A stretch of DNA of 64,000 nt from Noviherbaspirillum sp. Root189. GTDB taxonomy: Bacteria > Pseudomonadota > Gammaproteobacteria > Burkholderiales > Burkholderiaceae_D. Below, in pieces: positions 1 to 64,000 of the stretch. The stretch is taken from NCBI RefSeq assembly GCF_001428545.1, contig NZ_LMHZ01000034.1, positions 182,174 through 246,173 of the forward strand. Direction: 5' to 3'. How positions within the stretch are numbered: position 1 is the stretch's first letter; each line of letters starts with the position of its first letter. The notes below the pieces were generated by a model. It was not told where the DNA came from, searched no databases, and saw nothing but the letters and a program-made list of their open reading frames with translations. The position numbers and the translations under genes are program-made.

Positions 1-1
1 G

Positions 2-1204
2 GCATTGGCGCAAACGCCATTCGACGAACCACGCAACCTGTTGGTACCGCCCGGCTTTGGAATCCGGGTATGGGCACGTGTGCCAAAAGCACGTTTCATG
101 GCCGTCGCGCCGAACGGCGACGTCCTGGTTTCCGTACCAAGCGCCGGCAAGATCGTATTGCTGCGCAACCGCCCGAACGACACGCCGCAACAGTTCGATT
201 TCGCCGGCGACATGCACAATCCGCATGACATGGTATTCCATCAGATCGGTGATATTACTTACCTATACGTGGCAGAATCGAACCGCATTACGCGCTCGGT
301 TTACAGCGCTGGCGATATCACAACCGCGGCACGCGAAATCATCATTGACAACCTGCCGGACAATTCGACACCGGAACTGCGAGGCAGTTACGGGCATGAG
401 CTGAAGAATATCGCATTGTCGCCAGATCACAGGTTGTTCGTATCGATCGCCTCGACCTGCAATGCCTGCATCGAGGACACAAACAGCGACCCGGTACGCG
501 GTGCAATCTACGAATATTCGGCCGATGGCAAGAATCCGCGACTGTTTTCCCGCGGTCTGCGCAATGCGGAAGGCCTGGCCTTTTTGCCTGGCACCACGAC
601 ACTCTGGGTGACAGTGAATAACCGTGATGAAGTGCGTGTCCCTACCGATGCAGACGTTGACGGTGATGGCCAGAGCGATCGCGGCAAGTTGGTCCCTTCC
701 TTTGTGGATGAGAATCCGCCGGAGTTGTTTACCTCGCTGCGCGACGGGGGTAACTACGGCTGGCCTTATTGCAACTCGGTTCCGAATGCGAGTATGAGTA
801 CACTCGACGTGATGCCGGACTATGAACTGAATCGCGACAACAGCTTCTTTAATTGCGCCGTTGCCGATCGCGTGGCAAAGGGCTTGCGCGCGCATTCGGC
901 CCCATTGGGATTCAGTTTCCTGCACGCGAGTAACATGCCAATCGCCTATCGTTCCGGTGCGGCGATCGCGCAGCACGGCTGCTGGAATTGCACCAGCCTG
1001 CGCGCCGGCTACAAGGTATCGTATTTCCCATTCGATGCCATCGGCAATGCCGGCGCTGAAATCGACTTGGTCACTGGCTTCGTCACCAATCCCGATGAGC
1101 GTACCTTCTGGGGCCGACCGGTCGATGTGGTACCGGATATCAACGGTAACCTGCTGATCTCGGACGATTACGCCGATGCAATTTATCAGCTCTATCCGCT
1201 GTAA
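2..1204 (+). CDS. Sorbosone-type sugar dehydrogenase (beta-propeller), 5' end outside window
   Basis: About 400 codons of a soluble glucose/sorbosone-dehydrogenase-like propeller. The reading frame is open to the left edge. The first visible residues, ALAQTPF, look like the end of a signal peptide (ALA|QT), so the true start lies upstream and the protein is probably periplasmic. Family marks are the GYGHELKNIALSPD strand, the RGLRNAEGLAFLPG strand and a GGNYGWPYC motif, typical of the sorbosone dehydrogenase branch that oxidises aldoses or sorbosone with PQQ. A cysteine pair (CNAC) and extra cysteines suggest disulfides. The substrate cannot be deduced. A GC-rich hairpin follows the stop codon. 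Confidence 0.8.
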   Translation, partial: ALAQTPFDEPRNLLVPPGFGIRVWARVPKARFMAVAPNGDVLVSVPSAGKIVLLRNRPNDTPQQFDFAGDMHNPHDMVFHQIGDITYLYVAESNRITRSVYSAGDITTAAREIIIDNLPDNSTPELRGSYGHELKNIALSPDHRLFVSIASTCNACIEDTNSDPVRGAIYEYSADGKNPRLFSRGLRNAEGLAFLPGTTTLWVTVNNRDEVRVPTDADVDGDGQSDRGKLVPSFVDENPPELFTSLRDGGNYGWPYCNSVPNASMSTLDVMPDYELNRDNSFFNCAVADRVAKGLRAHSAPLGFSFLHASNMPIAYRSGAAIAQHGCWNCTSLRAGYKVSYFPFDAIGNAGAEIDLVTGFVTNPDERTFWGRPVDVVPDINGNLLISDDYADAIYQLYPL

Positions 1205-1218
1205 TCGCCACCTATCCA

Positions 1219-1241
1219 GCCGGCCCGCCACTCGGGCCGGC
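1219..1241 (+). terminator. GC-rich hairpin after the dehydrogenase gene
   Basis: GCCGGCCCG and CGGGCCGGC form a perfect 9-bp stem with a 5-nt loop 15 bases after the stop codon. No T-run follows, so it may be a 3' stabilising hairpin or a weak terminator between two convergent genes. Confidence 0.4.
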
Positions 1242-1291
1242 CCTTCCCGCGTCCTGATGGTGCAGAAGCCCAACGCGGCATCATGAAACCG

Positions 1292-1867
1292 TTAGAAGCC
1301 GACCGTCAGGCCCACACCCGTAAAGTGCCCGTCAAACGAATCCTCGATGTCCCGCAATTGCTGTAACTGCTGCTCAGCCAGCGGCGACAGCTGGCGCGCC
1401 TGCTGCACGCGAAATATCTGGTCGGACGATGGGAAGACGTTGATCAGCTGGCCGCGAATTTCACCGTTCGGAGCAGCGGCGCTATGCACATCCATATAGA
1501 AATTGCCGGATCGTAGTGCACGCCACTGCGTGTCGTCCAGGACTGCGCTTGCCGTCCACAGCGTGGTCCCGGCCGTTCGGGCAAGCGCAAACTGCGCTGC
1601 ACCGACCGCGCCGAAGGGTGCTAGGTGAATATGAACTTCGGTTTCCGCGATACCGGTCGTGACGACACTGGCAATCATGATGCGGGTATCAAGATTCACG
1701 GTGACAATGCCAGTGCCGAAGGCACTGCTGGCAATCGCCGGTATTACTTCGCGGCCCGTCAATACGGTGTTGAACGCGGACAGCGGCGTATCATTGTGGC
1801 CACCGCAGGAAGCGAGCAGCAGGCACGTGCATACCGTGTAAAAAATACGCAGGCAGAAAGTCTTCAT
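1292..1867 (-). CDS. CHRD-domain lipoprotein
   Basis: Small secreted protein of about 191 residues. The chosen start (MKTFCLRIF) has AAGGAG 7 bases upstream; longer in-frame starts lack this. An N-terminal signal ends in a lipobox (LLLASC), so it is probably a lipoprotein. Residues of about 30-150 match the CHRD fold: the LTGREVIPAIASSAFGTG start, the HIHLAPFGAVG core and the YMDVHSAAAPNGEIRGQL end typical of the domain. CHRD domains are named after chordin; their bacterial role is unknown. The roughly 40-residue tail is Gln-rich and not part of CHRD. It is convergent with the preceding dehydrogenase. Confidence 0.8.
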   Translation of the reverse strand: MKTFCLRIFYTVCTCLLLASCGGHNDTPLSAFNTVLTGREVIPAIASSAFGTGIVTVNLDTRIMIASVVTTGIAETEVHIHLAPFGAVGAAQFALARTAGTTLWTASAVLDDTQWRALRSGNFYMDVHSAAAPNGEIRGQLINVFPSSDQIFRVQQARQLSPLAEQQLQQLRDIEDSFDGHFTGVGLTVGF

Positions 1868-1932
1868 GTCGGTCTCCTTGCCTCGCCAGCAGGATTCCTT
1901 CCCTGCAAAGGCAGGCACTTTCGTTATATATC

Positions 1933-1956
1933 ACCATGGCACCATGGCACCATGGG
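1933..1956. repeat. Tandem 8-bp repeat (ACCATGGC x3)
   Basis: Three head-to-tail copies of ACCATGGC, the last ending in G. Each contains the palindrome CCATGG. The array sits about 65 bp upstream of the CHRD gene start, in its promoter region. Confidence 0.7.
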
Positions 1957-2055
1957 TGTTGCATAACGATATGCAGGGAACGTGCCTGATATTCAACCCG
2001 ATCGCCGTTTCCCGACGCAAGGAGGTGGACCGTTCGTCAGCTTAAGTGCGCCGCG

Positions 2056-2451
2056 TCACCCGGGTTTTGCGGCTTTCGCTGCCTTCCAGTCGGCGACCAC
2101 CTCCTGCGCGGTACGGAATGCATCCACTGCCAATGGCGCGCCGCAATAGACTGCAGCATGCAACAGCACTTCCCGCAATTCCTCCGGAGTCGCACCGTTG
2201 TTCAGGGCGCCGCGCAGATGACCCTTCAGTTCATGCGCACGCCCCAACGCGGTAAGCATGGATACCGTGATCAGGCTGCGGGTTTTCATGTCGAGCCCAT
2301 CGCGACACCAGACCGTTCCCCAGGCATTGCGCGTGATGAACTCCTGCAAGGGCATGGTGAAGTCATCCGCATTGGTGAACGCTTTCTCCACGAAGTCTTC
2401 ACCCATTACCTGCCTGCGCTTTTGCAAGCCATTATCGAACTGCTGGTCCAT
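2056..2451 (-). CDS. Carboxymuconolactone decarboxylase family protein
   Basis: 131 residues, the usual size of a 4-carboxymuconolactone decarboxylase (PcaC-like, AhpD fold). Recognisable are WCRDGLDMKTRSLITVSMLTALGR and the HLRGALNNGATPEELREVLLHAAVYCGAP block, which in true PcaC shape the active site for decarboxylation in the protocatechuate branch of the beta-ketoadipate pathway. No other pca genes are nearby, so a stand-alone role (for example a peroxidase-like or other decarboxylase of the superfamily) is equally possible. It lies 40 bp downstream of the GH1-like gene on the same strand and may be cotranscribed with it. Confidence 0.8.
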   Translation of the reverse strand: MDQQFDNGLQKRRQVMGEDFVEKAFTNADDFTMPLQEFITRNAWGTVWCRDGLDMKTRSLITVSMLTALGRAHELKGHLRGALNNGATPEELREVLLHAAVYCGAPLAVDAFRTAQEVVADWKAAKAAKPG

Positions 2452-2491
2452 GCCGGTCTCCGAGACGTGGTTAAACCGGAAATTATAGGCA

Positions 2492-3793
2492 CTACTCGGT
2501 ATTGTGGGGTGCCGATGTTTCGTGGCGTGTTTGGTAGGCTTGTTGCCGCTGCCGGATCGCCCATTCCTGGTCCGCTTCGCTCGGCATCACCACCGGCACC
2601 TGCAGGCATACGCTTTGGGTTGGCAGCACCTGGCGCCAATCATGGATCAGCTTGGCATACGCGACACCGACCGGCCGGATATTGCGATCGATGTCGTAAA
2701 GACCCAGTGCGTTGATGTTGCCATTGTTTTCGCGCAGTGCACTGTCCCAGTCAACCTGATCGGTCAGCGAATACCAGGTAAAGCCGACGATGGGAACACC
2801 GTCGTTGCGGACCCGCAGCACATTCGCCCATTGCTTGCGCAGCCAGAACACCGCTTCATCGCCTTTTGGCCCTTGCACGAGATTGGTCTCGGTATGCATC
2901 ACGGGAAGCCGATAGCGATCGTAGTACTGACTCGTAATGACGGAATAACCGAAAATCTCTCCGGAGGCTTCCATTCGGCCGTCTTCATGCACCAGATGTT
3001 CGTTGGTCATGTAATAGTCGTTGCCCATGATGCAATGGTGCTTCAGGTTATTGCACATGAAGAAGCGGTACTCGTCACGGGTCATGCCATTGTCCATCAG
3101 ATATTCGTACATCTCCGATTCGACACGACGGCCGTAGTTAAGGTCGAGCGATAAAAAACGACGTGCGTTGGCCAGTTCGGCAGGCCGGATCGCGCGAGGG
3201 TTTTCTGCATGGAAGTATTCGGAAGATTCGCTCTGGACAAACAACGCATCGGGGCGGACCTGCAGGATCGCACGCATTGCCAGCACATTCGCCTTGACCA
3301 GATGCTTGAGCGCGGTGACGAAACAGCGGTCGCTCGTCGCCTGTTCATTCCACCAGCCATACAACGCGGAAAAGACCGCGCAGATAAACATTTCATTGAC
3401 TGGCGTGTACAACTGCACCCAGGGAAAACGCTCTGCGAAAGCCCGCGCGTACGCTGCGAACAAAGCCGGAAAATCCGGATTCTGAAAATTGCCAAGCCAG
3501 TCCGGCACGCCGAAATGGCAGAGGTCGACAATGGGAATCAGATCCCTTGCGCGCAGCGCTTCAAAGGCTTCATCGGCGAACGACCAGTCATAACGTTGTG
3601 GTCCGATCAGCGAAGTGTGCAACGGCGGACCATAACGCAGGAAATGGATACCGAGTTCCTGCACCAGATCGAAATCGGTAAGCCAATGCTGATAATGTCC
3701 GCACTTTTCCATTTCATCCATGCGAATGCGTCCACCCTGGACGGTCGGCGCGCTGTTTTCAATCCCGGTGGCAAAAATAAAGCCAGGCGACAT
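2492..3793 (-). CDS. GH1-like glycoside hydrolase (beta-glucosidase superfamily)
   Basis: 433 residues forming a (beta/alpha)8 glycosidase of the GH-A clan. The acid/base glutamate is probably E134 in TPVNEMF (the GH1 TxNEP motif with P replaced by M). The nucleophile is probably E302 in PVMHTETN. HLVKANVLAMRAI after the acid/base is also typical of GH1. There is no signal peptide, so it acts in the cytoplasm. It is shorter than classic GH1 enzymes (about 450-480) and divergent at motif positions, so the substrate is unknown. It ends 40 bp before the carboxymuconolactone-decarboxylase-like gene. Confidence 0.7.
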   Translation of the reverse strand: MSPGFIFATGIENSAPTVQGGRIRMDEMEKCGHYQHWLTDFDLVQELGIHFLRYGPPLHTSLIGPQRYDWSFADEAFEALRARDLIPIVDLCHFGVPDWLGNFQNPDFPALFAAYARAFAERFPWVQLYTPVNEMFICAVFSALYGWWNEQATSDRCFVTALKHLVKANVLAMRAILQVRPDALFVQSESSEYFHAENPRAIRPAELANARRFLSLDLNYGRRVESEMYEYLMDNGMTRDEYRFFMCNNLKHHCIMGNDYYMTNEHLVHEDGRMEASGEIFGYSVITSQYYDRYRLPVMHTETNLVQGPKGDEAVFWLRKQWANVLRVRNDGVPIVGFTWYSLTDQVDWDSALRENNGNINALGLYDIDRNIRPVGVAYAKLIHDWRQVLPTQSVCLQVPVVMPSEADQEWAIRQRQQAYQTRHETSAPHNTE

Positions 3794-3865
3794 GGCGGCA
3801 TCCTTTCATGATGCCTCATAGACTTCATGTCAGCGGTGAAGTTTCGTCGGGTTAAAAGCGAGCCC

Positions 3866-5092
3866 TCAATCGGTGGTTGCGGTTGCCATCGCCGTTGCAG
3901 TCGCTTTCGATTTCACGGCAGCAAGAAAGCACACCAGCGACAGCAGCGAGACGATCAGCAGAATGCCGATCAGCCAGGATGGTGAAGCGTTATATTCGAC
4001 GAATGCCGCGGCGGCGAGCGGGCCGGCCGCTTTCGATACCAGCGAAGGTCCCGCGAGAGCACCTGAAATCGCACCGTAGTTTTCGCGGCCGAACAGGGCT
4101 TGGGGAACGATGCCGCGCACGATCGTCAGGATGCCGTTGCTCATCCCGTAGAGGATGCAAAAGACCGCGACCGCCACCTGGTGTTCGCCTAGCAGCAACA
4201 ATGCAACGAGCGCGGCCGGCAGGATGGAAAACGTCAGTATCCCGACAATCTGAGGCCTCACCCGATCAGCAAACAGCATTTCGCCGATCCGCCCCGCTAC
4301 CTGCATCGGGCCAATAAGCGTCGACACCAGGACCGCTGTGGCGACTGAGTGGCCGAAGCGCTGCAACAGCGGGATCAGGTGCACCGATAGCGCAGAAAAA
4401 ATAAACAGGTTGGTCGAAAAGGCGAACGCGAGTTTCCAGAACGCGGATTCACGGAGCGCTTCCCGCAGCGTGAAATTGCGCGTCCCGCCCGCATGTCCCC
4501 TGGCATGCGCCGCACTTGGTCGACGTATCCTGGCCGCGCCGAGAAAAGCATGCATGGGCGCACAGAGGAAGATATGCACAGCACTGTAGATCAACAGCGT
4601 ATCGCGCCAGCCAAACAAGGTGTTGAGCTTGAGGGTCAGCGGCCAGAAAACAGTGCTGGCGAGTCCGCCAAACAGGGTGAGCACCGAGATACCTTTGCGC
4701 GATGCCTGGATGAATTCGCGATTGATCGTGGCGAAAGCGGCTTCATACAAGGTCATCGCCATCGCTATGCCGATCAGTGTCCAGGCGCCCAGATACAGTG
4801 CCGCGGAATGGGCGGTGGCGACACCGGCCATGCCCAGTCCCGCGCACAGCGAACCGACCGTCATCACTACGCGCCCGCCGATGCGGTCAATCAGCATGCC
4901 GGCCGGCGTAGCGGCCAGGCCGGCCACCAGCAAGCTCCATGAAAAAGCGCCGAACACCAGTTCGGTGCGCCAGCCGAGTTCATGCTGAATATCCAGCGCA
5001 ACGATGGCAAATGCATAGTACAGCGAACCCCACGACACGATTTGCGTGAAGGCGAGCAGGCGGACGATTTTCCAGGGTTCGCGAGCGGACAT
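3866..5092 (-). CDS. MFS transporter
   Basis: 408 residues with about 12 hydrophobic segments. GMLIDRIGGRVVMTVGS between TM2 and TM3 matches the MFS loop motif GxxxDRxGxR. The N-terminus (EPWKIVRLLAFTQIVSWGSLYYAFAI) resembles a widespread proteobacterial MFS subgroup of unknown substrate. The tail is an Ala/Thr-rich cytoplasmic stretch. It lies 80 bp downstream of the argP-like gene on the same strand. No clear Shine-Dalgarno precedes the start, but ATG at MSAREPWK is the only reasonable choice. Confidence 0.85.
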   Translation of the reverse strand: MSAREPWKIVRLLAFTQIVSWGSLYYAFAIVALDIQHELGWRTELVFGAFSWSLLVAGLAATPAGMLIDRIGGRVVMTVGSLCAGLGMAGVATAHSAALYLGAWTLIGIAMAMTLYEAAFATINREFIQASRKGISVLTLFGGLASTVFWPLTLKLNTLFGWRDTLLIYSAVHIFLCAPMHAFLGAARIRRPSAAHARGHAGGTRNFTLREALRESAFWKLAFAFSTNLFIFSALSVHLIPLLQRFGHSVATAVLVSTLIGPMQVAGRIGEMLFADRVRPQIVGILTFSILPAALVALLLLGEHQVAVAVFCILYGMSNGILTIVRGIVPQALFGRENYGAISGALAGPSLVSKAAGPLAAAAFVEYNASPSWLIGILLIVSLLSLVCFLAAVKSKATATAMATATTD

Positions 5093-5172
5093 AGGGTAAC
5101 GATGTGGTGGCGCGATGTGGCACTAATGGCAGTGTAACCGGGATAGGTCCTGAAGGCATTGCCCTCAAGGTT

Positions 5173-6060
5173 TCAGCCGAGGATCTGCCGTGCCGCCTGG
5201 ATCAGGGAGCGGGACAGGCGCTCCATACGGGGTGACTGAACGTTCCACGTATGCCAGTAGAGTACGACGTCGGTCGTGCGATGCGGCGCAATATCGACGA
5301 GTGCGCCTTGACGATACAACTCATGCATCTGCAGTGCCGGCAACATACCCCAGCCAAGCCCGAGCACGATTGCTTGCATATAGGCTTCCGACGCAGGCAC
5401 GTAATGCCGCGGGCAGGCGTCGTCGGCGACGCCATAATGCTTTAGCAGGAAGTCGGCCTGCAGCCTGTCCTTGCGGTTGAAAACCACGACGGGCGCCTGC
5501 TTCACCGCTGTGCGCGTCATGCCTTTGGCGAACCAGTTGTCTCGAAATGCGGGTGACGCCATGCAGCGATAGCGCATCTTGCCCAAGGCTTCCGCATGGC
5601 AGCCGCGCATTGCCTTCTCCTCTGTTGAAATGCAGCCGAGCGCCAGTCCGGCTTCCAGCAGCGTGTAGGTATGGTCCTGATCGTCAACGCTCAGGTCGAG
5701 CAGGATCTGTTCGCGGATCAGGAAAGGTGCCAGTGCCGGCAACAGCCAGCTCGCCAGCGTGTCGGCATTGACGGCAATGGTCACCGTTACGGGTGCGGTC
5801 TGCGCACCGGCAAACTCGGCCTGCAAGTCCGCTTCCAGCGATTGCACGCGCCGCAGGTACTGCAGCAAGCGCTGGCCAGCAGGTGTTGCCCGACAGGGCC
5901 GACTGCGAACGACGAGCGGCGTACCCAGCGAAGTTTCGAGTGCACGCACGCGTTGCGACACGGCAGAAGGGGTCAGATATAGCTGTGTCGCAGCCTGCTC
6001 GAAGCTTCCGCTTTCGATCACTGCGACAACAGCTTCGGACTGACGTGAGTCGAGTTTCAT
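5173..6060 (-). CDS. argP: LysR regulator of the ArgP/LysG type
   Basis: 295 residues: an N-terminal winged HTH (residues 3-60, SGSFEQAATQLYLTPSAVSQRVRALE) and a LysR effector domain. The helix sequence and the RSRPCRATPAGQRLLQYLRRV continuation match ArgP (IciA)/LysG. These sense lysine or arginine and activate the divergently transcribed exporter. The divergent lysE-type gene next door supports the assignment. The regulatory site should lie in the 108-bp spacer. Confidence 0.85.
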   Translation of the reverse strand: MKLDSRQSEAVVAVIESGSFEQAATQLYLTPSAVSQRVRALETSLGTPLVVRSRPCRATPAGQRLLQYLRRVQSLEADLQAEFAGAQTAPVTVTIAVNADTLASWLLPALAPFLIREQILLDLSVDDQDHTYTLLEAGLALGCISTEEKAMRGCHAEALGKMRYRCMASPAFRDNWFAKGMTRTAVKQAPVVVFNRKDRLQADFLLKHYGVADDACPRHYVPASEAYMQAIVLGLGWGMLPALQMHELYRQGALVDIAPHRTTDVVLYWHTWNVQSPRMERLSRSLIQAARQILG

Positions 6061-6168
6061 GCGGATGGATTAAATGAAGAAAAATTAATGATTCCCTAAT
6101 TATATTTAGTTTTGTTTATGCAGGGCCGGTAACCGGAGACAATGCGCTTATTCAAAAAGGAGAGGCGC
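6061..6168. promoter_or_regulatory. Divergent argP/lysE promoter region
   Basis: An AT-rich spacer with TAATTATATTTAG and neighbouring TTAAT/ATTAA half-sites, fitting the T-N11-A type of LysR target. The exact operator cannot be fixed by eye. The lysE start is set by AAAAAGGAG 6-7 bases upstream. Confidence 0.5.
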
Positions 6169-6786
6169 ATGTTCCCGTATTACCTGAAAGGCCTTGGGCT
6201 CGGTGCCGGCCTGATCATTGCAATCGGCTCGCAGAATGCGCATGTGTTGCGCATGGGCTTGCAGCGCAAGCATGTCTTGCTCACTGTGCTGGTGTGTATT
6301 ATTTGCGAAACCTTGCTCATCAGTGCCGGCGTGGCCGGCATCGGTTCCGCTATCGAGCAGCAACCCATGTTCTTGAATATCGCCCGCTGGGGCGGCGCCC
6401 TGTTTCTGGCATGGTATGGACTGCGCGCATGGCGCTCCGCATTTCAACCAGGCGGCCTACAAGCAGCGCCGTCGGTCAATATGCCTAATATGCCTTTACG
6501 CCGCGCTTTGCTGACGGTACTGGCGGTAACGCTGCTCAATCCACATGTCTATCTTGACACCGTGCTGCTGCTCGGCGCAGTTGGCGCCCAACAGGGGCCG
6601 CAGGCAAAATGGTGGTTTGCCGGCGGTGCGATGACCGCTGCGTTTGTCTGGTTCAGTCTGTTGGGCTTCGGCGCGCGGCTACTCTCCGCCTGGTTCGTGA
6701 AACCTTCAGCATGGCGCTGGCTGGACGGTGTGATCGGCATAGTGATGCTGATGCTGGCAACGTCGCTCGTCATGCAGGCTTTATAA
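6169..6786 (+). CDS. argO: LysE/ArgO family basic amino acid exporter
   Basis: 205 residues, six predicted transmembrane segments. LGLGAGLIIAIGSQNAHVLRMGL at the N-terminus and NPHVYLDTVLLLGAVGAQ in the middle are hallmarks of the LysE/ArgO exporter family. The start at MFPYYLK has a strong AGGAG; an upstream in-frame ATG (nine codons earlier) lies across that ribosome binding site. Divergent from its probable activator ArgP. It likely exports lysine and/or arginine across the inner membrane. Confidence 0.85.
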   Translation: MFPYYLKGLGLGAGLIIAIGSQNAHVLRMGLQRKHVLLTVLVCIICETLLISAGVAGIGSAIEQQPMFLNIARWGGALFLAWYGLRAWRSAFQPGGLQAAPSVNMPNMPLRRALLTVLAVTLLNPHVYLDTVLLLGAVGAQQGPQAKWWFAGGAMTAAFVWFSLLGFGARLLSAWFVKPSAWRWLDGVIGIVMLMLATSLVMQAL

Positions 6787-6791
6787 ACCAC

Positions 6792-7031
6792 TCACGAAAA
6801 CCTGTCAGCGTTTTGCGGGCTTGAAAGCATAGGTGTGGAGATGACAGGAATCTTTCTATCCAGCTTTTCCTGTACCAGCTGGTCGAAGTGATCTCCATGC
6901 ATGTACGATAACAATACGACGTCGATCGGTGGAAGCTTCTCGAAAGGAATGGCAGGCTCGGTCAGGATCGTCATTCCCGCATAGCGAATGATGACGGTTG
7001 CGGTCCCGATGAACTGGATATAGACGGACAA
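6792..7031 (-). pseudogene. Metallo-beta-lactamase-fold hydrolase remnant
   Basis: The frame reads VYIQFIGTATVIIRYAG, then MTILTEP, then DVVLLSYMHGDHFD, QLVQEKLDRKIPVIS. These are the N-terminal strands and the metal-binding HxHxDH loop of an MBL-fold hydrolase, with Y replacing the first His. In the family, ILTDP and LTEPA are separated by about 20 residues; here they are joined at the shared LT, an apparent internal deletion. No start codon precedes the homology and about two thirds of the usual C-terminal part is missing. It is squeezed between lysE and the nhaR-like gene. Confidence 0.65.
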
Positions 7032-7080
7032 TGGCCAGCCGTGATTGATCGGGAACGTGACGTAAAAGATTTGAAGCTGC

Positions 7081-8004
7081 TCAAGGAGGCGGCGCAGCCA
7101 GGACAAACAAACCGCCGTGTACTGCCGTCAGGATAGCTTCCACTGCCGGGTGCTTGATCTTGCGTTCATTGGAAATAGCGTAAAACTGTTCACGTAACTG
7201 CGTCAGTTCACCGACCGGTACGGCACCGAGTTCTTCACGCACATCTTCCGCCAGCGCGGACGGCGCGGGGAACAAGCCATGCCCATGACGTGCAAAAGTA
7301 TTGAGCAAAGCATTGTCATCAAACTCGGCAATCACGTCCGGACGCACATCATGACTTTCAAACCAGTGGTCGAAGCGTCCCCGGATTGCATGGTTGCGTG
7401 TAGGCAGCAACAGCGGTGCGCCGTGTAGGCTTCTCGGGAAATTTTCGCGGTAAAGCTTGGCCATCTCGGGCAAGCCGAACAGCATCAGTTCGCTTTCGCC
7501 AAGTAAATGGCTGAACACGCGCAGAGTCGTGCCGGAAGGTACGGGCCGGTCGGTCAGGATCACGTCCAGCTTATGGACCGACAAATCGCCAAGCAGCGAT
7601 TCAAAGTCGTCTTCATGGCATACCAGCTTGACCTTTTGCGGCAGCTTCAGCGCCGCTTCCAGCAAGCGCGAAGCAATAAGCTTGGGCAATGAATCGGACA
7701 GTCCGACCGTCAGGCGCATGGTCTTGCCAATATCCGTTTCGGTCAACACTTCCTGCATCTGCTCGCCCAGCAGAAAAATCTGGTCGGCATAGCCGACCGC
7801 GACACGCCCCGCTTCGGTCAACACCAACCGGCGCCCCTGTGGTGCCAGTAGTGCCTTGCCCAATGACTGTTCAAGTAAAGCGAGTTGTGCGCTGATTGTC
7901 TGTACTGCAACATCGAGCCGTTCCGCCGCTCTTGTCACGCTGCCTTCCTTGGCGACCACCCAGAAGTAGTACAGATGTCGAAAATTAAGTCCTGTTGTTT
8001 TCAT
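7081..8004 (-). CDS. nhaR: LysR regulator of the NhaR type
   Basis: 307 residues. The start MKTTGLNFRHLYYFWVVAKEGSVTRAAERLDVAVQTISAQLALLE matches NhaR, the LysR activator that responds to Na+ in enterobacteria. The C-terminal LysR domain contains DVILTDRPVPSGTTLRVFSHLLGES, also NhaR-like. No nhaA antiporter gene is adjacent, so its targets here are unknown. It is divergent from the BAX-inhibitor-1 gene across a 218-bp spacer. Confidence 0.75.
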   Translation of the reverse strand: MKTTGLNFRHLYYFWVVAKEGSVTRAAERLDVAVQTISAQLALLEQSLGKALLAPQGRRLVLTEAGRVAVGYADQIFLLGEQMQEVLTETDIGKTMRLTVGLSDSLPKLIASRLLEAALKLPQKVKLVCHEDDFESLLGDLSVHKLDVILTDRPVPSGTTLRVFSHLLGESELMLFGLPEMAKLYRENFPRSLHGAPLLLPTRNHAIRGRFDHWFESHDVRPDVIAEFDDNALLNTFARHGHGLFPAPSALAEDVREELGAVPVGELTQLREQFYAISNERKIKHPAVEAILTAVHGGLFVLAAPPP

Positions 8005-8222
8005 ATCTTGTTTTTACGAAGTAACGTTCCGATTATCTTCGCTTTTTCGCTAAACGCAAGCATTTTAAGATCTGCCTTGTATCTGAAAGGAGCGTCCGAT
8101 GCATCAATACACGTGACATGAGGCTGTTAAGTGGCTGTTCGGAAGAGGCCATTCCGGCCGGTTTCCATTATTGAATCCAACTCTCCCTTTTCACTGTTCA
8201 AGCATCCTGAAAGGACAAGATC

Positions 8223-8912
8223 ATGAATGACCGTTACAACTCGCTGCGCAGTTCGCCATTTGGCGCACAATCCAGCACGACCGTCATCGACGCAAATGCA
8301 CATAAAGTCTTGCGTAATACCTACATGCTGCTGGCGCTGACGCTGGGTTTCAGCGCCATTACGGCGGGTGCCTCGGCAGCCTTGCGACTACCGCATCCCG
8401 GACTGCTGCTGACCATGGTCGGTTATTTCGGCCTGCTTTTCCTGGTTAACAAATACCGTGATCGCGGACTCGGTGTCGGCCTGGTCTTTGCACTGACCGG
8501 TTTTATGGGTTACACGCTGGGCCCGATACTCAACCATTACCTGAACATGCCTAATGGCACGCAAACTGTCATGCTGGCCATGGCTGGTACGGCGGCAACC
8601 TTCATCGGTCTGTCGGCATATGCACTGGTGACCAAGCGTGACCTGTCGTTTATGGGCGGCTTTCTGACGATCGGCATCCTGGTAGCCTTCCTGGCCGGCA
8701 TCGCTGCGATCTTCCTGCAGATCCCGGCCTTGTCGCTGACGGTATCGGCCGTATTCGTGCTGCTGATGTCCGGCATGATTTTGTACGAGACCAACAACAT
8801 CGTGCGTGGCGGCGAAACAAACTATGTGATGGCGACACTGAGCCTGTTCGTGTCGATCTTCAATTTGTTCACCAGCCTGTTGCATCTGCTGGGCTTCAGC
8901 ACCAGCGAATAA
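8223..8912 (+). CDS. BAX inhibitor-1 family membrane protein (YccA/YbhL-like)
   Basis: 229 residues, about seven transmembrane helices after a 30-residue polar N-terminus. The sequence NTYMLLALTLGFSAITAG opens TM1. The last helices carry the usual ALSLFVSIFNLFTSLLHLLG ending of the bacterial BI-1 family. These inner-membrane proteins (YccA inhibits FtsH in E. coli; others act as pH-sensitive Ca2+ leak channels) buffer membrane stress. AAGGAC lies upstream of the ATG. A strong intrinsic terminator follows. Confidence 0.85.
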   Translation: MNDRYNSLRSSPFGAQSSTTVIDANAHKVLRNTYMLLALTLGFSAITAGASAALRLPHPGLLLTMVGYFGLLFLVNKYRDRGLGVGLVFALTGFMGYTLGPILNHYLNMPNGTQTVMLAMAGTAATFIGLSAYALVTKRDLSFMGGFLTIGILVAFLAGIAAIFLQIPALSLTVSAVFVLLMSGMILYETNNIVRGGETNYVMATLSLFVSIFNLFTSLLHLLGFSTSE

Positions 8913-8944
8913 AAGGAACGCCACCTTCTGCCCGTGGATCGAAT

Positions 8945-8978
8945 GAGGGCGCCGTTGTACGAGGCGCCCTCTTTTTTT
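8945..8978 (+). terminator. Intrinsic terminator after the BI-1 gene
   Basis: GAGGGCGCC/GGCGCCCTC, a 9-bp perfect stem with a 9-nt loop and seven T residues directly after it. Confidence 0.9.
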
Positions 8979-9022
8979 GCACATAACAATGACAACCTAT
9001 ATAAAACAGCAAGGACACTAGC

Positions 9023-9790
9023 ATGATTGAGTTACTTTCCGATCCACAGGTATGGATAGCCTTCTTCACCCTGACCGCGCTCGAATTGGTGCTGGGTATC
9101 GATAACATCATTTTCATTTCCATTCTGGTCGACAAACTGCCCAAGGAAAAGCAGGAATTTACACGCCGCCTCGGCCTGTTCCTGGCGATGTTCATGCGTA
9201 TCGGCTTGCTGCTGACGCTGTCGTGGATCGTCGGCATGACACAGCCGTTGTTTACGATACTGGGGCAAGGCTTCTCGGGACGTGACCTGGTATTGCTGCT
9301 GGGTGGACTCTTTCTGCTGTACAAGAGCGTAGGAGAAATCCACGAAACCTTCGAAGGTGCGGAGCATGGCGTCAGCTCACCGGTGAAAAGCACCTTCTAC
9401 GGCATCGTGCTCCAGATCATGGTGATCGACCTGGTGTTTTCGCTGGACTCCATCATTACCGCCGTTGGCATGGTCGATGAGATCACTGTGATGATCGCCG
9501 CCGTGGTCGCCTCGGTCGGCATGATGATGTTCTTCGCCGGCCCGATCGGACGGTTTGTGTCCGAACACCCGACGATCAAGATGCTGGCCCTGTCTTTCCT
9601 GGTCGTGGTCTCGGTGGTGCTGATTGCAGAAGGCTTCGGTCACCATGTGCCAAAGGGTTATATCTACAGTGCAATGGCTTTCTCGGTCGTGGTTGAAATG
9701 CTTAACATCCGCCTGCGCAGGCGCTCCACCAAAGACGAACTGGAGGCGACCACCTATACACCGGACGCAGCCACGAACAAGCATCACTGA
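9023..9790 (+). CDS. TerC family membrane protein
   Basis: 255 residues, seven or more transmembrane segments. Two conserved acidic metal-site motifs are present: TALELVLGIDNIIFISILVDKLP near the N-terminus and DLVFSLDSIITAVGM in the middle. TerC-family proteins (Alx, MeeY, YkoY) export Mn2+ or help metallate secreted enzymes. The gene could therefore relate to the Mn catalase and MntH encoded 40 kb away, but this is inference. AAGGAC precedes the ATG. Bounded on both sides by intrinsic terminators, so it is monocistronic. Confidence 0.85.
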   Translation: MIELLSDPQVWIAFFTLTALELVLGIDNIIFISILVDKLPKEKQEFTRRLGLFLAMFMRIGLLLTLSWIVGMTQPLFTILGQGFSGRDLVLLLGGLFLLYKSVGEIHETFEGAEHGVSSPVKSTFYGIVLQIMVIDLVFSLDSIITAVGMVDEITVMIAAVVASVGMMMFFAGPIGRFVSEHPTIKMLALSFLVVVSVVLIAEGFGHHVPKGYIYSAMAFSVVVEMLNIRLRRRSTKDELEATTYTPDAATNKHH

Positions 9791-9848
9791 ACCAGCGAAT
9801 CGCTGAGTTACTGACAGTACCACCGATGCAGCAGACGCTGCAGCTTGG

Positions 9849-9885
9849 CCGGCAGGAAGGCAATCGCCCTCCTGCCGGTTTTTTT
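9849..9885 (+). terminator. Intrinsic terminator after terC
   Basis: CCGGCAGGA/TCCTGCCGG, a 9-bp stem with a 12-nt loop followed by seven T residues. Confidence 0.9.
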
Positions 9886-9910
9886 ATTTTGAGCACGGCG
9901 ATGCTCTGTT

Positions 9911-9929
9911 GATTACCCCTGAGGTAATC
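9911..9929. promoter_or_regulatory. Perfect inverted repeat upstream of the XRE regulator gene
   Basis: GATTACC-CCTGA-GGTAATC, 7-bp arms with a 5-nt spacer, about 120 bp before the regulator start. It has the size and symmetry of a dimeric repressor operator and could serve for autoregulation. Confidence 0.4.
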
Positions 9930-10050
9930 GATACACCTGCCTTGTGGCGTGATACTACGGTTTTCATCCCAGTAGTACGGATCGCCGCAGACGCGCTACA
10001 CTGCTGCGTGCCGTTCCCATCTGCAATCTTGTTTTTTTACAGGGGCAAGA

Positions 10051-10956
10051 ATGACATCAGCATACGCATCGCAGAGACTTGCGCCGCAACGTACCGGCCA
10101 TGCTCCAGCAACCCACGAGCGTTATTTCACCGACTTTGCCTCGGCGTTGCGGTACTGGCGCGACAAGCGCGGCTTCACCCAGTTGCGGCTGTCCACGGAG
10201 AGCGGCATCTCGCAACGGCACATCAGCTTCCTTGAAAGCGGCCGCTCGCAGCCCAGCAAGGAAATGGTGCTCAAGCTCGGCATTGTGCTCGACGTTCCGC
10301 TGCGCCAGCGCAATGTGATGCTGCTCGCCGCCGGTTTTGCACCGGCCTACCAGGAACGCAACCTGTCCGACCCGGAACTCCATTCGGTCAAGCAGGCCCT
10401 TGATTTCATGCTGCAGCAGCAGGCGCCCTATCCCGCGCTGGTGGTTGACCGGCTATGGAACATGGTCATGCCGAACGGTCCGGCCGCAACCATGATCAGA
10501 TGGCTGCTCGGGATGCCGGAACAGCAGCCGATTCCACGAGAGGGGCAGATCAATGTTGCGCGTCTGATGCTTGACCCCGCCGGCTTGCGCCCGTACATCC
10601 CGAACTGGAAAGAAGTGTGTGGCGACATGCTGCACTGGATTCAGCGCGAAGCGATGAGCGATGGCCCAGGCAGCGAAGCGACCCGGCTGCTAGAAGAACT
10701 CACGGCGTTTGACGGGATTGCCACGGCCACGCGCACACCCAATCTCGATGCACGCGCACTACCCTTCCTGCCGGTGACGCTGAAGAAGGGGAATGTTTCG
10801 CTCAACCTGTTCACTACCATCGCCACGCTGGGCACGCCGCACGATGTCACCGTCCATGAATTGCGCATCGAATCCTTTTTCCCGGCCGATGCGGCGACAG
10901 CCGAATGGTTTAAGGCGGTAGCTGCCGCCAGCGGACGCATCAGCGAAAACATGTAG
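10051..10956 (+). CDS. XRE-family regulator with MmyB-like ligand domain
   Basis: 301 residues. Residues of about 30-95 form a Cro/C1-type HTH (ALRYWRDKRGFTQLRLSTE, then GISQRHISFLESGRSQPSKEMV). The remainder matches the MmyB-like ligand-binding domain found in Actinobacteria and Proteobacteria, thought to bind fatty-acid-like molecules (LDFMLQQQAPYPALVVDRLWNM; the DVTVHELRIESFFPAD ending). AGGGG precedes the ATG. Regulators of this type usually control an adjacent oxidoreductase; none is present here, so the target is unknown. Confidence 0.8.
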   Translation: MTSAYASQRLAPQRTGHAPATHERYFTDFASALRYWRDKRGFTQLRLSTESGISQRHISFLESGRSQPSKEMVLKLGIVLDVPLRQRNVMLLAAGFAPAYQERNLSDPELHSVKQALDFMLQQQAPYPALVVDRLWNMVMPNGPAATMIRWLLGMPEQQPIPREGQINVARLMLDPAGLRPYIPNWKEVCGDMLHWIQREAMSDGPGSEATRLLEELTAFDGIATATRTPNLDARALPFLPVTLKKGNVSLNLFTTIATLGTPHDVTVHELRIESFFPADAATAEWFKAVAAASGRISENM

Positions 10957-11034
10957 CGACTCTGCTGAGTTACTTTTCCTTCGTGCCCGAGGCGCCTGTA
11001 CGATAACAACGATTCAGGAATGATGCGGCCCCGG

Positions 11035-11059
11035 GTCCCAAGTCCCAAGTCCCAAGTCC
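11035..11059. repeat. Tandem 7-bp repeat (GTCCCAA x3.5)
   Basis: Three perfect head-to-tail copies of GTCCCAA plus a partial fourth, in the 156-bp spacer between the XRE regulator and the YdjM-like gene. It is probably a replication-slippage tract. Confidence 0.8.
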
Positions 11060-11112
11060 GATAGATGATTACCATAGCTGCAACACCAGTCCGAAGCCGG
11101 TAACATCTGGCC

Positions 11113-12348
11113 ATGGATAATCTCAGTCATTCCGTCACCGGCCTCGCTGTCGGCGAACTTCTGCATCGCAGCCTGCCCGACGAAGCCGATACGAACCAGC
11201 AGCGCATACGTCATCGTCTGCTGCTGGCGACCTGCTGGCTGGCCAGTAATTTCCCCGACCTCGACCTGGTACTGACGCCGCTACTGCCTTCGCCCCTGGG
11301 TTATCTGTTGCATCATCGCGGGCATACGCATACCGTACTCTATGCACTTCCCCAAGCGCTATTGCTGGCACTGGTGCTGTGGCTGCTGTGGCCTGCGGCG
11401 CGACGCCTGCTGCGCGATAGCGGCACCGCGCGCATCGGCTTCGTGCTGAGCCTGATCATCGGCTTTGCGCTGCACCTGTCGATGGATTACCTCAACTCGT
11501 ATGGCATCCATCCTTTCCATCCCTTCGATTCACGCTGGTTGTATGGCGACATGGTGTTTATCCTGGAGCCGGTGTTCTGGATTGCACTGGGCATGCCGAT
11601 GGCCATGCTGGCGCCCGGGCGCGCGTTGAAAACAGTGCTTGTAATACTGCTGGCCGGAGTGCCGGTATACTTTACCTTGCGCGGCTTCCTGTCATGGGGC
11701 TCACTGACCGCGCTGCTGGCAGTCGCATTGATCACCGGAGTCGGCCAATCGCGATGCGGTCCGCATGGACGGCGTGCGCTGGTATTGTCTTTCGCGATTG
11801 CGCTTGGTTTTGTGGGCGTCCAGTCGGCAGCATCACACCGCGCAAAAGCGCTCGTGGCGAGCTACCTGACGCAACACGATGCCGGTACGCGTGTGCTCGA
11901 CACATCGATGTCCGCCTTTCCCGCCAATCCCTTGTGCTGGTCGTTCGTTTCGGTGGAAAGCAACGAAGCGGCAGGAACCTATGGGCTCAAGCGCGGCGTG
12001 GTCAGCATTGCACCGCAGATGACCCCGCCAGCCGCATGTCCTGACAACTTTGCCAATACCGCACAACAAAAATCCGTGACGCCGGCGATTGCCTTGTTCA
12101 CGGAAGACCAGGGCAGCCTGCAGGCATTGCGTCGCTTGCAGAACGAGAATTGTCATTTCAATGCATGGATGCGTTTTGCCCGTGCACCGCTGGCCGATGC
12201 CCGCGGATCTAGCGATTTGCGCTTCGCCAGTACACCGCGCGGTAATTTCACGACGCTCGATTTTGCGGCGTTCGCACATGCTGAGTGCCCGGCATACGTT
12301 CCGCGATGGGGCTATCCGCGTGAGGACTTATTGGTGCCTGCACCGTAG
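11113..12348 (+). CDS. YdjM-like inner-membrane metal-dependent hydrolase
   Basis: 411 residues. The N-terminus MDNLSHSVTGLAVGELL, the NFPDLD motif (46-51) and HHRGHTHT (67-74) are signature elements of the LexA-binding/YdjM family of membrane-bound predicted hydrolases; Asp and His are presumed metal ligands. MDYLNSYGIHPFHPF adds further His. Several transmembrane helices follow, then a roughly 150-residue periplasmic C-terminal region. Biochemical activity is unknown. In E. coli ydjM is LexA-controlled; no LexA box is seen here. The MFS-like gene follows on the same strand after 157 bp. Confidence 0.8.
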   Translation: MDNLSHSVTGLAVGELLHRSLPDEADTNQQRIRHRLLLATCWLASNFPDLDLVLTPLLPSPLGYLLHHRGHTHTVLYALPQALLLALVLWLLWPAARRLLRDSGTARIGFVLSLIIGFALHLSMDYLNSYGIHPFHPFDSRWLYGDMVFILEPVFWIALGMPMAMLAPGRALKTVLVILLAGVPVYFTLRGFLSWGSLTALLAVALITGVGQSRCGPHGRRALVLSFAIALGFVGVQSAASHRAKALVASYLTQHDAGTRVLDTSMSAFPANPLCWSFVSVESNEAAGTYGLKRGVVSIAPQMTPPAACPDNFANTAQQKSVTPAIALFTEDQGSLQALRRLQNENCHFNAWMRFARAPLADARGSSDLRFASTPRGNFTTLDFAAFAHAECPAYVPRWGYPREDLLVPAP

Positions 12349-12505
12349 TGAAACGCACATAGAACAGTTCTCCCGCAGCAGGCAAAGGACTACCCTGCCA
12401 TCCTGCTTCCTTTCCCAAAAAACATATTTCCTGCTTGAACCTCTTTCCTGTCGGATAGTCCTACACGGCAATTCAGCTCCCCTCTGCTCTTTATTGCTTG
12501 TGCTT

Positions 12506-13663
12506 ATGACTATGCCACTGCGCGAACGCGCCCTGCTTCCCTTGATCGCCTTGCAAGGCGCAGTCGCCACACTTGGCGGCTTTATTGGTTATTTCACCAT
12601 GGCCGAACAGAACGTCCATGCGATGTTCCGCTTCACCGCCACCATGCTGACAACTGCCATGGCATCGACCCTGCTGGCGTATGTCCTCGGTCCCCGCCTG
12701 CAACTGAGCAGTGTGCGCCTGATGCGACTGGGCTTTCTGTTACCCGGAATCTTATTGCTGTGTGCGCCGCAATCGCCGCTCGCGTTGGCGATGGCATTCG
12801 GGATTTATTTAGGATCGACCTGGGGCGCACGACACTGGCTGGAAATGTCCCTGTTCGCCAACAGTGAACGTGACCGCTATGCCGCACGGGCTGGCACGGT
12901 ATCGGTGGTGCTGAGCGTGCTGACCACACTTGCGGTAACCGGCATGCTCGCTATGCTGACCGAGCGCAGCGACTATGTGTACCGCCTGTACGGCGTACTG
13001 TGCGTGATGGGCGCACTACTGCTGGGACGACAACTTCCTCACGAGCCATTTGCACCGTTGTGCGATCCGGTGGCGATTGTGCGCCAGCCGCAATTCATTG
13101 CCTGCCTTCCTTTGTTCTTCCTTGAATCGGGCTTGTTTGGCATCAGCCAGGCAATGACATCGGCAGGCGCCTCCGAGGCACTCGGGTCGGCAAGCCGCTT
13201 TGGCTGGGTTGCGACGCTGGCAGGCATGGCTGGTTGCGTCGCGCTTTACCTGACACGTCGCAAACGCGGCGTCGACAACCGCGCCGCCTGGCTGGGCGGC
13301 TCCTGCCTGGTGGTGGGGTCCGCGTTTCTGATGCTCGGTGCCAGCGTCTGGATCCCGGCACTGTACATTGTCTATTCGGTACTGAAAGCGGCAGGCTCGC
13401 CCTTCCTGATCGCCAGCGAACAAGTCCTGAACCAGCGCACGCTGGATATCGAAGGCAGCCTGTCCGATCGCATTCTTGCGCGAGAAATCACGCTCTGGGT
13501 GCTGCGCATGACCTCACTCGGCTTGTTCTGGATGCTGGCCGGCTCGCTCACGCCGAAACAGGTTGTGGTCAGCGGCTCACTGATTCTGGCATGTGCGACA
13601 CTGCTGGAATACGTCATCGGCCGTGCATGGTTTGTCGACGCCGGCAATACACAAGCCGCGTAA
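12506..13663 (+). CDS. MFS-like membrane protein of unknown substrate
   Basis: 385 residues with about ten to twelve hydrophobic helices and weak overall MFS resemblance (RSDYVYRLYGVLCVMGALLLGRQLP; ESGLFGISQAMTSAGASEALG). The open frame runs further upstream into the preceding gene, but ATG at MTMPLRERALLPLIALQG gives a normal membrane-protein N-terminus and avoids a long overlap. No classic GxxxDRxGR loop is visible, so it is a divergent carrier or another polytopic family. Confidence 0.65.
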   Translation: MTMPLRERALLPLIALQGAVATLGGFIGYFTMAEQNVHAMFRFTATMLTTAMASTLLAYVLGPRLQLSSVRLMRLGFLLPGILLLCAPQSPLALAMAFGIYLGSTWGARHWLEMSLFANSERDRYAARAGTVSVVLSVLTTLAVTGMLAMLTERSDYVYRLYGVLCVMGALLLGRQLPHEPFAPLCDPVAIVRQPQFIACLPLFFLESGLFGISQAMTSAGASEALGSASRFGWVATLAGMAGCVALYLTRRKRGVDNRAAWLGGSCLVVGSAFLMLGASVWIPALYIVYSVLKAAGSPFLIASEQVLNQRTLDIEGSLSDRILAREITLWVLRMTSLGLFWMLAGSLTPKQVVVSGSLILACATLLEYVIGRAWFVDAGNTQAA

Positions 13664-13667
13664 TTGC

Positions 13668-13874
13668 TTAGCGGCTTAGTGTTCCGTCATGCACAAGCGA
13701 TTCACCGTAGCGCAACGTATCAAGATGAATTTCGCCAAGACGTGAACGAAGGATGCCGGCGCTTTCGCTCGCAGCGAGGTAATGGCCATGTCCTACGCGT
13801 GCATGATCGGCGTGACCGTGAGTGATGATGGCGCGATCGACTGCGCTGCAGTGCCGATAGAAGGGCGGTGATAC
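13668..13874 (-). pseudogene. Fragment of ligase-associated DNA exonuclease (MBL fold)
   Basis: The minus strand encodes 68 open codons: CSAVDRAIITHGHADHAR, then VGHGHYLAASESAGILRSRL, then GEIHLDTLRYGES. This matches the N-terminal region of the roughly 330-residue MBL-fold exonuclease encoded next to ATP-dependent DNA ligase in many Proteobacteria, including the HxHxDH metal motif. It has no start codon and an in-frame stop just upstream, and the family's C-terminal three quarters are absent. No ligase gene is nearby. It is a relic lying between two intact genes. Confidence 0.65.
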
Positions 13875-13951
13875 TTATTGGACCTGCGGATGGCAGCGAA
13901 GTGCTGTGCGGCGCGCACCCGGTTATGCTCAATGCCAGTGATTGGCGACTT

Positions 13952-14503
13952 CTATTCGCCGGAGGTGGCAGCGCCGGAGGTGGCAGCGCTGGACATGACG
14001 GATCCGTCCGGTTGGGGGACCTCGATCGGTGTGACCACCACTGGCGCAATACCTTTCTCATCCATGTCGAGTTTTTTAGCAACCTTCGGCGACAGGTCGA
14101 CAATCCGTCCGTCGATATAAGGACCGCGGTCACGGATCTCGACAACTTCCTTCTTGCCATTGTCGAGATTGGTGACTTCGGCCTTGGTGCCGAGGGGCAA
14201 GGTGCGGCTGGCGGCCACATTTGAATTGGGGTCCATCGGCGTACCGTCCGCCATCTTGCGCCCGGCAAAGTAGTCGGCGTAAAACGAAGCCTTGCCTTTG
14301 CGCGGCTCACCAGAATGGTCAAGCTTGGTTTTCGCCTTGGGGTCAAGTCTGACGGTAGAAGGTTTGTTTGCCTTGGTGCTGGATTTTTTTTGCGAAGCTT
14401 GCTTATCGGCATCGCCTTGTGCTGGTTCCGCATAAGCGCTGACGGCCAGACAGGAGGACAACAAAACACCACAGAATCGCACACAAAAAGGAAGACGCTT
14501 CAT
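13952..14503 (-). CDS. rlpA: RlpA-like double-psi beta-barrel protein (septal ring lytic transglycosylase)
   Basis: 183 residues. MKRLPFCVRFCGVLLSSCLAVSAYA is a signal peptide (cleavage AYA|EP). A Lys/Ser-rich linker follows, then the DPBB domain (about 75-165) with GKASFYADYFAGRKMADGTPM and the conserved RDRGPYIDGRIVDLSPKVAKKL. RlpA cleaves naked glycan strands of peptidoglycan at the division septum. There is no SPOR domain, so this is the short form. An earlier in-frame ATG (six codons up) is possible but lacks a better ribosome site. The leader region contains a nested inverted repeat. Confidence 0.85.
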   Translation of the reverse strand: MKRLPFCVRFCGVLLSSCLAVSAYAEPAQGDADKQASQKKSSTKANKPSTVRLDPKAKTKLDHSGEPRKGKASFYADYFAGRKMADGTPMDPNSNVAASRTLPLGTKAEVTNLDNGKKEVVEIRDRGPYIDGRIVDLSPKVAKKLDMDEKGIAPVVVTPIEVPQPDGSVMSSAATSGAATSGE

Positions 14504-14912
14504 GGTCGGTGCTCCATGCAAAGAGAGTCGAATGGAATGCGCGCCAGGAAACTTCGGATTCTTGTATGAGGGCGCACGCAGAGCTCGGATCGGCCGCAGA
14601 GAAAACGGAAGCGGCTACAACAGGTCGCGATGCTCTATCAGGTTATCAATTTGATAGCACCGCTTCCCGAAAGTTTCTGCTTGCCGACAACGTCGGCCAA
14701 CTCTGACTAACCGACTTTGATCATGCACATAAAAATCATGGAACTCTTGGTCTTTCAGCGCGGAACAATCATCTGTCCCCACGCCTCTTAAGACAAGGTG
14801 CCTCCTCAACAATTTTCCGCTACGCACAGGGTTTTAAACGTCGATAGTCCGTTCTCTGATTGACGTTTTCCCTTGCCTTGTTGCCTTATAGATTTCTGTC
14901 CGGATTCCGATC
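14504..14912. other. 409-bp divergent intergenic region, rlpA / diguanylate cyclase
   Basis: No convincing coding sequence. It holds a nested inverted repeat near its rlpA side (listed separately) and must contain the two divergent promoters. The rest shows nothing recognisable. Confidence 0.5.
14607..14667 (-). promoter_or_regulatory. Nested inverted repeat / possible structured rlpA leader
   Basis: Outer arms GGAAGCGG and CCGCTTCC enclose a second hairpin: TGCTcTATCA pairs with TGATAGCA, the latter continuous with the outer arm. The loop region also contains the palindrome TATCAA-T-TTGATA. Read on the minus strand, the structure lies about 100 nt before rlpA and is followed by GTTTTCTCT, so an attenuator-like leader or an operator is possible. 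Confidence 0.35.
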
Positions 14913-16070
14913 ATGCCGAGCGCGTTCAACATACTCATCATCGGTGCCCTGTTTTGCGTTGTCATGCTGCTTGTGCTGATGTCCCTGTTACGCAGCGGCA
15001 CGCCGGGCATTCGGGAATGGGCGCTTGCCAATGGCCTGGGATTTGCCGGCTTGCTCCTCTATGCGTTCGGCCGCGATCTGTCCGAGCCAGTCGCCTATGA
15101 AGTCGCCAATGGCGTTTATGCAGCGGCGAGCGCAGCGATCCTCGCGGGCTTTCGCCGCTTCTTTAGTCGCAAGCTGCATACCCGTCTACTGGTCGCTGCA
15201 GTTGCTGCCATGGTCATGGCGATTGCCTTGTTTCACTATGGTTTCGATTCCTTCGCGTTGCGCACGCTCACGGTTGCGGTATTCCAGGGTGCGGTTTGCG
15301 GCAGTATTGCGGTGACGATCTTCCACTCCCGTCATGCATGGCGTTCGCGCTATCCGTATTTCTTTACCGCGGGGATGGCGGGATTGATTGCTCTCGGCCA
15401 TGCGGTTCGCGCGGGATTGTATTTTGCGTATCAAGGCGAACTCACCTCCTTATTGCAGCCTTCTCCTTGGAATCTGTTTTTCGTGTCGGCAGGAACCTTC
15501 GTGCTGCCGGTGCTGACCATCGGAGCGGTGATGATGGTCCATGACACCATGCTGGCCAAAGCCGAGCATGCCGCCAACCGCGATTTTCTTACTGGGGCAT
15601 GGTCACGGCGCGCACTGTTCGAAATCGCGGAACGCGAGTTATCTTTGACACGCCGCACCAGCCGCTCCATGGCCTTGCTGTTGCTTGACATCGACAACTT
15701 CAAATCGGTCAACGACACATGGGGACATGCGACCGGCGACCGCGTGCTGATCGACGCGGTACTCCGCGCGGAGACCGCGATCCGCAGCGTCGATTACTTC
15801 GCGCGTGTCGGCGGGGAAGAGTTTGCGGTTTTGCTGCCGGAAACAAGCCGTACCGCAGCAGTCATGGTGGCGGAACGCATCCGCATTACCATGGAAGGTA
15901 GCGCGCGTTCCATTCAGATCCAGGGCCAGCCCGAGACGCCGCCTTACACCGTCAGTATTGGCCTTGCGATACTGCGCGACACCGACTCATTCCAGGAACT
16001 GATGCGGCGTGCAGACACGGCGCTGTACGCTGCAAAGGCTTCCGGGCGCAATCGGGTTGCCTGCGATTGA
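14913..16070 (+). CDS. Membrane-anchored diguanylate cyclase (GGDEF)
   Basis: 385 residues. Six or seven hydrophobic helices occupy residues 1-210 without a recognised sensor domain. A GGDEF domain follows with the active-site GGEEF at 300-304 and the inhibitory-site motif RSVD (291-294) five residues upstream. It should synthesise c-di-GMP from two GTP and be product-inhibited. DNFKSVNDTWGHATGDRVL is the conserved substrate-binding region. A second c-di-GMP enzyme gene follows on the same strand after 264 bp. The sensed signal is unknown. Confidence 0.9.
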   Translation: MPSAFNILIIGALFCVVMLLVLMSLLRSGTPGIREWALANGLGFAGLLLYAFGRDLSEPVAYEVANGVYAAASAAILAGFRRFFSRKLHTRLLVAAVAAMVMAIALFHYGFDSFALRTLTVAVFQGAVCGSIAVTIFHSRHAWRSRYPYFFTAGMAGLIALGHAVRAGLYFAYQGELTSLLQPSPWNLFFVSAGTFVLPVLTIGAVMMVHDTMLAKAEHAANRDFLTGAWSRRALFEIAERELSLTRRTSRSMALLLLDIDNFKSVNDTWGHATGDRVLIDAVLRAETAIRSVDYFARVGGEEFAVLLPETSRTAAVMVAERIRITMEGSARSIQIQGQPETPPYTVSIGLAILRDTDSFQELMRRADTALYAAKASGRNRVACD

Positions 16071-16334
16071 CCTGATTGCGTTGCGGGCTTGCTCGTCCCG
16101 GTCGATCAGGATTAATGCGGCCACCGTACAGTCTTGCCATCGGGTCCCGGCAAAATCAAGACCGGTCCATCCTACACTTGAGCGGACCGTTACTGTTGTC
16201 AAACACTGCCCTGTCAGCGGAACTATCAGTACAACAACCTTTCCTAATTCTTCTGAGGGCAAACATGCCGTGCTGCGCCGCTGTCAGGGCGCCAGTCCGT
16301 GTTTATCCGGAGGACATTATAGGAGGGGTGCGAC

Positions 16335-18329
16335 ATGACGCAATCCATCGACTTGCGGACCGCGTTGAATGCGGCAGCGGAGGGACTGTTGTTACTGTCG
16401 CACGAACTCAGTGTGGTCGACGTCAATGATGTCTTCCTTCAGGATTACGGCTTGCAGCGCGACGATGTGCTGGGGCGCAGCATACTGGAACTTTTTCCTT
16501 ACCAGAGCGGCACCTTGCCGCCACAGCAAACAGTTGCGCAGACCCCTGCCGATCCCGCACAGGTCAGCGAAGCCAGTCTGCGGCTGGCGCTGGAAGCCGC
16601 AGGCGATGGTGTATGGGAATGGGATATCCAGAGCGATACCTTCGAACTTTCACGCCGCGGGCGCGCCATGCTTGGCTATGGGGCAACGGACATTGGCAAG
16701 TCGCTGGTGCATTGGATCGCGATTACCCATCCCGAAGACATGGAACGCGTGCGCGAACATGTGCTTGCCTGCATGCAGGGACGCATACCGTTTCTATCCT
16801 GCGAATATCGCGTCCGCTGCCGCGATGGCACCTGGAAATGGGTATTGGCACGCGGCGCCGTGGTGGACCGCAGCGACACGGGCTGGGCGCGCCGCATGGT
16901 GGGAACCACGGTCGATATCTCATCGGAGCAGGAAACCCTGCTGCGGGCGAATTATGATGCGCTGACCGGCTTGCCGAACCGCAGCCTGTTTCGTGAGCGC
17001 CTGCAATACGAAGTGACAAGTTCACGCCGGAGCGGACGGCTGCTGGCGCTCTTGTTCATCGATCTCGACCGCTTCAAGGAAGTCAACGATTTGCTCGGCC
17101 ACGATGCCGGGGATGAACTCCTGAAACAAACCGCCGCGCGGATCCGTTCCTGCGTACGCGAAGCGGACACGGTGGCGCGGCTCGGTGGCGATGAATTCAC
17201 GGTGATCCTCACGGATCTCGATAGCCGTTCGCATGTCGAAAACATCGCCGAAAAAATCCTCGACGCCATCGACAAGCCTTACTTGCTGAATCATGAAGAA
17301 ATTCATGTCTCCGGCAGTATCGGGATTACCCTGCATCCAGGCGACGCGAAGGAACCTGAAGGACTGGTGCGCAATGCCGACCAGGCGATGTATGTAGCGA
17401 AAAATGCGGGGCGCAATCAATTCAGTTTCTTTACCAAGTCGATGCAGGATCAGGCATGGCGGCGGCTCAAGCTGATTGGCGAGCTGCGTGCCGCCTTGCC
17501 GCAACGTCAACTCAAGCTGTATTTTCAGCCGGTAGTGGATCTGAAGAGCGGGCAGGTAGTGAAAGGCGAGGCCTTACTGCGCTGGATGCATCCGACCCGC
17601 GGCCTGGTATGTCCGCACGAGTTTGTATTCCTTGCGGAAGAAACCGGACTGATTAATGAAATCGGCAATTGGGTATTCATGCAGGCGGCCGCCTGGTCGA
17701 AGCGCTGGAGCGCACTGCGCGGCGAGGTATTTCAGATCAGCGTCAACAAGTCCCCGGTACAATTTCTGGCAAATGCCAAATCGCTCAATTGGGGCGCCTA
17801 CCTGAAGGACCTGGGACTGGGATGGAATAGCATGTCGGTAGAAATTACCGAGGGCTTGCTGCTCAATGCTACCGATGCCACGGCGGAGAAACTGTTCAGC
17901 CTGCGCGATGCCGGCGTACAGGTTGCCATTGATGATTTTGGGACCGGCTATTCGTCGATGGCGTATCTGAAGAAGTTCGACGTCGACTATCTCAAGGTCG
18001 ACCAATCCTTCATTCGCGACACGACGCGCAACAGCACCAGCCGCACCATTGCTGAAACGATCATTGTGATGGCACACAAGCTGGGACTGCAAGTGATCGC
18101 GGAAGGCGTGGAGACAGAGGAACAGCGCGACTGGTTGATGGAGGCAGGCTGCGATTTCGCACAGGGCTATTTTTTCTCCGAGCCACTGCCTCCGGAAGCA
18201 TTCGAAGAGCTTCTGACAACTTCGCATAACAAGGTGACATCGAATATTGTCAGCCTGGATTGCAGTCCTGATACGAGTGACGAAAAGTCGCAAAAAAGCA
18301 TTGAACTAGGGAAATCAAACCCGGTCTAG
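16335..18329 (+). CDS. PAS-GGDEF-EAL c-di-GMP enzyme
   Basis: 664 residues. A PAS-like segment at 1-60 (AAEGLLLLSHELSVVDVNDVF) is followed by a PAS/PAC unit at about 80-200 (GDGVWEWDIQSDTFELSRRG; YRVRCRDGTWKWVLARGAVV). GGDEF lies at 284-288 with inhibitory site READ. The EAL domain has E412-A-L in KGEALLRW plus ISVNKSP, EITEG, IDDFGTGYSS and LKVDQSF, so all usual catalytic residues of a phosphodiesterase are present. It is potentially bifunctional. Cytoplasmic. A strong AGGAGGGG precedes the ATG. Confidence 0.93.
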   Translation: MTQSIDLRTALNAAAEGLLLLSHELSVVDVNDVFLQDYGLQRDDVLGRSILELFPYQSGTLPPQQTVAQTPADPAQVSEASLRLALEAAGDGVWEWDIQSDTFELSRRGRAMLGYGATDIGKSLVHWIAITHPEDMERVREHVLACMQGRIPFLSCEYRVRCRDGTWKWVLARGAVVDRSDTGWARRMVGTTVDISSEQETLLRANYDALTGLPNRSLFRERLQYEVTSSRRSGRLLALLFIDLDRFKEVNDLLGHDAGDELLKQTAARIRSCVREADTVARLGGDEFTVILTDLDSRSHVENIAEKILDAIDKPYLLNHEEIHVSGSIGITLHPGDAKEPEGLVRNADQAMYVAKNAGRNQFSFFTKSMQDQAWRRLKLIGELRAALPQRQLKLYFQPVVDLKSGQVVKGEALLRWMHPTRGLVCPHEFVFLAEETGLINEIGNWVFMQAAAWSKRWSALRGEVFQISVNKSPVQFLANAKSLNWGAYLKDLGLGWNSMSVEITEGLLLNATDATAEKLFSLRDAGVQVAIDDFGTGYSSMAYLKKFDVDYLKVDQSFIRDTTRNSTSRTIAETIIVMAHKLGLQVIAEGVETEEQRDWLMEAGCDFAQGYFFSEPLPPEAFEELLTTSHNKVTSNIVSLDCSPDTSDEKSQKSIELGKSNPV

Positions 18330-18361
18330 GACAGGTGTCTTCATCCCTGGAAGAATAAAGA

Positions 18362-18538
18362 ATGCCCCCACGTTCTACCCCCGAGCGCATCGTGATACTT
18401 GTGCTTGTGCTGACAGCTACTATGGCGGCATGCGATAAAAGAACGGCGGCCGCGGCCCTCATTGAAGGCAAACCGGCGGCACATTCCAAAACACAGCGAT
18501 CCTGGAACGTCGTTCCGGCACTCGGCGTACGAGGCTGA
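18362..18538 (+). CDS. Candidate 58-residue lipoprotein
   Basis: A short open frame starting MPPRSTPERIVILVLVLTA with a hydrophobic stretch ending in the lipobox TMAAC at residues 20-24, then a basic, Ala-rich tail ending LGVRG. GGAAG lies 8-9 bases before the ATG. The size and layout resemble small entericidin-like or other tiny lipoproteins of Proteobacteria. No homologue is recognised; chance is possible. Confidence 0.4.
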   Translation: MPPRSTPERIVILVLVLTATMAACDKRTAAAALIEGKPAAHSKTQRSWNVVPALGVRG

Positions 18539-18732
18539 AAACGTGAAGCACCTGTAGCGATTACAATACGGTCCGGGAGTGGTGCGACAATCTGATCGAC
18601 ATTCCAATACAAAGCTTGCAGCGGTTGCCGAGCCTGCACTAATGCACTAATGCATCAATCGCAGCAGCGGCATCATGCGCACCAATTACACGTCGTGCAT
18701 ACCCCGCGCACATTCGCTTACTGGACACAACG

Positions 18733-19140
18733 ATGGACAGCGTAGAAGACAACAAGGCACAAGAACCTGCCGCCCGTCCGTGGATCGTGCTCACCACGAC
18801 CTATGACGTCGAAGCCTGGATTGATAACTACAACTGGGAACTCCAGCGCGCCATTGAAAAAAAGAACACGCAAGGCCACGGAATTTGCTTCGGACTCGAG
18901 CATGGCGGCGAAGTGTATCTGCACACGACGCAGGATGGCGATGTGGTGCTGGACGTGACGCCTGAAGCGGAATGGGTAGCGCCACTGATCAGCGCGGCGG
19001 CGCAAGTCGCACAACCGGCCGGGCAGATCTGGGCGTTGCCGGGCGATGCGTTGACGCAGCTGATCCTGGGCTTGAGTCCGTTGATTGCCACCACGCGAAT
19101 TGTGGTGAACCACGATTTCAAGATTCGCAAGAAGTGGTAG
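18733..19140 (+). CDS. Conserved hypothetical protein
   Basis: 135 residues, no signal peptide or membrane segment. An acidic, aromatic-rich sequence (WIVLTTTYDVEAWIDNYNWEL; HGICFGLEHGGEVYLHTTQDGDV) ends in a basic tail DFKIRKKW. It is not recognised as a named family. Compositional bias and codon use look like real coding sequence. The next gene is convergent, with a hairpin in between. Confidence 0.6.
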   Translation: MDSVEDNKAQEPAARPWIVLTTTYDVEAWIDNYNWELQRAIEKKNTQGHGICFGLEHGGEVYLHTTQDGDVVLDVTPEAEWVAPLISAAAQVAQPAGQIWALPGDALTQLILGLSPLIATTRIVVNHDFKIRKKW

Positions 19141-19227
19141 TCGCTGTTCTTTCGTAGCTTACTTCCGTAACTTATTTACGTAACTTACCGCTGTGCCCGG
19201 CAGACCATTCGGCTGCCGACGCTGGCA

Positions 19228-19274
19228 GTTTTCTCTTCGGCGTTTCAACACCACTTGCTCACCGAAGAGAAAAC
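19228..19274. repeat. 13-bp inverted repeat between convergent genes
   Basis: GTTTTCTCTTCGG and CCGAAGAGAAAAC are perfect complements around a 21-nt loop. No T-run is adjacent, but the position between convergent genes suits a bidirectional transcript end. Confidence 0.5.
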
Positions 19275-19311
19275 CTGGCAACGCTGACAAACCTGATAGC
19301 GCTGCGCCTCG

Positions 19312-20541
19312 TCAAGGCACATCCACTGCTCCGGCCTCATCAACCTTGCCTGCCACCACCGTCACCTCACCGGCAGTGGTCACGCGGCTGATCGCATGAC
19401 TGGACGTATCCGCAACGAACAGGTTCGCGCTTGCATCGATGGTAATCCCTTCCAATGACTGCATCGAAGCAATCGGTCCTGCTACATTCGTTACCGCGCC
19501 GACAGCACTGATACGCTGCACGCTATTAAAGGCCGCCACAAACACATTTCCTCCGCCATCCACGGTGATTGCATAGGTGTCGCGGAACTGCGCCGGTCCG
19601 GTTTCGCCGCCATAGGTACCGGCGAGCGTACTGACGGTGCCATCAGCGGCTATCTTGCGAATGAATGTGCTGCTTTCACGCAGCATTGGCGCCGGCGGGC
19701 CATACCAATCGGTGACGTACAGGTTGCCGCCTGCATCGCGCGCAATGCCCTTGGGTCCAAGGAAGCTCGCACTGGCGATGCTGCCGTTGCCGGTGCCACG
19801 ATTGCCGCGCGATCCGGCATAGGTGGTAACCATGCCGTCCGGTGCGATTCTGCGGATCAGGTAGTTTTCGGTATCGGCGACATATACATTGCCAGCACCG
19901 TCGGCGACGATGCCCCATGGTTGCGAGAAGCGTGCTGCCGTGCCCGGTCCGTCGGCATTGCCTGCGACGCCGGGCGCGCCGGCCAGCGTGGTGACGGCAC
20001 CTGTCGGTGTCACCTTGCGCACTGCGTTGCCATCGACCGCATACACGTTACCGGCCCCGTCCACTGCAAGCCCTTTCAGAAAACTGAAGCGTGCCGCCGC
20101 CCCGATGCCGTCGCTGGTGCCGCTGGCCCCCGCCGTGCCGGCCAGTGTGACTACATTGCCGGACGCGGAAATTTTTCGGATGGTGTTGTTGCCGGAGTCA
20201 GCGACATACATATTGCCTGCCGCGTCCCGCGCCAACCCGAGCGGGCGGTTGAAGCGAGCATCGGTCGCACTGGCGGCGGCTACGCTTCCGCCAGATGCCG
20301 AATCGCCAGCGGGCGCGCCACTACCTCCTGAACTGGTATTGCCAGCCGGCGATGTTTGCCCGGCCGAGGGTGATGCAGCGGTGCTGCGGGAAGGGGCTAC
20401 CGCCGTGCTGCCTGTCGGAACGTTACTGATTCCTGCCTGTGTGGCTACGCTGCCGTTATCGCCGCCTCCCCCGCCGCAAGCAGCGAGAATGACGCAAAGA
20501 AGACCTGCCGAATACCGGCTACCTGATGTAAATGTTGCCAC
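19312..20541 (-). CDS. NHL-repeat beta-propeller lipoprotein
   Basis: 409 residues. The signal sequence ends in the lipobox VILAACGGGGG. A low-complexity Ser/Gly/Pro/Ala linker spans about 25-95. At least five NHL repeats of the form FNRPLGLARDAAGNMYVADSG-NTIRKIS follow, giving a 6-bladed propeller outside the inner membrane. Its closing repeat resembles that of the larger NHL lipoprotein 10 kb away, so the two are likely paralogues. NHL propellers bind proteins, glycans or RNA; no catalytic residues are evident and the role is unknown. Confidence 0.85.
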   Translation of the reverse strand: MATFTSGSRYSAGLLCVILAACGGGGGDNGSVATQAGISNVPTGSTAVAPSRSTAASPSAGQTSPAGNTSSGGSGAPAGDSASGGSVAAASATDARFNRPLGLARDAAGNMYVADSGNNTIRKISASGNVVTLAGTAGASGTSDGIGAAARFSFLKGLAVDGAGNVYAVDGNAVRKVTPTGAVTTLAGAPGVAGNADGPGTAARFSQPWGIVADGAGNVYVADTENYLIRRIAPDGMVTTYAGSRGNRGTGNGSIASASFLGPKGIARDAGGNLYVTDWYGPPAPMLRESSTFIRKIAADGTVSTLAGTYGGETGPAQFRDTYAITVDGGGNVFVAAFNSVQRISAVGAVTNVAGPIASMQSLEGITIDASANLFVADTSSHAISRVTTAGEVTVVAGKVDEAGAVDVP

Positions 20542-20741
20542 GTTTCACCTCAACTATCACTTGTAACTCCCTGAAATTCTTGTCTGTTTTCAAACATCAT
20601 CCCCGAGTGGAAACAGTTTAAATTTGACGACTGTCAAGTAGCGGCAAGTGCGTGGCGAGAGTGTTGTATCCAGGTGTTACGCAATCTTTGAGGCAATTTT
20701 TCGTTTGATCAGGATTGTTTTTACGTTGAAAACCGCTTGAC

Positions 20742-20758
20742 CCTCACGTAGTGTCAGG
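20742..20758 (+). promoter_or_regulatory. MerR-type operator inside the promoter spacer
   Basis: CCTCAC-GTAGT-GTCAGG is an imperfect dyad (CCTnAC-N5-GTnAGG) lying just after a TTGACC -35 element at 20737-20742 and before an AT-rich -10 region (TTTAAC). MerR activators bind in such elongated spacers. It sits about 35 bp before the merR-like start and should control the merR-MFS operon. Confidence 0.6.
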
Positions 20759-20793
20759 CTTTAACGTGGCGAGATCATGAAGAAAGGCATCCC

Positions 20794-21816
20794 ATGCTGT
20801 TGAAGATCGGAGAACTGGCCAAGCGAACCGGCCTGACGGTTCGTACCCTGCATCACTACGACGCGATCGGCTTGTTGAGCCCATCGGTGCGATCGGATGC
20901 CGGCTACCGGCTTTACAACCGCAACGACATCGAGCGCCTGCATCGCATTCAGGCGTTGCGTCGGCTTGAACTGCCGCTGGCGGAAGTCGCCACCCTGCTG
21001 GAAGGCGATGTGCGGGATTTCGACAGCGTTATCCAGCAGCAGATCGCGTCGCTGGACCGCGAAGTCGAGCGCACTGTGGCCTTGCGCGAACGCTTGAAGG
21101 AACTCCGCAAACGCCTCGCGGAAAAGGAAGAGCCGGACCTGAACGACTGGCTTGCGACACTCGAGATGATGACTCTCTACGGCCGTTATTTCACGCAGGA
21201 GGAATTTGCCGCCTTGCGGACTGCCGAAGCGGACATGAAGGAATTGACGGCTCTCGTCGTCACCGCACGCGCGTTGATGCAACGAGGCGTCCCGCCGGAC
21301 AGCGACGAAGCGGTGGCGCTGGCAAAGCCTTGGCTGACCCTGTCGCTGCGACACATGGGCGACGATCCGCGTCTGATCCTGAAACTCGATGCCATGCATC
21401 GCAATGAGATGGCCGTGCAAGTCCTGACCGGTGTCGATGTCGCGATGCTTGAGTACATGGTGCACGCCACTGCGGAATTCCGGCTCCGCCTCTACGAGAA
21501 GCATCTCGGCAAAGAACAAGTGGCACGCATACGCGAACCGTATTTGGCGCATTACCGGAACTGGCCATTGATGTTTGCCGAGGCGCGTGAGCTTCATGAG
21601 CGTGGCGTATCGCCCTCCAGTCCCGAACTGATGGACTTGTGCAAGCGATGGATCGACACCTTTCACGCTATATGGGGTACGGATCCGGCACTCTGCGAGC
21701 GGGTCCGCGAACTTTCCGTCCTCGAACCCGACCTGATGGCCGGCAGTGGCATGGATGAAGCGGTAATGCATCTCGTCCAGCAAGGCATCGCTACGCTGGC
21801 TAAACAAAGCAAATAA
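20794..21816 (+). CDS. MerR regulator with TipAS-like ligand domain
   Basis: 340 residues. Residues 1-70 are a MerR winged HTH (LKIGELAKRTGLTVRTLHHYDAIGLL, then SDAGYRLYNRNDIERLHRI). A coiled-coil dimer helix follows (DFDSVIQQQIASLDREVER...). The rest is alpha-helical like TipAS antibiotic-recognition domains (GRYFTQEEFAAL; RWIDTFHAIWG). Such proteins bind hydrophobic drugs and activate efflux genes. The MFS pump starts 15 bp after the stop codon, so the two form an operon under the MerR-type promoter upstream. Confidence 0.85.
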   Translation: MLLKIGELAKRTGLTVRTLHHYDAIGLLSPSVRSDAGYRLYNRNDIERLHRIQALRRLELPLAEVATLLEGDVRDFDSVIQQQIASLDREVERTVALRERLKELRKRLAEKEEPDLNDWLATLEMMTLYGRYFTQEEFAALRTAEADMKELTALVVTARALMQRGVPPDSDEAVALAKPWLTLSLRHMGDDPRLILKLDAMHRNEMAVQVLTGVDVAMLEYMVHATAEFRLRLYEKHLGKEQVARIREPYLAHYRNWPLMFAEARELHERGVSPSSPELMDLCKRWIDTFHAIWGTDPALCERVRELSVLEPDLMAGSGMDEAVMHLVQQGIATLAKQSK

Positions 21817-21831
21817 AAAGAGGAGAGCAAC

Positions 21832-23133
21832 ATGGCCGGTAATCCCGACCCGAAACGCGGCGCCCTGTTTGGCGACCGCAACTTCCGATGGGTGTTCAGC
21901 GGTGCGCTGATCTCCATGCTCGGCGATCAGTTCAGTCTGATCGCGCTACCCTGGCTGGTCCTCCAAATGACCGGTGACACGCTGGTGCTGGGCACCGTAC
22001 TGGCAATCATGAGCATACCGCGCGCGCTGTTCATTTTGTTGGGCGGCGCACTGGTCGACCGGTATTCGCCCAAGCGCGTGCTGATGCTGACCAAGCATGT
22101 GAATACCGTGTTGCTCGCTGTGCTGGCCGCCCTGGTGCTCAGCGGGCATCTGACGCTGTGGGCGGTCTATGCCCTGGCACTGGGAATTGGCCTGGCGACG
22201 GCATTCAGCATTCCCGCCGGCACCTCCCTGCTGCCACATGTGATTTCCCGTGAATTGCTGCCGGCGGCCAAAGGCGTACAGATGGGTGTGCGGCAGCTGT
22301 CAATGTTTGCCGGGCCCTTGCTGGCCGGCCTGCTGATCGCCTTGTTCGGCGACAGCGCGGCCGCGACCATCAAGGATGCCCGCGGTATCGGCATGGCATT
22401 TGCCCTTGACGCGCTTACCTTTGCGGTGTCGGCATGGACACTATCGCAGGTACGGCCGCATGCGAAGCCAGCCGGAACGGCACCAGCCGCCTCGTCGGTG
22501 TGGAAATCCGTCGGCGAAGGCCTGCGCTACTGCTGGAATGATGACAGCCTGCGCATCTGCTTCAGTTATTGGGCTGCGGTGGCCTTGCTCATCTCCGGCC
22601 CGGTCCAGGTTGCCGTCCCTGTCCTCGCCGACCATGTCGGCAGCGGTGCCGCGGCATTCGGTGCACTTGCCGGCGCCCATGGCGCAGGTACCCTTCTGGG
22701 CGTGGTCGTCACCAGCATCCGGCCGCAACTGCGCTTCGGTAACCTGGGCAAAACCATCCTGCTGCTGGATGGCGTGATCGGCTTGCTGTTCATCCCCCTC
22801 GGCCTCATCAGCGCAATCTGGCAAGGCATGCTGCTGCTGTTGGTGATCGGCGTGCTTGGCGGCTTCCTGCAGGTGACAATTTATACCTGGCTGCAGCGCC
22901 ATGCCGCGCCGGCAATGCTGGGACGGACGATGGCGCTGTTCATGTTCATTTTCATGGGCCTTGCCCCGATGTCGTCGGCCGTCACCGGATGGGTAATGCG
23001 TTTCGTTCCGCTGGAACAGTTGTTTGCCGCCAGTGGCGTGATACTGGTCGCCATCGTGGTAGTCGCATGGAGTACCTCTCGCATGCGTACAGTCTCGGAT
23101 GGGCGCACGGAGGCGGGCATGACACCGTCCTAG
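21832..23133 (+). CDS. MFS efflux transporter (DHA3/EntS-like)
   Basis: 433 residues, 12 predicted helices. The loop LGGALVDRYSPKRVLMLTKHVN matches the MFS motif A, and the N-terminus NFRWVFSGALISMLGDQFSLIALPWLVL is that of macrolide/EntS-type exporters. AAGAGGAG precedes the ATG and the gene is coupled to the MerR/TipA-like regulator. It is probably a drug efflux pump. Its TAG stop codon is formed by the first bases of the inverted-repeat element that follows, so the natural C-terminus may have been slightly altered by that insertion. Confidence 0.85.
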   Translation: MAGNPDPKRGALFGDRNFRWVFSGALISMLGDQFSLIALPWLVLQMTGDTLVLGTVLAIMSIPRALFILLGGALVDRYSPKRVLMLTKHVNTVLLAVLAALVLSGHLTLWAVYALALGIGLATAFSIPAGTSLLPHVISRELLPAAKGVQMGVRQLSMFAGPLLAGLLIALFGDSAAATIKDARGIGMAFALDALTFAVSAWTLSQVRPHAKPAGTAPAASSVWKSVGEGLRYCWNDDSLRICFSYWAAVALLISGPVQVAVPVLADHVGSGAAAFGALAGAHGAGTLLGVVVTSIRPQLRFGNLGKTILLLDGVIGLLFIPLGLISAIWQGMLLLLVIGVLGGFLQVTIYTWLQRHAAPAMLGRTMALFMFIFMGLAPMSSAVTGWVMRFVPLEQLFAASGVILVAIVVVAWSTSRMRTVSDGRTEAGMTPS

Positions 23134-23264
23134 AGCGGATTTCATCGTGGTGTACGGAGAATCGGGTCGACCTGGCGTGCAGGACAAGGCGCGCGAAGTG
23201 CCGTGTGGCGGGCCACACAAGCGACAGACCGAGGCGACAGTACACACGATGAAATCCGCTCTAG
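23130..23264. mobile_element. MITE-like element with 20-bp terminal inverted repeats
   Basis: CTAGAGCGGATTTCATCGTG at the left is perfectly repeated, inverted, at the right (complementary over 20 bp; pairing resumes with GTGTAC after one shifted base). The 135-bp unit has no ORF. Near its centre is a second palindrome, GTGTGGC-GG-GCCACAC. Both ends read CTAG, so a TA target duplication as made by IS630/Tc1-type transposases is plausible, as in Correia-type elements. It directly abuts, and supplies, the stop codon of the MFS gene. No second copy was found in the window. Confidence 0.75.
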
Positions 23265-23580
23265 TGCCGCTCCATGCCGGTCGGCGGCACCGGCGCCAGT
23301 GATTGGTTTGATGTTCGTCGGCGACGGGCGGCCGCCTCATGGAAACGTCTGTCACCGACGAGCAGCCACCTGTTTGTTATCCACTTTTCATCGACTTCGC
23401 TGCTTATTCTCCTTCCGTTAGGACCGGCATGCATCGTGGTCCTCACTTGCGTCTTATTCGCTAAACGCCACACCTTCCATCCCTGCCACCGTGATGCGGG
23501 TTTTCCGGCGATAATCTGAGCCTTGCCATGTAAGTAATATCGATTACAGGTCCCGTAGAACCATCGATGGCCGGAAAGAC
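23265..23580. other. 316-bp intergenic region
   Basis: Follows the MITE-like element. No ORF with coding character and no clear terminator or promoter motif; presumably holds the promoter of the next c-di-GMP gene. Confidence 0.4.
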
Positions 23581-25635
23581 ATGCTCGACGCCTATCTGAA
23601 AAAACTTTGTACGTTCAGCACGGAGGAAGAACTGTTCCATCGGCTGTTTCGCAAGCACAGCTCGATCATGCTGCTGATCGATCCCGAAACGGGAACGATT
23701 GCCGAAGCCAACCAAGCGGCGAACGCCTTTTATGGGTATCCCCAAGAGACCATGCGCGGGATGAAAATCAGCCGCATCAGTACGCAGCAGGAACACGAGA
23801 TTCAGGACGAGATGCGCCAGGCCCTCGCAGAGCGGCGCAACTATTTTATCTTTCGCCATCGTCTCGCCGACGGCACTATCCGCATCGTCGAGGTCCATTC
23901 TTCAGCGATCGATCTGAAGGGCAGGATCCTGCTGTTTTCGATTGTGTTCGACATTACTGTGCGTCAGCATGCCCAGGATATGCAAAGGCTGGCATCGCTG
24001 GTCTATCAAAAAAGCAGCGAAGCGATGTCTGTCATCGATGGCAACGGCGAGATCATGACGATCAATCCTGCCTTTACCGATATCACCGGGTACACCGAGA
24101 CAGAAGCCGTCGGCAAGAACATCCGTATTCTCAACTCCGACCGTGAAACGCCGGAATGCTACCGGCAAATGACAAAGTCCGTGCGCGCCGAAGGGCGCTG
24201 GCAGGGCGAATTGTGGGCGCGACGCAAGAACGGCGAAGATTTTCTGCGCCGGCTGTCGGTTAATACGATTTATAACGCCGATGGTTCGGTGCAGTGCCGC
24301 GTGGGGCTGTTTTCCGATATCACGAAAAAGCGCGAAACCGATGAGCTGATCTGGCGGCAGGCCAACTTCGATACCCTGACCGGGCTGCCCAATCGCAGCA
24401 TGTTCCATGACCGTCTCGGCCAGGCCATCAAGCAGGCGAATCGCGCCGACCAGCAAGTGGCGTTGTTGTTCCTCGACCTCGACTTCTTCAAGGAAGTGAA
24501 CGACACGCTCGGGCATGCGATGGGTGACCGGCTGCTGCAGGACGCCGCGCGGCGCGTGCGTGCCTGCGTGCGCGAGACCGATACCGTCGCACGCCTGGGC
24601 GGCGATGAATTTACCGTGATCCTCGGCGACCTGCACGACACGCGCAGCATCGAGCGCGCAGTCAACGATATCTTGCGCACACTGGCCGAGCCCTTCCAGC
24701 TTGGCACTGAACAGGTTTATATTTCCGCCAGCATCGGCATCACGTTTTATCCCGGGGATGGAACGGAAACCGACACGCTGCTCAAGAATGCCGATCAGGC
24801 GATGTACGCGGCCAAGGCGCAGGGACGTAACCGCTACAGTTATTTCACGGCCTCGATGCAGGAGGTGGCCCAGAACCGCAAGCGCCTGGTGAATGACTTG
24901 CGCATCGCCCTGCACGAGAAACAATTCCGCGTCTACTACCAGCCGATTGTCGACCTCAACACCGGCCGTATCCATAAGGCCGAAGCATTGATCCGCTGGC
25001 AGCATCCGGTGCGCGGCCTGATCAACCCGCTGGAGTTCATTCCGATTGCAGAAGAAACCGGCATGATCACAGAACTCGGCGAATGGATCTTTAGGCAGGC
25101 AGCACGCCAGGTTGGCGCATGGCGCACGCGGCACCATTCTTCCTTCCAGATCAGCGTCAATGTGTCGCCGGTACAGTTGCAAAACGAGGGAGTCAACCAT
25201 GAGAGCTGGCTATCCTGCCTTGAGTCGCTCGAATTGCCCGGCCAAAGCGTCGTAGTGGAAATCACCGAGGGTATGCTGATGGATTCGTCTGCCGGCGTGA
25301 CCGATCAATTGCTGCGCTTTCGCGACAATGGGGTACAGGTTGCACTCGACGATTTTGGAACCGGCTACTCGTCGCTGTCCTACCTGAAGAAGTTCGACAT
25401 CGACTATATCAAGATCGACAAATCCTTCGTGCAGAACCTGGCGCCGGGGTCTGACGACATGGTCTTGTGCGACGCGATCATCGTGATGGCGCACAAACTC
25501 GGCATCAAGGTAGTGGCCGAAGGTGTCGAAACCGAACTGCAGAGGCAATTACTGGCAGCGAGCAACTGCGATTATGCGCAAGGCCATCTGTTTTCGCAGC
25601 CGGTACCGGCCGAAGAATTCGAGCAGCTGTTTTAG
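23581..25635 (+). CDS. PAS-PAS-GGDEF-EAL c-di-GMP enzyme
   Basis: 684 residues, cytoplasmic. PAS1 is at about 22-135 (HSSIMLLIDPETGTIAEANQAA; YPQETMRGMKI), PAS2 at about 140-255 (VIDGNGEIMTINPAFTDITGY). GGDEF lies at 340-344 with inhibitory site RETD. The EAL domain has E468-A-L in KAEALIRW, ISVNVSPVQ, EITEG, LDDFGTGYSS and IKIDKSF, so both catalytic sites look intact. It is very similar in layout to the PAS-GGDEF-EAL protein 5 kb upstream, perhaps a duplication. The sensed ligand is unknown. Confidence 0.93.
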   Translation: MLDAYLKKLCTFSTEEELFHRLFRKHSSIMLLIDPETGTIAEANQAANAFYGYPQETMRGMKISRISTQQEHEIQDEMRQALAERRNYFIFRHRLADGTIRIVEVHSSAIDLKGRILLFSIVFDITVRQHAQDMQRLASLVYQKSSEAMSVIDGNGEIMTINPAFTDITGYTETEAVGKNIRILNSDRETPECYRQMTKSVRAEGRWQGELWARRKNGEDFLRRLSVNTIYNADGSVQCRVGLFSDITKKRETDELIWRQANFDTLTGLPNRSMFHDRLGQAIKQANRADQQVALLFLDLDFFKEVNDTLGHAMGDRLLQDAARRVRACVRETDTVARLGGDEFTVILGDLHDTRSIERAVNDILRTLAEPFQLGTEQVYISASIGITFYPGDGTETDTLLKNADQAMYAAKAQGRNRYSYFTASMQEVAQNRKRLVNDLRIALHEKQFRVYYQPIVDLNTGRIHKAEALIRWQHPVRGLINPLEFIPIAEETGMITELGEWIFRQAARQVGAWRTRHHSSFQISVNVSPVQLQNEGVNHESWLSCLESLELPGQSVVVEITEGMLMDSSAGVTDQLLRFRDNGVQVALDDFGTGYSSLSYLKKFDIDYIKIDKSFVQNLAPGSDDMVLCDAIIVMAHKLGIKVVAEGVETELQRQLLAASNCDYAQGHLFSQPVPAEEFEQLF

Positions 25636-25776
25636 CGCGCTTTAACCGGCATCACCAACTCCCGATTACCTTGCGCGTAATCGACCCAAATACGGGGCTG
25701 ACCGATCATGTGTTCACCGACGCGGCAAACCTGCAGCCGCCAGCGGATGACCCAACCACATGAAATGGAGCCTGCC

Positions 25777-26181
25777 ATGTTGAACCTTCAATCACCTTCT
25801 TTCCTGCGCCGAGTCCTGCTCGCCGACGCCGCTGCCGGCGCCGTTACCGGATTGCTGATGGCGCTGGGCGCCGACACGCTGGAAAGCCTGTTGCAAATTC
25901 CAGCTGCACTGTTGCAGTCGGCTGGCATTGCCCTGCTACCTCTCGCCGCGCTGATTGTCTACGTTGCAACGCGCCAGCAACCGCCACGCGGTGCCGTGTG
26001 GGCAATCATCATCTGCAATGCCTTGTGGACACTGGACAGTTTCTATATCGCTTTTTCGGGATGGATTTCGCCAAATACCTTGGGACAGGCATTCATCGTG
26101 ACACAGGCAGTCGTGGTGGCGGTGTTTGCGGAACTGGAATACTTCGCGCTGCGCAAGTCGCGTGCGCTGGCTGCATGCTGA
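25777..26181 (+). CDS. Small four-helix membrane protein
   Basis: 134 residues. The start at MLNLQSPSFLRRVLLADAAAGAVTG has GGAG upstream; the frame extends further 5' without a better start. Four hydrophobic helices alternate with short loops (LLQSAGIALLPLAALIVYVATR; GAVWAIIICNALWTLDSF; FIVTQAVVVAVFAELEYFALRK). It resembles small conserved inner-membrane proteins of Burkholderiales of unknown function. A strong hairpin follows. Confidence 0.7.
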   Translation: MLNLQSPSFLRRVLLADAAAGAVTGLLMALGADTLESLLQIPAALLQSAGIALLPLAALIVYVATRQQPPRGAVWAIIICNALWTLDSFYIAFSGWISPNTLGQAFIVTQAVVVAVFAELEYFALRKSRALAAC

Positions 26182-26190
26182 ATCACGCAA

Positions 26191-26220
26191 AGAACAGGGC
26201 GGTCCGCGCCGCCCTGTTCT
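26191..26220 (+). terminator. Terminator-like hairpin
   Basis: AGAACAGGGCGG/CCGCCCTGTTCT, a perfect 12-bp stem with a 6-nt loop, followed by CCGGTTTTCCGATTTTT. Located ten bases after the stop codon of the small membrane protein gene. Confidence 0.75.
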
Positions 26221-26256
26221 CCGGTTTTCCGATTTTTGAGCCAGTCTGATACGGCG

Positions 26257-26367
26257 TCAGAACCTGCCACGACGTACTGTTCGTCCGGCTGCGGCGCCGG
26301 TGAACACGCGAGCCTGCACCTTTCGCCACAGGAAACCTGCGATCGCCAGAAAAATTATCTTACGCAT
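26257..26367 (-). CDS. Candidate 36-residue basic membrane-associated peptide
   Basis: A short frame beginning MRKIIFLAIAGFLWRKVQAR and ending GRTVRRGRF. GGAGG lies four bases before the ATG, an unusually strong ribosome binding site for a chance ORF. One hydrophobic helix is followed by many Arg. Similar tiny MRKI...FLWRK proteins are seen in beta-proteobacteria, but the function is unknown. Confidence 0.45.
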   Translation of the reverse strand: MRKIIFLAIAGFLWRKVQARVFTGAAAGRTVRRGRF

Positions 26368-26460
26368 ACAACCTCCATGATGAGGAATAGTGAATGTTAT
26401 TCAGACGACTGGGTGCCATGTTGGTTCCGGCTTTCTATCCATCAGGTCTTGCCTCGGTAG

Positions 26461-27669
26461 TTACGCGGCGGTCAGCTGTTCCCGGTTTGTCAGGGAAGGA
26501 AATAGTTTCACCCACAAAGCAACAATCAGGATCGTGCCGAGACCGCCCGCCACGACCGACGGCACGGTACCCAGCCATGCGGCAGTGACACCGGATTCGA
26601 ATTCTCCCAGCTGGTTCGATGCGCCGATGAAAATTGAATTGACCGCACTGACCCGGCCCCGCATGTCATTCGGCGTATCGAGCTGCACAAGCGACTGGCG
26701 CACCACCACGCTGACCATGTCGAAAGCCCCGGTCAGCGCCAATGCGACGAGCGACACGGCAAACGAACTCGACAAGGCAAACACCAGTGTCGCGATCCCA
26801 TACAAGGCTACCGACCCGAACATGATCTTTCCGACGCGACGTTGTATCGGATGACGGGCGAGATAGAGCGACACCAGCAAAGCACCGACCGCAGGGGCCG
26901 ATCGCAGTAAACCGAGCCCCCATGGCCCCACATGCAGGATGTCTCGTGCAAAGATCGGCAGCAAGGCAGTGGCTCCGCCAAGCAAGACGGCGAACAGGTC
27001 GAGCGATATCGCGCCAAGGATTTCCTTGCGGCTCCAGATGAAACCAATACCAGCGAACAGACTTCCCAGGGTCACCGGTTCGCGCAATTTCGGCGGCTGT
27101 TCAATGCGTATCCGGAGCGTCATCGCAATTGCCAGCAGACACAATGCGCCGCACACCATATACACCAGGGCCGCACCACCGACATAAATAAAACCGCCAA
27201 TCGCCGGACCGAGAATGATCGCGAACTGGGTGCCGGCCGAGTTAACCGCCAGCGCACGCGGCAGAACATGGGGCGGCACCAGCAACGGCCCAAGCGCCTG
27301 CTGCGTTGGCATCTGGAATGCCTTGGCTGTCCCGAGGGCAACCGAGGCAAGCAGAATGGCTTCGCGTCCCAGCCAGTCACCCAATGTGCCGACGATCAGC
27401 CCCATCGCTACACAGAGCTGCGCGACCAGGCACCAGCCAAGGATGCGACGCCGATCGTACCGGTCTGCAACCTGGCCGACAATCAGCGACAGTGCCAGTG
27501 CAGGAAGGAATTGTGCAAGGCCCACCATACCGAGATCGTAAGCGCTGTGCGTGATGTCGTACATCTGCCATGCAACGATCACCATCAACATCTGGTTGGA
27601 CATGGTCGTGGCAACGCGACTCAGGAAAAAATAACGAAAAGAGCGAAATTCAATCAGTGGATTTTTCAT
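26461..27669 (-). CDS. MFS transporter (EntS/MFS_3-like)
   Basis: 402 residues, about 12 helices. IEFRSFRYFFLSRVATTMSNQMLMVIVAWQMYD and GQVADRYDRRRILGWCLV match the EntS-type MFS_3 subgroup, whose members export siderophores or drugs. The start is taken as the ATG of MKNPLIEF; a TTG immediately before it is also in frame. No regulator or siderophore gene is adjacent, so the substrate remains open. Confidence 0.85.
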   Translation of the reverse strand: MKNPLIEFRSFRYFFLSRVATTMSNQMLMVIVAWQMYDITHSAYDLGMVGLAQFLPALALSLIVGQVADRYDRRRILGWCLVAQLCVAMGLIVGTLGDWLGREAILLASVALGTAKAFQMPTQQALGPLLVPPHVLPRALAVNSAGTQFAIILGPAIGGFIYVGGAALVYMVCGALCLLAIAMTLRIRIEQPPKLREPVTLGSLFAGIGFIWSRKEILGAISLDLFAVLLGGATALLPIFARDILHVGPWGLGLLRSAPAVGALLVSLYLARHPIQRRVGKIMFGSVALYGIATLVFALSSSFAVSLVALALTGAFDMVSVVVRQSLVQLDTPNDMRGRVSAVNSIFIGASNQLGEFESGVTAAWLGTVPSVVAGGLGTILIVALWVKLFPSLTNREQLTAA

Positions 27670-27898
27670 CAAACCAATGCAAAAGATCTTGCGTAAATAA
27701 GTACTGCCTTTGAACTTACTGCCATCTTTTCCGTTAACCGGGAGTGCGCATCCATCTTTCTTTCAAACGGCTAGCAAGCAAGGGCGGGGGATTGCATGTT
27801 CTCAATACTCCGCTCACATTAAGCAGCGATCATAACGGATGCAGGAATTTGCCGATGGCACACCGATGCGCGGCAACTTAATTCCGCCAGGAACAGGC

Positions 27899-29512
27899 AT
27901 GAAAAATCTCGAACGCCGGCCACACCAAATCCGACAGATCTTCAGAGCACGCGAAATGCTGACGCTGGCAGTGCTCGCGCTTTCTCTTTTCATTACCTAC
28001 CGCCTGTGGGATGTCGCGGCGCGTTCCGCAGATCAGGCGCTACAGACGACGTTCGAGTTCAAAGTGCGCGAAGCCAATATCCGTATCGAGCAAAGACTGG
28101 CCATCTACCAGCAAATGCTGCGTGCCACGGTCGGACTATTCCATTCGGCCGACGATGTAACGCGGAAAGAATTTCAATCCTTTATTTCTTCCTTATCTTT
28201 ACCAGAAATGTTTCCAGGGGTCCAGGGTATAGGATTGAGCCTGATTGTTCCGGCCGCGGATAAAGATCGCCATATTGCAGCGGTCCGCGCTGAAGGCTTT
28301 CCGGAATATACGATCACGCCCGAAGGTGCACGAGATATCTACACATCGATTATCTACCTCGAGCCTTTCTTTGGCCGCAATCTGCGTGCATTCGGCTATG
28401 ACATGTACTCGGAACCGGCCCGACGCGCGGCAATGGATTTTGCGCGGGATGCAGGTTCGGCTGCTTTGTCGGCTAAGGTCAAGCTGGTGCAGGAAGGTGG
28501 AAGCGCTATTCAAAACGGCTTCCTGATGTATTTGCCGCTGTATCGCAATGGCGCACCGCATACGTCACTGGAACAACGCCGCGCCAATATTATTGGTTGG
28601 GTGTATGCACCATTCCGCGTGGATGATTTCATGCATGGCGTAAGTGGAGAATATGCAGATGAACTGGACATCGAAATTTTCGACGACGAAACAATCAATG
28701 CCGAGTCGAAGATGTTTGACTCCAATGATGCACTGGACGCCACGTCGAACGAGCGTGTACTAAAGCGCGTCAGTTTCATCCAGGCGGCAAACCGCACATG
28801 GACGGTTGTGACGGCGGCCTCACCGCAATTCGAGATGAGCTTGCGCTCCGACCGCCCCCAGTTGATCCTGCAGTCCGGAATCAGCATCAGCCTGATGATT
28901 TCCTTGCTGATATGGCTATTCCTGGATGATCGCGCACGTGCCCTGCATGCTGCGCAGCAGGCGATGCAACTCGCCTTATATGATGCATTGACCGGTCTGC
29001 CGAATCGCAAGCTGCTTGAGGAGCGACTGGGACAGGCGCTGAACAAGGCGAAGCGTGGGCACAGCCATGTTGCGCTGCTCTTCATCGATCTCGACAAATT
29101 CAAGCCGGTCAATGACAATTTCGGCCATGCCTATGGTGACCTGCTGCTGAAGGAGGTTGCAAAACGCTTGCAGAACTGCATGCGGGAATCCGATACCGCG
29201 TCCCGTCTTGGGGGAGACGAATTTGTGGTGTTATTGTCGGATATCGAGGGCCGCAATGGCACCGCGTTGGTTGCGAAAAAAATCCTCGACCTGCTGGTAC
29301 TGCCTTATGAGATTTCAGGTCACACCTTTGAAATTTCAGCAAGCATTGGCGCGACCATCTATCCCGAAGATGGCACCGACGGCAAATCGTTGATCAGGAA
29401 CGCGGACCTTGCAATGTATGAAGCAAAAAATGCGGGGCGCGCTACCATACGCTTTGCCCAGCGAGACACCCAGCACAATTCCGCTGTCATGCATGCAGCC
29501 AATCAACCCTGA
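27899..29512 (+). CDS. CHASE-GGDEF diguanylate cyclase
   Basis: About 537 residues from MKNLERRPHQ (AGGA six bases before; a second in-frame ATG 60 bp upstream is possible). TM1 is at about 20-38; the periplasmic CHASE domain includes RIEQRLAIYQQMLRATVGLF, GVQGIGLSLIVP and GWVYAPFRVDDFM; TM2 is at about 325-343. The cytoplasmic GGDEF motif is at 438-442 with inhibitory site RESD. CHASE domains bind small extracytoplasmic ligands, such as adenine-type or peptide signals, and this protein should turn that signal into c-di-GMP synthesis. Confidence 0.9.
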   Translation: MKNLERRPHQIRQIFRAREMLTLAVLALSLFITYRLWDVAARSADQALQTTFEFKVREANIRIEQRLAIYQQMLRATVGLFHSADDVTRKEFQSFISSLSLPEMFPGVQGIGLSLIVPAADKDRHIAAVRAEGFPEYTITPEGARDIYTSIIYLEPFFGRNLRAFGYDMYSEPARRAAMDFARDAGSAALSAKVKLVQEGGSAIQNGFLMYLPLYRNGAPHTSLEQRRANIIGWVYAPFRVDDFMHGVSGEYADELDIEIFDDETINAESKMFDSNDALDATSNERVLKRVSFIQAANRTWTVVTAASPQFEMSLRSDRPQLILQSGISISLMISLLIWLFLDDRARALHAAQQAMQLALYDALTGLPNRKLLEERLGQALNKAKRGHSHVALLFIDLDKFKPVNDNFGHAYGDLLLKEVAKRLQNCMRESDTASRLGGDEFVVLLSDIEGRNGTALVAKKILDLLVLPYEISGHTFEISASIGATIYPEDGTDGKSLIRNADLAMYEAKNAGRATIRFAQRDTQHNSAVMHAANQP

Positions 29513-29607
29513 TGAAATCCTTCTGTGCCCATCATCAGCCACTGAGCGCCGATGCATGTCGCTACGACGGTTGCTGACCGTAGCGGCACGCATGCACCGT
29601 CAGGATG

Positions 29608-31515
29608 TCAGGGTGTATTTGCCGTCCCTGCTTCACCAGCCTTTCCGGCAATTGTGCTTACCGCACCGGCGGGCGTAATTTTCCGGATCGTGTGGTTATT
29701 GGTATCGGCGACATAAAGATTCCCGGCAGGATCGATGGTGATGCCACGCGGCGCATTGAAGCGTGCCGCCGTGCCATTGCCGTCGGCACTGCCGGTCGCG
29801 GCCGCCATACCGGCGATCGTGGTCACGACACCCTCCGGCGTAACTTTACGAATCACATGGTTGCTGGTATCGGCCACATACACATTGCCCGCAGCATCGA
29901 CTGCGACACCATAGGCATTGCTGCCGATCTTTGCCGCATCGCCCTGACCGTCCGCATAACCGCAGGTATTCTCCACCGCTGCGGTCGCCACTTTGCCGGC
30001 GAGGATGCTGACTGTACCGGTAGGAGCGATACGATCAATGGTGCAGCTGAACGCCGATTGACCGAGTGGACCGAAATCGCTGCCGGTATCCGATACATAC
30101 AGGTTGCCTGCACTATCGAGCGCCAGGCCTCGCGGTTCACGAATGTTGGCAATTGTGCTGCGCACGCCGCCAGGGGTCAGTCGCTCCACCAGGGAAGAAA
30201 AATTATTGGTGAAGTACACATTGCCGATGGTATCGGTAGCGATACCGAAGGCGTAGGCGTTTTCCAATGGCGTGCTGACGGTGCCATTGGTCGTGATCTT
30301 GCGTATGCGTCCGGTATTGAGGAAGGTGTCAGTGACGAACAGATTGCCCACTGCATCGACAGTGATGCCAGTCAGTACATTGAAACGCGCGGCCGCGCCG
30401 ACTCCGTCCACTGGCGCGGCACCCGGCGTACCGAATTGACCCGGTGTGCCGGCAAGGGTCGTGACCGCGCCAGTGATGGTGTTGAACTTGCGCACCGTAT
30501 CACTGCCGGAATCGGCGATGTACAGATAGCCGCCCGCGCCTGCAACCAACGCACGTGGAGCATTAAACCGCGCATTGAGAGCACGGCTGGGGTCAGAGCC
30601 CGGTGGCGTGGTTGGCGTGTTCGGATCAACCGGCTGCGTACCGGGGGCGACAGGAATCAGGTTGATGGCGGCGACGGTGTCGGTCGGCGTCACGGCAGCA
30701 GCAATATCCATGGTTTTCTGGATGGATTCCTCCGGGGTGTTGAAGCTCATGCCTTGCTGAACTGCAAAATAATGACCGACGGTAAATTTATTATCGAGCA
30801 ACGAGGGCACGAAACCCCAGGTTGGATCGCCGACAAAGGTGTGCGCTGAGTCGAGCATGCTGCGTACCAGTGTGCCCTTGGTAGCTCGTCCGCTGGTCAG
30901 TTCGCCCACCCAAAATTGCACGTCTTCCTCGGGCGGTGCGGTCGCGCCGCTGCGGCCAAGTACATTTTTGTAAATTACGCGAACGAAGTCAGCATTGCTC
31001 ATACCGGGCGAATAGCCGGTCAAGGCCGTGTACTGGATTGCCGCATTAAAGAAAGTATCTGCGATCTGGCTGATGCTTTGTCCTGCCTTTACCTGATCCA
31101 TCCAATAATTCAAACCCTCCGCTTCAGGAATACGGTTGAAAAAGGCGATATATAACTCGGTCAGTATCTTGAGTTGTGCGGGCGGGAGTGTCAGTGATTT
31201 GGCGCCGATTTCCGGATCGACCGTGATGTCGGCGAATTTGAACAGGTTGATCCCGGCGCCGAGGTTCGACGTCCCATCTGCACCGGTATTGTCAATGACG
31301 GTGTAGCCGGTGGCGGCCTTGATGATGGTGTAGTTGCGTCGGTTGCCAGTAAATACGGCGGTGTTTTCGACGACGGTGGCGGGGGCGAAACTACTGCGTG
31401 TCGCCGAAGCAGATGTTTGCTCGCTTCCGCCACAAGCAGTCAGCAGGGCAGCAAAAATGGTCGAGGCGGCAAGACAGGATAAGCAATGCACTGGCCTTTG
31501 CAAAAAATGCGACAT
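29608..31515 (-). CDS. DUF4214 + NHL-repeat lipoprotein
   Basis: 635 residues from the start MSHFLQRPVHC (GGAGC 6 bases upstream). Signal peptide with lipobox ALLTACGG. DUF4214 spans about 110-240 (LTELYIAFFNRIPEAEGLNYW; ADFVRVIYKNVLGRSG), a module common in calcium-binding and S-layer-like surface proteins of beta-proteobacteria. It is followed by NHL repeats (FNAPRALVAGAGGYLYIADSG and others) forming a propeller. The last repeats closely resemble those of the 409-residue NHL lipoprotein upstream. Probably outer-surface or periplasmic; role unknown. Confidence 0.85.
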   Translation of the reverse strand: MSHFLQRPVHCLSCLAASTIFAALLTACGGSEQTSASATRSSFAPATVVENTAVFTGNRRNYTIIKAATGYTVIDNTGADGTSNLGAGINLFKFADITVDPEIGAKSLTLPPAQLKILTELYIAFFNRIPEAEGLNYWMDQVKAGQSISQIADTFFNAAIQYTALTGYSPGMSNADFVRVIYKNVLGRSGATAPPEEDVQFWVGELTSGRATKGTLVRSMLDSAHTFVGDPTWGFVPSLLDNKFTVGHYFAVQQGMSFNTPEESIQKTMDIAAAVTPTDTVAAINLIPVAPGTQPVDPNTPTTPPGSDPSRALNARFNAPRALVAGAGGYLYIADSGSDTVRKFNTITGAVTTLAGTPGQFGTPGAAPVDGVGAAARFNVLTGITVDAVGNLFVTDTFLNTGRIRKITTNGTVSTPLENAYAFGIATDTIGNVYFTNNFSSLVERLTPGGVRSTIANIREPRGLALDSAGNLYVSDTGSDFGPLGQSAFSCTIDRIAPTGTVSILAGKVATAAVENTCGYADGQGDAAKIGSNAYGVAVDAAGNVYVADTSNHVIRKVTPEGVVTTIAGMAAATGSADGNGTAARFNAPRGITIDPAGNLYVADTNNHTIRKITPAGAVSTIAGKAGEAGTANTP

Positions 31516-31880
31516 GAAAAGCTCCATATTTATATTTGCGTGTCCGTGGCTTTGGCTGACCATTGGCATTGGTCTCCTGGTCTGTGGCACGCGGATGAGG
31601 TTGGGCTCCCTGTCGTGTTTTTGTTGTGCGTACGCGCCGCGCGTTCGCTGTTGGGCTTACGCAGCATCTGGTCAAGATAACAATCGCGGTCCAGCGCTGT
31701 TTGATTCCGCGCAAACGCGCAGGGAAGCTGATCGACGCTGACGCAGTGGCGCAACAGGCCGCATCAACAAGCGCATTTAACAATGACGAAAAAAGGCCCG
31801 CCAGAGGCGGGCCAACATCCATATGGACAATATGGACGAGACAGACGACAACGAGGAGAGAGAATACGGCGCGTTGCGGA
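31516..31880. other. 365-bp intergenic region
   Basis: Upstream region of the NHL/DUF4214 gene plus the terminator of the DUF4148 gene (listed separately). No ORF with coding character. Confidence 0.5.
31789..31813 (-). terminator. Intrinsic terminator of the DUF4148 gene
   Basis: On the minus strand GGCCCGCC-TCT-GGCGGGCC is followed by six T residues, about 70 bases after the stop codon. Confidence 0.85.
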
Positions 31881-32267
31881 TCAGCTGCCGTAACGGCTTG
31901 TCACGGGACGGCTTGCTTTGGCAGCCTGGATTGCTTCGTTACGCACCTCTTCACGCGACCTGGTCGAGGCGACATAGGTGTGTTCTACAAATTCCGGAGT
32001 GTGTCCCAAGGTGCCTTGGGCATATGCAGCCTCAAGCTCGGCACGCACTTCGGCGCGGGATTTGCCGGAGACGAGCGGCTGGTGCTCGACAAATTCCTGA
32101 TGCGTGGAAACCTGATTTTGTGCAGGCGAATTATTCAGCTCGGCTTGTACTTCCGCGCGGGTACGGGTTGACGTGAAGTTAGTGTGCTCGACAAACTCGT
32201 CTGCCGCGAAGGCGGCAGCGGAAGTGGCGATAAGTGCAAGGGCAACGCTGGTCATTTTGATGTTCAT
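31881..32267 (-). CDS. DUF4148 periplasmic protein with three internal repeats
   Basis: 128 residues from MNIKMTSVALALIATSAAAFA (signal peptide, cleavage AFA|AD; GGAGA upstream). The mature part is three repeats of the pattern EFVEH...-SR(A/E)EV(R/Q)(A/N)E: EFVEHTNFTSTRTRAEVQAEL, EFVEHQ...SRAEVRAELE, EFVEHT...SREEVRNEAI. DUF4148 proteins with SRAEV motifs are abundant in Burkholderiales and often stress- or host-induced, with no known biochemical role. It is divergent from an HxlR regulator, which may control it. Confidence 0.85.
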   Translation of the reverse strand: MNIKMTSVALALIATSAAAFAADEFVEHTNFTSTRTRAEVQAELNNSPAQNQVSTHQEFVEHQPLVSGKSRAEVRAELEAAYAQGTLGHTPEFVEHTYVASTRSREEVRNEAIQAAKASRPVTSRYGS

Positions 32268-32351
32268 TTGAAATTCTCCACAGGTTCGATAAAGGGTTGG
32301 CGGCACTTGGCTGCCAGAGAAATGCACTTGCGGTGCTTGCCTCCCAGTGGC

Positions 32352-32406
32352 TTGCGTTTTGCAAGTAACGAATTCATCATAGCCTAGTGACTTTTATTTT
32401 GCAAGC
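32352..32406. promoter_or_regulatory. Repeated TTTTGCAAG motif in the DUF4148/HxlR spacer
   Basis: CTTGC-GTTTT-GCAAG is a 5-bp dyad at 32352-32366. The half TTTTGCAAG recurs 40 bp later at 32398-32406, immediately before the HxlR coding region. Paired copies in a divergent promoter suggest an operator for the HxlR protein. Confidence 0.4.
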
Positions 32407-32422
32407 GTCTAAAATGAAAATT

Positions 32423-32869
32423 ATGGAAAAAACGACTAAATGTGCCGCACCACTGTCCTGCCCGATTGTGCGGTCAGCCATGCTGCTGGGTGATGAATGG
32501 ATCCTGCTGGCCTTGCGGGCGCTGTTTCGCGGGCCCTTGCGCTTCGATGATTTGCAAAAGCAGACCGGGGCGGCGACCAACATTCTGACCACCCGCCTCA
32601 ACCGCCTGATTGAAGGCGGACTGGTTGAAAAGGTGCCGTATCAAGAGCGCCCGCCGCGCTTCAATTACCAATTGACCAAGGCCGGAATGGGACTCTTTCC
32701 AATCGTGCTTGAACTCATGCGATTTGGCGAAGAATACTTGCAATGTCCGGATGCAAAACCGGTGCGCCTGCGCCATAGCGAGTGCGGAAAACTGTCGAGG
32801 CCGGGTCAGAACTGTTCCGAGTGCGGCAAACCGCTCAAACTCGGTAATGTGACGATGGAAGATTCCTGA
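32423..32869 (+). CDS. HxlR-family transcriptional regulator
   Basis: 148 residues. CAAPLSCPIVRSAMLLGDEW and ILLALRALFRGPLRFDDLQ, then TRLNRLIEGGLVEKVPYQERP are the winged-helix signature of HxlR (DUF24). A conserved N-terminal Cys typical of redox- or aldehyde-sensing members is present. The C-terminus carries two CxxC-like pairs (HSECGK, NCSECGKPL) that could bind zinc. An in-frame ATG three codons upstream (MKIM) is possible. Faces the DUF4148 gene. Confidence 0.85.
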   Translation: MEKTTKCAAPLSCPIVRSAMLLGDEWILLALRALFRGPLRFDDLQKQTGAATNILTTRLNRLIEGGLVEKVPYQERPPRFNYQLTKAGMGLFPIVLELMRFGEEYLQCPDAKPVRLRHSECGKLSRPGQNCSECGKPLKLGNVTMEDS

Positions 32870-32900
32870 GAAAGCAACGCCTGCGTAGATGGCTGGCGTC

Positions 32901-32936
32901 AAAAAGCGAGGCAATGCTTTGATGCATTCCTCGCTT
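32901..32936 (-). terminator. Terminator of the MFS gene on the minus strand
   Basis: Stem AAGCGAGG-(C)-AATGC / GCATT-CCTCGCTT with one bulged base. Read on the minus strand the stem ends in CTTTTTG. It lies between convergent genes and probably serves both. Confidence 0.7.
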
Positions 32937-32973
32937 CCTGCTTGTGTCGTCGCTATTGCTACTGTCTGCAATG

Positions 32974-34236
32974 TCAGACTGCGGTCGCGGTCCTTGCGGG
33001 AATATGCGCTTCGCGAATCGGCAGGTTGATCAGTGCGGCGGCGAGTGCCAGCACGATATCGATGTACCACATCCAGTTGTAGTTGCCGAAGCGGACAAAC
33101 GCGAGGCCGCCGAGCCATGCACCAAAGAAGCCGCCGATCTGATGCGACAGCAAGGTCAGTCCAAATAAAGTCGACAGGTAACGCGTACCAAACAGTTTGC
33201 CGACCAGCCCGGCGGTCGGGGGCACGGTGGCTAGCCAAGTAAAGCCAAGTGCAGCCGCGAAAACGTAGAAGGTCATCGCGGTCTTCGGCGCCATCAGATA
33301 AATCACGATCATCGCGGCGCGGCTCGCATACATCAGCGCAAGCAGTGATTTCATGCGATAGCGCGACGATAGCATGCCTGCAGTCAGGCTCCCGGCGATA
33401 TTGAACAGGCCGATCAATGCCAGCGATGTTGCGGATACGCCCGCAGGGAGATTGCACAACGCCACTTCACCAGGCAAATGCGTCACCAGGAAAGCAATGT
33501 GAAAACCGCAAGTAAAAAATCCCGCATGCAAAAACAGGTAACTTGGGTCACGCAGTGCGATGCGGACTTGCTCGCCAAGGCCCATGGCTGCCGGTGCAGC
33601 GGCAACGGTCGTCGCGGCAGCAGGAGTGGCGGCCGGTGTTTGCATCGTGGCAGCCGGGCGTTTCCGCAAAGGCCATGCTAGTGGAATGGTGGCCAGCGTC
33701 GTCACGGCCATCGTGAGCATTGCCATCACCCAGCCCGCGCTGCTAATGATCGCCTGCAGCAAGGGAGCGAAGACAAATTGTCCGAACGAGCCTCCGGCAT
33801 TGATAAAACCGGAAGCGAAAGCGCGGCGCTCGGCGGGAAGACGCTGTGACGTGGCACCGATCAAGATGGAAAAACTTCCAGCGCCTGCTCCGGCCGCACT
33901 GAGCACACCGAGTGCCAACAACAGTCCCCATTCCGTCTTGACGAAAGGCGTTATGGCTGTGCCTGCCGCCAGCATCAGTCCGCCGGCGACGATGACCTTT
34001 ACCGGCCCGTACTTATCGGCGATAGCGCCGAAGATAGGCTGCGATGCGCCCCACACGAACTGGCCAACGGCCATCGCGAAACTGATGGTAACGATGCCAA
34101 GCTGGGTCGATGTGTTGATCGGCGAAACGAACAGACCGGTCGTCAGTCGCGCACCGACGGTGATCATCATGATCGCCGCAGCGGCAAGTGTAAGCGTCCA
34201 CGCGGCGCGCGAGCTCAGGGTATTCTGGTTTTCCAT
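32974..34236 (-). CDS. MFS transporter (OFA/monocarboxylate-like)
   Basis: 420 residues from MENQNTLSSRAAW (AGGAGC upstream). About 12 helices. SQPIFGAIADKYGPVKVIVAGG is the MFS motif A in the form seen in the oxalate:formate antiporter/monocarboxylate branch, and GFHIAFLVTHLPGEVALC is typical of its second half. Divergent from the hotdog thioesterase gene. Substrate unknown, perhaps an organic acid. Confidence 0.85.
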   Translation of the reverse strand: MENQNTLSSRAAWTLTLAAAAIMMITVGARLTTGLFVSPINTSTQLGIVTISFAMAVGQFVWGASQPIFGAIADKYGPVKVIVAGGLMLAAGTAITPFVKTEWGLLLALGVLSAAGAGAGSFSILIGATSQRLPAERRAFASGFINAGGSFGQFVFAPLLQAIISSAGWVMAMLTMAVTTLATIPLAWPLRKRPAATMQTPAATPAAATTVAAAPAAMGLGEQVRIALRDPSYLFLHAGFFTCGFHIAFLVTHLPGEVALCNLPAGVSATSLALIGLFNIAGSLTAGMLSSRYRMKSLLALMYASRAAMIVIYLMAPKTAMTFYVFAAALGFTWLATVPPTAGLVGKLFGTRYLSTLFGLTLLSHQIGGFFGAWLGGLAFVRFGNYNWMWYIDIVLALAAALINLPIREAHIPARTATAV

Positions 34237-34347
34237 GTCACTGCTCCTGCAAGGGCCCAAGGGTTGGAGTTGCAGCCAATGCAGCGGATCTCACGGTGCA
34301 TAGTCATCTATCCGCCTGCACGCCAAGTTGTCAGTTTTGGATTATAG

Positions 34348-34357
34348 TGCATATGCA
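34348..34357. promoter_or_regulatory. Palindrome TGCATATGCA in divergent promoter
   Basis: A perfect 10-bp palindrome within the AT-rich stretch ATTATAGTGCATATGCATAT, between the divergent MFS and thioesterase genes. It overlaps a TATAAT-like -10. Possible operator for an unidentified regulator. Confidence 0.3.
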
Positions 34358-34412
34358 TATAATTGTTAAAAAGCATTCTTTAAGGCATTAATTTAATAAG
34401 AAGGATTTACTG

Positions 34413-34937
34413 ATGGATCCGCAAGCAACGCTGCAGCAATGGCAAGAAGACGAAGCTGCCGTGCGGCCCGGCCTGATGGCGCCGGGAGTCGCTACACGTG
34501 AACAATTACGCGAACGCTCAGGACTGGAATTCCTGAACGCCATTTTGCACGGCGAATTGCCGGTGGCACCGATTGGCGCCCTGCTCAACTTTGTTCCGAT
34601 CGAGGTCGACCACGGACTCATGATTTTTCAGGGCACACCGGGACCTGAGCATTACAACCCGATTGGCATGGTGCATGGCGGCTATGCGGCGACCCTGCTC
34701 GATTCCTGTGTCGGCTGCGCCGTTCAGACGATGCTCCCTGCGGGCAAGGGTTACAGTACGCTGGAACTAAAGGTAAATTACATCAGGGCGCTGACTGACA
34801 AGACAGGCCCGATCCGTGCGGAAGGCCGAGTCATCAGCGTGGGTAACCAGGTCGCCGTGGCCGAAGGCCGTATTACCGATGTCCATGGCAAGCTGTACGC
34901 GCATGCGACAACGACTTGCCTGGTATTTCCTGTCTGA
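34413..34937 (+). CDS. PaaI-type hotdog thioesterase
   Basis: 174 residues. The hotdog core has GMVHGGYAATLLDSCVGCAVQT (the HGG motif with the catalytic Asp region) and STLELKVNYIRAL, typical of PaaI acyl-CoA thioesterases. These hydrolyse aryl- or acyl-CoA esters in the cytoplasm. A roughly 50-residue N-terminal extension (MDPQATLQQWQEDEAAV) is longer than PaaI itself. No aromatic-degradation genes are adjacent, so the substrate is uncertain. Confidence 0.8.
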   Translation: MDPQATLQQWQEDEAAVRPGLMAPGVATREQLRERSGLEFLNAILHGELPVAPIGALLNFVPIEVDHGLMIFQGTPGPEHYNPIGMVHGGYAATLLDSCVGCAVQTMLPAGKGYSTLELKVNYIRALTDKTGPIRAEGRVISVGNQVAVAEGRITDVHGKLYAHATTTCLVFPV

Positions 34938-35084
34938 GCATGGGCATTCGGGTGGCGCTACTTTCGTGTCGCCTCCTGCAACCTTCTGCTTAGCAGCAAT
35001 ACGGCTAGGCAACGCCGTCAAGATGGCGGCGTGATTTCATGTACAGCACGAAGACCATGATGGAGGCAGTTTGATGCTACCGGC

Positions 35085-35303
35085 TTAGTGATGATGATGG
35101 GTCCAGCTGCCATCGGGTGATGCAAGGAAGGCTTCAACAGCATCTTTCTGGCCGGTGGCATGACGCAGCACTTCACCGCAGGTGCAAATGCCCTGGTACG
35201 GCTGAATATGCGAACAGGCAGAAACTTTTTGCAGAAAGACGGTAACCGGCTTTGTGCATTTCTTGCATTTGAAGGTCAGTGTGCGGGATGGTTTGTTGCT
35301 CAT
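35085..35303 (-). CDS. Small cysteine- and histidine-rich (zinc-ribbon-like) protein
   Basis: 72 residues. FKCKKCTKPVTVFL provides a CxxC pair and GICTCGEVL a CxC pair, about 25 residues apart, suggesting a small zinc ribbon. It ends in a natural run of four His. No named family recognised. It is upstream of and divergent from tRNA-fMet. Confidence 0.6.
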   Translation of the reverse strand: MSNKPSRTLTFKCKKCTKPVTVFLQKVSACSHIQPYQGICTCGEVLRHATGQKDAVEAFLASPDGSWTHHHH

Positions 35304-35409
35304 TGTTTCGTTGAACTGAGAAGAAATAGGAAGCCCTTATTATTTCATGTAATTGGCCAGCTTTCGATTGCATCGATACGTCATCGCCTGTACAATTCGA
35401 TCCCTCAGA

Positions 35410-35486
35410 CGCGGGGTGGAGCAGTCTGGCAGCTCGTCGGGCTCATAACCCGAAGGTCACAGGTTCAAATCCTGTCCCCGCAACCA
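35410..35486 (+). tRNA. Initiator tRNA-fMet (CAT)
   Basis: 77 nt including an encoded CCA. Acceptor CGCGGGG/CCCCGCA with the C1:A72 mismatch typical of initiators. The anticodon stem TCGGG/CCCGA with three G:C pairs encloses CTCATAA (anticodon CAT). The T arm is CAGGTTCAAATCCTG. A strong intrinsic terminator starts seven bases after the CCA. Confidence 0.97.
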
Positions 35487-35492
35487 AACATT

Positions 35493-35526
35493 AAAAAGCC
35501 GCGCAATGCATATTGCGCGGCTTTTT
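35493..35526 (+). terminator. Intrinsic terminator of tRNA-fMet
   Basis: AAAAAGCCGCGCAAT / ATTGCGCGGCTTTTT, a 15-bp perfect dyad around GCAT, ending in five T; also usable on the opposite strand by htpX transcripts. Confidence 0.9.
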
Positions 35527-35577
35527 CATTTCAGGCCTGTCAAAACAGGTAACACACTTAAGACCAACGATTAAAGC

Positions 35578-36453
35578 TCAGGCACTGTGCAAAGCAGCGA
35601 TCCGGTCTTCGATGGGAGGATGGCTGGAAAACAAGGCCATCAGACCGGCACCGCCCGCAATACCCGATGCCGCCATGTTTTTAGGCAAGTCGCCCGCCGA
35701 CAAACCACCCAGACGCTGGAGCGCAGCAATCATTGGACGCGGCGTGCCAAGCAGTTGCGCGGCACCGCGGTCGGCACGGAATTCACGCTGACGCGAAAAA
35801 TACATGACGATGATGCTGGCCAGGATACCAAACACAATGTCGCAAATGATGACGGTGACGGTGTAGCCAATGCCCGGGCCATTGCTCTGCTCGTCGTTTC
35901 GGCGCAGCACCTGATCAACCGCATAACCAACCACGCGCGCAAGGAAAGTGACGAAGGTGTTGACCACACCCTGGATCAGCGTCAACGTCACCATATCACC
36001 ATTGGCAATGTGTGCAACCTCGTGTGCGAGCACCGCCTCGACTTCTTCTTTCTTCATCGATTCCAGCAAACCAGTCGATACCGCAACCAGCGAACTGTTT
36101 TTGGTGGCGCCGGTGGCAAATGCATTGGGTTCGCCCTCATAGACCGCCACCTCCGGCATCGCGATGCCGGCCCGCTGCGCCTGGCTGGAAATCGTGTTGA
36201 CCAGCCATAGTTCGGTCGAGTTGGATGGCTGCTCGATGACGCGGGCGCCGGTTGACCATTTTGCAATGGGCTTCGACAAGAAAAGTGAAATGAATGCGCC
36301 GCCGAAGCCCATCAGGCCGGAAAACATCAGCAAGGTGCCGAGGTTAAGGCCGTTGGCGGTGAGGTATCTATTCACACCGAGCAGGCTGGCACTAATGCCG
36401 AGTACCAGCATGATGGCAAGGTTGGTACCGATAAACAGAATGACTCGTTTCAT
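35578..36453 (-). CDS. htpX: Protease HtpX
   Basis: 291 residues, the normal HtpX length. Two N-terminal transmembrane helices (3-24, 36-60) and two further C-terminal ones. The zinc motif HEVAH is at 144-148, followed by ANGDM; the third ligand is the Glu of [29 protein letters not shown] is also conserved. A membrane metalloprotease that helps FtsH degrade misfolded membrane proteins under heat or envelope stress. The gene is convergent with tRNA-fMet. Confidence 0.95.
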
Positions 36454-36508
36454 GATTTCTTATAGTAGTGTAAATGAAGAAAAGCTTGAGCGGTGCGCCG
36501 GCTGCAAG

Positions 36509-36853
36509 TTATGCATTGAATTCGAGCGCAGGGTAACGTGCATGCGCTATGCTCTTTGCCCTCGAACGCGTGCGTCCCAGCGCCATGGCGGCACGATGTA
36601 CCGCGAGGTCGACCGCTTCCGCAATCCGCGCGGCTGTGCTGCTGACGACGATACTAGGCATACCCGGTACATTGATCTGGATGCGGCACTGCTTGTCGAT
36701 ACCGCCCCTGGGTCCATTCTGGTCGGAGATGCGGACAATGACGCCACTGATCGACTGGCGCGCATGGTTCAACGAAAATTGCAGCCGACGTATCACGTAA
36801 TCGCGTAATACCTGCGTCAGCCTGACGCCTTTGGCAACGATGGTCGGTTTCAT
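36509..36853 (-). CDS. HPF/RaiA-like ribosome-associated protein
   Basis: 114 residues from MKPTIVAKGVRLTQVLRDYVIRRL (GGAGA upstream). The beta-alpha-beta-beta-beta-alpha layout (FSLNHARQSISGVIVRISDQNGP; KQCRIQINVPGMPSIVVSS; IAEAVDLAVHRAAMALGRT) fits the short HPF/S30AE family that hibernates ribosomes. It is more divergent than the canonical HPF linked to rpoN, so probably an accessory paralogue. The basic C-terminus suits rRNA contact. Confidence 0.65.
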   Translation of the reverse strand: MKPTIVAKGVRLTQVLRDYVIRRLQFSLNHARQSISGVIVRISDQNGPRGGIDKQCRIQINVPGMPSIVVSSTAARIAEAVDLAVHRAAMALGRTRSRAKSIAHARYPALEFNA

Positions 36854-36951
36854 TAAAGTCTCCAGTGCTATAGGAACCCTCATCGTAGACAAGCTTTTGT
36901 TTTTAAAAAAGCGAAGTTCTTAAGACATTTTGTTCGCAAAAACAGGAATGT

Positions 36952-38634
36952 TTAAGACAAATCGAGATCGCTTTCTGCCTGGACAACGTGTAGTCCGGCA
37001 CTGTACTCGACACGGTTGCGTCCAAGGCGCTTGGCTTGCAATAGCGCATTGTCGGCGGCCTCCGTCATCGTTGTCGCGGTCTGCGTTACCGGATAGGATG
37101 CGACGCCGGCACTGAAGGTGGCATACAAGGCACCTTCAGGATGCGCATGCGGCAAGCCGGAGAAATCGCGCCGGATGCGGTCAATGACAGCGATGGCTTT
37201 TTCGGCGCTGACGCCAGGCAAGGCCACAAGGAACTCTTCTCCGCCATAGCGGCCGATGAGGTCGATCGAGCGTAACCTGCCCTTCAGCAACCAGGCGAGA
37301 CCACGGATCACCTGGTCGCCGACCGGATGGCCGTAGGTGTCATTAATCGACTTGAAATGATCGATGTCGATCATGGCCACGGTAAGTTCGCCGGAACCGC
37401 TCGGGTCAGCGGGATAAGGACCCGACAGCCCCGACAGCTCATCAACCAGCACTTTCAGACGCGACTTGGCCGCCGTATGGTTAAACAGCCCGGTCAGGCC
37501 ATCCAGCCGCGTCGAGCGCCGCACTTCGCGGAAGCGCTCGATCCGGGTCTTGACGACTGCGGCAAGCAGCACCGGATTGAAAGGTTTCATCAGGAACTGG
37601 TCCCCGCCGAGGCGCAGCGCTTCGACCTGCATGCCGACTTCGGATTCCCCGGACAGATAAACGATCGGCAGTGAACTGTAGGCGGCCATCTGGCGCAGCA
37701 CACGCGTAGCTTCGACACCGTTGAAGCGTGGCATGTACATATCCATCAGTACCAGGTCGGGCTTGTAGGACTCCAGCGCATTGAGCAGTTTGCCCGGATC
37801 GTTGATCGCGTGGGTATCGATGCCATGCTGGGCCAGTGTTCTCTGGATCAGCGCAACCGCAACGCGGGAATCTTCCACCACAAGCACCCGGTACTGCTCC
37901 TGCTCCTTGGTCTGGACCAGGTCGAGGATGCAATTGAGGACCATGGCCGGCTGGTCTTCGGCCGGGATGGTGACGTCGATGCCGGCGCGCATGAGCGCGA
38001 CGATAGGCTCAATGGCCGATTCGACGCCGAGGTAGATCAGCTGGCTGGCAGGGCAGGCTGCGCGGACAGAGGAGATGCGGGCGATTTCCTCTGGTGTGGC
38101 GTTTTCTTGTGCAGGGATGAAAAGCACGGCGAGCGGCTTTTCATCGGCATGGTCCGGGTCGTCCCAGGCATGCTCGCCGACCTTGAAACCAAAGAACTGC
38201 AGCTGGCGGATCAGCGCGTCTGCCATCTCGCGCTTTTCCATCCCGGCCACCAGCCATACGGAGCGCGGCTTGATCCAGTCGATGTCGGCAACCGACGCTG
38301 CGGCTTCCTGGGTTCGCCGACCGGTACCTGAGGAACGGGAGCTGGCGACCGCGCCTGCAAGCGCATCGATCTGTCTCTGCAGCGCCAGAACGTCCTGCTG
38401 TGAAATCGGATGGGTGGAGTCGTCGCCCAATCGGGCAAGCGCGGCATTTTCAAGGCCTTCGCACAAGCGCACCAGGCCAGGCAGACGCAGACGATTGAAA
38501 TACTCGGCCAAACTGTTGACGGCGACGGCGAACTCGATGAATTGCTCGAAACGTCCGTCGGCGACGTACCTTTCCCAGCGCTTCTGCAGCACATAGAGGC
38601 GATCTTCGATCGAGTTCGGGGAAGATTGTGGCAT
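36952..38634 (-). CDS. Response regulator with GGDEF output
   Basis: 560 residues. An N-terminal helical segment (about 1-115) is followed by a degenerate receiver-like domain (about 125-235, SVWLVAGMEKREMADALIRQL). A true REC domain lies at about 245-370 (VLVVEDSRVAVALIQRTL; phospho-acceptor in DLVLMDMYMPRFNG; LSGES; MKPFN). The GGDEF domain has GGEEF at 464-468 with inhibitory site RSID. It should produce c-di-GMP upon phosphorylation, similar to WspR-like tandem-receiver cyclases. No kinase gene is adjacent. Confidence 0.9.
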   Translation of the reverse strand: MPQSSPNSIEDRLYVLQKRWERYVADGRFEQFIEFAVAVNSLAEYFNRLRLPGLVRLCEGLENAALARLGDDSTHPISQQDVLALQRQIDALAGAVASSRSSGTGRRTQEAAASVADIDWIKPRSVWLVAGMEKREMADALIRQLQFFGFKVGEHAWDDPDHADEKPLAVLFIPAQENATPEEIARISSVRAACPASQLIYLGVESAIEPIVALMRAGIDVTIPAEDQPAMVLNCILDLVQTKEQEQYRVLVVEDSRVAVALIQRTLAQHGIDTHAINDPGKLLNALESYKPDLVLMDMYMPRFNGVEATRVLRQMAAYSSLPIVYLSGESEVGMQVEALRLGGDQFLMKPFNPVLLAAVVKTRIERFREVRRSTRLDGLTGLFNHTAAKSRLKVLVDELSGLSGPYPADPSGSGELTVAMIDIDHFKSINDTYGHPVGDQVIRGLAWLLKGRLRSIDLIGRYGGEEFLVALPGVSAEKAIAVIDRIRRDFSGLPHAHPEGALYATFSAGVASYPVTQTATTMTEAADNALLQAKRLGRNRVEYSAGLHVVQAESDLDLS

Positions 38635-38718
38635 GGCCGGACGGTCAGAAACGATCCGGCATTATCAGGGAACAATGCCAGAGAGGCAACATCTTCAGTA
38701 ACCGATAGTTGATTGTCG

Positions 38719-40098
38719 TTATAAATCGACAACTTGCACACCGGGCTTTTTCAGCCATTTGCGCACGATCTGGTATACGTCGCGATCGAATGGATGGCGT
38801 CCTTTCTGCAGCAGCATCTCCGTTTCTTCACCGGTACGCGCGGCACCCAGATACGACCAGCAGTCGACCACATGAAAAGTCTCGTTTTCGCGGATGGCAA
38901 TCGGGCCCTTGAACGGCCACGGCTGCAGGCGTGAACTTTCCAGTGCCGCCAGCACCCGGGCGTTGTGCGCGTCGATACTCTCCTTGCCGGCGCAGGCACC
39001 CGGGCACTTGCCGACCTGGCTGGCGAAACAAACCTTGCCGCCTCTGCTTTTTTCCAGTCCGAGCAAGAGATGGCAAAGCCCATTGGCATCGGCGATCGCA
39101 CGTATCGCGTCATTGGCCTTGCGGGTGCTGCTATACACGCCATACATGCTGGGATCAATACCGAAGAACAGGTCATCGGTGGTGGTCAGCACCGGCACCA
39201 GCCGGCCTTTGCGCATCGTCAGGCGCCAGGAACAGACTTCTTCGTTGTCGCGCAGCTTCTGGTTATAGACGGGCCGCAATGCCTTGACCAAGGCGGCTTC
39301 CTGCAGCAATGCGCCAAGTTCTCCGGAAGTTTCTATCCACGCGACGCGTTCGATCTGCTGGCTGAGCCGTTGCTCTTTCGACGACATATGATCGCCACTG
39401 AAATGCGACAACACGCGGCGACGCAAGTTGTTGGCCTTGCCGATATACAAAGGCAGATCGTTTTCACCATAGAACAGGTAGACGCCGTGCGACCCCGGCA
39501 TCTGATCGATCTGCAGCGCATCGAGCCGCGCCGGGATGGTGGGCTGGCTGATGAGTTTGCCGACAACTTCATCAATGGTTTCAATCGTATGCTCTTCATG
39601 GATACGCTGCCAAAACTGCCAGATCAATTGCGCATCGCCGAGTGCGCGGTGACGTTCGGTCACATGCAGCTTGTGGCGTTCGGCCAGCGTATCGAGATTG
39701 TGTCGTGCGAAGCCGGGGAACAATTTGCGTGACAACCGTACCGTACACAGCACCTGCGGCCGGAAATCGCGTCCGATACGACGAAATTCATTGCGCAGGA
39801 AGCCGTAGTCGAAGCGTGCGTTATGGGCGATGAATACACGGTCGGCAAGGCGTGCGGCGACTTCATCGGCAACCGCTTCGAACGGTGGCGCGTCGGCGAC
39901 CATCTCATCCGAAATCCCCGTCAATGACTGGATGAATGGCGGGATCGTGATGCCGGGGTTCACCAGGCTGCTCCATTCGCGCACCCCGTCATCGTCGACT
40001 TCGATGATGCCTACTTCCGTGATGCGGTCTTCGGTGGCGGAGCCGCCAGTTGTTTCAAGGTCGACAAAGGCGAGGTGCGGGAATTTGCGGGCTGTCAT
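38719..40098 (-). CDS. DnaQ-type 3'-5' exonuclease fused to GIY-YIG (UvrC/Cho-like) nuclease
   Basis: 459 residues. Residues 8-165 form a DEDDh exonuclease: D13/E15 in FVDLETTGG, HNARFDYGF (92-100) and HRALGDA (150-156). Residues of about 203-285 form a UvrC/Cho-like GIY-YIG domain (GVYLFYGENDLPLYIGKANNLRRRV). The Cys-rich C-terminal third (CFASQVGKCPGACAGKE) is also seen in this fusion family. The start has GGAAG just before it and lies ten bases after the UdgX-like stop, so the two are probably one operon under the LexA box. A role in excision repair is inferred. Confidence 0.85.
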   Translation of the reverse strand: MTARKFPHLAFVDLETTGGSATEDRITEVGIIEVDDDGVREWSSLVNPGITIPPFIQSLTGISDEMVADAPPFEAVADEVAARLADRVFIAHNARFDYGFLRNEFRRIGRDFRPQVLCTVRLSRKLFPGFARHNLDTLAERHKLHVTERHRALGDAQLIWQFWQRIHEEHTIETIDEVVGKLISQPTIPARLDALQIDQMPGSHGVYLFYGENDLPLYIGKANNLRRRVLSHFSGDHMSSKEQRLSQQIERVAWIETSGELGALLQEAALVKALRPVYNQKLRDNEEVCSWRLTMRKGRLVPVLTTTDDLFFGIDPSMYGVYSSTRKANDAIRAIADANGLCHLLLGLEKSRGGKVCFASQVGKCPGACAGKESIDAHNARVLAALESSRLQPWPFKGPIAIRENETFHVVDCWSYLGAARTGEETEMLLQKGRHPFDRDVYQIVRKWLKKPGVQVVDL

Positions 40099-40108
40099 GC
40101 TTCCATAT

Positions 40109-41083
40109 TCAGTGATGTCGCGCGTCCCCGGCGATAAGCCGCTCCGCGGTTTGCAGTGCTTTCACCATGTCGGCGAAGGCCGCCGCTTTCAATTGTTCAT
40201 CCGGCGCCCGCAAGACGTAGGCCGGATGATAGGTTGCAACCACCCACTGGCCGTCATGCTGGACAGGATTGCCGAGCATGCTGTTCAAGGTGACCTTGCT
40301 GCTTTGCATGATCGACTTGAGCGCGGTGCTGCCCAGCGCTACCAGCACCTTGGGCCTGATCGCGGCAATCTCGTGTTCCAGCCAGTAATGACAGGCTGAA
40401 ATCTCGCGTTGTCCCGGCGTCTTGTGCAGGCGCCGCTTGCCGCGTGGCTCCCATTTGAAATGCTTGACGGCGTTGGTCAGGTAGACGGTATCGCGGTCCA
40501 CGCCAGCCTGCTGCATCACGTCGTCCAGCAGTTTTCCGGCGGGCCCGACAAAGGGCAGCCCTGCAAGGTCTTCCTGGTCGCCGGGTTGTTCACCAACCAG
40601 CATGATCGTCGCATGATCCGGTCCGACGCCAGGCACACCCTGTGTTGCCATGCTCCATAAATCACAGCGCCGGCACTGGTCAAGATCGGTCGGCGCATCA
40701 CGCTGCGGCTGCGCATCCGCAGGAGCGATGTCGATGGTTTTTCCTTTGCGCACGTCCACTTCTTTGGCCTGCCCGACGCGCTGGCCGCCAGTCCCGGCAC
40801 GGCTGACCAGTTCGGGAATCAGTTTGCCTTCCGGCAGGTTCTTCCAGTAACGTACAGGCATATGCATCTCCATCGCCCCGGTATTCAAGCGGGCGGGATT
40901 GAAAATACTGCGGTAGTACGCGAGCCACAGAGCTTCGCCGCTATCCGCGATGTCGTCGACGCGCGCCACGGGAGGGCCGAAGTGCAGTCCGGTGCCATCC
41001 CATATGGCCGAACCTTTCGGCGTGCCGATCATCCAGCTGCTTTTGCCCATGCGATGCGAAAAGTGTTGCGCCACGCGCGTCAA
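40109..41083 (-). CDS. udgX: UdgX-like uracil-DNA glycosylase, with truncated DUF4130 N-terminus
   Basis: 324 residues. The C-terminal 190 are a family 4-type UDG: CRRC (137-140), GEQPGDQED (164-172), KRRLH (216-220) and HPAYVLRAPD. The KRRxH loop marks UdgX, whose His attacks uracil sites and cross-links covalently to DNA; His220 is intact. The N-terminal 95 residues match only the end of DUF4130 (SAIWDGTGLHFGP; YYRSIFNPARLNTGAME), the domain normally complete in such fusions, so about 150-170 residues are missing. The first codon is a TTG overlapping the upstream remnant's TGA. Activity of the UDG part is plausible. Confidence 0.75.
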   Translation of the reverse strand: MTRVAQHFSHRMGKSSWMIGTPKGSAIWDGTGLHFGPPVARVDDIADSGEALWLAYYRSIFNPARLNTGAMEMHMPVRYWKNLPEGKLIPELVSRAGTGGQRVGQAKEVDVRKGKTIDIAPADAQPQRDAPTDLDQCRRCDLWSMATQGVPGVGPDHATIMLVGEQPGDQEDLAGLPFVGPAGKLLDDVMQQAGVDRDTVYLTNAVKHFKWEPRGKRRLHKTPGQREISACHYWLEHEIAAIRPKVLVALGSTALKSIMQSSKVTLNSMLGNPVQHDGQWVVATYHPAYVLRAPDEQLKAAAFADMVKALQTAERLIAGDARHH

Positions 41084-41327
41084 GTGTCGTGCTGCGGCCG
41101 GTAATCAGCGGTCACAATGAATGGTTTGAGCTTGTCCATGCTGCAGCGAAGACGTGCCAGATCTGCATAACGGATTCGCCGTGCCCGGCGAAGTTCCACC
41201 AGTCGCCGCGCATTGCGCAAACCAATGCCCGGGACACGCACAATCAGATTCGGATTCGCAGTATTGAGGTGAGGGGAAAGTGTTCGCGATGGGCCAATGC
41301 CCAAGCCAGCTTGTCGATCAGTTCCAT
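41080..41327 (-). pseudogene. Radical-SAM DNA-repair protein (UDG-linked) with large internal deletion and frameshift
   Basis: The start MELIDKLA fits the N-terminus of the UDG-linked radical-SAM family (MxLxxKLxILADAAKYD). It runs directly into WALAHREHFPL, the C-terminal region of the same family, skipping the cysteine motif and barrel. The join occurs at the shared DKLA/KLAW sequence. After HFPL the frame shifts and continues as NTANPNLIVRVPGIGLRN, ARRLVELRR, LARLRCSMDKLKPFIV, TADYRPQ, the helix-hairpin-helix tail. About 250 bp remain of an expected gene over 1.2 kb. It is immediately upstream of udgX. Confidence 0.75.
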
Positions 41328-41339
41328 CAGCTTTGCATG

Positions 41340-41355
41340 CTGTTTTTATATACAG
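41340..41355 (-). promoter_or_regulatory. LexA (SOS) box
   Basis: On the minus strand TACTGTATATAAAAACAGCA contains CTGT-N8-ACAG, a perfect match to the proteobacterial LexA consensus with an AT-only core. It lies 12 bases before the ATG of the deleted radical-SAM gene, so it should control the remnant-udgX-exonuclease operon. Confidence 0.85.
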
Positions 41356-41573
41356 TATTTTACGCTGATAGCCCGATGGCTGCATTGACCGACAAGCCAG
41401 ATTGCCTATGCGCTTTGTCTTTAGGCGCTTGTTATAAGCGTTTGTAGGATGGCAATCTCCTTTGTCCTGATTTGTACAGGACTAGTGTGCGTTTGCTCCG
41501 CATCAAAGTTGCGCAGAGCCAAGCTCTTAGACTTGGTACAGGCGAATGCCGATTCCTATGGCGGAGATACAGA

Positions 41574-41765
41574 ATGACGCGACCAGAAACACCTTTTGAA
41601 CAAGCAAGTTACGACCTTAACAAGTTCCGCGAACGCCGCATGGCCGAGCGACGCGCGGTCCCGCGTGACTCAGCGGATCGCAGGGCGAGCCATCGTGGCG
41701 AGCAAACAGATGCGCGCGACAACGAACAGGGAAACCAGGAGCAGGAAAACGGAAATAAAAACTAA
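41574..41765 (+). CDS. Small, highly charged hypothetical protein
   Basis: 63 residues from MTRPETPFEQASYDLNKF (GGAG 8 bases upstream). Almost entirely Arg, Glu, Asp, Gln and Asn (RRMAERRAVPRDSADRRASHR; NEQGNQEQENGNKN), so probably intrinsically disordered. No homologue recognised. Followed by two consecutive terminators. Confidence 0.55.
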   Translation: MTRPETPFEQASYDLNKFRERRMAERRAVPRDSADRRASHRGEQTDARDNEQGNQEQENGNKN

Positions 41766-41785
41766 TTGAATGCAGGTTGAGATTC

Positions 41786-41809
41786 AGGCGATGTGACAAA
41801 TCGCCTTTT
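41786..41809 (+). terminator. Terminator after the charged small protein gene
   Basis: AGGCGAT/ATCGCCT with a 7-nt loop, followed by TTTT. Confidence 0.75.
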
Positions 41810-41815
41810 CATCGT

Positions 41816-41852
41816 GCGGTACATGCCTGCAACATGTACCGCTTAATTTTTT
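41816..41852 (+). terminator. Second hairpin with T-run
   Basis: GCGGTACATG/CATGTACCGC, a perfect 10-bp stem with a 7-nt loop, followed by TTAATTTTTT. It is the back-up terminator for the same transcript and lies close to the stop codon of the convergent HTH gene. Confidence 0.8.
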
Positions 41853-41878
41853 GCGACACGGTTTCTCGTGTGCGATTT

Positions 41879-42229
41879 TCAGGCATGGCTGACAATCTGC
41901 GACGCTTCGCGATGGTAGCGCGGCATGGCGGGGATGGTACGTGTCTTAACGACGCTATCCATGCCACCGAGCCAATATTTGGACTTGGTGTCCCCCATCA
42001 GGTCACGCAATTCGCGGATGCTCATTTCTGTCAGTTCATGCGCTGCCAGCAACAGATCAGAATTGATGGCGACTTGCTTGTGGCGCACCTTGCTGATGGT
42101 TGACGGCGGCACGGCGAGAATACGGGCCAGCGCCGCATCGCTTTTCGCGCCGAGCATTGTCATCAGCGTGTCCAGCAAATGATTCGGCGTATAACCCTCT
42201 TGTACAACCAGTGGTGATTTCTTGCGCAT
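41879..42229 (-). CDS. Small HTH DNA-binding protein
   Basis: 116 residues from MRKKSPLVVQEGYTPNHLLD (AAGGAG 7 bases upstream). GAKSDAALARILAVPPSTISKVRHKQVAIN is a Cro/C1-like helix-turn-helix. The following ELTEMSIRELRDLMGDTKSKYW is seen in a beta-proteobacterial family of small uncharacterised regulators. It faces the exported Lys/Ala-rich protein gene across a spacer with nested inverted repeats, its likely operator. Confidence 0.7.
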   Translation of the reverse strand: MRKKSPLVVQEGYTPNHLLDTLMTMLGAKSDAALARILAVPPSTISKVRHKQVAINSDLLLAAHELTEMSIRELRDLMGDTKSKYWLGGMDSVVKTRTIPAMPRYHREASQIVSHA

Positions 42230-42320
42230 GCTTAGCTCCTTGAAAACGATGAGTAATTTTGCCTCCACGAAACTCTTTGCGGTAAGAAATGCAACGGAAG
42301 CTTGATTTTGCGCAACTGCC

Positions 42321-42379
42321 TGTAAGCAAGCCTTGGTATGTCATTTTTAGCAACAGTGTTGCTATAACAATTGCTTACA
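42321..42379. promoter_or_regulatory. Nested inverted repeats in the divergent HTH/exported-protein promoter
   Basis: Outer arms TGTAAGCAA (42321-42329) and TTGCTTACA (42371-42379) are perfect 9-bp complements. Inside lies TAGCAAC-AGT-GTTGCTA (42348-42364), a perfect 7-bp dyad. The shared AGCAA/TTGCT core suggests multiple binding sites for one regulator, most simply the adjacent HTH protein. Confidence 0.6.
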
Positions 42380-42458
42380 ACGTTATGGTCAACTCGATAC
42401 CAGGACAGGTCGTTTGTAGAGGTGCAGCGATTTCCTATATCCACTACAGAGGACGACC

Positions 42459-42767
42459 ATGAACAAACTGATTGCTACCCTGATCGCAGGCCTGTTCGCC
42501 ACCGCAGCATTTGCGCAAACTGCTACCGCACCGGCAGGCACAACAACGACTGCACCGGCTACGAAGGAAGAAGCGAAAGCGGCCAAGGCGGACGCAAAGG
42601 CTGCGGAGAAATCGACCAAGGCAGATGCAAAGGCGGAAGAGAAAGTCACCAAGGCTAACGCCGATGCCGACAAGACAAAAGCCAAAGCCGACAAGAAGGC
42701 CAAGAAAAAAGTGGCCGAAGCCAAGAAGGATGCGGCTGAAGAGAAGGCCGACGCAGCGAAGAAGTAA
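42459..42767 (+). CDS. Exported Lys/Ala-rich (LEA-like) protein
   Basis: 102 residues. MNKLIATLIAGLFATAAFAQ is a signal peptide (cleavage AFA|QT). The mature protein is almost only Ala, Lys, Asp, Glu and Thr in heptad-like repeats (EAKAAKADAKAAEKSTKADAK...), predicting one long charged helix like histone-H1-like or LEA proteins. AGAGGA precedes the ATG. It may act as a periplasmic protectant or cell-wall binder; this is inference. It ends at an intrinsic terminator. Confidence 0.8.
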   Translation: MNKLIATLIAGLFATAAFAQTATAPAGTTTTAPATKEEAKAAKADAKAAEKSTKADAKAEEKVTKANADADKTKAKADKKAKKKVAEAKKDAAEEKADAAKK

Positions 42768-42783
42768 GGACTTCGATGTAATC

Positions 42784-42813
42784 AAAAGGCAGACCGTCCG
42801 GTCTGCCTTTTTT
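42784..42813 (+). terminator. Intrinsic terminator after the Lys/Ala-rich protein gene
   Basis: AAAAGGCAGACC / GGTCTGCCTTTT with a 4-nt loop, ending in six T residues. Confidence 0.92.
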
Positions 42814-42846
42814 ACGCACTCATCGCGCAGTCATACAGTCATAAAG

Positions 42847-45075
42847 TCATGCATTGACCACCGCAGTCATTTCTATCGCCACCCCGCTCAACACCGCATT
42901 GCCCGACAAGGGATCCCGTTTGCTTTCATCGAGAATGGCATTCAGGTTGGCGCCAGGTCGTTCTGCCGCCACGCGCATGCGTGTGCCGGGCATGTCATGA
43001 CCCCAGCCGTGCGGAAGACTGACCACGCCGGGCATCATGTCATCGCTGATTTCTACCTGTGCTTCGATGGAGCGTCCGCCGCTGCTGATACGCGCCATGC
43101 TTCCTGATTGCAGGCCAAGTCGCTGCGCATCGACGGAATGGACCAGGGCGGTACAGCGGAACGGGCCTTTGGCAAGGATAGGCAGGTTATGCATCCAGCT
43201 ATTGCCCGAACGGACATGGCGCCTGCCGATCACGACCAGCTCGGGAGCGGGTTGAGCCAGATCGCCGCGTACCCGGCTCAGGTCCGCGAGTAGCATCTCA
43301 GGCGCGAGTTCAATCTTGCCCGACGGTGTGCGCAGCACTTCCGGTATGCGTGATTGCAAGGGACCGAGGTCGATGCCACCAGGCGCCGCTTTGACCTTGG
43401 CAAGATTGATGCCGCCCGGATTACGGCCGAACTGGTCGCCGTAGGGACCGGTGCGCAAGGCGAGGTCGATCTGGCGCTCAGGGCCATTCAGATGCGATAA
43501 GGCAGCCAGTACCGCCTCGGCATGCTCCCCCGCCATGCGCCGCACATCTTCGGCAAACAACGCATCATCCAGCTTCAATACGTCAGCCTGCGCGCCCTTG
43601 CCTTGCACGATCGCGGCAAGGCGTAGCAGCACCTGCCATTCAGGCGGCTGTGCCGGATCGCGCTGCAGTACCGGCTCGCTGTACCGCGCATGATTGCGAT
43701 AGCTGAACTGCGGGAATGCAACGTCGTAATGCGATTCTTCCAGCGGCGACAGGCCGGGCAGGATGACATCGGCATGGCGCGTGGTTTCGTTCAAATAGAT
43801 GTCGACGCTGACCATGAATTCGAGCCCGTCCAGCGCTTCGGAAAGACGCGGCCCATTCGGGGCCGACAACACCGGATTGCCGGCAATCGAAATCAAGGCC
43901 TTCACTTGTCCATCGCCCGGTGTCTGGATCTCTTCCGCCAGGCAGACAATTGGAAACTCTCCCATCACTTCCGGTGCACCCGACACACGGCTTTTGCGCC
44001 GGCCAGTGATAACGCCCCTGCCAACGCCGGGCTTGCCGGCGGTATTGGCGGAAAACGCGGCGGCCTTCGAAAACATCGCGCCGCCTTCCTGGTCAAGGTG
44101 ACCGGTCAGCACATTGAGCACATCGATCAGCCAGCTGCACAGCGTGCCGTACTCCTGAGTACAGGTTCCCATGCGGCCATAGACCGCGGCGCGTTCAGCG
44201 CTCGCAAGTCGTCTTGCAAGCGTGCGAATGGTTGCGGCATTGATACCGCAACGATCGGCCATGCGTTCAGGCGTAAAGTCGCTCACCGCGCTCTTCACCA
44301 GGTCGACGCCGGCGACATGTTCGGCAAGCGCCCCCAGTCGCACCAGTTGTTCGTCGAACAGGGTATGCACCATGCCGAGCAGCAGGAAGACATCGGTGCC
44401 AGGCCGGATGAAGTGATGTTCGTCGGCGGCCAACGCCGTTTCCGTGCGGCGTGGATCGATGACGACGATACGGCCGCCACGTGCGCGCATGGCCTTGGCC
44501 TTGCCACGGTAATCCGGCACTGTCCATAAACTGCCGTTCGACACCATAGGGTTGGCACCCAGCATCAGCAGGAAATCACTGCGTTCAATATCTGGTACCG
44601 GGAAGGACAACCAATTACCAAACATCAATCCGCACGAGAGTTGCTTGGGCATCTGGTCCAGCGTGGAGGCCGAAAACATATTGCGGCTGCCAATCGCCTT
44701 GGCCAGGCGCGAGAAGTACAGCAGCAGACCAATCTTGTGCGCGGAAGGATTGCCGATCACCATGGCGAGTGCATCGGCGCCGTGGGCCTGCACCACCAGC
44801 GGCAAGCGACGTTCGATTTCGGCGAATGCTTCATCCCAGCTCGCTTCGAAAAATTTGCCGTCGCGCTTGATCAGCGGCGCGCGCAAGCGGTCCGGATCTT
44901 CATGCAAATCTTTCAGGGACGCACCCTTTGGACAGATATAACCGCGACTGAACACGTCTTCGTCATGGCCGCGTATGCCAATCACCTTGTTGTCGCTTAC
45001 TCTCAGTTCCAATCCGCAGCATGCCTCGCAGAGCGGGCAGATACGGTGGGCAATCGTTTCGGCATTGCTGGTCAT
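42847..45075 (-). CDS. Molybdopterin oxidoreductase (bis-MGD, 4Fe-4S)
   Basis: 742 residues, the size of DMSO-reductase-family catalytic subunits. An N-terminal 4Fe-4S site (C13, C16, C19/C20, C48 in RICPLCEACCGLEL...YICPKG) is followed by Mo-bisMGD domains (MLGANPMVSNGSL; RGGRIVVIDPRRTETA; NPVLSAPNGPRL) and a C-terminal MGD-binding domain (HMHNLP-like SWMHNLPILAKG; SLPHGWGHDMPG). The region that normally carries the Mo-ligating Cys/Ser/Sec reads FSASTLDQMPKQ. There is no Tat signal and no partner subunit, so a soluble cytoplasmic enzyme. Substrate unknown. Confidence 0.85.
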   Translation of the reverse strand: MTSNAETIAHRICPLCEACCGLELRVSDNKVIGIRGHDEDVFSRGYICPKGASLKDLHEDPDRLRAPLIKRDGKFFEASWDEAFAEIERRLPLVVQAHGADALAMVIGNPSAHKIGLLLYFSRLAKAIGSRNMFSASTLDQMPKQLSCGLMFGNWLSFPVPDIERSDFLLMLGANPMVSNGSLWTVPDYRGKAKAMRARGGRIVVIDPRRTETALAADEHHFIRPGTDVFLLLGMVHTLFDEQLVRLGALAEHVAGVDLVKSAVSDFTPERMADRCGINAATIRTLARRLASAERAAVYGRMGTCTQEYGTLCSWLIDVLNVLTGHLDQEGGAMFSKAAAFSANTAGKPGVGRGVITGRRKSRVSGAPEVMGEFPIVCLAEEIQTPGDGQVKALISIAGNPVLSAPNGPRLSEALDGLEFMVSVDIYLNETTRHADVILPGLSPLEESHYDVAFPQFSYRNHARYSEPVLQRDPAQPPEWQVLLRLAAIVQGKGAQADVLKLDDALFAEDVRRMAGEHAEAVLAALSHLNGPERQIDLALRTGPYGDQFGRNPGGINLAKVKAAPGGIDLGPLQSRIPEVLRTPSGKIELAPEMLLADLSRVRGDLAQPAPELVVIGRRHVRSGNSWMHNLPILAKGPFRCTALVHSVDAQRLGLQSGSMARISSGGRSIEAQVEISDDMMPGVVSLPHGWGHDMPGTRMRVAAERPGANLNAILDESKRDPLSGNAVLSGVAIEMTAVVNA

Positions 45076-45291
45076 GCTTGTCTCCTCTTGATGCGGTCCG
45101 ATGGCTCGATAACTGGTTTTATTGTCAGGTGATTATGAGGGATGTGCGATAACCTTGCAGGTAATAACGCATTGCGCCGCAAGCAATTTTTCATGCATTT
45201 CCGCAAGATCTTTTCCCGTCCGCATGGTCGAACTTTCAATAAGCAGGCTTACTCTACGTTGATTCATTGTCAAGCGATAGAGGATGACCTT

Positions 45292-45978
45292 ATGAATATT
45301 CTGATGGTGTTGACATCACATGACCAGTTGGGAAATACCGGAAAGAAAACCGGTTTCTGGCTGGAAGAATTCGCGGCACCCTATTATGTCTTCAAGGATG
45401 CGGGCGCAAGGATCACACTGGCGTCGCCGAAGGGTGGCCAGCCGCCGCTGGACCCGAAGAGTGACGATGCAGATGCCCAAACCGCGGCCACCCAACGGTT
45501 CAAGCAGGATAAGGAAGCACAGCAGGCACTGGCCAATACGGTGCTGCTGTCCAGCGTGTCGCACGAGGAATTTGATGCGGTGTTTTATCCGGGTGGGCAC
45601 GGCCCGTTATGGGACCTGTCCGAAGACCAGGATTCATTAACCCTGATTCAGAGCGCGTATGCGGCTGACAAGCCGGTTGCCCTCGTGTGCCACGCACCCG
45701 GCGTACTCCGTCATGCCAAGCTGCATAACGGACGTCCGCTGGTCGAGGGAAAGCGTGTGACCGGTTTTACCAATACCGAAGAAGAGGCGGTACAGCTGAC
45801 CAAGGTGGTGCCTTTCCTGGTCGAGGATTCGCTGAAGAAAGGTGGCGGTCAGTTTTCAAGAGGGCCGGACTGGAGCTCGTATGTACAGGTCGACGGCCAT
45901 CTGATTACCGGACAAAACCCGGCATCATCGGAAGAAGCCGCCCGTGCGACGCTAAAGCTGCTGCAGCAAGGCACATAG
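45292..45978 (+). CDS. DJ-1/PfpI family protein (Hsp31-like)
   Basis: 228 residues from MNILMVLTSHDQLGNTGKKTGFWLEE (AGAGGA upstream; the open frame extends further 5' without a good start). The nucleophile elbow ALVCHAPGVL carries the catalytic Cys; FYPGGHGPLWDL supplies the oxyanion region and GFWLEEFAAPYYVF the Glu. This layout is that of class I Hsp31/YDR533C-like proteins, glyoxalase III-type or chaperone proteins that detoxify methylglyoxal. Monocistronic by position. Confidence 0.88.
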   Translation: MNILMVLTSHDQLGNTGKKTGFWLEEFAAPYYVFKDAGARITLASPKGGQPPLDPKSDDADAQTAATQRFKQDKEAQQALANTVLLSSVSHEEFDAVFYPGGHGPLWDLSEDQDSLTLIQSAYAADKPVALVCHAPGVLRHAKLHNGRPLVEGKRVTGFTNTEEEAVQLTKVVPFLVEDSLKKGGGQFSRGPDWSSYVQVDGHLITGQNPASSEEAARATLKLLQQGT

Positions 45979-46087
45979 GTTTGGCGCCGTGTTCAATCTG
46001 CCGGGTTCACGGGTACGTATTCCGGCAAGGCATGAAGTGCGTGCCCGGCGTACTCTTTTAACGTCGTCCCTGCGCAATGTTTCAGGT

Positions 46088-46111
46088 GCGGTTAATCGCG
46101 CGGTTAATCGC
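46088..46111. repeat. 12-bp tandem duplication (GCGGTTAATCGC x2)
   Basis: Two exact head-to-tail copies just before the stop codon side of the convergent cheY gene. Each unit is a near-palindrome (GCG..CGC ends). It may be a slippage product. Confidence 0.7.
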
Positions 46112-46113
46112 AC

Positions 46114-46518
46114 TCATGCGCATCGGACAGCGAGCCCTTTTTTCGTCAGGATCTTGTCGACCTTCTCCTTCAGTGTCGCGGCGTTGAATGGCTTGACGAT
46201 GTAACCATCGGCGCCGGCCTGGGCGGCAGCGATGATGTTTTCCTTTTTCGCTTCGGCAGTGACCATCAGGACCGGCAGGTCTTTGAAGTCCTCTGTCGCG
46301 CGAATCTTTTGCAGCATGGTCAAGCCATCCATGACCGGCATATTCCAGTCCGTGACCACAAAATTGATGGGGATGCCGGAGCGCAGACAATGCAAGGCCT
46401 TTTCACCATCTTCGGCTTCGGTAATCTTGGTGAATCCAATTTCCCGCAACAGGTTGGACACGATGCGGCGCATGGTGGAAAAATCGTCAACGACGAGAAC
46501 GTGGATATGAGCAGACAT
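46114..46518 (-). CDS. cheY: CheY-like response regulator
   Basis: 134 residues, single receiver domain. [21 protein letters not shown] contains the acidic pocket, [16 protein letters not shown] the phospho-acceptor Asp, and [27 protein letters not shown] the conserved Thr/Lys region that is nearly identical to CheY of Proteobacteria. It should bind FliM and change flagellar rotation. No other chemotaxis or flagellar gene is in the window, so it is a stand-alone copy. Confidence 0.88.
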
Positions 46519-46767
46519 GCAATGTTATAAAAGGAATGTTGCAGCGCGAGCGCGCCATGGTTGGTATGGAAGCGGGGTACTGCAATCCGCGCCAAAAGAC
46601 TGGTTAAGAGACATCAACAGGAAAAAAGTTCCTGCCGGACATCCTTCGGCAGGCGAAGGAAGGGATGTTTATTCAGTTTTGCTATCATGGCGGCCGGACA
46701 CGGCGCTTACAACGCCTTCTTCCCGGCCAGAACGGCCTTCCTCTAACTCTTGGGCTCCTCCTTCCGC

Positions 46768-47619
46768 ATGAAAAATTTTCTTCGCGTTGCGCTTACCGTT
46801 TCCGCATTCCTGATTGCAGGCCTGGCACAGGCACAACAGGTGTTCCGCGTATCGGCCATCCCTGACGAGGCGCCAACGGAGCTGCAGCGAAAGTTCAAGC
46901 CGCTAGGCAGCTATCTCGAACAGAAGCTCGGCATGAAAGTCGAGTTCGTGCCGGTTACGGACTACGCAGCCTCGGTCGAAGGCCTGATCAACAACAAGCT
47001 AGACATGGTGTGGTTTGGCGGTTTTACCTTTGTGCAGGCGAAGGTACGCAGCGGCGGCAAGGTGATCCCGCTGGTACAGCGCGAAGAAGACGAACAATTC
47101 AAATCGGTATTCATCACAACCGACAAGTCGATCAGCAAGCTTGAAGACCTGAAGGGAAAGACCTTTGCCTTCGGCTCTGAATCATCGACCTCCGGTCACC
47201 TGATGCCGCGCTTTTATCTGCTGAATGCGAACGTCAATCCGGACACCGACATGAAGCGTATCGCTTTCTCCGGTGCGCATGATGCGACAGTCGCCGCTGT
47301 ATCCGGCGGCAAGGTGGATGCCGGTGCGCTGAACATCTCGGTCTGGGAAAAACTGATTGCACAGGGCAAGGTTGATCGCAATGCGCTGCGCGTGTTCTAC
47401 ACAACGCCGGGGTATTTTGATTACAACTGGAGCGTGCGTTCGGACATGAACCCTGCGCTGCGCAAGAAGCTGACCGATGCTTTCCTCGCACTCGACAAAA
47501 ATGATCCGAAAGCCAAGGAGATCCTGGACCTGCAACGTGCGAGTCGCTTTATCCCTACCAAGGCGGAAAACTATGCCTCGATTGAAAAGGCTGCCCAACA
47601 GGCAGGACTGCTGAAGTAA
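46768..47619 (+). CDS. PhnD-like phosphate/phosphonate substrate-binding protein
   Basis: 283 residues. MKNFLRVALTVSAFLIAGLAQA is a signal peptide. The mature part matches PhnD-type periplasmic proteins (VFRVSAIPDEAPTELQRKF, KPLGSYLEQKLGMKVEFVPV; LDMVWFGGFTFVQAK; FAFGSESSTSGHLMPRF). First gene of a four-gene ABC operon; the ATPase start overlaps its stop codon. No C-P lyase or phosphite dehydrogenase gene is nearby, so the ligand could be phosphonate, phosphite or another small oxyanion. No obvious Shine-Dalgarno precedes the ATG. Confidence 0.85.
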   Translation: MKNFLRVALTVSAFLIAGLAQAQQVFRVSAIPDEAPTELQRKFKPLGSYLEQKLGMKVEFVPVTDYAASVEGLINNKLDMVWFGGFTFVQAKVRSGGKVIPLVQREEDEQFKSVFITTDKSISKLEDLKGKTFAFGSESSTSGHLMPRFYLLNANVNPDTDMKRIAFSGAHDATVAAVSGGKVDAGALNISVWEKLIAQGKVDRNALRVFYTTPGYFDYNWSVRSDMNPALRKKLTDAFLALDKNDPKAKEILDLQRASRFIPTKAENYASIEKAAQQAGLLK

Positions 47620-48464
47620 TGAGCTTTTCACTGAGCGGCGTGTCGGTGCGTTATGCGCCCACATTGCCGCAACATGCCTTGTCCGACGTGACGCTCAACA
47701 TTGCGCGCGGCGAACAGCTCGCGCTCATCGGCCCGTCAGGCGCGGGCAAGACCACGCTGCTGCATACGCTGGCACTGGCGCGCGCGCATGACGGCGGAAG
47801 CTTTACTGCATTCGGCGTCGAGCCGTGGAAGCTGTCGTCGACGCAGCGGCATGCATTGCGTGCCCGGCTTTTTCTGGCGCCGCAGACACCGCCGCTGCCG
47901 CCCCGGCAGCGCGTGGTCACCGCGGTGCTCGCAGGTCGGCTGCCCCAATGGACATTGGGGCAGGCCCTGCTTTCATTGCTCAAGCCGGCGGACCCGCGCG
48001 CCGCGTACGAAGCGCTTGCCCGCTTCAACCTGCAGGACAAACTCTATGCGCGCGTCGACCGTCTTTCCGGTGGCGAGCGCCAGCGCTGCAGCCTGGCCCG
48101 GCTGATCGTCTCGGACGCAGAAGCCTTCCTGATCGACGAGCCGCTGTCGGCACTCGATCCGACACTGGCACGGCAAACGATTGACGTGCTGCAGCAGGAA
48201 GCGGCACGCCGCAACGCCAGCATGGTATGCAGCCTGCACCAGGTAGAACTTGCGCGCGCGCTCTTTCCGCGTATTGTCGGCTTGCGCCACGGCCGCATTA
48301 TCTTCGATGCGCCCAGCGAAAATGTGAGCGATCGCATGATCGCCGACCTCTACCAGCAGGGGACGTCGACAACCGCAGCCGATCGCAACGATCCCGGCAC
48401 GGCCGACAGCATCGCCGCTGGCGAGGGCGCGACAGGGCGTCGCTTCGCTCCCGGCTGTTTCTAA
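47619..48464 (+). CDS. PhnC-like ABC transporter ATPase
   Basis: 281 residues. Walker A GPSGAGKTT (38-46), signature LSGGERQR (149-156), Walker B AEAFLIDEP (167-175), then SALDPT and SLHQVELARALFPRIVGLRHG with the switch His. Typical of the PhnC ATPase of phosphonate importers. TAATG overlap with the binding-protein gene implies translational coupling. The tail after 250 (STTAADRNDPGTADSIAAGEGATG) is a low-complexity extension beyond the usual length. Confidence 0.9.
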   Translation: MSFSLSGVSVRYAPTLPQHALSDVTLNIARGEQLALIGPSGAGKTTLLHTLALARAHDGGSFTAFGVEPWKLSSTQRHALRARLFLAPQTPPLPPRQRVVTAVLAGRLPQWTLGQALLSLLKPADPRAAYEALARFNLQDKLYARVDRLSGGERQRCSLARLIVSDAEAFLIDEPLSALDPTLARQTIDVLQQEAARRNASMVCSLHQVELARALFPRIVGLRHGRIIFDAPSENVSDRMIADLYQQGTSTTAADRNDPGTADSIAAGEGATGRRFAPGCF

Positions 48465-48477
48465 GTATTCCAAGCGC

Positions 48478-49350
48478 ATGTCCGCACATCCGGTCCACCC
48501 TGCTCATTCTGCGGACTCTGCTGAATCCGGTCTCACGTCCTATCGCGATCCGGCATGGCGCGGCCGCGTTACTACATTCGTCATTGCACTGGCGGTGCTG
48601 TGGCCGCTGCTGGTCTGGAGTGAATTCAAACCCTGGATCCTGCTGGACGCGCAAAGCTTGCAGGCCACCGGGCGCTTCCTGCTCTCTTTTATTCCGCCCG
48701 CGCATTCCGGCGAGTTCCTGTTGCTGGTGGCGGAAGCCACTTGGCAGACGGTTGCCATGGCGACCGCCGGCATGGCGCTGGCGCTGCTTGGCGCAATACC
48801 CCTGACGCTAGTGATTACCGAATTGCTGTCGATATCGCGCCTTGGCACCGGGCGCATCGGCATGGTGGGACGTACGGTGCGCCAGTTGATACGCTGGTTG
48901 CTTATCCTGTTGCGCAGCGTGCCCGAACTGGTCTGGGCCTTGCTGCTGGTGCGTATCGTTGGCCTCGGTCCGACCGCAGGTGTGCTGGCCATCGCATTGA
49001 CCTACTGCGGCATGCTCGGCAAGGTCTATGCGGAAATCCTCGAATCGACCGACCCGCACGCGACCGATGCACTGCTCTACAACGGCAGCAGTCGGCTTGC
49101 CGCGTTGTTTTATGGCGCACTGCCGGACTCGGCATCGGAACTGGTGTCGTACACCGTGTACCGCTGGGAATGCGCGATCCGCGGTTCGGTGGTGATGGGC
49201 TTTGTCGGCGCCGGCGGACTTGGCCAGCGCATGGATGAATCCATGAAGATGCTGGCCGGCGGCGAAGTGGCCACCATGCTGATCATTTTCGTACTGCTGG
49301 TGGCCGCTGCGGATGGTGTCAGCAAGATGTTGCGGCGGAGGCTGGCATGA
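48478..49350 (+). CDS. PhnE-like ABC permease 1
   Basis: 290 residues, about six transmembrane helices. The EAA-type loop (KVYAEILESTDPHATDALLYNGSS...AALFYGALPDS) contacts the ATPase; GSVVMGFVGAGGLGQRM is the conserved PhnE ending. Second permease follows with a 4-bp overlap (ATGA), so the two form a heterodimeric channel. Confidence 0.88.
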   Translation: MSAHPVHPAHSADSAESGLTSYRDPAWRGRVTTFVIALAVLWPLLVWSEFKPWILLDAQSLQATGRFLLSFIPPAHSGEFLLLVAEATWQTVAMATAGMALALLGAIPLTLVITELLSISRLGTGRIGMVGRTVRQLIRWLLILLRSVPELVWALLLVRIVGLGPTAGVLAIALTYCGMLGKVYAEILESTDPHATDALLYNGSSRLAALFYGALPDSASELVSYTVYRWECAIRGSVVMGFVGAGGLGQRMDESMKMLAGGEVATMLIIFVLLVAAADGVSKMLRRRLA

Positions 49351-50150
49351 AGTTGTCCGAGACGGGCTTGCCGCCGGCACCGCCGCATATTCGCGGCTCG
49401 ACATTGCTGCTGCTGTTCGGCCTGCTATTGCTGGTGATTGCCAGTTTCGCGACGCTGCCGCTGCAATGGAAGGCACTCTTTACCAGCGATGCGCTACATA
49501 CCAGCGTCGATTTTCTGAAAGGTTTTGCGCCGCCGGAAACCGCAGCGAACTTTTTGCGCAAGGTCCTTGGTGCTACGGCCGAAACCCTCGCGATGTCGGC
49601 ACTCGGCACCTTGCTTGCCGCGCTTGCCGGCGCTGCGCTCGCGATTCCGGCGAGCGGCCGCTTCGGTAATGCAACGCGAGGCATGACACGCATGCTGCTC
49701 AATGCATCGCGTTCAATCCCGGAACTGGTATGGGCGTCCATCCTGTTGATTGCGGCCGGCCTTGGCCCGTTTGCGGGCACGCTTGCGCTGGCCTTGCATA
49801 CCAGTGGCGTGCTTGGGAGACTGTTTGCCGATGCGCTGGAAAATACGCTCCCCCAGCCGGAGTCAGCATTGCGTATCAACGGAACGCATGCGATGGCCGC
49901 GTTCTTTTATGCGACGCTGCCGCAAGCTTTGCCGCAAATGATGTCGTACACACTTTATCGCTGGGAAAATAATATCCGTGCTGCGGCAATTCTCGGCGTC
50001 GTCGGTGCTGGTGGTCTCGGGCAAATGCTCAAATACCACCTGTCGCTTTTCCAGATGCATCAGGCCGCTACGGTCATCATCGCGATGCTTTTGCTGGTAG
50101 CACTCGTGGATGCGTTCAGCTTCACGCTGCGGCGCATCATGATGCGCTGA
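49347..50150 (+). CDS. PhnE-like ABC permease 2
   Basis: 267 residues, about six helices. EAA-type loop (GRLFADALENTLPQPESALRINGTHAMAAFFYATLPQALPQM) and the NNIRAAAILGVVGAGGLGQML ending mirror permease 1. Last gene of the operon. Two distinct permeases rather than one PhnE are seen in several beta-proteobacterial phosphonate/phosphite importers. Confidence 0.88.
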   Translation: MKLSETGLPPAPPHIRGSTLLLLFGLLLLVIASFATLPLQWKALFTSDALHTSVDFLKGFAPPETAANFLRKVLGATAETLAMSALGTLLAALAGAALAIPASGRFGNATRGMTRMLLNASRSIPELVWASILLIAAGLGPFAGTLALALHTSGVLGRLFADALENTLPQPESALRINGTHAMAAFFYATLPQALPQMMSYTLYRWENNIRAAAILGVVGAGGLGQMLKYHLSLFQMHQAATVIIAMLLLVALVDAFSFTLRRIMMR

Positions 50151-50536
50151 CATTCCCCCTGTTACTCGCGCTTTAGCCGGCTGCTAGTTTGATGGCTTGA
50201 TCATTTCAAGACGCATGGCCGAAACTAACATTCGCAAGGAATTTTCAATCAGCTTAATAGCCTAAGCTTATGAATGCCTTGGCAAGATTTTTGTGAGTCC
50301 GTTCTGACATGGAAAATGTCAGCGAGTCCATGTGTGCATTTTATAAAACGCGCCGGTAAAACTTTCCGGTTACGGCATTCATCAGAGCTTACGCAAACAC
50401 ACAGACAGCGCGGTCATCACAACATGCGAGCCTGTAGCGCGCCGTGGTATATGTCTTGCATCCTTTCGACGTCCACTCAACAAAGCAATCCTGGCCAGCC
50501 TTACGCCAGTGCCAGGCAACGTCTGAAAGGATAACC
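50151..50536. other. 386-bp region between ABC operon and Mn catalase
   Basis: No coding sequence recognised. It contains a long-range inverted repeat with an inner hairpin (listed separately) and the Mn catalase promoter. Confidence 0.5.
50264..50390 (+). promoter_or_regulatory. Long-range stem-loop in the Mn catalase leader
   Basis: ATGAATGCC (50270-50278) is complementary to GGCATTCAT (50374-50382), and AAGCT/AGCTT pairs outside it after a small internal loop. Between them lies a perfect hairpin CTGACAT-GGAAA-ATGTCAG (50304-50322). The structure ends about 145 nt before the catalase start. It could be a structured leader RNA, a small RNA or an inactive repeat; nothing identifies it as a known riboswitch. 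Confidence 0.35.
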
Positions 50537-51451
50537 ATGTTTGCTCATAACAAACGTCTTCAGTACACAGTAAGGGTCAGTGAAAGCAATCCCGGTCTGG
50601 CCAATCTTCTGCTTGAACAATTTGGCGGACCACAGGGCGAACTTGCTGCGGCCTGTCGCTATTTCACGCAAGCACTGGCTGAGGATGATCCGGGTCGCAA
50701 GGACATGCTGATGGACATTGCGACAGAAGAACTGAGCCACCTTGAAGTCATTGGCAGCCTGGTTGCGATGCTGAACAAAGGTAACAAAGGCAAGCTGGCC
50801 GAAGGAGTCGATACCGAAGCGGAAATGTACCGCCAGATCAGCGGCGGCGGCAATGACAGCCACGTTACCCAGGTACTGTATGGCGGCGGCTCGCCATTGA
50901 TCAACTCGGCCGGCGTGCCATGGACTGCTGCGTATATCGATACCATCGGCGAACCAACCGCCGACCTGCGTTCCAATATTGCCGCAGAAGCACGCGCGAA
51001 AATTGTGTACGAACGTCTGATCAACTGTACGGAGGATCCCGGTGTGAAGGAAGCCCTCGGTTTCCTGATGACACGGGAGATTGCGCACCAGAAGTCTTTC
51101 GAAAAAGCCCTCTATGCCATCGAACCGAATTTCCCGCCCGGCAAACTGCAGGGCGATCCCCGTTTCACCGGCGTGTATTTCAATATGTCGCAGGGCGAAG
51201 GCGATGCACGCGGCTCATGGAACCAGGGCGATCAATGGATGTTCGTCTCGGATCGCAATGAACAGGCAGCCGTCGACGGCGGCGATGGCATGCCGACCGT
51301 GCAACTGAAGCCCGAAGAGATGACCGCTGTCGATGCCATGGCTGCACGCACGATGTCCAATCCGACAATCGATCCGCCCACTGGCGCCGAACTGGGTGCT
51401 GCACCGGACGGACTGTCGAAGTCGGCGAAAGGCAAGACCATTAAACCGTAA
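50537..51451 (+). CDS. Manganese catalase
   Basis: 304 residues of the non-haem, dimanganese catalase family (KatN-like). The four-helix bundle carries the carboxylate/His ligands in LEQFGGPQGELAAA, IATEELSHLEVIG, AEARAKIVYERL and TREIAHQKSFEKAL. The C-terminal part (YFNMSQGEGDARGSWNQGDQW) wraps the neighbouring subunit as in Lactobacillus and Thermus enzymes. It breaks H2O2 down in the cytoplasm. The MntH-type transporter gene follows 206 bp downstream, an obvious manganese supply. Confidence 0.92.
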   Translation: MFAHNKRLQYTVRVSESNPGLANLLLEQFGGPQGELAAACRYFTQALAEDDPGRKDMLMDIATEELSHLEVIGSLVAMLNKGNKGKLAEGVDTEAEMYRQISGGGNDSHVTQVLYGGGSPLINSAGVPWTAAYIDTIGEPTADLRSNIAAEARAKIVYERLINCTEDPGVKEALGFLMTREIAHQKSFEKALYAIEPNFPPGKLQGDPRFTGVYFNMSQGEGDARGSWNQGDQWMFVSDRNEQAAVDGGDGMPTVQLKPEEMTAVDAMAARTMSNPTIDPPTGAELGAAPDGLSKSAKGKTIKP

Positions 51452-51581
51452 TGTCGATCACCACGTTGTGCCGCGCGGGCATGCAGCATTAGTGTGCCCG
51501 CGCCATGCGTCCGGCAAAAGCGTCTTTATCGCTTTCGCCGGCGCGTTTTGCTGTACGCATAGGTGCTTCATCGCTGATATG

Positions 51582-51614
51582 CGGCTGGTGTTCGGCTGGT
51601 GTTCGGCTGATATT
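51582..51614. repeat. 11-bp tandem repeat (CGGCTGGTGTT x3)
   Basis: Two exact copies of CGGCTGGTGTT and a third with two changes (CGGCTGATATT), in the spacer between Mn catalase and mntH, 44-77 bp before the mntH start. Could be slippage or repeated binding sites. Confidence 0.7.
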
Positions 51615-51657
51615 CCATCGTTAAATCTCTGTTTATCACCATAAAGGATGACTCTTC

Positions 51658-53010
51658 ATGCCGCCGCCCACCATCGTAGAAACACCGTCTCCATGGGGTG
51701 CGCCGACAACTGCTGCCGATGGCTCAAACGGATCGAGCATGCTGCGTAGCGTCGCCGTGACCCACAACGGTCACTGGATCCGACGCCTGCTTGGTTTTAT
51801 GGGCCCCGGCTATCTGGTTGCCGTCGGCTACATGGATCCCGGTAACTGGGCAACGGATCTCGCCGGCGGCTCTTCATTCGGTTATTCGCTGCTGTGGATA
51901 ATCATGCTGTCGAACCTGATGGCAATCCTGCTCCAGATTTTGTCGGCCCGACTCGGCATTGCGACCGGCATGGACCTCGCGCAGGCTTGCCGGCAGCATT
52001 ACTCACGCCGCTCGGCGTTCTTTCAGTGGATCGTCTGCGAAATCGCGATCTGCGCGACGGATCTGGCGGAAGTGATCGGCACCGCCATTGCGCTCAACCT
52101 GTTATTTGGGATTCCCCTCACCTGGGGCGTGTCACTCACCGTGCTCGATGTATTGGTCGTACTGTGGCTGCAGCAACGCGGCTTTCGTTATTTCGAAGCC
52201 CTGATCATATCGTTGCTGGCAGTGATCTTTGTCTGCATCGGCGCCAACCTGATTTTGTCCAGCCCCCAGTGGAGCGAGGTCGCCGCCGGACTCATACCCA
52301 GTTCGCAAACCGTGACCGATCCGAAAATGCTGTATCTCGCCATCGGCATCATCGGTGCAACCGTCATGCCGCACAACCTGTATCTCCACTCGTCCACGGT
52401 ACAGACGCGGCGCTTTGAACTGAGTGACGAAGGCCGGCGTAATGCGATGAAGTACGCATCGATCGATGTCGTCATCGCCCTGTTTTTTGCACTACTGGTG
52501 AATGCCTCGATTCTGGTCACCTCGGCTGCGGTGTTCCATACCAGCGGCCACCATGAGGTTGCGGAAATTCAGGATGCCTATCATTTGCTCACACCGCTGC
52601 TCGGCACAACGGTGGCCAGCTTCCTGTTCGGCCTGGCCTTGCTGGCGTCGGGCCAGAGCTCGACGCTGACTGCCACGCTGGCGGGTCAGGTCGTGATGGA
52701 GGGCTATGTGCAATTGAAAATGCGGCCATGGCTGCGGCGTCTGGTCACGCGTTCCGTGGCCATCGTACCGGCACTGATCGCGACCGTTTACTACGGCGAA
52801 AGCGGTACCGCGAAACTGCTGATTCTGAGCCAGGTGATCCTGAGCCTGCAGTTGCCGTTTGCCGTGGTGCCGCTGGTGCGCTTTACCAGCGACAAAGCCA
52901 AGATGGGTGTCTTTGCCAATCCTGCCTGGCTGAAGCGGCTGGCATGGCTGGTGGTTGTCATCATCGTGTCGCTGAATGCAGCCATGCTGTACGGACTGGT
53001 CAGCGGATAA
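51658..53010 (+). CDS. mntH: Nramp-family Mn2+/Fe2+ transporter
   Basis: 450 residues, 11 predicted helices after a roughly 45-residue polar N-terminal extension. Metal-binding motifs of Nramp are present: [16 protein letters not shown] in TM1 (DPGN) and [12 protein letters not shown] in TM6 (MPH). It imports Mn2+ (or Fe2+) with protons. Placed after the Mn catalase gene on the same strand. No MntR box or Mn riboswitch recognised upstream. Confidence 0.93.
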
Positions 53011-53034
53011 ATCTGAAATTGTGGACTCTTCATC

Positions 53035-53757
53035 ATGTGCGGACGCATCACACAACACCGGTCGCAAGTCGCTTATGCACATGCAATGGGCTGGAATGTC
53101 GATGACTTCGGCCGTCATGGAGGTGGAAGCGGGAGGGGGCCGAGCTGGAATGTGGCGCCTGGCACCGCGCCCTGGCTGATGCACCGCTTCGGCGATGACG
53201 GCGAACATATCGATCAGGTTACCTGGGGTTACCGTCCATCGTGGGCGGCCGAAAAGAAAATCCCGATCGCCATTAACGCACGCATCGAGAAAGCGGCGAC
53301 CGGTCCCTACTTCCGATCGCTCTGGAAATCGGGACGCGCGATTGTGCCCGCCGATGGCTGGTATGAATGGACCGGCGAAAAAGGCCACAAGCAGCCCTGG
53401 TATATCCGGCGCAGGGACGACCGACCGATGTTTCTGGCGGCGATCACCGGCTATCGGCCAGAAAAAGAGCCGGGCGAAAATACGGGTTTCGTGATCGTGA
53501 CGGCGGCCGCCGAAGGGGGACTGGTGGATGTTCATGACCGCCGGCCGGTGGTGTTTTCAGCCGAAGATGCCGCGCTCTGGATGGACAACAGCCTGCCGCC
53601 CGATCAGGCCGAGCACCTGGCACGTGCCGTCGCACTACCGCCGGATGTCTTCGAATGGTACAAGGTCAGCACCGACGTGAACCGGGTCGGCAACAACAAT
53701 GCACAGTTGATCGAACCTATCGAATCCGACGTAGCGACCGAAGAAGATGATGCCTGA
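53035..53757 (+). CDS. yedK: YedK/HMCES abasic-site protein
   Basis: 240 residues. Cys2 of MCGR is the residue that cross-links to abasic sites. INARIEKAA, PADGWYEW and VHDRRPVV carry the conserved Asn, Glu and His of the SRAP fold. It protects abasic sites in single-stranded DNA as a DNA-protein cross-link. It has a roughly 20-residue Gly-rich insertion near residue 30. The stop codon TGA shares its last base with the first base of the following inverted-repeat element. It is 24 bp downstream of mntH. Confidence 0.92.
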   Translation: MCGRITQHRSQVAYAHAMGWNVDDFGRHGGGSGRGPSWNVAPGTAPWLMHRFGDDGEHIDQVTWGYRPSWAAEKKIPIAINARIEKAATGPYFRSLWKSGRAIVPADGWYEWTGEKGHKQPWYIRRRDDRPMFLAAITGYRPEKEPGENTGFVIVTAAAEGGLVDVHDRRPVVFSAEDAALWMDNSLPPDQAEHLARAVALPPDVFEWYKVSTDVNRVGNNNAQLIEPIESDVATEEDDA

Positions 53758-53899
53758 TACCAATCCCAACCCATAACGCACCATGAGATCGCGTCTTTTT
53801 CCGTCTGCCTGCGTTGCACTCGTCGTCAATAGCCCGCTATTGACTCCTCCTGCGAAATCCGTCGATCTCATTTGTCACGTTACAGGTTGGGATTGGTAT
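53757..53899. mobile_element. MITE-like element with 15-bp (extended 22-bp) terminal inverted repeats
   Basis: ATACCAATCCCAACC and GGTTGGGATTGGTAT are perfect 15-bp ends; pairing continues through nTAACG and, after a small gap, ATGAGATCG/CGATCTCAT. Near the centre is GTCAATAGC-CC-GCTATTGAC, a perfect 9-bp hairpin. The 143-bp unit has no ORF. A TA dinucleotide is one base inside each end, fitting IS630/Tc1-type or Correia-type non-autonomous elements. The AATAGC/GCTATT core resembles dispersed repeats known from many Proteobacteria (from memory, not checked). Confidence 0.75.
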
Positions 53900-53941
53900 G
53901 AGTTAGCGCCATAAGACGCCAGCACGGAAACGGAAACCTTA

Positions 53942-54556
53942 TTAACCGCCCAGCGTACGGTCCTGTTTGGCAAACCACGACAGCGCCTCGTCAAGGTGCG
54001 CAGGCTTGAAGTCCGGCCAGTAATCATCAACCACATAAAAGTCGGCATAGACAGACTGTACCGGCAGGAAGCCGCTCAGCCGCCTCCCACCGCCCCATCG
54101 CACAATCATGTCGACGCGCGACACGTCTTTGGAATAGACGTCGCCTTCCCTGATACCCGATAGGTCCCATTGCCAGCCATAGTTCACCAGGAAATTGACC
54201 TTGATTCCGGAGCCCTGGCGCTGGCGAAAGCGGCGCAACTCCGATGGAAATTGCTGAGAACCGTCGTCGCCGACGACCAGCAAGGCTGCGCCGCGTTCGT
54301 AGATTTCGAGTGCAAAGCGCACGCAAGCCTGGCGAAACGCTTCCTTCTGCTCCGGCGGGCGCTTGACGTTGTCCTGCGTGAAGCCGTAAACCGACACCTC
54401 TTCAATTCCGTATTCCTTGCACTGTTCATACAGCGCAAGTCCGGGTTCGATGCCGAATGCGTAACCGTCCTGCTTATGCAGGCCCTGACTGACGGCCCAG
54501 CGGCGATTGCCATCCGGGATGAAGCCAATGTGACGGGGAAGAGCGGTATTTTTCAT
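53942..54556 (-). CDS. Short, divergent cis-prenyltransferase (UppS family)
   Basis: 204 residues against about 240-255 for UppS. HIGFIPDGNRRWAVSQG contains the catalytic Asp of the DGNxRWA motif and the diphosphate-binding region. EVSVYGFTQDNVKRPPEQKE replaces the LYAFSSENWxRP motif. The distal motif RTSGExRxSNFLxWQ reads RWGGGRRLSGFLPVQSVYADFYV, with the usual RxSGE changed. It is probably a paralogue with altered chain length or substrate rather than the housekeeping uppS, which normally sits with cdsA/dxr. Confidence 0.75.
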   Translation of the reverse strand: MKNTALPRHIGFIPDGNRRWAVSQGLHKQDGYAFGIEPGLALYEQCKEYGIEEVSVYGFTQDNVKRPPEQKEAFRQACVRFALEIYERGAALLVVGDDGSQQFPSELRRFRQRQGSGIKVNFLVNYGWQWDLSGIREGDVYSKDVSRVDMIVRWGGGRRLSGFLPVQSVYADFYVVDDYWPDFKPAHLDEALSWFAKQDRTLGG

Positions 54557-54620
54557 CGTTCCTCGCAGGAGTTATTGAGTAGGTGTTAGTCCTTTACATC
54601 CATTCCATGCCTTACGTCCA

Positions 54621-56387
54621 TTACGCCTCGGACTGCTGTTGCGCCAATGCGGCCTTCACGGCTTGCGCGTCGGGGTCGCCTTTTTCGAGGGCTTCGTAAT
54701 ACGACCTGGCCTGCGCACGGGTGACTTGCGGCGGCAATGGCGGCACGTTGGCGTCGGCGACGAATTCGAGCACGCACGGACGGTCCGATGCGAGCGCCTT
54801 GTCCCAGGCCGCGCCAATTTCATCGGGGCGCTCGACCCGCATGCCGTGCAAGCCCAGCATGCGCGCGAAATCGGCATAAGCAAAATCCGGCAAATCCTGC
54901 GACGCCGGATATTTCGGATCGCCTTCCTGTCCGCGCTGCTCCCAGGTCACAAAGTTGAGGTCACGGTTATTGAGCACCATCACCACGAGCCTGGGGTCGC
55001 CCCAGTCGCGCCAGCTCTTGGCAATCGTGATTAATCCGTTGATGCCGTTCATCTGCATTGCGCCGTCGCCGACCAGCGCAATCACCTGGCGTTGCGGGTG
55101 GGCGAACTTGGCGGCAATCGCGTAAGGCACCGCCGATCCCATGGTCGCCAGCGTGCCTGACAGCGACGCCATCATGCCGCGCCGCATTTGCAGATGCAGT
55201 GCATACCATGCGGCCGTGGATCCGGAGTCGCAAGTCACAATGCAATCGTCCGGCAGCCGACCCGACAACTCGTAAAAGGGCCGTTGCGGATTGATCGGAT
55301 TGGCGTCGTCCATCGCACGTCGCTCCATCACGTTCCACCAGCGCTGCACATTGCTTTCGATCCGCGTGCGCCAGCTGCGGTCGCTCTTGCGATCGAGCAG
55401 CGGTAACAAAGCGCGCAGGGTGGCGCGTGCATCGCCGATCAGGTTGCAGTCCATGGGATAGCGCAGGCTGGTCATGCGCCCGTCGATGTCGATCTGGATC
55501 CCGCGCGCCTGCCCTTCCCTGGGCAGGAATTCCGCATAGGGGAAGCTCGAACCGACCATCAGCAAGGTGTCGCATTCGTTCATCATGTCCATGCTGGGAC
55601 GCGTGCCGATGAGTCCGATCGAGCCGGTGACGAAGGCAAGGTCATCCGGCACTGCCGCCTTGCCGAGCAGCGCTTTGGCGATCCCTGCGCCAAGGGTTTC
55701 AGCAACGTCAATCAATTCATCGGTTGCCTGCAATGCGCCCGCTCCGGCGAGGATCGCGACTTTCTTGCCGCCGTTGAGCAATGCTGCCGCCTCCTGCAAG
55801 CTATCGGCGGCTGGCACCATGTTGCGTCCCACGCTGCCGATACCGGAATGCACGGTGCCGTGTTCGCGCGGCGGCACTTCCACCGCTTCGAGTTCCTGCA
55901 CATCGCTGGGCACAATGATGCAGGTCACGGTGCGCTGGTCGAGTGCGATCCGGACCGCGCGATCAATCAGATGGCGCACCTGCCCGGGCAGGGTCGCCAT
56001 CTGGATGTACTCGTGCGCGACATCCTTGAACAGCGACATCAGGTCGATTTCCTGCTGGTAGTCGCCGCCGAGCGACGCACGTTTTTGCTGGCCGACAATC
56101 GCGACCACTGGCTGATGATCGAGTTTGGCGTCGTACAGTCCGTTCAATAAATGGATGGCCCCAGGACCTGACGTGGCAAGACAAACGCCAAGCTCGCCGG
56201 TAAATTTTGCATGCGCGCAGGCCATGAAGGCAGCCATTTCTTCATGCCTTGTCTGCACGAAGGAAATGGCGTCCTGCCTGCCCAAGGCACCCATGATGCC
56301 GTTGATGCCATCACCAGGATAACCGTATAGGCGTTGCACCTTCCATTGCTGCAGTCGCTGCAGGATGAAATCTCCGACAGTTGCCAA
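54621..56387 (-). CDS. Thiamine-diphosphate enzyme, pyruvate oxidase/acetolactate-synthase-like
   Basis: 588 residues. The N-terminal Pyr domain has the TPP-activating Glu in FVQTRHEEMAAF. The central domain VAILAGAGALQ is FAD/ADP-binding-like. The C-terminal PP domain has the GDGAMQMNGINGLITIA...VVMVLNNRDLN motif (GDG-N25-NN). VQRLYGYPGDGINGIMGAL is that of the thiamine pyrophosphate-requiring PoxB-like subgroup. Reaction likely decarboxylation of pyruvate or another 2-oxo acid; the substrate is not fixed by sequence. Confidence 0.85.
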   Translation of the reverse strand: MATVGDFILQRLQQWKVQRLYGYPGDGINGIMGALGRQDAISFVQTRHEEMAAFMACAHAKFTGELGVCLATSGPGAIHLLNGLYDAKLDHQPVVAIVGQQKRASLGGDYQQEIDLMSLFKDVAHEYIQMATLPGQVRHLIDRAVRIALDQRTVTCIIVPSDVQELEAVEVPPREHGTVHSGIGSVGRNMVPAADSLQEAAALLNGGKKVAILAGAGALQATDELIDVAETLGAGIAKALLGKAAVPDDLAFVTGSIGLIGTRPSMDMMNECDTLLMVGSSFPYAEFLPREGQARGIQIDIDGRMTSLRYPMDCNLIGDARATLRALLPLLDRKSDRSWRTRIESNVQRWWNVMERRAMDDANPINPQRPFYELSGRLPDDCIVTCDSGSTAAWYALHLQMRRGMMASLSGTLATMGSAVPYAIAAKFAHPQRQVIALVGDGAMQMNGINGLITIAKSWRDWGDPRLVVMVLNNRDLNFVTWEQRGQEGDPKYPASQDLPDFAYADFARMLGLHGMRVERPDEIGAAWDKALASDRPCVLEFVADANVPPLPPQVTRAQARSYYEALEKGDPDAQAVKAALAQQQSEA

Positions 56388-56492
56388 GATGCGCTCTCCA
56401 GACTTTCAATGAACAGCCCCGCATGCAAAATACACACCACGCAGCTTGTCTGTACGCGGATTCGCAGTTCGGCAACATGGCACCCTGCCAGA

Positions 56493-56818
56493 CTACCTGG
56501 TTCCGCCTGTGGGATTGCCGGTCGGCCCGCTGCCGGAACCGCCACCGCCGCCGCCAGGACCTTGCGCTCCCCCGGTGGTCGCCGCGGCCCACACATCTCT
56601 GTAAGCCGGATCGAGGTCCAGGTAGTTTTGCCCGGTCGATACCGAGCTGCCATGGATATTAAACACGGCGGTATGGTTGTAATGCCTCATACCACCTTCT
56701 TCCAGTCGACACCCCATGAAGGCGTGCCGGGGGCGTCGGATGAAACTCGATCGGCTGGCCGTTCATCATCACCTCGCCGATATAAGCACCGCCAACAAAA
56801 CCTAACGGGCGAGGGTCA
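56493..56818 (-). pseudogene. Decayed GMC (glucose-methanol-choline) oxidoreductase fragment
   Basis: Three reading frames on the minus strand carry pieces of one protein: GFVGGAYIGEVMMNGQPIEFHP, then APGTPSWGVDWKKVV, then RHYNHTAVFNIHGSS and NYLDLDPAYRDVW. Together they match the substrate-domain region of GMC oxidoreductases that pair with cytochrome c subunits. At least two frameshifts separate them; start, FAD domain and C-terminal catalytic His are missing. The last frame ends in a Gly/Pro-rich tail unlike the family. The 165 bp between this and aroG contain no recognised gene. Confidence 0.6.
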
Positions 56819-56983
56819 AAATTGACTCTGACAAAATGCCGCGCAATGCATTGCGAAATAGTTCAGCCGGCGTAAAGGCAGCTGGTAGCCTTGGGTCGGC
56901 TCGCCTTCACGCCAGGGACCGCTGCGGTACAGGTGGACCTGGAAACTTGCAGCAGGCTAAAGATGAAGAGTGCTATAAGCAGC

Positions 56984-58057
56984 TTATTTGCATCGTGCCG
57001 AGAGCACGCCCTTCAGCATCGCGTCGGCGTCACGGATCATCTTTTCGGTGGTCTCCCAGCCCACGCAGCCATCGGTCACCGAGCAGCCGTACTTCAGTTG
57101 GGAAAGGTCTGCCGGGATGGATTGCTTGCCGGCGACGATGTTCGATTCGATCATGACGCCGACCAGCGAATTGCTGCCGAGACGCACTTGATTGACCACG
57201 TCGGCCATGACCAGCGGTTGCAGCTCCGGGTTCTTGAAGCTGTTGGCATGCGAGCAGTCGACCACGATATTGGCGGGCAGCTTCGCCTTGGCCAGCGCTT
57301 GCTCGGCCATCGCCACCGACACGGTGTCGTAGTTGGGACGACCGTCGCCGCCACGCAAAACCACATGCCCATAGCGATTGCCGCTGGTGCGCACGATGGC
57401 CACCTTGCCCTGGCCGTTGATGCCGAGAAAGGAATGTGGATGCGAGGCAGACAGGATGGCGTTGATCGCAATGCCGATGTCGCCGTCGGTCCCGTTCTTG
57501 AAGCCGACCGGGGTCGACAGGCCGGATGACATCTCGCGGTGCGTCTGGGACTCGGTGGTGCGTGCGCCGATCGCGGTCCAGGCGATCAGGTCGCCCAGGA
57601 ACTGCGGTGAAATCGGATCGAGCGCTTCGGTCGCGGTGGGCAGGCCAAGTTCGCAGACGTCGAGCAGAAACTTGCGCGCAGCGGCCATGCCGCGCTCGAT
57701 GTGGAAGGAATCATCCATGTCCGGATCGTTGATGTAACCCTTCCAGCCGGTGGTGGTGCGAGGCTTTTCAAAGTAGACGCGCATGACCAGCAGCAAGGTG
57801 TCGCTGACTTCCGCCTGTAATTTTTTCAGGCGGCGTGCGTAATCCAGGCCAGCAACCGGATCATGGATGGAACACGGCCCGACGACCACGAACATGCGTG
57901 GATCCTTGCGATCGAGAATGTTGCGCAGCGTTTCACGGCCCTTGGTAACAGAGGTGCCCGCCGCTTCTGTCAGGGGAAGACTGGCATGCAAGTCTTCCGG
58001 CGTGGGCATGGAATCGAAACGGGTAACGTTGACGTTTTCTACATTAAAGGTAGTCAT
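56984..58057 (-). CDS. aroG: DAHP synthase, class I (3-deoxy-7-phosphoheptulonate synthase)
   Basis: 357 residues, the AroF/G/H length. FVVVGPCSIHDP, MRVYFEKPRTTTGWKGYINDPD, SFLGINGQGKVAIVRTSGN, VVDCSHANSFKNPELQP and IESNIVAGKQ are the substrate- and metal-binding blocks. It joins phosphoenolpyruvate and erythrose-4-phosphate as the first step of aromatic amino acid synthesis; which aromatic amino acid inhibits it cannot be told. Transcribed in the same direction as the cytochrome genes upstream (71 bp apart). Confidence 0.95.
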   Translation of the reverse strand: MTTFNVENVNVTRFDSMPTPEDLHASLPLTEAAGTSVTKGRETLRNILDRKDPRMFVVVGPCSIHDPVAGLDYARRLKKLQAEVSDTLLLVMRVYFEKPRTTTGWKGYINDPDMDDSFHIERGMAAARKFLLDVCELGLPTATEALDPISPQFLGDLIAWTAIGARTTESQTHREMSSGLSTPVGFKNGTDGDIGIAINAILSASHPHSFLGINGQGKVAIVRTSGNRYGHVVLRGGDGRPNYDTVSVAMAEQALAKAKLPANIVVDCSHANSFKNPELQPLVMADVVNQVRLGSNSLVGVMIESNIVAGKQSIPADLSQLKYGCSVTDGCVGWETTEKMIRDADAMLKGVLSARCK

Positions 58058-58128
58058 GGCAGAGGCAGGATGGGCGGCAAGGGTTGAATGGAAACCCCAT
58101 AGTGTAACCGCCCTCGCACCGGCCCCGG

Positions 58129-59412
58129 CTACTCCAGCACGATCGATCGATAGTTATTGATCTGATCGCCCGTTACCATCGAACCGCGATTGCCCCAGTT
58201 GTTACGCACAAAGGAAACCACCGCGGCGACTTCATCGTCGTTCAGGATCGCACCGAAAGGCGGCATGCCATAAGGCCGGGGATTGCCGGCGGTGCTGGGC
58301 GGGTAGCCGCCATGCAGCACCGCCCGGATCGGGTTGACCGGCGAGGCAAGTAGCAGCGAGCGGTTGCCGGCAAGCGCCGGATAACCGGGCGGCTGCCCCT
58401 CCCCGGATGCCTTGTGGCATTCGACACAATGTTTTTCATAGAGCGAGGCACCGAGGCTCAGCATCTGCTCGGTCTCGGGATTGCGCCTTGGCCCCGCCGG
58501 CTCTTCGGCTTTTTCATTCTGCGGCAGCGATTTCAGGTAGACCGCCATCGCCCTCACATCCTTTTCGTCCAGATATTGCAGGCTTTCCTGAACCACTTCC
58601 GCCATCGGGCCGGACGCGGCGCCTTGCGCCGAGACGCCGGTTTTCAGCAGATCGACGATATGCTGCACCTCCCACTTGCCCAAGCCTTCGCCGCGTTCGC
58701 CAGTCAGCGACGACGCATACCAGTTGAGCATGGGAATCATCGCGCCGCTCAGGTTTTCACCACTTGTCGTGGCGCCCAGGAAATTGCGCGGTGCATGGCA
58801 GGCACTGCAATGCCCTAACCCCTGCACCAGATAGGCGCCGCGATTCCACTCGGCATTCTGCGTCGGTTCCGCTTCATACACGCCGGGGCGGAAATACAGG
58901 GCCCGCCAGCCGGCCAGCAGGAAGCGGTAATTGAATGGGAAGCGCAATTCCGGTTCCTTGTTGACCTGGTGCACCGGTGGCACCGTCTTGAAATACGCAT
59001 ACAGGGCATCGGAGTCGGCGCGCGTGACACGAGTGTAGTTTGGATAAGGAAATGCCGGATAGAGCAGCGTGCCGTCCTTCGACTTGCCGTTATGGATGGC
59101 GCGCCAGAAATCGTCGGCGTTCCAGTCGCCGATGCCAGTTTCCTTGTCGGACGTGATGTTGGGTGCATGGATAGCGCCGAACGGGGTCTGGATCGCGCGA
59201 CCACCCGCATAGGCGGCACCGCCGCGCGTGGTGTGGCAGGCCATGCAGTCGCCGGCACGCGCAAGATAAGCGCCCCTTTTGACAAGTTCGGCGGCATCAG
59301 CCTGGGCGGCGGCCGGAGCGGCGCCGACATCGTCTTCACGTGTACCGAAATAGGCGGTGATTCCAAGGCCGCACAGCACGAGGACCAGCAATACCAGGAG
59401 AATACGTTTCAT
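58129..59412 (-). CDS. Triheme c-type cytochrome (alcohol/gluconate dehydrogenase subunit type)
   Basis: 427 residues. One N-terminal transmembrane helix (MKRILLVLLVLVLCGLGITAYF) anchors a periplasmic protein with three haem sites: CMACH, CSACH and CVECH. The size and spacing match the cytochrome subunit of membrane-bound alcohol, sorbitol or gluconate dehydrogenases, whose catalytic partner is a GMC or PQQ enzyme. The GMC-like remnant downstream of aroG may be that lost partner. A diheme cytochrome gene lies 9 bp upstream. Confidence 0.88.
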   Translation of the reverse strand: MKRILLVLLVLVLCGLGITAYFGTREDDVGAAPAAAQADAAELVKRGAYLARAGDCMACHTTRGGAAYAGGRAIQTPFGAIHAPNITSDKETGIGDWNADDFWRAIHNGKSKDGTLLYPAFPYPNYTRVTRADSDALYAYFKTVPPVHQVNKEPELRFPFNYRFLLAGWRALYFRPGVYEAEPTQNAEWNRGAYLVQGLGHCSACHAPRNFLGATTSGENLSGAMIPMLNWYASSLTGERGEGLGKWEVQHIVDLLKTGVSAQGAASGPMAEVVQESLQYLDEKDVRAMAVYLKSLPQNEKAEEPAGPRRNPETEQMLSLGASLYEKHCVECHKASGEGQPPGYPALAGNRSLLLASPVNPIRAVLHGGYPPSTAGNPRPYGMPPFGAILNDDEVAAVVSFVRNNWGNRGSMVTGDQINNYRSIVLE

Positions 59413-59421
59413 GATTTCCCC

Positions 59422-60150
59422 TTATTGCGGAACGCTGCCGCAGGCAACCGGCAGCTTTGCCGGCAAGGAACGGGCAGGCGCCGCATCGTCCGGGACCCCG
59501 CGCGTCGATAGCCAGGCGGACACCGCACTGATCTCGTCGGGACGGAGCTGGCGGGTGATTTCGGCCATGCAGTCAGGGGCAAGCGCGCGGCGCGTACCTT
59601 CACGCCAGGCACCGAACTGGGAATTGATATAGTCGCGCGGCAAACCGAGCAGACCGGGAATGGCCGGGGCCACGCCGGTCAGCGCCTCGCCATGACAGGC
59701 GATACAGGCAGGTAGCTTGCGTGCCGGGTCGCCGTTCATCACAAGCTGGCGTCCGCGTTCCAGGATAGCCGGCGTCGCAGCGATCGTCGGCGGTGGCGGA
59801 TAGGGCAGATGCTGGTCGGCGAAGAAGACTGCCATTTCCTTCAGGTAGTCATCGGACAGGTTTTGCACCATATACACCATCAAGGGATATTGCTGGCGGC
59901 GGCCATCACGGAAGTTGATCAGCTGGTTATACAGGTAGCCTGCGGGTTTGCCGGCAATGCGAGGATAGTAGCCATCATTGGTGGCGCGGCCTTCCTTGCC
60001 GTGGCAAGTCATGCAGGGCGCAACGCGTTTGGCGATGTCGTCGCTGCGGGTCGGCGCTTGTGCGCGGGCCAGCATTGCGGAAAAAACGAGCAAGGCCAGG
60101 CATGCGCCGGATCGAAAAAGACGGTAATGACTGAGAGGATTGCTTGGCAT
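59422..60150 (-). CDS. Diheme c-type cytochrome (c4-like)
   Basis: 242 residues from MPSNPLSHYRLF. A signal peptide ends at ARA|QAPT. Two haem sites, CMTCH and CIACH, lie in tandem c4-like domains. Periplasmic electron carrier. Stop codon is 9 bp before the triheme cytochrome gene, so the two form an operon. The longer frame (36 more codons) has no ribosome site and disrupts the signal peptide. Confidence 0.85.
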   Translation of the reverse strand: MPSNPLSHYRLFRSGACLALLVFSAMLARAQAPTRSDDIAKRVAPCMTCHGKEGRATNDGYYPRIAGKPAGYLYNQLINFRDGRRQQYPLMVYMVQNLSDDYLKEMAVFFADQHLPYPPPPTIAATPAILERGRQLVMNGDPARKLPACIACHGEALTGVAPAIPGLLGLPRDYINSQFGAWREGTRRALAPDCMAEITRQLRPDEISAVSAWLSTRGVPDDAAPARSLPAKLPVACGSVPQ

Positions 60151-60507
60151 GACGAGTCCAGAAATGAGCCGGCGGAATTTTACGTGAATGGCAAGGTCGG
60201 CGTGGGACACGACATGCGTAAGTCCAACTGCGTTGACAGAAAGACCATACCCGATCAACCAGGGTTCCCTGTTGCTTCAGCCTGTTCCCGGATCACGGGA
60301 AGCAAGCCGAGCGATTATTGCAATACGTCGATGCGCCGATGCGGCGATGCGAACGATATGTAATGCGGCATTGCGTTGACTGTGGCGTGGCGGCGCGTGC
60401 GAGATCTGACCGTTCCGACATCGCTTCTTGTTGTCGCATACCGTAAAATCGGGGCTTCTCTTTGCCATCCATCACGCCGATCCCACCCTATCGGCGCTGC
60501 AACAGCC

Positions 60508-61125
60508 ATGTACCAGGAACCCATCGTGATGCTCGACTTTGAAACCACCGGATTGTCGCCGGCGGCCGGGGCACGCATTACCGAAGTCGCTGCATTGAAG
60601 ATCCAGGGCGGTCGCATCGTTGACCGCTATGTATCTCTGGTCAACTGCCATGTTCACGTGCCGGCCTTCATTACCAGCCTGACCGGGATTACCCAGAAGA
60701 TGGTCGACAGCGCGCCGTGTGTCTCGCGGGTGGTGCCGGAGCTGCTGGCGTTTATCGGCGATGACGCGCTGTCCGCGCACAATGCAAGTTTCGATGAAAA
60801 ATTCCTGATCGCGGAAAGCCGTGATCTCGGGTTGATGCCGCGTCACCGCCGCCTGGTATGTTCCTTAAAACTGTCGCGGCGGGTGTTTCCGGGTTTGCCA
60901 AGTTACAAGCTTGGTATGCTGTCTTCATCGCTTGGGATTCGTTTCAAGGGTACTGCGCACCGTGCAGAGGCCGACGCGGAAGTCAGCGCCAATGTGCTGC
61001 TGCATATCGGTGAGCATTTGCAAAGCCGATATGGGCTGACACGAGTGGATACGGAATTGTTGTCACGTGTCACGGCACTGAGCGCGGCAAAGGTGCCGGA
61101 GTTCTTGCGGAGGCAGGCAGCGTGA
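60508..61125 (+). CDS. DnaQ-like 3'-5' exonuclease
   Basis: 205 residues from MYQEPIVMLDFETTGLSP. DEDDh motifs: MLDFETTG, SAHNASFDEKFL and HRAEADAEV, with the active-site His. Same size as stand-alone epsilon-like or PolC-type exonucleases. It may proofread or trim DNA or RNA ends. No repair operon partner is adjacent. Confidence 0.85.
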   Translation: MYQEPIVMLDFETTGLSPAAGARITEVAALKIQGGRIVDRYVSLVNCHVHVPAFITSLTGITQKMVDSAPCVSRVVPELLAFIGDDALSAHNASFDEKFLIAESRDLGLMPRHRRLVCSLKLSRRVFPGLPSYKLGMLSSSLGIRFKGTAHRAEADAEVSANVLLHIGEHLQSRYGLTRVDTELLSRVTALSAAKVPEFLRRQAA

Positions 61126-61296
61126 CATCGTAAAGCGCTTGTTCCAGGACCGGCGGCTCAGCCATCTCTTGTTCTCCTGTTCTCCTGTATCTGTTGTGGA
61201 AGCACGCATGTACCTGCCGGCCGTCTTGCCGACAGCTTGCGGATCGGCTTGGTCCAACGATAATGAACTGATGCCTTCATTTCCGCCGGAGTCAAC

Positions 61297-61749
61297 TTGA
61301 GAACACCAGTTCGTTTCCTGACCACTGCGCTTATTCTGACCGCTTGCAGTTCAGTCGACCCCAAGCTCCTCAGCATACAGAACAGGCCCGTGCCAAGGGA
61401 GCCGGCAGCCGCGCCGGCCGCAACAGAAGCCTCTGCAGCACCTCGAGCACCTGTCACGACGGACAAGTCATCGACGCCAACTCGCTCCGCCGATCCGCGC
61501 ACGGGACGTCGCGCCGTGCCCGCAACCATCATGCGAATGCCGGAGCCGCCGGCACCCGCGCCGTCCCCGGCCCCGCCAGTCCTCGCCACGCCGCAACCTG
61601 TCGGCCCGCCCTCTCCTGCGCCGGTGACCAGCTGCGATCCCGGCGGATGCTGGAGCGGTGGCGAGCGCTATCAGGGTAGCGATGGAAACTACGTCGCGCC
61701 GGGCGGTGGAACCTGCCGCGGCAACGGTGCTTTCATGCAGTGCTTTTAA
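61297..61749 (+). CDS. Pro/Ala-rich lipoprotein (TTG start)
   Basis: 150 residues. No ATG is in frame near the start; TTG at RTPVRFLTTALILTAC has GGAG seven bases upstream and gives a good signal peptide with lipobox ILTAC. A long Pro/Ala/Ser linker is followed by a small C-terminal domain with four Cys (SCDPGGCWSGGERYQGSDG; GGTCRGNGAFMQC) likely forming two disulfides. Resembles small cell-surface lipoproteins of Burkholderiales; function unknown. Confidence 0.7.
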   Translation: MRTPVRFLTTALILTACSSVDPKLLSIQNRPVPREPAAAPAATEASAAPRAPVTTDKSSTPTRSADPRTGRRAVPATIMRMPEPPAPAPSPAPPVLATPQPVGPPSPAPVTSCDPGGCWSGGERYQGSDGNYVAPGGGTCRGNGAFMQCF

Positions 61750-61772
61750 TGCGTTAGTGTGCTTAAGCAGGG

Positions 61773-62753
61773 CTATTCCGGATACAAGCCATGCGTACGG
61801 CCAAACAGCCGCACCAGCCCCAGCAAGCCATCAATCGTCGGCGTGGGGACGTCGACCAGCTTGCCGATCTCCTGCACCGCCGTGACCAGCGCATCGATTT
61901 CCAGTGCCTTGCCTGCTTCGGCATCCTGCAGCATGGAAGTCTTGAATGCGCCCAGCTGCCGCGTCACGTCCATGCGGTCCGCGCCGCTCTGCGTGATTGG
62001 GCAGCCGATGCGTTCCCCGATCGTTGCGGCTTCCTGCATGGCGGACAGGCAGAAGCTGCGGACCAGCGGATCGTCGAGTACCTTGTCGGCCGTGGCGCCG
62101 GTGATGGCGGAGACCGGGTTCATCGTCATGTTGCCCCACAACTTGTACCAGATGTCGGTGCGGATATCCTGGCTGGCCTCCGCCTGAAAACCGGCCTTGC
62201 CCAACAGCGCCACCAGCTGTTGCAGGCGCTCGCTATCGCCGCCGCCCGGTTCGCCGAGGGTCAGTCGGTTGCCAAAGCCGAGACGTACCAGCCCCGGTTC
62301 GGGACAGGAACTCGACAGGTGCACCACGCAGCCAATGATCTGGGCGCCCGGAATGGCGCGCAGCAAGGCGCCGTCCGGATCGAGCGACGCCAGGCGGGTG
62401 CCGGCATAGGGCAGCCCATCGGCGGCGAAGAACCACCATGGCACGCCGTTCATCGCCGTGATCACGATGGTTTCCGGTCCGATCAGCGGCGCAACCTGGC
62501 GCGCGACGTCCGGCAAGGCGGTGGCCTTGACGGCGATGATCACCACGTCCTGCACGCCGAGCGCTGCCGGGTCTTGTTCCGCCCGCAACGGCACGGTGAG
62601 GGTTTGTTCCTGCGACTGCACGCGCGCACCGTGCCGGCGCAATGCATCAAGCGTCGCACCACGCGCGACCGCGCTGACTTCGCATCCGGCGCCCGCAAGA
62701 CGCGCACCGATCAACCCGCCGATCGCACCGAAACCGTAGACTGCAATTTTCAT
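61773..62753 (-). CDS. panE: 2-dehydropantoate 2-reductase family protein
   Basis: 326 residues from MKIAVYGFGAIGGLIGARLA (GGAGG upstream; a second ATG directly before is equally usable). Rossmann GxGAxGG motif, the IIAVKATALPDV block, NGVPWWFF and the GKALEIDALVTAVQEIG C-terminal motif define the ketopantoate reductase family. It may reduce ketopantoate for CoA synthesis. Family paralogues with other 2-oxo acid substrates are common, and WWFF in the active-site loop hints at one of them. Confidence 0.75.
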   Translation of the reverse strand: MKIAVYGFGAIGGLIGARLAGAGCEVSAVARGATLDALRRHGARVQSQEQTLTVPLRAEQDPAALGVQDVVIIAVKATALPDVARQVAPLIGPETIVITAMNGVPWWFFAADGLPYAGTRLASLDPDGALLRAIPGAQIIGCVVHLSSSCPEPGLVRLGFGNRLTLGEPGGGDSERLQQLVALLGKAGFQAEASQDIRTDIWYKLWGNMTMNPVSAITGATADKVLDDPLVRSFCLSAMQEAATIGERIGCPITQSGADRMDVTRQLGAFKTSMLQDAEAGKALEIDALVTAVQEIGKLVDVPTPTIDGLLGLVRLFGRTHGLYPE

Positions 62754-62915
62754 CATTCCGCCTCCGCAAATCATTCGACTGCGCAGTGTAGCGCGCTACG
62801 AACTGCTCTGCAGGGCAAACCACACATCACATATTCATGGCATGGCTAGGGATTTTTCGATGTGATAACTTCGCTCCATCGCTTGACACCTTACCTGTAG
62901 TTTCCGGAGAAAACC

Positions 62916-63257
62916 TTGAAGACGCTGTTGATCATGCTGCTGGTATCGCTATCTGTTATCGGCTGGCGCAGGCCGGATATCCTGCAGGCGATCGGCATGG
63001 CGGGTGCGGCACAGGATCCGGCGACGCTCGCTACGGGCAATTCGGCAGCCACGCAGCTGAAGAAGCTCAATGTCGATACCCTGATAGTGCAAGCTCCCGA
63101 TAATGGCAAGAAACCGATGTCCGCCGCTGAATTTACGGAACTGGCGAAAAAGGATACGCAGGCCTACCAGAAGTTCATCGGCAGCCTGCGTATCGAAGAA
63201 GAGCGCAGCGAAGTCGACAAGCTGTTGAATTTTTTCGCAAGAGGCAAATACGAATAG
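62916..63257 (+). CDS. Hypothetical exported protein (TTG start)
   Basis: 113 residues. TTG start with GGAG A few bases before; no in-frame ATG gives a comparable N-terminus. One N-terminal hydrophobic helix (KTLLIMLLVSLSVIGW), possibly an uncleaved anchor or signal, then an acidic, helix-rich region ending RIEEERSEVDKLLNFFARGKYE. No family recognised. A terminator follows. Confidence 0.6.
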   Translation: MKTLLIMLLVSLSVIGWRRPDILQAIGMAGAAQDPATLATGNSAATQLKKLNVDTLIVQAPDNGKKPMSAAEFTELAKKDTQAYQKFIGSLRIEEERSEVDKLLNFFARGKYE

Positions 63258-63343
63258 CTCACGTGGCTCACTAGCTTATTGAGTATAGCAATGCGCGTTA
63301 CGGATGGCTTTACCCTACCTACCATCGCATTCGTAACGTTGGC

Positions 63344-63372
63344 AAGCCGGCTTACCCAGCCGGCTTTTTTTT
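63344..63372 (+). terminator. Intrinsic terminator overlapping the end of the LysR gene
   Basis: AAGCCGGC/GCCGGCTT with a 7-nt loop and a run of T on the plus strand. Located 87 bp after the upstream gene; it overlaps the stop codon of the convergent LysR gene. Confidence 0.8.
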
Positions 63373-64000
63373 CGCCTCGCTTTTTGTCATGCTTTTCGTC
63401 GTACTTTTCTCCTGACTGTTCGCCCCATGCTTCGCGCCGAAACGCTCCAGCATGAAATCGATGAACGTCGCAAGCTTGGGTGTGGGCTGGCGATCACGCA
63501 GATAGACCAGATGCGTGGGTCGCGGCGGCGGTGCATAGTCTTCAAGCAGCGATACCAGGCGTCCGGCACGGACATCGTCGCCCAGCAGGATTTCCGCCTG
63601 CATCACGATGCCATAGCCACGCAATGCGACCATGCGCAGCGCCTGCCCATTGTTGGAGCGAAAGCGGCTGGCCGGCACATCGACCTGCCTGTCCCCAGTG
63701 GCGGCAAGCTTCCAGCGTACCTCCTTGCTCCAGTGCATAAAGTCCAGGCACTGGTGGCTGGCCAGGTCCTCCGGCTTGAGCGGCGTGCCGGCGCGTGCAA
63801 GATAGTCGGGCGACGCGCAGATCAGCATCCGGTAAGGCTGCAAGGGACGCGCCACCAGGGCGGAATCGTCCAGTTTGCCAATGCGTACCGCGACATCGAT
63901 GCCATCTTCGACCAGATCGACCACGCGGTCGTTGAGATTAAGGTCCAGGCTCACTTCCGGATACAGGCTGAGATAGTCGGCAATGGCCGGCGCCATCAGC
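63352..64000 (-). CDS. LysR-family regulator, C-terminal part (gene runs off window)
   Basis: 214 or more residues of a LysR effector-binding domain in the CrgA/DsdC-like subgroup. LMAPAIADYLSLYPEVSLDLNLNDRVVDLVEDGIDVAVRIGKLDDSALVARPL is diagnostic, and NGQALRMVALRGYGIVMQAE and RPTHLVYLRDRQPTPKLATFIDFMLERF follow. The N-terminal HTH lies beyond the right edge. The Lys/Thr-rich tail (EKSTTKSMTKSEAKKKPAG) is an unusual extension. Confidence 0.88.
   Translation of the reverse strand, partial: LMAPAIADYLSLYPEVSLDLNLNDRVVDLVEDGIDVAVRIGKLDDSALVARPLQPYRMLICASPDYLARAGTPLKPEDLASHQCLDFMHWSKEVRWKLAATGDRQVDVPASRFRSNNGQALRMVALRGYGIVMQAEILLGDDVRAGRLVSLLEDYAPPPRPTHLVYLRDRQPTPKLATFIDFMLERFGAKHGANSQEKSTTKSMTKSEAKKKPAG

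Follow-up and report, generated by a model that had tools for sequence, protein, structure and literature searches.

The locus described here lies on the minus strand of the window, as we call the whole 64,000-nt stretch of DNA that was analysed. Read along that strand, it opens with a LexA-type box (CTGTATATAAAAACAG, positions 41340 to 41355), which sits 12 bp before the ATG at 41327 of a radical-SAM (rSAM, TIGR03916) pseudogene (41080 to 41327). A truncated UdgX gene (40109 to 41083) follows and, after a ten-base gap (40108-40099), an intact gene (38719 to 40098) for a 459-residue fusion of a DnaQ-type DEDDh exonuclease with a GIY-YIG (Cho) part. The perfect CTGT-N8-ACAG box and the ten-base gap leading into the DEDDh-GIY-YIG fusion are as a first-pass annotation of this DNA had placed them.

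In the rSAM pseudogene, the N-terminal 7 codons are fused to the C-terminal HhH region, after which the frame is shifted. The remnant matches only positions 323-380 of 415 in TIGR03916 (37.7 bits; cut-off, 343.5), and the full-length profile match with the radical-SAM core is missing. One base has been lost at about 41273-41259, and the frame opened by ATG 41327 encodes a 27-codon peptide with its stop at 41246-41244. The gene had been described as cut down to its two ends; both ends are indeed there, but the one-base frameshift had been overlooked, and the remnant is not one frame.

Comparison with three congeners (G195, G196, and G023) delimited two deletions. Deletion A removed rSAM codons 8-308 (903 nt, in frame). 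Its junction, CAAGCTGG (41306 to 41313, minus strand), is present once in the window and at both ends of the missing 903-nt stretch in G023; G195 has a shorter shared piece, CAAGCT, at these ends. Deletion B, of about 530 nt, fused the 3' end of rSAM (just behind DYRPQHD) with mid-DUF4130 sequence at 41086 to 41092 (minus strand). As a conjecture, GCACGAC might have served as its microhomology; G023 and G195 carry this piece at the UdgX side, and no congener carries it at the rSAM side. Both deletions are known from one assembly.

The truncated UdgX gene is open over 324 codons and encodes the tail of DUF4130 (residues 1 to about 85) followed by a complete UdgX domain. Its product scores as a member of the UdgX family (TIGR03914, 253.8 bits against the curated cut-off of 189.95), and a solved UdgX chain of 209 residues aligns over its positions 21-204 with residues 134-313. 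All UdgX motifs have been kept, as the first-pass annotation had noted: GEQPG (motif A), KRRLH (R-loop), and HPAYVLR (motif B). They comprise E165-Q166, R218, H220, and H286-R292, with R218 and H220 being the equivalents of R107 and H109, and they match the UdgX motif definitions, and the residues that matter by mutation, in PMC10359453. Only the tail of DUF4130 had been said to remain, which proved accurate: TIGR03915/DUF4130 is matched over positions 154-242 of 243 only (87.8 bits against a cut-off of 112.25), and Pfam DUF4130 passes its gathering score yet is covered over just 73-146 of its 146 positions. The first ~150 residues are gone, and no complete DUF4130 domain is left.

The full UdgX frame is opened by a single start, TTG 41083, without a good ribosome-binding site, and within the first 130 codons no candidate start exceeds 4 of 6 Shine-Dalgarno matches. 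Start-stop coupling from the rSAM stub, in which this TTG would overlap a TGA, was ruled out because the frame of ATG 41327 ends after its 27 codons. The window UdgX keeps its catalytic motifs and, if translated, would probably be active; it could cross-link to the abasic site through His220 after excising uracil, both activities being predictions from sequence. Structure prediction returned a mean pLDDT of 72.5 for the full-length G023 protein (35 sequences) and of 66.5 for the window protein (34 sequences), too weak to judge the folding of the DUF4130 tail. A fold search with the G023 model revealed, among the matches listed (50 of 744), UDG-superfamily structures and one phage DNA polymerase, with no DUF4130-assignable structure among them.

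Of 120 UdgX columns with at least 95% conservation across 83 relatives, 1 is changed in the window UdgX (range over 84 sequences, 0-5); in its DUF4130 tail, 0 of 32 conserved columns are changed. This was not counted as a sign of UdgX maintenance, since the dead rSAM stub fares just as well. The stub has 40 conserved columns with 4 nominal changes, all of them within the first 7 residues (6 of the 40 columns) and caused by alignment of this N-terminal piece to the wrong region; the other columns are unchanged (0/34). Over 60 codons, the stub differs from G195 at 12, 4, and 29 sites in codon positions 1, 2, and 3, respectively. From 36 columns, no more than about 8% changes per conserved codon would have accrued after the lesion (95% upper bound), and 34 columns give nearly the same value. 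Because the stub is as clean as the UdgX gene, the lesions are recent, and conservation cannot separate retention from fresh loss. In pairwise dN/dS comparisons of UdgX, no acceleration was seen, at synonymous distances to the window of about 1 or more.

The third gene carries RNase_T (121.5 bits) and GIY-YIG (28.5 bits) matches in one chain, both above gathering, and is a Cho/DnaQ fusion; its score with NCBIfam Cho (251 bits) falls short of that model's cut-off (367), and its scores with the DEDD-exonuclease fusion models are likewise below threshold. The nearest relative is the Cho fusion of G162 (80% identity, dN/dS of 0.11 at a dS of about 1.2). Another DnaQ-type exonuclease region lies at 60523-60999 on the plus strand of the window and shares 38% identity with the fusion's exonuclease half. 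A role in anti-phage defence was considered and set aside, as PADLOC models match the exonuclease part of the nuclease only; none matches the window UdgX or the full-length rSAM and UdgX of congeners.

With regard to control, the box is the sole exact CTGT-N8-ACAG in the window, where 0.51 would be expected by chance, and what gives it weight is where it stands and that relatives conserve it, rather than any rarity. Indeed, rSAM is preceded by a perfect box at most 60 nt upstream in 80 of 82 distinct loci, whereas letter shuffles (n = 500) gave 0.042 on average and never more than 1. The two exceptions (L111 and L149) have a box with one mismatch, which in L111 is at -67. Across the genome that holds the window, CTGT-N8-ACAG occurs at 55 places versus 76 for the reversed control, and the bare pattern is therefore no evidence by itself. 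We inspected ten stretches of this genome containing 12 of the 55 boxes, picked mostly for AT-rich centres, and found SOS-type genes behind the boxes in 4 of the 10. Boxed genes included lexA (two boxes), recA, and a UmuD-type gene; one boxed stretch holds imuA, an error-prone DnaE-type polymerase (partial there), and a second Cho-like gene with a profile match of 334.8 bits (cut-off, 367). Among the other six stretches no SOS-type gene was recognised, and in the two whose nearest frame was family-searched no family was returned. The window box is thus of the same type as those before the genome's lexA, recA, imuA, and DnaE-type polymerase, which points to membership in the SOS regulon, and LexA would be expected to bind it, with induction upon DNA damage. 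In locus L237 (G000:C4:61300-66900), the second, stand-alone Cho-like gene and imuA are divergently oriented and separated by one LexA-type box, while the error-prone DnaE-type polymerase is preceded by a box as well.

Boxes with up to one mismatch were also sought elsewhere. None was found within 900 nt of the G162 nuclease, nor within the same distance of the G128, G173, and G023 nucleases, which are not directly behind UdgX. Since the G162 nuclease has no recognisable box, such control is not indispensable. In addition, no LexA-type box (up to one mismatch) was present between a point 400 nt ahead of the open frame and the match in four stand-alone UdgX genes (L004, L006, L008, and L022). 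These four, judged by length and frame reading to lack DUF4130, are boxless, unlike the composite UdgX operons.

With regard to occurrence in the family, 195 genomes were searched; TIGR03916 exceeded its cut-off in 54 and TIGR03914 in 59, and the 182 genomes with a match at E 0.001 include other family-4 UDGs. The genus group comprises 15 genomes, and rSAM was searched in all but G197. An rSAM over the cut-off or of full length is present in 6 of the 15 (G023, G058, G081, G173, G195, and G196, with one match cut by a contig end), the locus is eroded in 2 (window and G162), and a match is absent from six (G100, G115, G128, G141, G151, and G184). Among 80 named loci, the 410-residue rSAM query was matched over at least residues 1-394 in 79; the remaining one, L135, starts at a contig end. 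The nuclease directly follows UdgX only in G081, G195, G196, the window, and G162, from among 87 loci examined (two duplicates included, the G081 locus being also present as L138, and a few loci having little downstream sequence). In G023, it is found about 6 kb further along the same contig. A UV damage endonuclease, UvsE, follows DUF4130-UdgX in G058 (L064:2722-3618); the repair nuclease behind UdgX therefore differs between species. The family also includes stand-alone UdgX with no rSAM match (e.g., G151 and G031). A plasmid origin of the operon was not adopted, as none of the plasmid records covers 80% of it.

Comparing the locus in relatives had been suggested as a check, and it revealed the full rSAM/DUF4130-UdgX pair in G195 and G196 at the same site. 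The genes flanking it on both sides are common to G195, G196, G162, and the window; they would be a GGDEF regulator, an HPF-like protein, and a molybdopterin oxidoreductase, identities read off the sequences rather than from a family search, with the large putative oxidoreductase gene covered by just the G162 and G195 stretches. In G162, the locus has no rSAM match and no UDG domain save for the last stretch of the chain, and its Cho fusion is intact. The DUF4130 fragment of G162 has changed at 9 of 39 conserved columns, with 23 aligned columns missing. G162 keeps DUF4130 sequence that is gone in the window, and the window keeps the UDG domain that is gone in G162; thus, the losses are independent. 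One chromosomal site is therefore found in three states, full (G195 and G196), half eroded (window), and nearly gone (G162), and the locus erodes along independent routes with the nuclease kept.

Collectively, we consider our data to be best explained by the recent decay of a known SOS-induced repair operon in one species of soil-type bacterium, not by a new minimal repair system, and we give this reading a probability of roughly 0.83. The ancestral operon would have consisted of the LexA box, rSAM, and DUF4130-UdgX, plus the DnaQ/GIY-YIG nuclease in part of the genus. Two deletions and a frameshift, recent on the window's branch, destroyed rSAM and the first ~150 residues of DUF4130-UdgX. Upon DNA damage, LexA cleavage would lead to de-repression and to one transcript spanning the non-coding rSAM stub, what is left of udgX, and the nuclease gene, which is intact. 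The nuclease, with its DEDDh exonuclease and GIY-YIG endonuclease, would act as a Cho-type back-up excision enzyme, making Cho-type incisions followed by exonuclease trimming, as proposed for such fusions in PMC1839093. Any UdgX arising from a weak or internal start could still remove uracil and become cross-linked to the abasic site. Selection most likely maintains the nuclease, and the promoter is kept for it. The first-pass picture of an SOS repair operon shedding its rSAM/DUF4130 part while retaining the UdgX motifs and the nuclease is borne out by the full arrangement in congeners.

What speaks against decay is that the window UdgX is open over 324 codons with 1 of 120 columns changed, so that it may still be used and selected. 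It is conceivable, though in our estimate unlikely, that a working UdgX is kept under SOS control without rSAM and without a whole DUF4130, in which case losing rSAM and the beginning of DUF4130 was tolerated or favoured and the short enzyme works beside the nuclease. The presence of GEQPG, KRRLH (R218/H220), and HPAYVLR, the near absence of changed columns, the correspondence of the stand-alone M. smegmatis UdgX to residues 134-313, and the stand-alone genes of G151 and G031 are all consistent with such retention. On the other hand, TTG 41083 is the sole full-frame start and lacks a good ribosome site, the ATG 41327 frame ends at 41244 and leaves no start-stop coupling, the UDG domain was lost at the same locus in G162, and the clean rSAM stub places the lesions too recently for conservation to count. 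If a working UdgX were kept, uracil cross-linking and a Cho-type nuclease would be a sufficient SOS unit, and the rSAM/DUF4130 step would be separable. The notion of a minimal UdgX module, raised in the first pass, was not supported: rSAM is a frameshifted pseudogene, G162 has lost the UDG domain instead, and the notion is not needed because the stand-alone M. smegmatis UdgX (209 residues) already is one.

It is highly improbable that an intact operon exists in the organism and that misassembly produced the deletions. This is one draft genome of 90 contigs (6.15 Mb), with a short repeat at deletion A. However, the contig is 251,879 nt long and its nearer end is about 28 kb away from the locus, an assembly would not collapse at repeats of only 7-8 bases, a one-base frameshift is present besides, an own-genome TIGR03916 search gave this single match at E <= 0.001, and the same locus was eroded independently in G162.

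Decay of a known operon also agrees with what is in print. One of the partners in such systems is COG4277, which we take to be the TIGR03916 rSAM/HhH protein. An SOS-regulated COG1573-COG4277 UDG operon is described for Bacteroidetes in PMC8565304, which cites Erill et al. 2016 for Verrucomicrobia and Alphaproteobacteria. Like that operon, the window locus pairs a UDG-superfamily gene with a partner gene under a LexA-type motif; it differs in having a pseudogene as the partner, a truncated UDG gene, a box of the form CTGT-N8-ACAG, and a nuclease gene downstream. M. smegmatis UdgX (PDB 6ajo and 6ail; PMC10359453) shares the complete domain, GEQPG, KRR-x-H, and the HP...R of motif B, but it is a stand-alone protein of 209 residues, whereas the window protein has a broken DUF4130 tail and lies in an SOS-type operon. 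Cho/Pol III epsilon fusions of beta-proteobacteria were listed in 2007 (PMC1839093) and share the N-terminal DEDDh exonuclease and Cho-like GIY-YIG part with the window nuclease, which, however, is directly downstream of UdgX, a placement seen only in genus loci from among the 87 examined. Finally, PMC3765255 presents DUF4130 as a predicted mutagenesis-related enzyme, linked in 2013 to an SplB-like radical SAM protein and UDG; the ancestral DUF4130-UdgX protein of the congeners is of this kind, whereas the window keeps the C-terminal part of the domain only. The full system is thus already in print, and the window holds a degraded copy of a known kind of operon. As regards its control, the portions of the literature that we searched contained no statement of a LexA-type box before rSAM/DUF4130-UdgX in Oxalobacteraceae or Burkholderiaceae, and our data show such a box to be conserved before the pair in the sampled loci of both.

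The window and its congeners provide a snapshot of a known SOS operon vanishing piecewise within one genus at the same chromosomal site, and the full, half-eroded, and nearly gone states offer a natural experiment on how far the parts of the system can be separated. At the nearly gone locus, a roughly 165-nt imperfect inverted-repeat element (L223:2957-3121 of G162; 70% arm identity) separates the eroded locus from the genes upstream. No copy of it was detected in the window or, the same place excepted, elsewhere in the other fetched loci (E 1e-5), and it resembles a small mobile or REP-type element.
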